Assembly (NCBI GenBank): GCA_016783225.1
Contig: JADHWZ010000151.1
Coordinates: 1 to 5,126, forward strand
Length of the DNA stretch: 5,126 nt
Source of the DNA: Dehalococcoidia bacterium
GTDB lineage: Bacteria; Chloroflexota; Dehalococcoidia; GIF9; UBA5620
Direction of reading: 5' to 3'
The notes under the pieces are model-generated. The model saw only the letters and a list, made by a program, of their open reading frames with translations. It did no database searches and had not been told where the DNA came from. Shown here piece by piece: positions 1-5,126 of this stretch; positions within the stretch are counted from its first letter, which is position 1, and each line of letters opens with the position of its first letter. A program made the position numbers and the translations under genes.

Positions 1-330
1 ACCCTTAACGAATTTGCCAAAAAGTCTAAAGCAGGCATCAGGAGAGAAGAGGAAGAGATACCGGTGCATGACGGTGTGCGAGCTGCCTGTGAGCTTCTTG
101 GGTTCGACCCGCTCTATGTTGCTAACGAAGGCAAGCTGGTGGCTGTAGTTGATTCCCAGGATACCGACCGAATCTTGGCCAGCATGAAGCGAAATCCTCA
201 CGGTGTCGATGCCTGTATCATTGGCGAGGTGACCGAGGAGCGCAGAGGCCGGGTGATAATGAAAACCAGGATGGGGGCTTCGCGCATTGTCGACATGCTC
301 AGCGGGGAACTATTGCCCAGAATATGTTGA
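1..330 (+). CDS. hypE: HypE C-terminal part, [NiFe]-hydrogenase maturation protein (5' end outside window)
   Basis: The reading frame is open from base 1, so this is the last 109 residues of a protein that begins upstream. A GTG at 64 is an internal valine, not the start. HypE dehydrates a carbamoyl group, delivered by HypF to its C-terminal cysteine, into a thiocyanate; this supplies the cyanide ligands of the [NiFe] active site in the cytoplasm. The visible sequence shows the family's conserved C-terminal stretch: IPV near residue 20, CELLGFDPLYVANEGKLV at about 30-47, a GVDACIIGEV segment, TRMGASRIVDMLSGE, and the terminal PRIC with the modified cysteine (codon 325-327) directly before TGA. 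Functional residues are therefore intact in the part seen. HypE is often the last gene of a hyp operon, which fits the 107-bp non-coding gap that follows. The family call is firm; the upstream hyp genes are an inference. Confidence 0.95.
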   Translation, partial: TLNEFAKKSKAGIRREEEEIPVHDGVRAACELLGFDPLYVANEGKLVAVVDSQDTDRILASMKRNPHGVDACIIGEVTEERRGRVIMKTRMGASRIVDMLSGELLPRIC

Positions 331-366
331 CAGGTACAGCCATCAAAGCTCTCTGGCTTAACCTAC

Positions 367-395
367 TTGCCATAATGGCGGTAAAAGTGTAAAAT
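367..395 (+). promoter_or_regulatory. Candidate sigma70-type promoter of the five-gene operon
   Basis: TTGCCA at 367-372 (5 of 6 to TTGACA) and TAAAAT at 390-395 (5 of 6 to TATAAT) are separated by exactly 17 bp. The expected transcription start would be near 402, giving a leader of about 36 bases before the ATG at 438. Position, strand and spacing all fit a promoter for the downstream operon. It is predicted from sequence only. Confidence 0.5.
369..379. repeat. 11-bp perfect inverted repeat overlapping the -35 box
   Basis: GCCAT, one A, then ATGGC forms a perfect dyad. It covers most of the proposed -35 hexamer and runs into the spacer, where a repressor or redox regulator could block polymerase. 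The arms are short, so chance is a real alternative. No known operator consensus is recognised in it. Confidence 0.3.
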
Positions 396-437
396 ATCCG
401 ATTGGCGAAAAAAGGGCTTTAGATAACAAGATCCAAA

Positions 438-1118
438 ATGGTCAGTAGTATTGCGCTCACTCTAAATGGCGAACGAGTAGAAGCCCGGCCTGGCATGACC
501 ATTCTGGATCTGGCTCAAGAAAATGGAATCTCTATTCCCACCCTTTGTTATCATTGTGAACTGACACCTACTGGTGCTTGCCGTCTTTGCGTGGTGGAGG
601 TGGAAGGTTCCCGCACTTTAGTCGCTTCCTGTCATACCCCTGTTGCTCCTAATATGATAATAGAAACACATTCTCCAAAGGTCATCCGTACCCGCAAAAT
701 GATTGTGGAGTTATTGCTGTCTAGCCACCCCGATTTCTGTCTGGTTTGCGACAAAGCTAATGTCTGTGAATTGAGAGCATTGGCTGCTGACCTTGGTGTA
801 GGAATACCACGTTTTAGGACTAAGAAACGCTACTACCCCATAGAGGATGACAATCCTTACGTAATTCGCGACCTTTCCAAATGTGTCCTGTGTTTCCGCT
901 GTGTGAAAGCTTGCCAAGAGATCAAGAAAGAGAACGTCTATGCCGTCGGCTACCGAGGTCATAGCTCTAAGATCATAGTCGATGTTGATGCACCTCTAAA
1001 TAAAGAGGTATGTCGGGAATGCGACGTTTGTGCGTCATTTTGTCCTGTAGGAGCTATCACCTTACAAGGAGAGAGATTCAAGACAATACCCAAGAAGCCA
1101 CTCATAATTAAAGGGTAG
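438..1118 (+). CDS. hoxU: HoxU-like iron-sulfur subunit (N-terminal NuoG-type domains only)
   Basis: This 226-residue soluble protein is the electron-wiring subunit of a diaphorase module. Residues 1-80 are a plant-type [2Fe-2S] ferredoxin domain with ligands C37, C48, C51 and C65. Residues 85-120 form the NuoG/HoxU His-Cys segment, with H97, C101, C104 and C110 for a [4Fe-4S] cluster. Residues 140-210 are a two-cluster ferredoxin with C149/C152/C155/C159 and C192/C195/C198/C202. All ligands for four clusters are present. The length matches HoxU of bidirectional hydrogenases (about 230-240 residues). There is no molybdopterin-like NuoG body and no [FeFe]-hydrogenase H-cluster domain. An in-frame TAG at 420-422 makes ATG 438 the earliest standard start, although no clear Shine-Dalgarno precedes it. 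It is the first gene of the operon. The symbol denotes the family; an actual hydrogenase partner is not shown. Truncated NuoG or HndD-like are alternative names. Confidence 0.9.
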   Translation: MVSSIALTLNGERVEARPGMTILDLAQENGISIPTLCYHCELTPTGACRLCVVEVEGSRTLVASCHTPVAPNMIIETHSPKVIRTRKMIVELLLSSHPDFCLVCDKANVCELRALAADLGVGIPRFRTKKRYYPIEDDNPYVIRDLSKCVLCFRCVKACQEIKKENVYAVGYRGHSSKIIVDVDAPLNKEVCRECDVCASFCPVGAITLQGERFKTIPKKPLIIKG

Positions 1119-1146
1119 GTATTGATGTCGTTAAGAGTAGAAAAGT

Positions 1147-1156
1147 GAGGGGGGAG
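1147..1156 (+). promoter_or_regulatory. Strong purine-rich ribosome binding site of the NuoE-like gene
   Basis: GAGGGGGGAG lies 5 bases before the ATG at 1162 and contrasts with the missing Shine-Dalgarno of the preceding gene. It fixes the start of the NuoE-like subunit. Confidence 0.65.
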
Positions 1157-1161
1157 AAGTA

Positions 1162-1644
1162 ATGAACCAAGCTTTAAAGAAAACTTGTGCTTACTATAAG
1201 AATCGTAATGATTTGCTTTCTTTTGTCAAGAAAGTACAAGAAAAGCATGGGCAGCTTTCTCCAGAAATCATGAAAGATATTGCTTCTCTCTGGGATGTAT
1301 CGGTCGGTGAAATATATGGACTGGTGACTTTCTATTCTTTCCTCAGCACCCAGCCTACGGGACGGAATGTGCTCAAAGTCTGCAAGAGTACGTCTTGCTG
1401 GCTTAGGAATTGTCAGTCGGTCATTAAGACCATGGAGAAGGAGCTTGGTATCAAGCCGGGGCAGACGACAGGTGACAGGAAATTTTCTCTACAACTAGTC
1501 AATTGTATAGGTGCCTGTGACCATACACCAGCTATGATGGTGAACGATGAAGTATGCAGTGGCCTCACGCCAGAGAAAGTCAAGACGATATTGAGGAAAT
1601 GCGATACACAGCATACTAGCTCTGTAGAACACTCTTCTAGCTGA
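1162..1644 (+). CDS. nuoE: NuoE/HoxE-like thioredoxin-fold [2Fe-2S] subunit
   Basis: This 160-residue protein is the 24-kDa-type partner of the NuoF flavoprotein, in which a thioredoxin-like fold binds one [2Fe-2S] cluster. The N-terminal helical part (about 1-65) includes the conserved signature around residues 48-60 (VGEIYGLVTFYSF). The cluster ligands are C74 and C79 (CKSTSC, Cx4C) and C115 and C119 (CIGAC, Cx3C), the family spacing. Length is normal for NuoE/HoxE (about 155-175). The last dozen residues after the cysteine at about 147 form a Ser/Thr/His-rich tail that looks non-structural. It follows the HoxU-like gene by 43 bp and precedes the NuoF-like gene by 12 bp, so the three diaphorase subunits are co-transcribed. 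In the family this cluster sits next to FMN and is often considered off the main electron path. NuoE versus HoxE naming cannot be settled from the sequence. Confidence 0.94.
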   Translation: MNQALKKTCAYYKNRNDLLSFVKKVQEKHGQLSPEIMKDIASLWDVSVGEIYGLVTFYSFLSTQPTGRNVLKVCKSTSCWLRNCQSVIKTMEKELGIKPGQTTGDRKFSLQLVNCIGACDHTPAMMVNDEVCSGLTPEKVKTILRKCDTQHTSSVEHSSS

Positions 1645-1656
1645 AGGAAAATTGTC

Positions 1657-2868
1657 ATGCCGGAGAAACAGATTGTCCTGAATAACTGCGGATTCGTCGA
1701 TCCCGGGGATATAAACACATACCTGGCTAGAGATGGTTTTAAGGCTCTAGACAAAGCCTGGAAGCAAATGACACCGCAGCAGGTAGTGGAAGAGGTGAAG
1801 GAATCGGGTCTAAGGGGACGAGGAGGTGCGGGATTCCCTACTGGACTCAAGTGGGAACTGACGAGCAAATCTCCAGAGCAGGAGAGGTTTGTTATCTGCA
1901 ATGCTGATGAGGGAGAGGTCGGCACCTTTAAGGATAGATACATTATCCAAGGAGACCCCTTTGAGATTGTTGAAGGTATTGCCATTGCTGGCTATGCCAT
2001 AGAGGCGGAGAGAGGATACATTTACTTGCGGGCAGAGTATCATTATCTTCGAGATTTGCTGGAGAATGCTATTGAACAGGCTAGGAATCGGGGCTTTCTG
2101 AAGAAGAGAAATGGTACCCCGTTTGATATTGAGGTTCGGGAAGGGGCAGGTGCCTACATATGTGGTGAGGAGTCCGCTCTAATGGAGTCAATAGAGGGGA
2201 AACGAGGGGAAGTACGTTTCCGACCTCCTTTCCCACCTGACCAAGGATTATGGCAAAGGCCAACGGTCATCAATAATGTGGAGACTTTAGCAAATATCTC
2301 TCACATCATCCTCAATGGAGCTCACTGGTTCAGACAGATAGGGACCGAGCAGAGCAAAGGCACCAAAGTCTTCTCAGTATCGGGCGATGTAGAAAAGCCA
2401 GGCGTATACGAGCTAACGATGGGCAGCCCTGTGACTGAGCTGGTAGAGACGCTAGCTCAGGCAAAGAGTGTCAAAGCAGTGCAGGTAGGTGGAGCCTCAG
2501 GAAGGCTATTACCTGCTGAAAAGTTGGATACCCCGCTTGCCTTTGAAGGAATCTTGGGAGCTGGCGCTGTTTTGGTGTTCAGTAGGGACAGAGATATCAT
2601 AGAGATGGTGTGGAAAAACATGGAATTTTTTGCTGAGGAGTGCTGTGGAAAGTGTGTCCCTTGCCGGGAGGGAACTCAAGTGATGTGTGATATCTTGGAG
2701 CGGATTTCTCAGGCGCAGGGTGCTGAGGAGGATTTGACAATATTAGACGAGCTTGCCAATACCATGATGCTGGCGTCTTTATGTGGTCTGGGGCAGGCTG
2801 CACCGAATTCCGTGGTTGATAGCGTACTGTATTTCAGAGATGAATATGAAGCAAGAATTGGGAAATAG
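1657..2868 (+). CDS. nuoF: NuoF/HoxF-like FMN- and NADH-binding flavoprotein subunit
   Basis: This 403-residue protein is the predicted NADH-oxidising subunit. The flavin and dinucleotide site is seen in GLRGRGGAGFPTGLKW (51-66), CNADEGEVGTFKDR (81-94) and GAGAYICGEESAL (163-175), followed by the RPPFPPDQGLW loop (189-199) and INNVETLANI (205-214). An SLBB domain starts near 237. The C-terminal helical domain carries the [4Fe-4S] ligands C330, C333, C336 (CGKCVPCREGT) and C376. The acidic residues of the nucleotide pocket (E85, E87, E171, E172) are retained, which by family knowledge favours NADH over NADPH. Oddities: valine 88 replaces the usual proline of EPGT, and an extra cysteine (C329) sits where serine is usual. 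The length equals a core NuoF: no N-terminal [2Fe-2S] and no C-terminal ferredoxin domain, unlike HydB/HndC of bifurcating hydrogenases. AAGGAA at 1644-1649 is the ribosome site. Next gene, metV, follows after 18 bp. Confidence 0.95.
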   Translation: MPEKQIVLNNCGFVDPGDINTYLARDGFKALDKAWKQMTPQQVVEEVKESGLRGRGGAGFPTGLKWELTSKSPEQERFVICNADEGEVGTFKDRYIIQGDPFEIVEGIAIAGYAIEAERGYIYLRAEYHYLRDLLENAIEQARNRGFLKKRNGTPFDIEVREGAGAYICGEESALMESIEGKRGEVRFRPPFPPDQGLWQRPTVINNVETLANISHIILNGAHWFRQIGTEQSKGTKVFSVSGDVEKPGVYELTMGSPVTELVETLAQAKSVKAVQVGGASGRLLPAEKLDTPLAFEGILGAGAVLVFSRDRDIIEMVWKNMEFFAEECCGKCVPCREGTQVMCDILERISQAQGAEEDLTILDELANTMMLASLCGLGQAAPNSVVDSVLYFRDEYEARIGK

Positions 2869-2886
2869 TCTGAGGGGAATTGCAAT

Positions 2887-3552
2887 ATGTATACCATTAC
2901 CAAACAGAAGGTCCTTGAAGAAATAGAACAAAGCTTGGAAGGCAAGAAGAGGGTGTACATTGTAGGATGTGGTACCTGCGCTACAATGTGCCATACAGGC
3001 GGCAAGGCAGAGGTTCTCGAAATGAAGCAGAAACTAGAGGAAATGGACAAGATAGTCACTGGCTGGATGGTCATACCTACAGCCTGTGATAGCCTGACCA
3101 AGGAAGCTTTAGCCGAGGAAGCCGAAGCTATTAGTAAGGCAGATGCACTGTTAGTTATGACCTGTGCTTTCGGTGTTCAAATGGTAACCAGGTATGGCAA
3201 CAGAGTCGTTATTCCAGCGCTAGACACGTTGTTCCTGGGTATGGAGGATTTACCGGGCAGCTTCTCTGAAGTCTGTACCCAATGCGGAGATTGCGTCCTT
3301 GCCTGGACAGGCGGGATCTGTCCTGTTACTGCTTGTCCCAAGGGTTTACTTGATGGTCCCTGTGGTGGCAGCAAAGAAGGAAAATGTGAGGTCGATCCCT
3401 CGAAAGACTGTGCTTGGGTGCTTATTTATCAGAAGTTGAAAAGTGAAGGTAGGCTGGATGAAATGCGCAAATACCGAGGCCCCAAGAATTATCTCTTGAT
3501 GACCAGACCGAGGAAATATGTGTGTTACGAAAAAACTGCGGAAGATCTGTGA
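2887..3552 (+). CDS. metV: MetV, cysteine-rich partner subunit of methylenetetrahydrofolate reductase
   Basis: This 221-residue protein matches the MetV / methylenetetrahydrofolate reductase C-terminal (zinc-finger-like) family, the obligate partner of short MetF proteins in acetogens and other Wood-Ljungdahl bacteria. The N-terminal half (about 20-125) has C28, C31 and C35 (CGTCATMC), then C67 and C93, all at strand ends, consistent with an iron-sulfur site. The C-terminal half begins with C130, C133 and C136 and contains the family core at 144-161 (CPVTACPKGLLDGPCGG), then C167 and C175, ending with a basic RGPKNYLLMTRPRKYV segment. Known MetV proteins relay electrons through iron-sulfur clusters to the MetF flavin; which of the 13 cysteines up to residue 175 bind clusters or zinc cannot be told here. 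GAGGGG at 2872-2877 is a well-placed ribosome site. It lies between the NADH-module subunit and metF, exactly where a physical link between them would be needed. Confidence 0.9.
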   Translation: MYTITKQKVLEEIEQSLEGKKRVYIVGCGTCATMCHTGGKAEVLEMKQKLEEMDKIVTGWMVIPTACDSLTKEALAEEAEAISKADALLVMTCAFGVQMVTRYGNRVVIPALDTLFLGMEDLPGSFSEVCTQCGDCVLAWTGGICPVTACPKGLLDGPCGGSKEGKCEVDPSKDCAWVLIYQKLKSEGRLDEMRKYRGPKNYLLMTRPRKYVCYEKTAEDL

Positions 3553-3554
3553 GT

Positions 3555-3561
3555 GAGGAGG
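3555..3561 (+). promoter_or_regulatory. Ribosome binding site that decides the metF start
   Basis: GAGGAGG just after the metV stop lies 11 bases before ATG 3573. The frame stays open upstream to a GTG at 3522 inside metV, but that start would lack a Shine-Dalgarno and add 17 residues not matching the family. This site supports ATG 3573. Confidence 0.65.
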
Positions 3562-3572
3562 AAACTAGTCCA

Positions 3573-4442
3573 ATGCCTAAACTGAGGGAAGCTGTCCAAT
3601 CCGGGAAATTTGTGGTCACTGCTGAAATCGGTCCAGCTAAAGGTGTGGATGTCACCGAGTTCCTGGAGAATGCCGAATTACTAAGAGGCAGAGTAGATGC
3701 GGTCAATATCACCGACCAGCAGAGCGCCGTAATGAGGCTAGGCTCTTTGGCTGGCTGCCATTTACTCAACGAAAAAGGCGTGGAGCCTGTGTTCCAGATG
3801 ACCTGCCGTGACCGTAACCGCATTGCCTTACAATCCGACCTGCTTAATGCTTATGTTCTCGGTATTGAGAATGTTCTTTGTCTCACTGGTGATTATGTTA
3901 CCTTGGGAGACCATCCGCAGGCTAAGCCTGTCTTTGACCTCGATTCTGTTTCCTTACTCCAAGCTGCCCGAGAACTGGAGCAGGGTAGGGACTTAGCTGG
4001 CAAGGAACTGAAAGGTGCTCCTAAGTTCTTCCTCGGGGCCTGTGTAACTCCTGGGGCTGATCCTGTAGAACCGCAGTTAATCAAAATGGAGAAGAAGGTC
4101 AAAGCTGGCGCCGAATTCTTCCAAACCCAGGCCATTTACGAACCCAAGAAGTTCGAAGCCTTTATGCAGGAAGCTAAGAAATTTAGCGTGCCCGTGCTCG
4201 TCGGCATAGTCTTAATCAGGTCAGCAGCTATGGCTCGGTTTATGAATAAGAACGTTGCTGGCATTCACGTCCCTGATGAGATTATTGACGAGATGGACGA
4301 AGCTGAGAATAAGGCTCAAAAGAGCATCGAGATAGCTGCCCGTCTGATTAGTGAAATGAAGGGCATGTGCCAGGGGGCCCACATTATGGCTATTGGCCTG
4401 GAGTCCAGGGTGCCAGCGGTTCTGGATGCCGCTGGATTGTAA
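3573..4442 (+). CDS. metF: MetF, methylenetetrahydrofolate reductase catalytic subunit (MetVF type)
   Basis: This 289-residue flavoprotein reduces 5,10-methylene-tetrahydrofolate to 5-methyl-tetrahydrofolate, the last folate step of the methyl branch of the Wood-Ljungdahl pathway, or the reverse in oxidising organisms. It is a TIM barrel. The proposed catalytic glutamate is E18 in TAEIGP; NITDQQS (45-51), LTGD with D107 (equivalent of the flavin/folate-site aspartate of E. coli MetF), GDHPQAKPVFDLDS (112-125), CVTPGADP (157-164) and FFQTQAIY with Q186 (folate-site glutamine) follow in family order. The length fits MetF that works with a separate MetV; there is no C-terminal regulatory domain as in eukaryotic enzymes. 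The start at 3573 is chosen from the ribosome site and family alignment; GTG 3522 is the alternative. As the last gene of the operon behind a complete NADH diaphorase, it probably receives electrons through MetV rather than binding NADH itself (inference). Confidence 0.93.
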   Translation: MPKLREAVQSGKFVVTAEIGPAKGVDVTEFLENAELLRGRVDAVNITDQQSAVMRLGSLAGCHLLNEKGVEPVFQMTCRDRNRIALQSDLLNAYVLGIENVLCLTGDYVTLGDHPQAKPVFDLDSVSLLQAARELEQGRDLAGKELKGAPKFFLGACVTPGADPVEPQLIKMEKKVKAGAEFFQTQAIYEPKKFEAFMQEAKKFSVPVLVGIVLIRSAAMARFMNKNVAGIHVPDEIIDEMDEAENKAQKSIEIAARLISEMKGMCQGAHIMAIGLESRVPAVLDAAGL

Positions 4443-4476
4443 CTGACCTGACCCGCGGCAACAACCCGGTCTATCC
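4443..4476. other. Convergent 34-bp spacer between metF and the glutamate synthase-like gene
   Basis: The stops of the two opposing genes lie 34 bp apart. I see only weak pairing (GACC at 4445-4448 with GGTC at 4468-4471, and a CCGCGG palindrome at 4453-4458) and no T tract on either strand, so no rho-independent terminator can be called. Confidence 0.4.
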
Positions 4477-5126
4477 TTAAGCCAGAACTCTGTCTACCTC
4501 TTGGTTGTCGGCGTCCATTACATAGGTTATGCCGGAGACCTCAGCTGCCTCAGGGGTGAGTGCCACGATATCATCCCTGTCAATGAATTTGAGAGCGAAT
4601 TTCCGACTTCCAGCCATGAGCTGGCGTAGACCTTGAGCAAGCCGCTCGTAATAAGTGTAGAGCCCAATAGCCGACGTTGGAATCTTCCCATAATCTTTGC
4701 CATACTCTCGCTTCAGCTCCTCAGCAGTGACGAAGATAGCTTCCCTCGTTCCGCCAAATCGCTGCAGGTAAATAGGGAGTTGCCCGCCATCTATCGATTC
4801 GCCGATAGTCTTGCCAACCATGACCGCAGCTAGAGGTGCTCTCGCCATTCCTATTGCTTTCGCATAAGGCGCGCATAGTGCCAATCCCTTGAACAACTGG
4901 TCTTCCAAAATGAAACCGCCTGCAAGTATTATGTCAGGCACATACTCCCCCTTCTTAGCAAGGCGCTCACAGTACTTATGAAGCAATGACCATAGTTCGA
5001 CGCCAGGCACGCCCCACTCGTTCATCATGCGCCAGGGGCTCATGCCGGTACCACCGCCCGCACCATCAACGGTGAGATAGTCGATTTTTGCAAGGGAGGA
5101 GAACTTGACCGCGCGGGCAAGGTCTG
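4477..5126 (-). CDS. FMN-binding glutamate synthase-family protein, C-terminal part (5' end outside window)
   Basis: The frame runs off the right edge of the window; 215 residues of the C-terminal part are visible. The ATG at 5043 lies inside the conserved motif and is not the true start. Near visible residues 15-30 the barrel signature DYLTVDGAGGGTGMSP is seen, followed by an IILAGGF strand and AIGMARAPLAAVMVGKTIG, the order of the FMN/2-oxoglutarate barrel of GltB. The remaining tail, including LRQLMAGSRKFALKFIDRD, resembles standalone glutamate synthase-family proteins of anaerobes. The region after IGMARAPL normally carries the GltB [3Fe-4S] motif (a Cys-x5-Cys-His-x3-Cys-Pro pattern); no such cysteines occur here, with only two cysteines in the whole visible part. 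It may thus be a flavin oxidoreductase of another specificity, so I give no gene symbol. It is convergent with metF and has its own transcription unit. Substrate unknown; family call is good. Confidence 0.85.
   Translation of the reverse strand, partial: DLARAVKFSSLAKIDYLTVDGAGGGTGMSPWRMMNEWGVPGVELWSLLHKYCERLAKKGEYVPDIILAGGFILEDQLFKGLALCAPYAKAIGMARAPLAAVMVGKTIGESIDGGQLPIYLQRFGGTREAIFVTAEELKREYGKDYGKIPTSAIGLYTYYERLAQGLRQLMAGSRKFALKFIDRDDIVALTPEAAEVSGITYVMDADNQEVDRVLA

Follow-up and report, generated by a model that had tools for sequence, protein, structure and literature searches.

A predicted five-subunit NADH-linked methylenetetrahydrofolate reductase, and candidate exchange of input modules at MetVF loci, in uncultured Chloroflexota

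Results

An NADH trio runs directly into metV and metF

The window analysed here is a stretch of 5,126 nucleotides from a Dehalococcoidia bacterium (contig JADHWZ010000151.1, forward strand). Five plus-strand ORFs at 438-4442 encode, in order, HoxU-like, NuoE-like, NuoF-like, MetV and MetF proteins, with spacers of 43, 12, 18 and 20 bp. ORF and domain searches confirmed this gene order and spacing, which an earlier note on this DNA had described. The features are as follows:

1..330, + strand: C-terminal part of hypE, flanking, partial (TIGR02124, E 5.8e-39)
367..395, + strand: weak sigma-70-like promoter match in the gap between hypE and the trio (TTGCCA-17-TAAAAT, 10/12)
438..1118, + strand: HoxU-like gene, 226 aa (Fer2_4, NADH-G_4Fe-4S_3, Fer4_Nqo3; Pfam/NCBIfam)
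1162..1644, + strand: NuoE-like gene, 160 aa (2Fe-2S_thioredx; Pfam/NCBIfam)
1657..2868, + strand: short NuoF-like gene, 403 aa (Complex1_51K, SLBB, NADH_4Fe-4S; Pfam/NCBIfam)
2887..3552, + strand: metV, 221 aa (DUF5981, PF12225, E 5.7e-36)
3573..4442, + strand: metF, 289 aa (MTHFR, PF02219, E 1e-37)
4477..5124, - strand: convergent, partial gene with a glutamate synthase domain, outside the operon (PF01645, E 5e-5)

Both metV and metF are full length and directly adjacent, with PF12225 and PF02219 above cut-off. The best start for MetF is the ATG at 3573, preceded by AGGAGG at 3556-3561; the ORF list places it at an upstream GTG (3522), overlapping MetV. A promoter scan of the window returned 8 sites against 5.0 expected in shuffled sequence (sd 2.2), and the match at 367..395 may be due to chance.

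ORF and Pfam/NCBIfam searches found no hydrogenase structural gene between the five genes or elsewhere in the window. The earlier note's statement that none intervenes therefore stands, but it did not mention the partial gene for the NiFe-hydrogenase maturation factor HypE, which ends only 107 bp before HoxU. This HypE matches those upstream of hydS-hydL-metVF in loci L218 and L220 at 71% and 68%, and the flank appears to mark a locus type where relatives have hydrogenase-MetVF. Neither hdrABC nor mvhD is among the genes of the window, which shows little flank. We found no rnfC2 gene beside metVF (NuoF scores 459 bits with nuoF_fam versus 48 bits with rnfC), and no NuoG or membrane arm genes in the window.

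The trio-MetV order recurs in divergent genomes

Among 201 non-redundant, partner-labelled MetVs, 20 (window included) have a short NADH trio directly upstream, 16 of them from one class; 101 others adjoin a formate-dehydrogenase-like/NuoEF complex and 23 a NiFe hydrogenase. The synteny is thus not limited to this contig, as the earlier note had allowed it might be, and chance adjacency of the five genes was rejected because the order recurs in divergent genomes. Recurrence inside one class is partly due to shared descent. MetF is absent within 300 bp downstream in 6 of the 20 labelled trio loci.

For the 19 other labelled trio loci we retrieved stretches of about 1 to 21 kb, in which tblastn detected no NiFe hydrogenase gene. 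Within these stretches, hydrogenase genes are thus not consistently found beside the trio, another outcome on which the earlier note's reading had hinged, and on this basis we rejected the view of the trio as a NiFe hydrogenase component. In locus L002 the trio comes after MTHFS, FolE and FolD genes. Across 230 genomes of the class of G002, a trio-MetV-like score was reached only in G002 (67%; next by score 47%); L002 may represent a transfer or a binning error.

We also surveyed short trio NuoFs in 393 genomes of the class that contributes 16 of the labelled trio MetVs. MetV adjoins 18 of the 22 found; three adjoin a molybdenum hydroxylase, which led us to reject the idea that the trio serves MetVF only, and one lies at a contig end. 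In L012, L015 and L027, a second NuoE-HylB complex lies just upstream of the trio and might be its preferred neighbour.

The trio resembles a complex I-type NADH input module

The HoxU-like protein contains a [2Fe-2S] motif, a His-Cys3 [4Fe-4S] motif and two further [4Fe-4S] motifs. It stops after the ferredoxin domain, with no catalytic domain, and aligns with no more than roughly the first third of NuoG models. The NuoE-like protein is a thioredoxin-fold [2Fe-2S] protein, and the short NuoF-like subunit (NADH/FMN/[4Fe-4S]), of which relatives are plentiful, carries a complex I-like GEVGTFKDR loop. In trio loci with genes complete enough, the [4Fe-4S] ligand motifs of HoxU and NuoF are intact in 19/19 and the NuoE ligand motifs in 18/18; the 20th locus, L116, is cut and was left out of these counts, and the trio of L191 has no NuoE. 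At the sequence level, this agrees with the FMN-to-iron-sulfur chain put forward in the earlier note.

The FMN loop of the trio NuoFs reads GE(V/M)GTFKD in 16 of 19 and GEVGAFKDR in the other 3, resembling EPGTYKDR of E. coli NuoF; long HylB-type frames read DPGAFM(D/N)R in 96/96 carrying the pattern, with some loci counted twice. In L175, L181 and L191, NASE or NAAE takes the place of the NuoF motif NADE, so the NADH site there may differ. These same loci are used in the module-exchange comparison below.

These features bear on whether the five-subunit enzyme might bifurcate, with NADH reducing methylene-THF and ferredoxin together. The nearest NuoF relatives by sequence among solved structures are HydB-type subunits, one of them termed electron bifurcating by its depositors, and PMC8760232 records a proposal that the Hdr-type enzyme bifurcates. 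Unlike electron-bifurcating HydB/HylB, however, the 403-aa window NuoF contains only Complex1_51K, SLBB and NADH_4Fe-4S, and has neither a thioredoxin nor a ferredoxin extension, whereas extra domains (N-terminal thioredoxin-like, C-terminal ferredoxin-type or GltD) are present in 4/4 long relatives scanned. Moreover, its FMN loop, which we infer to bear on bifurcation, is complex I-like, and PMC8760232 describes the Acetobacterium woodii NADH enzyme as non-bifurcating. We consider bifurcation very unlikely, and simple, non-bifurcating NADH oxidation most likely.

MetV follows the input module more closely than MetF does

In a 26-row alignment, MetV has twelve invariant cysteines, putative ligands of iron-sulfur clusters (C28, C31, C67, C93, C130, C133, C136, C145, C150, C159, C167 and C175). 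No sequence relative was found among solved structures, and an AlphaFold2 model built from the 26 rows, with a mean pLDDT of 81.5 and poor confidence at residues 119-129 and in the C-terminal tail, had no match in the PDB at E <= 0.001. Window MetF shows a remote match to solved MTHFRs and groups among hydrogenase-linked MetFs; window MetV does not.

Two different modules occur at a shared locus. L215 has the order NadE-RecA-RecX-[hydS-hydL]-MetV-MetF-UbiA, and in L175, L191 and L181 the trio stands in the position of hydS-hydL at this shared-flank locus (the L191 contig ends in RecA, that of L181 in MetF). On trees of the same 121 rows, MetV requires 4 partner-label changes (minimum 3) and MetF 11; against the formate dehydrogenase group alone MetF needs 2 changes, so it follows that partner too. 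A single clade of trio MetFs was rejected (p 1.17e-37), while one of trio MetVs was not (p 0.64). Quick trees require 2 changes of the trio MetV label in 121 rows and 4 or 5 in 201, and we dropped the trio MetVs as a demonstrated clade. Distance correlations (n=11) of HoxU, NuoE and NuoF are 0.74, 0.65 and 0.80 with MetV, versus 0.20, 0.18 and 0.34 with MetF; MetV and MetF correlate at 0.65. MetV thus appears to evolve with the upstream module more than MetF does.

These data help to weigh the alternative of a trio that acts as a general NADH module, serving complex I, hydrogenase or other oxidoreductases and merely co-transcribed with MetVF, which would be fed by ferredoxin. The upstream HypE, the molybdenum hydroxylase neighbours, the additional NuoE-HylB complexes and the complex I genes of G007, which have no NuoEFG beside them, all fit such a module, and characterised MetVF pairs accept reduced ferredoxin according to PMC8760232, which counts against an NADH-trio reading. 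Against a general module, partner identity is followed more closely by MetV than by MetF, MetV adjoins most short NuoFs, and the trio occupies the hydrogenase position at the shared locus. Furthermore, a NuoI-GltD fusion within the G007 complex I cluster is a possible NAD(P)H input for it, and PF00374 exceeds its cut-off in 4/7 trio genomes, where short stretches read beside two of the hydrogenases, L081 and L082, contain no HoxFU-like gene. We regard this alternative as unlikely.

Discussion

At the sequence level, the evidence supports the NADH-linked interpretation of MetVF in the earlier note. We propose that the operon probably encodes a soluble five-subunit NADH:methylene-THF oxidoreductase that performs simple NADH oxidation, with MetV docking the donor module and MetF as exchangeable catalytic end; its physical association, electron path, direction and NADH specificity are what we infer. 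NADH would reduce the FMN of the short NuoF, and electrons would pass singly via the NuoF [4Fe-4S] cluster to the clusters of HoxU, while a side [2Fe-2S] cluster would sit in NuoE. From HoxU they would reach the MetV clusters and then the MetF flavin, which would convert methylene-THF into methyl-THF and so feed the Wood-Ljungdahl pathway. MetV would be the input-module-specific docking and electron-relay piece between the trio and MetF. An ACS domain (CdhC) and formyl-THF synthetase (FTHFS) are present in 21/21 trio genomes tested.

The enzyme could instead run chiefly in the reverse direction, with methyl-THF oxidation yielding NADH while methyl groups or acetate are oxidised. According to PMC9430772, viologen is also reduced by Sporomusa MetVF when methyl-THF is the donor. 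Yet the reverse step, from -200 mV (same source) to -320 mV, is uphill by ~23 kJ/mol at standard state, and we hold a mainly reverse direction to be highly improbable. Weighing against our main reading, that paper also reports that Sporomusa MetVF does not co-purify with its Hdr neighbours, although it contacts them in pull-downs.

One close parallel is the A. woodii type III MTHFR, MetVF-RnfC2, whose NADH-oxidising partner is encoded adjacently (PMC8760232). Both combine a MetVF core with a dedicated adjacent NADH partner, and NADH-dependent methylene-THF reduction is predicted here from the NuoF motifs; the partner there is a single RnfC-like protein, whereas here it is a three-protein complex I-type module. 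Similarly, the type IV MTHFR of Moorella and Sporomusa, HdrABC-MvhD-MetVF (PMC8760232, PMC9430772), clusters a MetVF core with an input module of several subunits, but its module and proposed mechanism differ from those of the window.

A formate dehydrogenase-NuoE-NuoF-MetVF cluster has been described in unFirm_1, with products detected in the metaproteome (PMC5080403), and there too a NuoE/NuoF-type NADH module adjoins MetVF. In the formate-dehydrogenase-type relatives that we found, a molybdopterin (formate-dehydrogenase-like) domain and the HoxU-like domain form a single fused protein, and the long NuoF bears extensions of ferredoxin or GltD type. A NiFe hydrogenase co-located with MetF is reported in 'Ca. 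Contubernalis alkaliaceticus' (PMC10608574). Like our operon, the hydS-hydL-MetVF loci found here carry their own electron module upstream of MetVF, at the same locus in one related-genome set; in these and in Contubernalis the module handles hydrogen, whereas here it is an NADH module. Formate dehydrogenase-NuoEF-MetVF and hydrogenase-MetF neighbourhoods are therefore already in print, while our literature search found no report of the trio-MetVF arrangement.

The trio is also homologous to the NuoF, NuoE and HoxU-like domains of multi-subunit NAD-linked hydrogenases (solved HydABC and HydABCSL types), from which it differs in the HoxU that ends before any catalytic domain, the extension-free NuoF and the FMN loop. 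Unlike HoxEFUYH, it has no hydrogenase small or large genes in the window or in the fetched stretches of the other trio loci; unlike the complex I NADH module, it is accompanied in the window by neither NuoG nor a membrane arm.

Beyond the earlier note's reading, the wider story is one of exchange of input modules. We tentatively suggest, at close to even chances, that MetVF reductases are a family of interchangeable enzymes. MetV would serve as an adaptor specific to one donor and move together with the input module (NADH trio, formate dehydrogenase-NuoEF or NiFe hydrogenase), and MetF would be recruited locally. One locus could then switch between hydrogen-driven and NADH-driven reduction when this unit is exchanged, and several donor-specific isoenzymes would coexist in some cells.

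How much energy Wood-Ljungdahl organisms can save depends on the electron donor of methylene-THF reductase, and for MetVF enzymes that donor is contested. In uncultured Chloroflexota, a dedicated NADH module leads to the prediction of a defined donor without bifurcation. The relatives linked to hydrogenase or formate dehydrogenase allow donor choice to be tested as a property of MetV. Should MetV indeed act as a plug adaptor, these loci would supply natural chimaeras with which to understand, and to engineer, the routing of electrons into the methyl branch of acetogens.

A short HoxU-NuoE-NuoF gene trio recurs upstream of MetV

The earlier note described HoxU-, NuoE- and NuoF-like genes, metV and metF as a single operon with spacers of 43, 12, 18 and 20 bp. 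This order and spacing were borne out, with the genes located on the + strand at 438-4442.

Genes of the window operon and its flanks
1-330: C-terminus of HypE, upstream flank of the HoxU-like gene
438-1118, +: HoxU-like protein, first gene of five
1162-1644, +: NuoE, 43 bp after the HoxU-like gene
1657-2868, +: short NuoF, 12 bp after NuoE
2887-3552, +: MetV, 18 bp after NuoF
3573-4442, +: MetF, 20 bp after MetV
Downstream flank of MetF, convergent: gene with a glutamate synthase domain

The HoxU-like protein stops after its ferredoxin domain and therefore lacks a catalytic domain. The closest matches to the window are 99% for NuoF (contig ≤2.5 kb) and 98% for HoxU (contig ≤2.9 kb).

Using the window MetV as a query with one genome per species, we kept 80 loci from 95 confirmed stretches. 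The complete trio (HoxU-like protein, NuoE and short NuoF) lies directly upstream of MetV in six of these relative loci (L001, L002, L012, L015, L027 and L035); in a seventh trio-type locus, L008, the sequence begins within NuoF. A second MetV search covered 393 genomes of the class holding the genome of L035 (a Dehalococcoidia bacterium), 143 of which contain a MetV relative, and neighbourhoods were collected for many of the better matches. We labelled the upstream partner of 201 non-redundant MetV proteins, window included, leaving out rows shorter than 190 aa and the trio locus L149, which has a TAG within MetV. The trio-MetV order, for which the earlier note had proposed a synteny search, recurs in 20 of them, alongside 101 formate dehydrogenase/NuoEF (fdh-type), 23 NiFe hydrogenase, 8 GltD-like and 38 other partners and 11 cut by contig ends; because sampling began from the window MetV, these counts are not natural frequencies. 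Sixteen of the trio rows come from the class of L035's genome, and those beyond this assignment are the window, L002 (a Thermodesulfovibrionales MAG), L116 (Dehalococcoidales, from L008's genome) and L027 (labelled Deltaproteobacteria). L015 is labelled like L027, yet its genome falls in L035's class.

A NuoF search of these 393 genomes (E ≤ 1e-130) gave 24 matches, 22 of them short frames (397-532 aa). MetV adjoins 18 of the 22 (the L294 copy is cut), a contig end follows one, and a xanthine-dehydrogenase-family molybdenum hydroxylase adjoins three (L291, L292 and L293), the family being assigned in L292 and the same protein present in the other two. A second NuoE-HylB complex lies directly upstream of the trio in L012, L015 and L027. 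The trio locus L191 has no NuoE gene between HoxU and NuoF.

Trio motifs and the predicted electron path

The [2Fe-2S], His-Cys3 and two [4Fe-4S] motifs are kept in all 19 trio HoxUs (19/19); these loci also retain the NuoF [4Fe-4S] motif, and 18/18 trio NuoEs retain theirs (L191 has no NuoE); twelve cysteines are invariant across 26 MetV sequences. The trio NuoF loop reads GE(V/M)GTFKD in 16/19 and GEVGAFKDR in 3/19, resembling EPGTYKDR of E. coli NuoF. In contrast, long HylB-type frames bearing the pattern have DPGAFM(D/N)R in 96/96 (some loci counted twice), as do five solved chains among the matches listed, and we infer that this type of loop may mark bifurcation. Since the trio combines a complex I-like loop with the absence of NuoF extensions, its sequence suggests plain NADH oxidation. 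A point that counts against this chemistry is the NuoF NADE motif, whose aspartate is replaced by Ser or Ala in L175, L181 and L191, the trio loci at a NadE-RecA-RecX locus.

Alternative input modules adjoin MetV

The commonest MetV neighbour is a long complex comprising a formate-dehydrogenase-like molybdopterin protein of ~890-925 aa (729 in L050) with N-terminal HoxU-like domains, NuoE, and a long NuoF (~600 to 1100 aa) that is extended by a thioredoxin-like part and by ferredoxin or GltD domains. NuoF is often a NuoF-GltD fusion of ~1040 aa in fdh-labelled rows, including L033:3432-9982, L010 and L050. The 101 fdh-type labels were assigned from an extended NuoF adjoining MetV; the formate-dehydrogenase-like gene is visible upstream in 78, and the other 23 are cut, among them L196, where a HoxU fragment reaches NuoE with no such gene between. 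Many clusters carry an extra MetF-like protein, 33-37% to window MetF, directly upstream of the formate-dehydrogenase-like gene.

Extra MetF-like proteins
L010:2729-3604
L033:2515-3396
L050:952-1830

The hydrogenase-type module consists of a small and a large subunit, usually a protease gene, then MetV, with both subunits in 20 of 23 rows and the large one only in three. Such rows include L215, L217, L218, L219, L220, L223, L245 and L075-L079. The L220 subunits are of NiFeSe type (NCBIfam), and no signal peptide was seen in its small subunit. With NiFe hydrogenase genes as the immediate upstream neighbours of MetV, these rows point to a candidate hydrogen-linked methylene-THF reductase. Five genomes (G005, G033, G166, G306 and G325) each hold both a trio and an fdh-type locus.

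Different modules occupy the same position. The hydrogenase locus L215 has the order NadE-RecA-RecX-hydS-hydL-protease-MetV-MetF-UbiA, and in L175 the same NadE-RecA-RecX and UbiA flanks enclose the trio; L191 (ending in RecA) and L181 (ending in MetF) match L175 as far as their sequence reaches. L218, L220 and L265 share the order HypD-HypE-hydS-hydL-MetV, whereas the trio comes after HypE in the window. The window may thus also fit module exchange at a shared locus, a reading based on one common gene.

MetV tracks the partner module more than MetF

We compared MetV and MetF trees over one set of 121 rows in which MetF adjoins MetV, divided into four partner groups. The MetV tree needs 4 partner changes (minimum 3, shuffled mean 37) and the MetF tree 11, with 8 for the trio group and 7 for the hydrogenase group. 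The formate dehydrogenase group shows only 2 changes on the MetF tree, so MetF also tracks this partner. Forcing the trio MetFs together cost 671 log-likelihood units (p 1.17e-37), while the same constraint on the trio MetVs was not rejected, scoring 9 units above the unconstrained quick tree (p 0.64). MetV therefore tracks the partner module more than MetF does.

Window MetF shares 85% identity with the MetF of L217 and 83% with that of L220, both hydrogenase loci, its best trio match being 71%; window MetV shares 64-65% with the MetVs of trio and formate dehydrogenase loci and 50% with those of hydrogenase loci. Likewise, the MetF of L156 is 90% identical to one from a hydrogenase locus, and its MetV 69% to a trio MetV and 47% to the best hydrogenase MetV. 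Since trio and formate dehydrogenase MetVs are mutually close, the sharp split separates both from hydrogenase MetVs. In the 11 trio loci that are complete, MetV distances show correlations of 0.74 with HoxU, 0.65 with NuoE and 0.80 with NuoF, and MetF distances show 0.20, 0.18 and 0.34 in the same order; MetV and MetF distances also correlate (0.65).

Metabolic setting and relation to known systems

All trio genomes examined (21/21) encode both formyl-THF synthetase and CdhC, the acetyl-CoA synthase domain, and CdhC occurs in 146/393 genomes of L035's class; since MetV itself accompanies the pathway, these genes describe the setting and are no test of the trio. Genes for 5-formyl-THF cyclo-ligase, FolE and FolD directly precede the L002 trio. 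L002 also holds a second, divergent MetV-MetF pair (11646-15080), preceded by genes that by eye resemble those of a sensor and of response regulators, and L012 and L015 have genes of similar appearance close to the trio. A hydrogenase large subunit scores above the family cut-off in 4/7 trio genomes, and no HoxFU-like gene was seen in 3-4 kb around two such hydrogenases (L081, L082). A complex I cluster without NuoEFG encodes a 636 aa NuoI-GltD-like fusion (L276:3911-5821, - strand), through which NAD(P)H may feed complex I.

Published work distinguishes four types of MTHFR, namely MetF, MetVF, MetVF-RnfC2 and Hdr-MvhD-MetVF (PMC8760232, PMC9430772). For unFirm_1, a formate dehydrogenase is reported close to nuoE, nuoF and a second metVF pair; this arrangement was detected in a metaproteome and interpreted as joining the pathway's first and last steps (PMC5080403). 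In 'Ca. Contubernalis alkaliaceticus', MetF is reported to be co-located with a NiFe hydrogenase (PMC10608574), and in Sporomusa the stn genes lie downstream of metVF (PMC7483475). No description of a trio-MetVF operon or of module exchange was found in the titles, opening abstract lines and passages that our literature search covered, which mostly did not extend to subscription journals.

The NADH-linked reading of the five genes, proposed in the earlier note, is well supported at the sequence level. They probably encode a candidate NADH-specific five-subunit methylene-THF reductase, a variant of the MetVF enzymes. The NADE substitutions in the loci used for the module comparison, together with the additional NuoE-HylB complexes, make this reading and that of module exchange slightly less probable and two rival explanations slightly more so. 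Close to evenly poised is the broader proposal of an interchangeable MetVF family, in which MetV would be a donor-specific adaptor moving with its input module and MetF would be recruited locally. MetV itself looks like an adaptor of exchangeable electron inputs.
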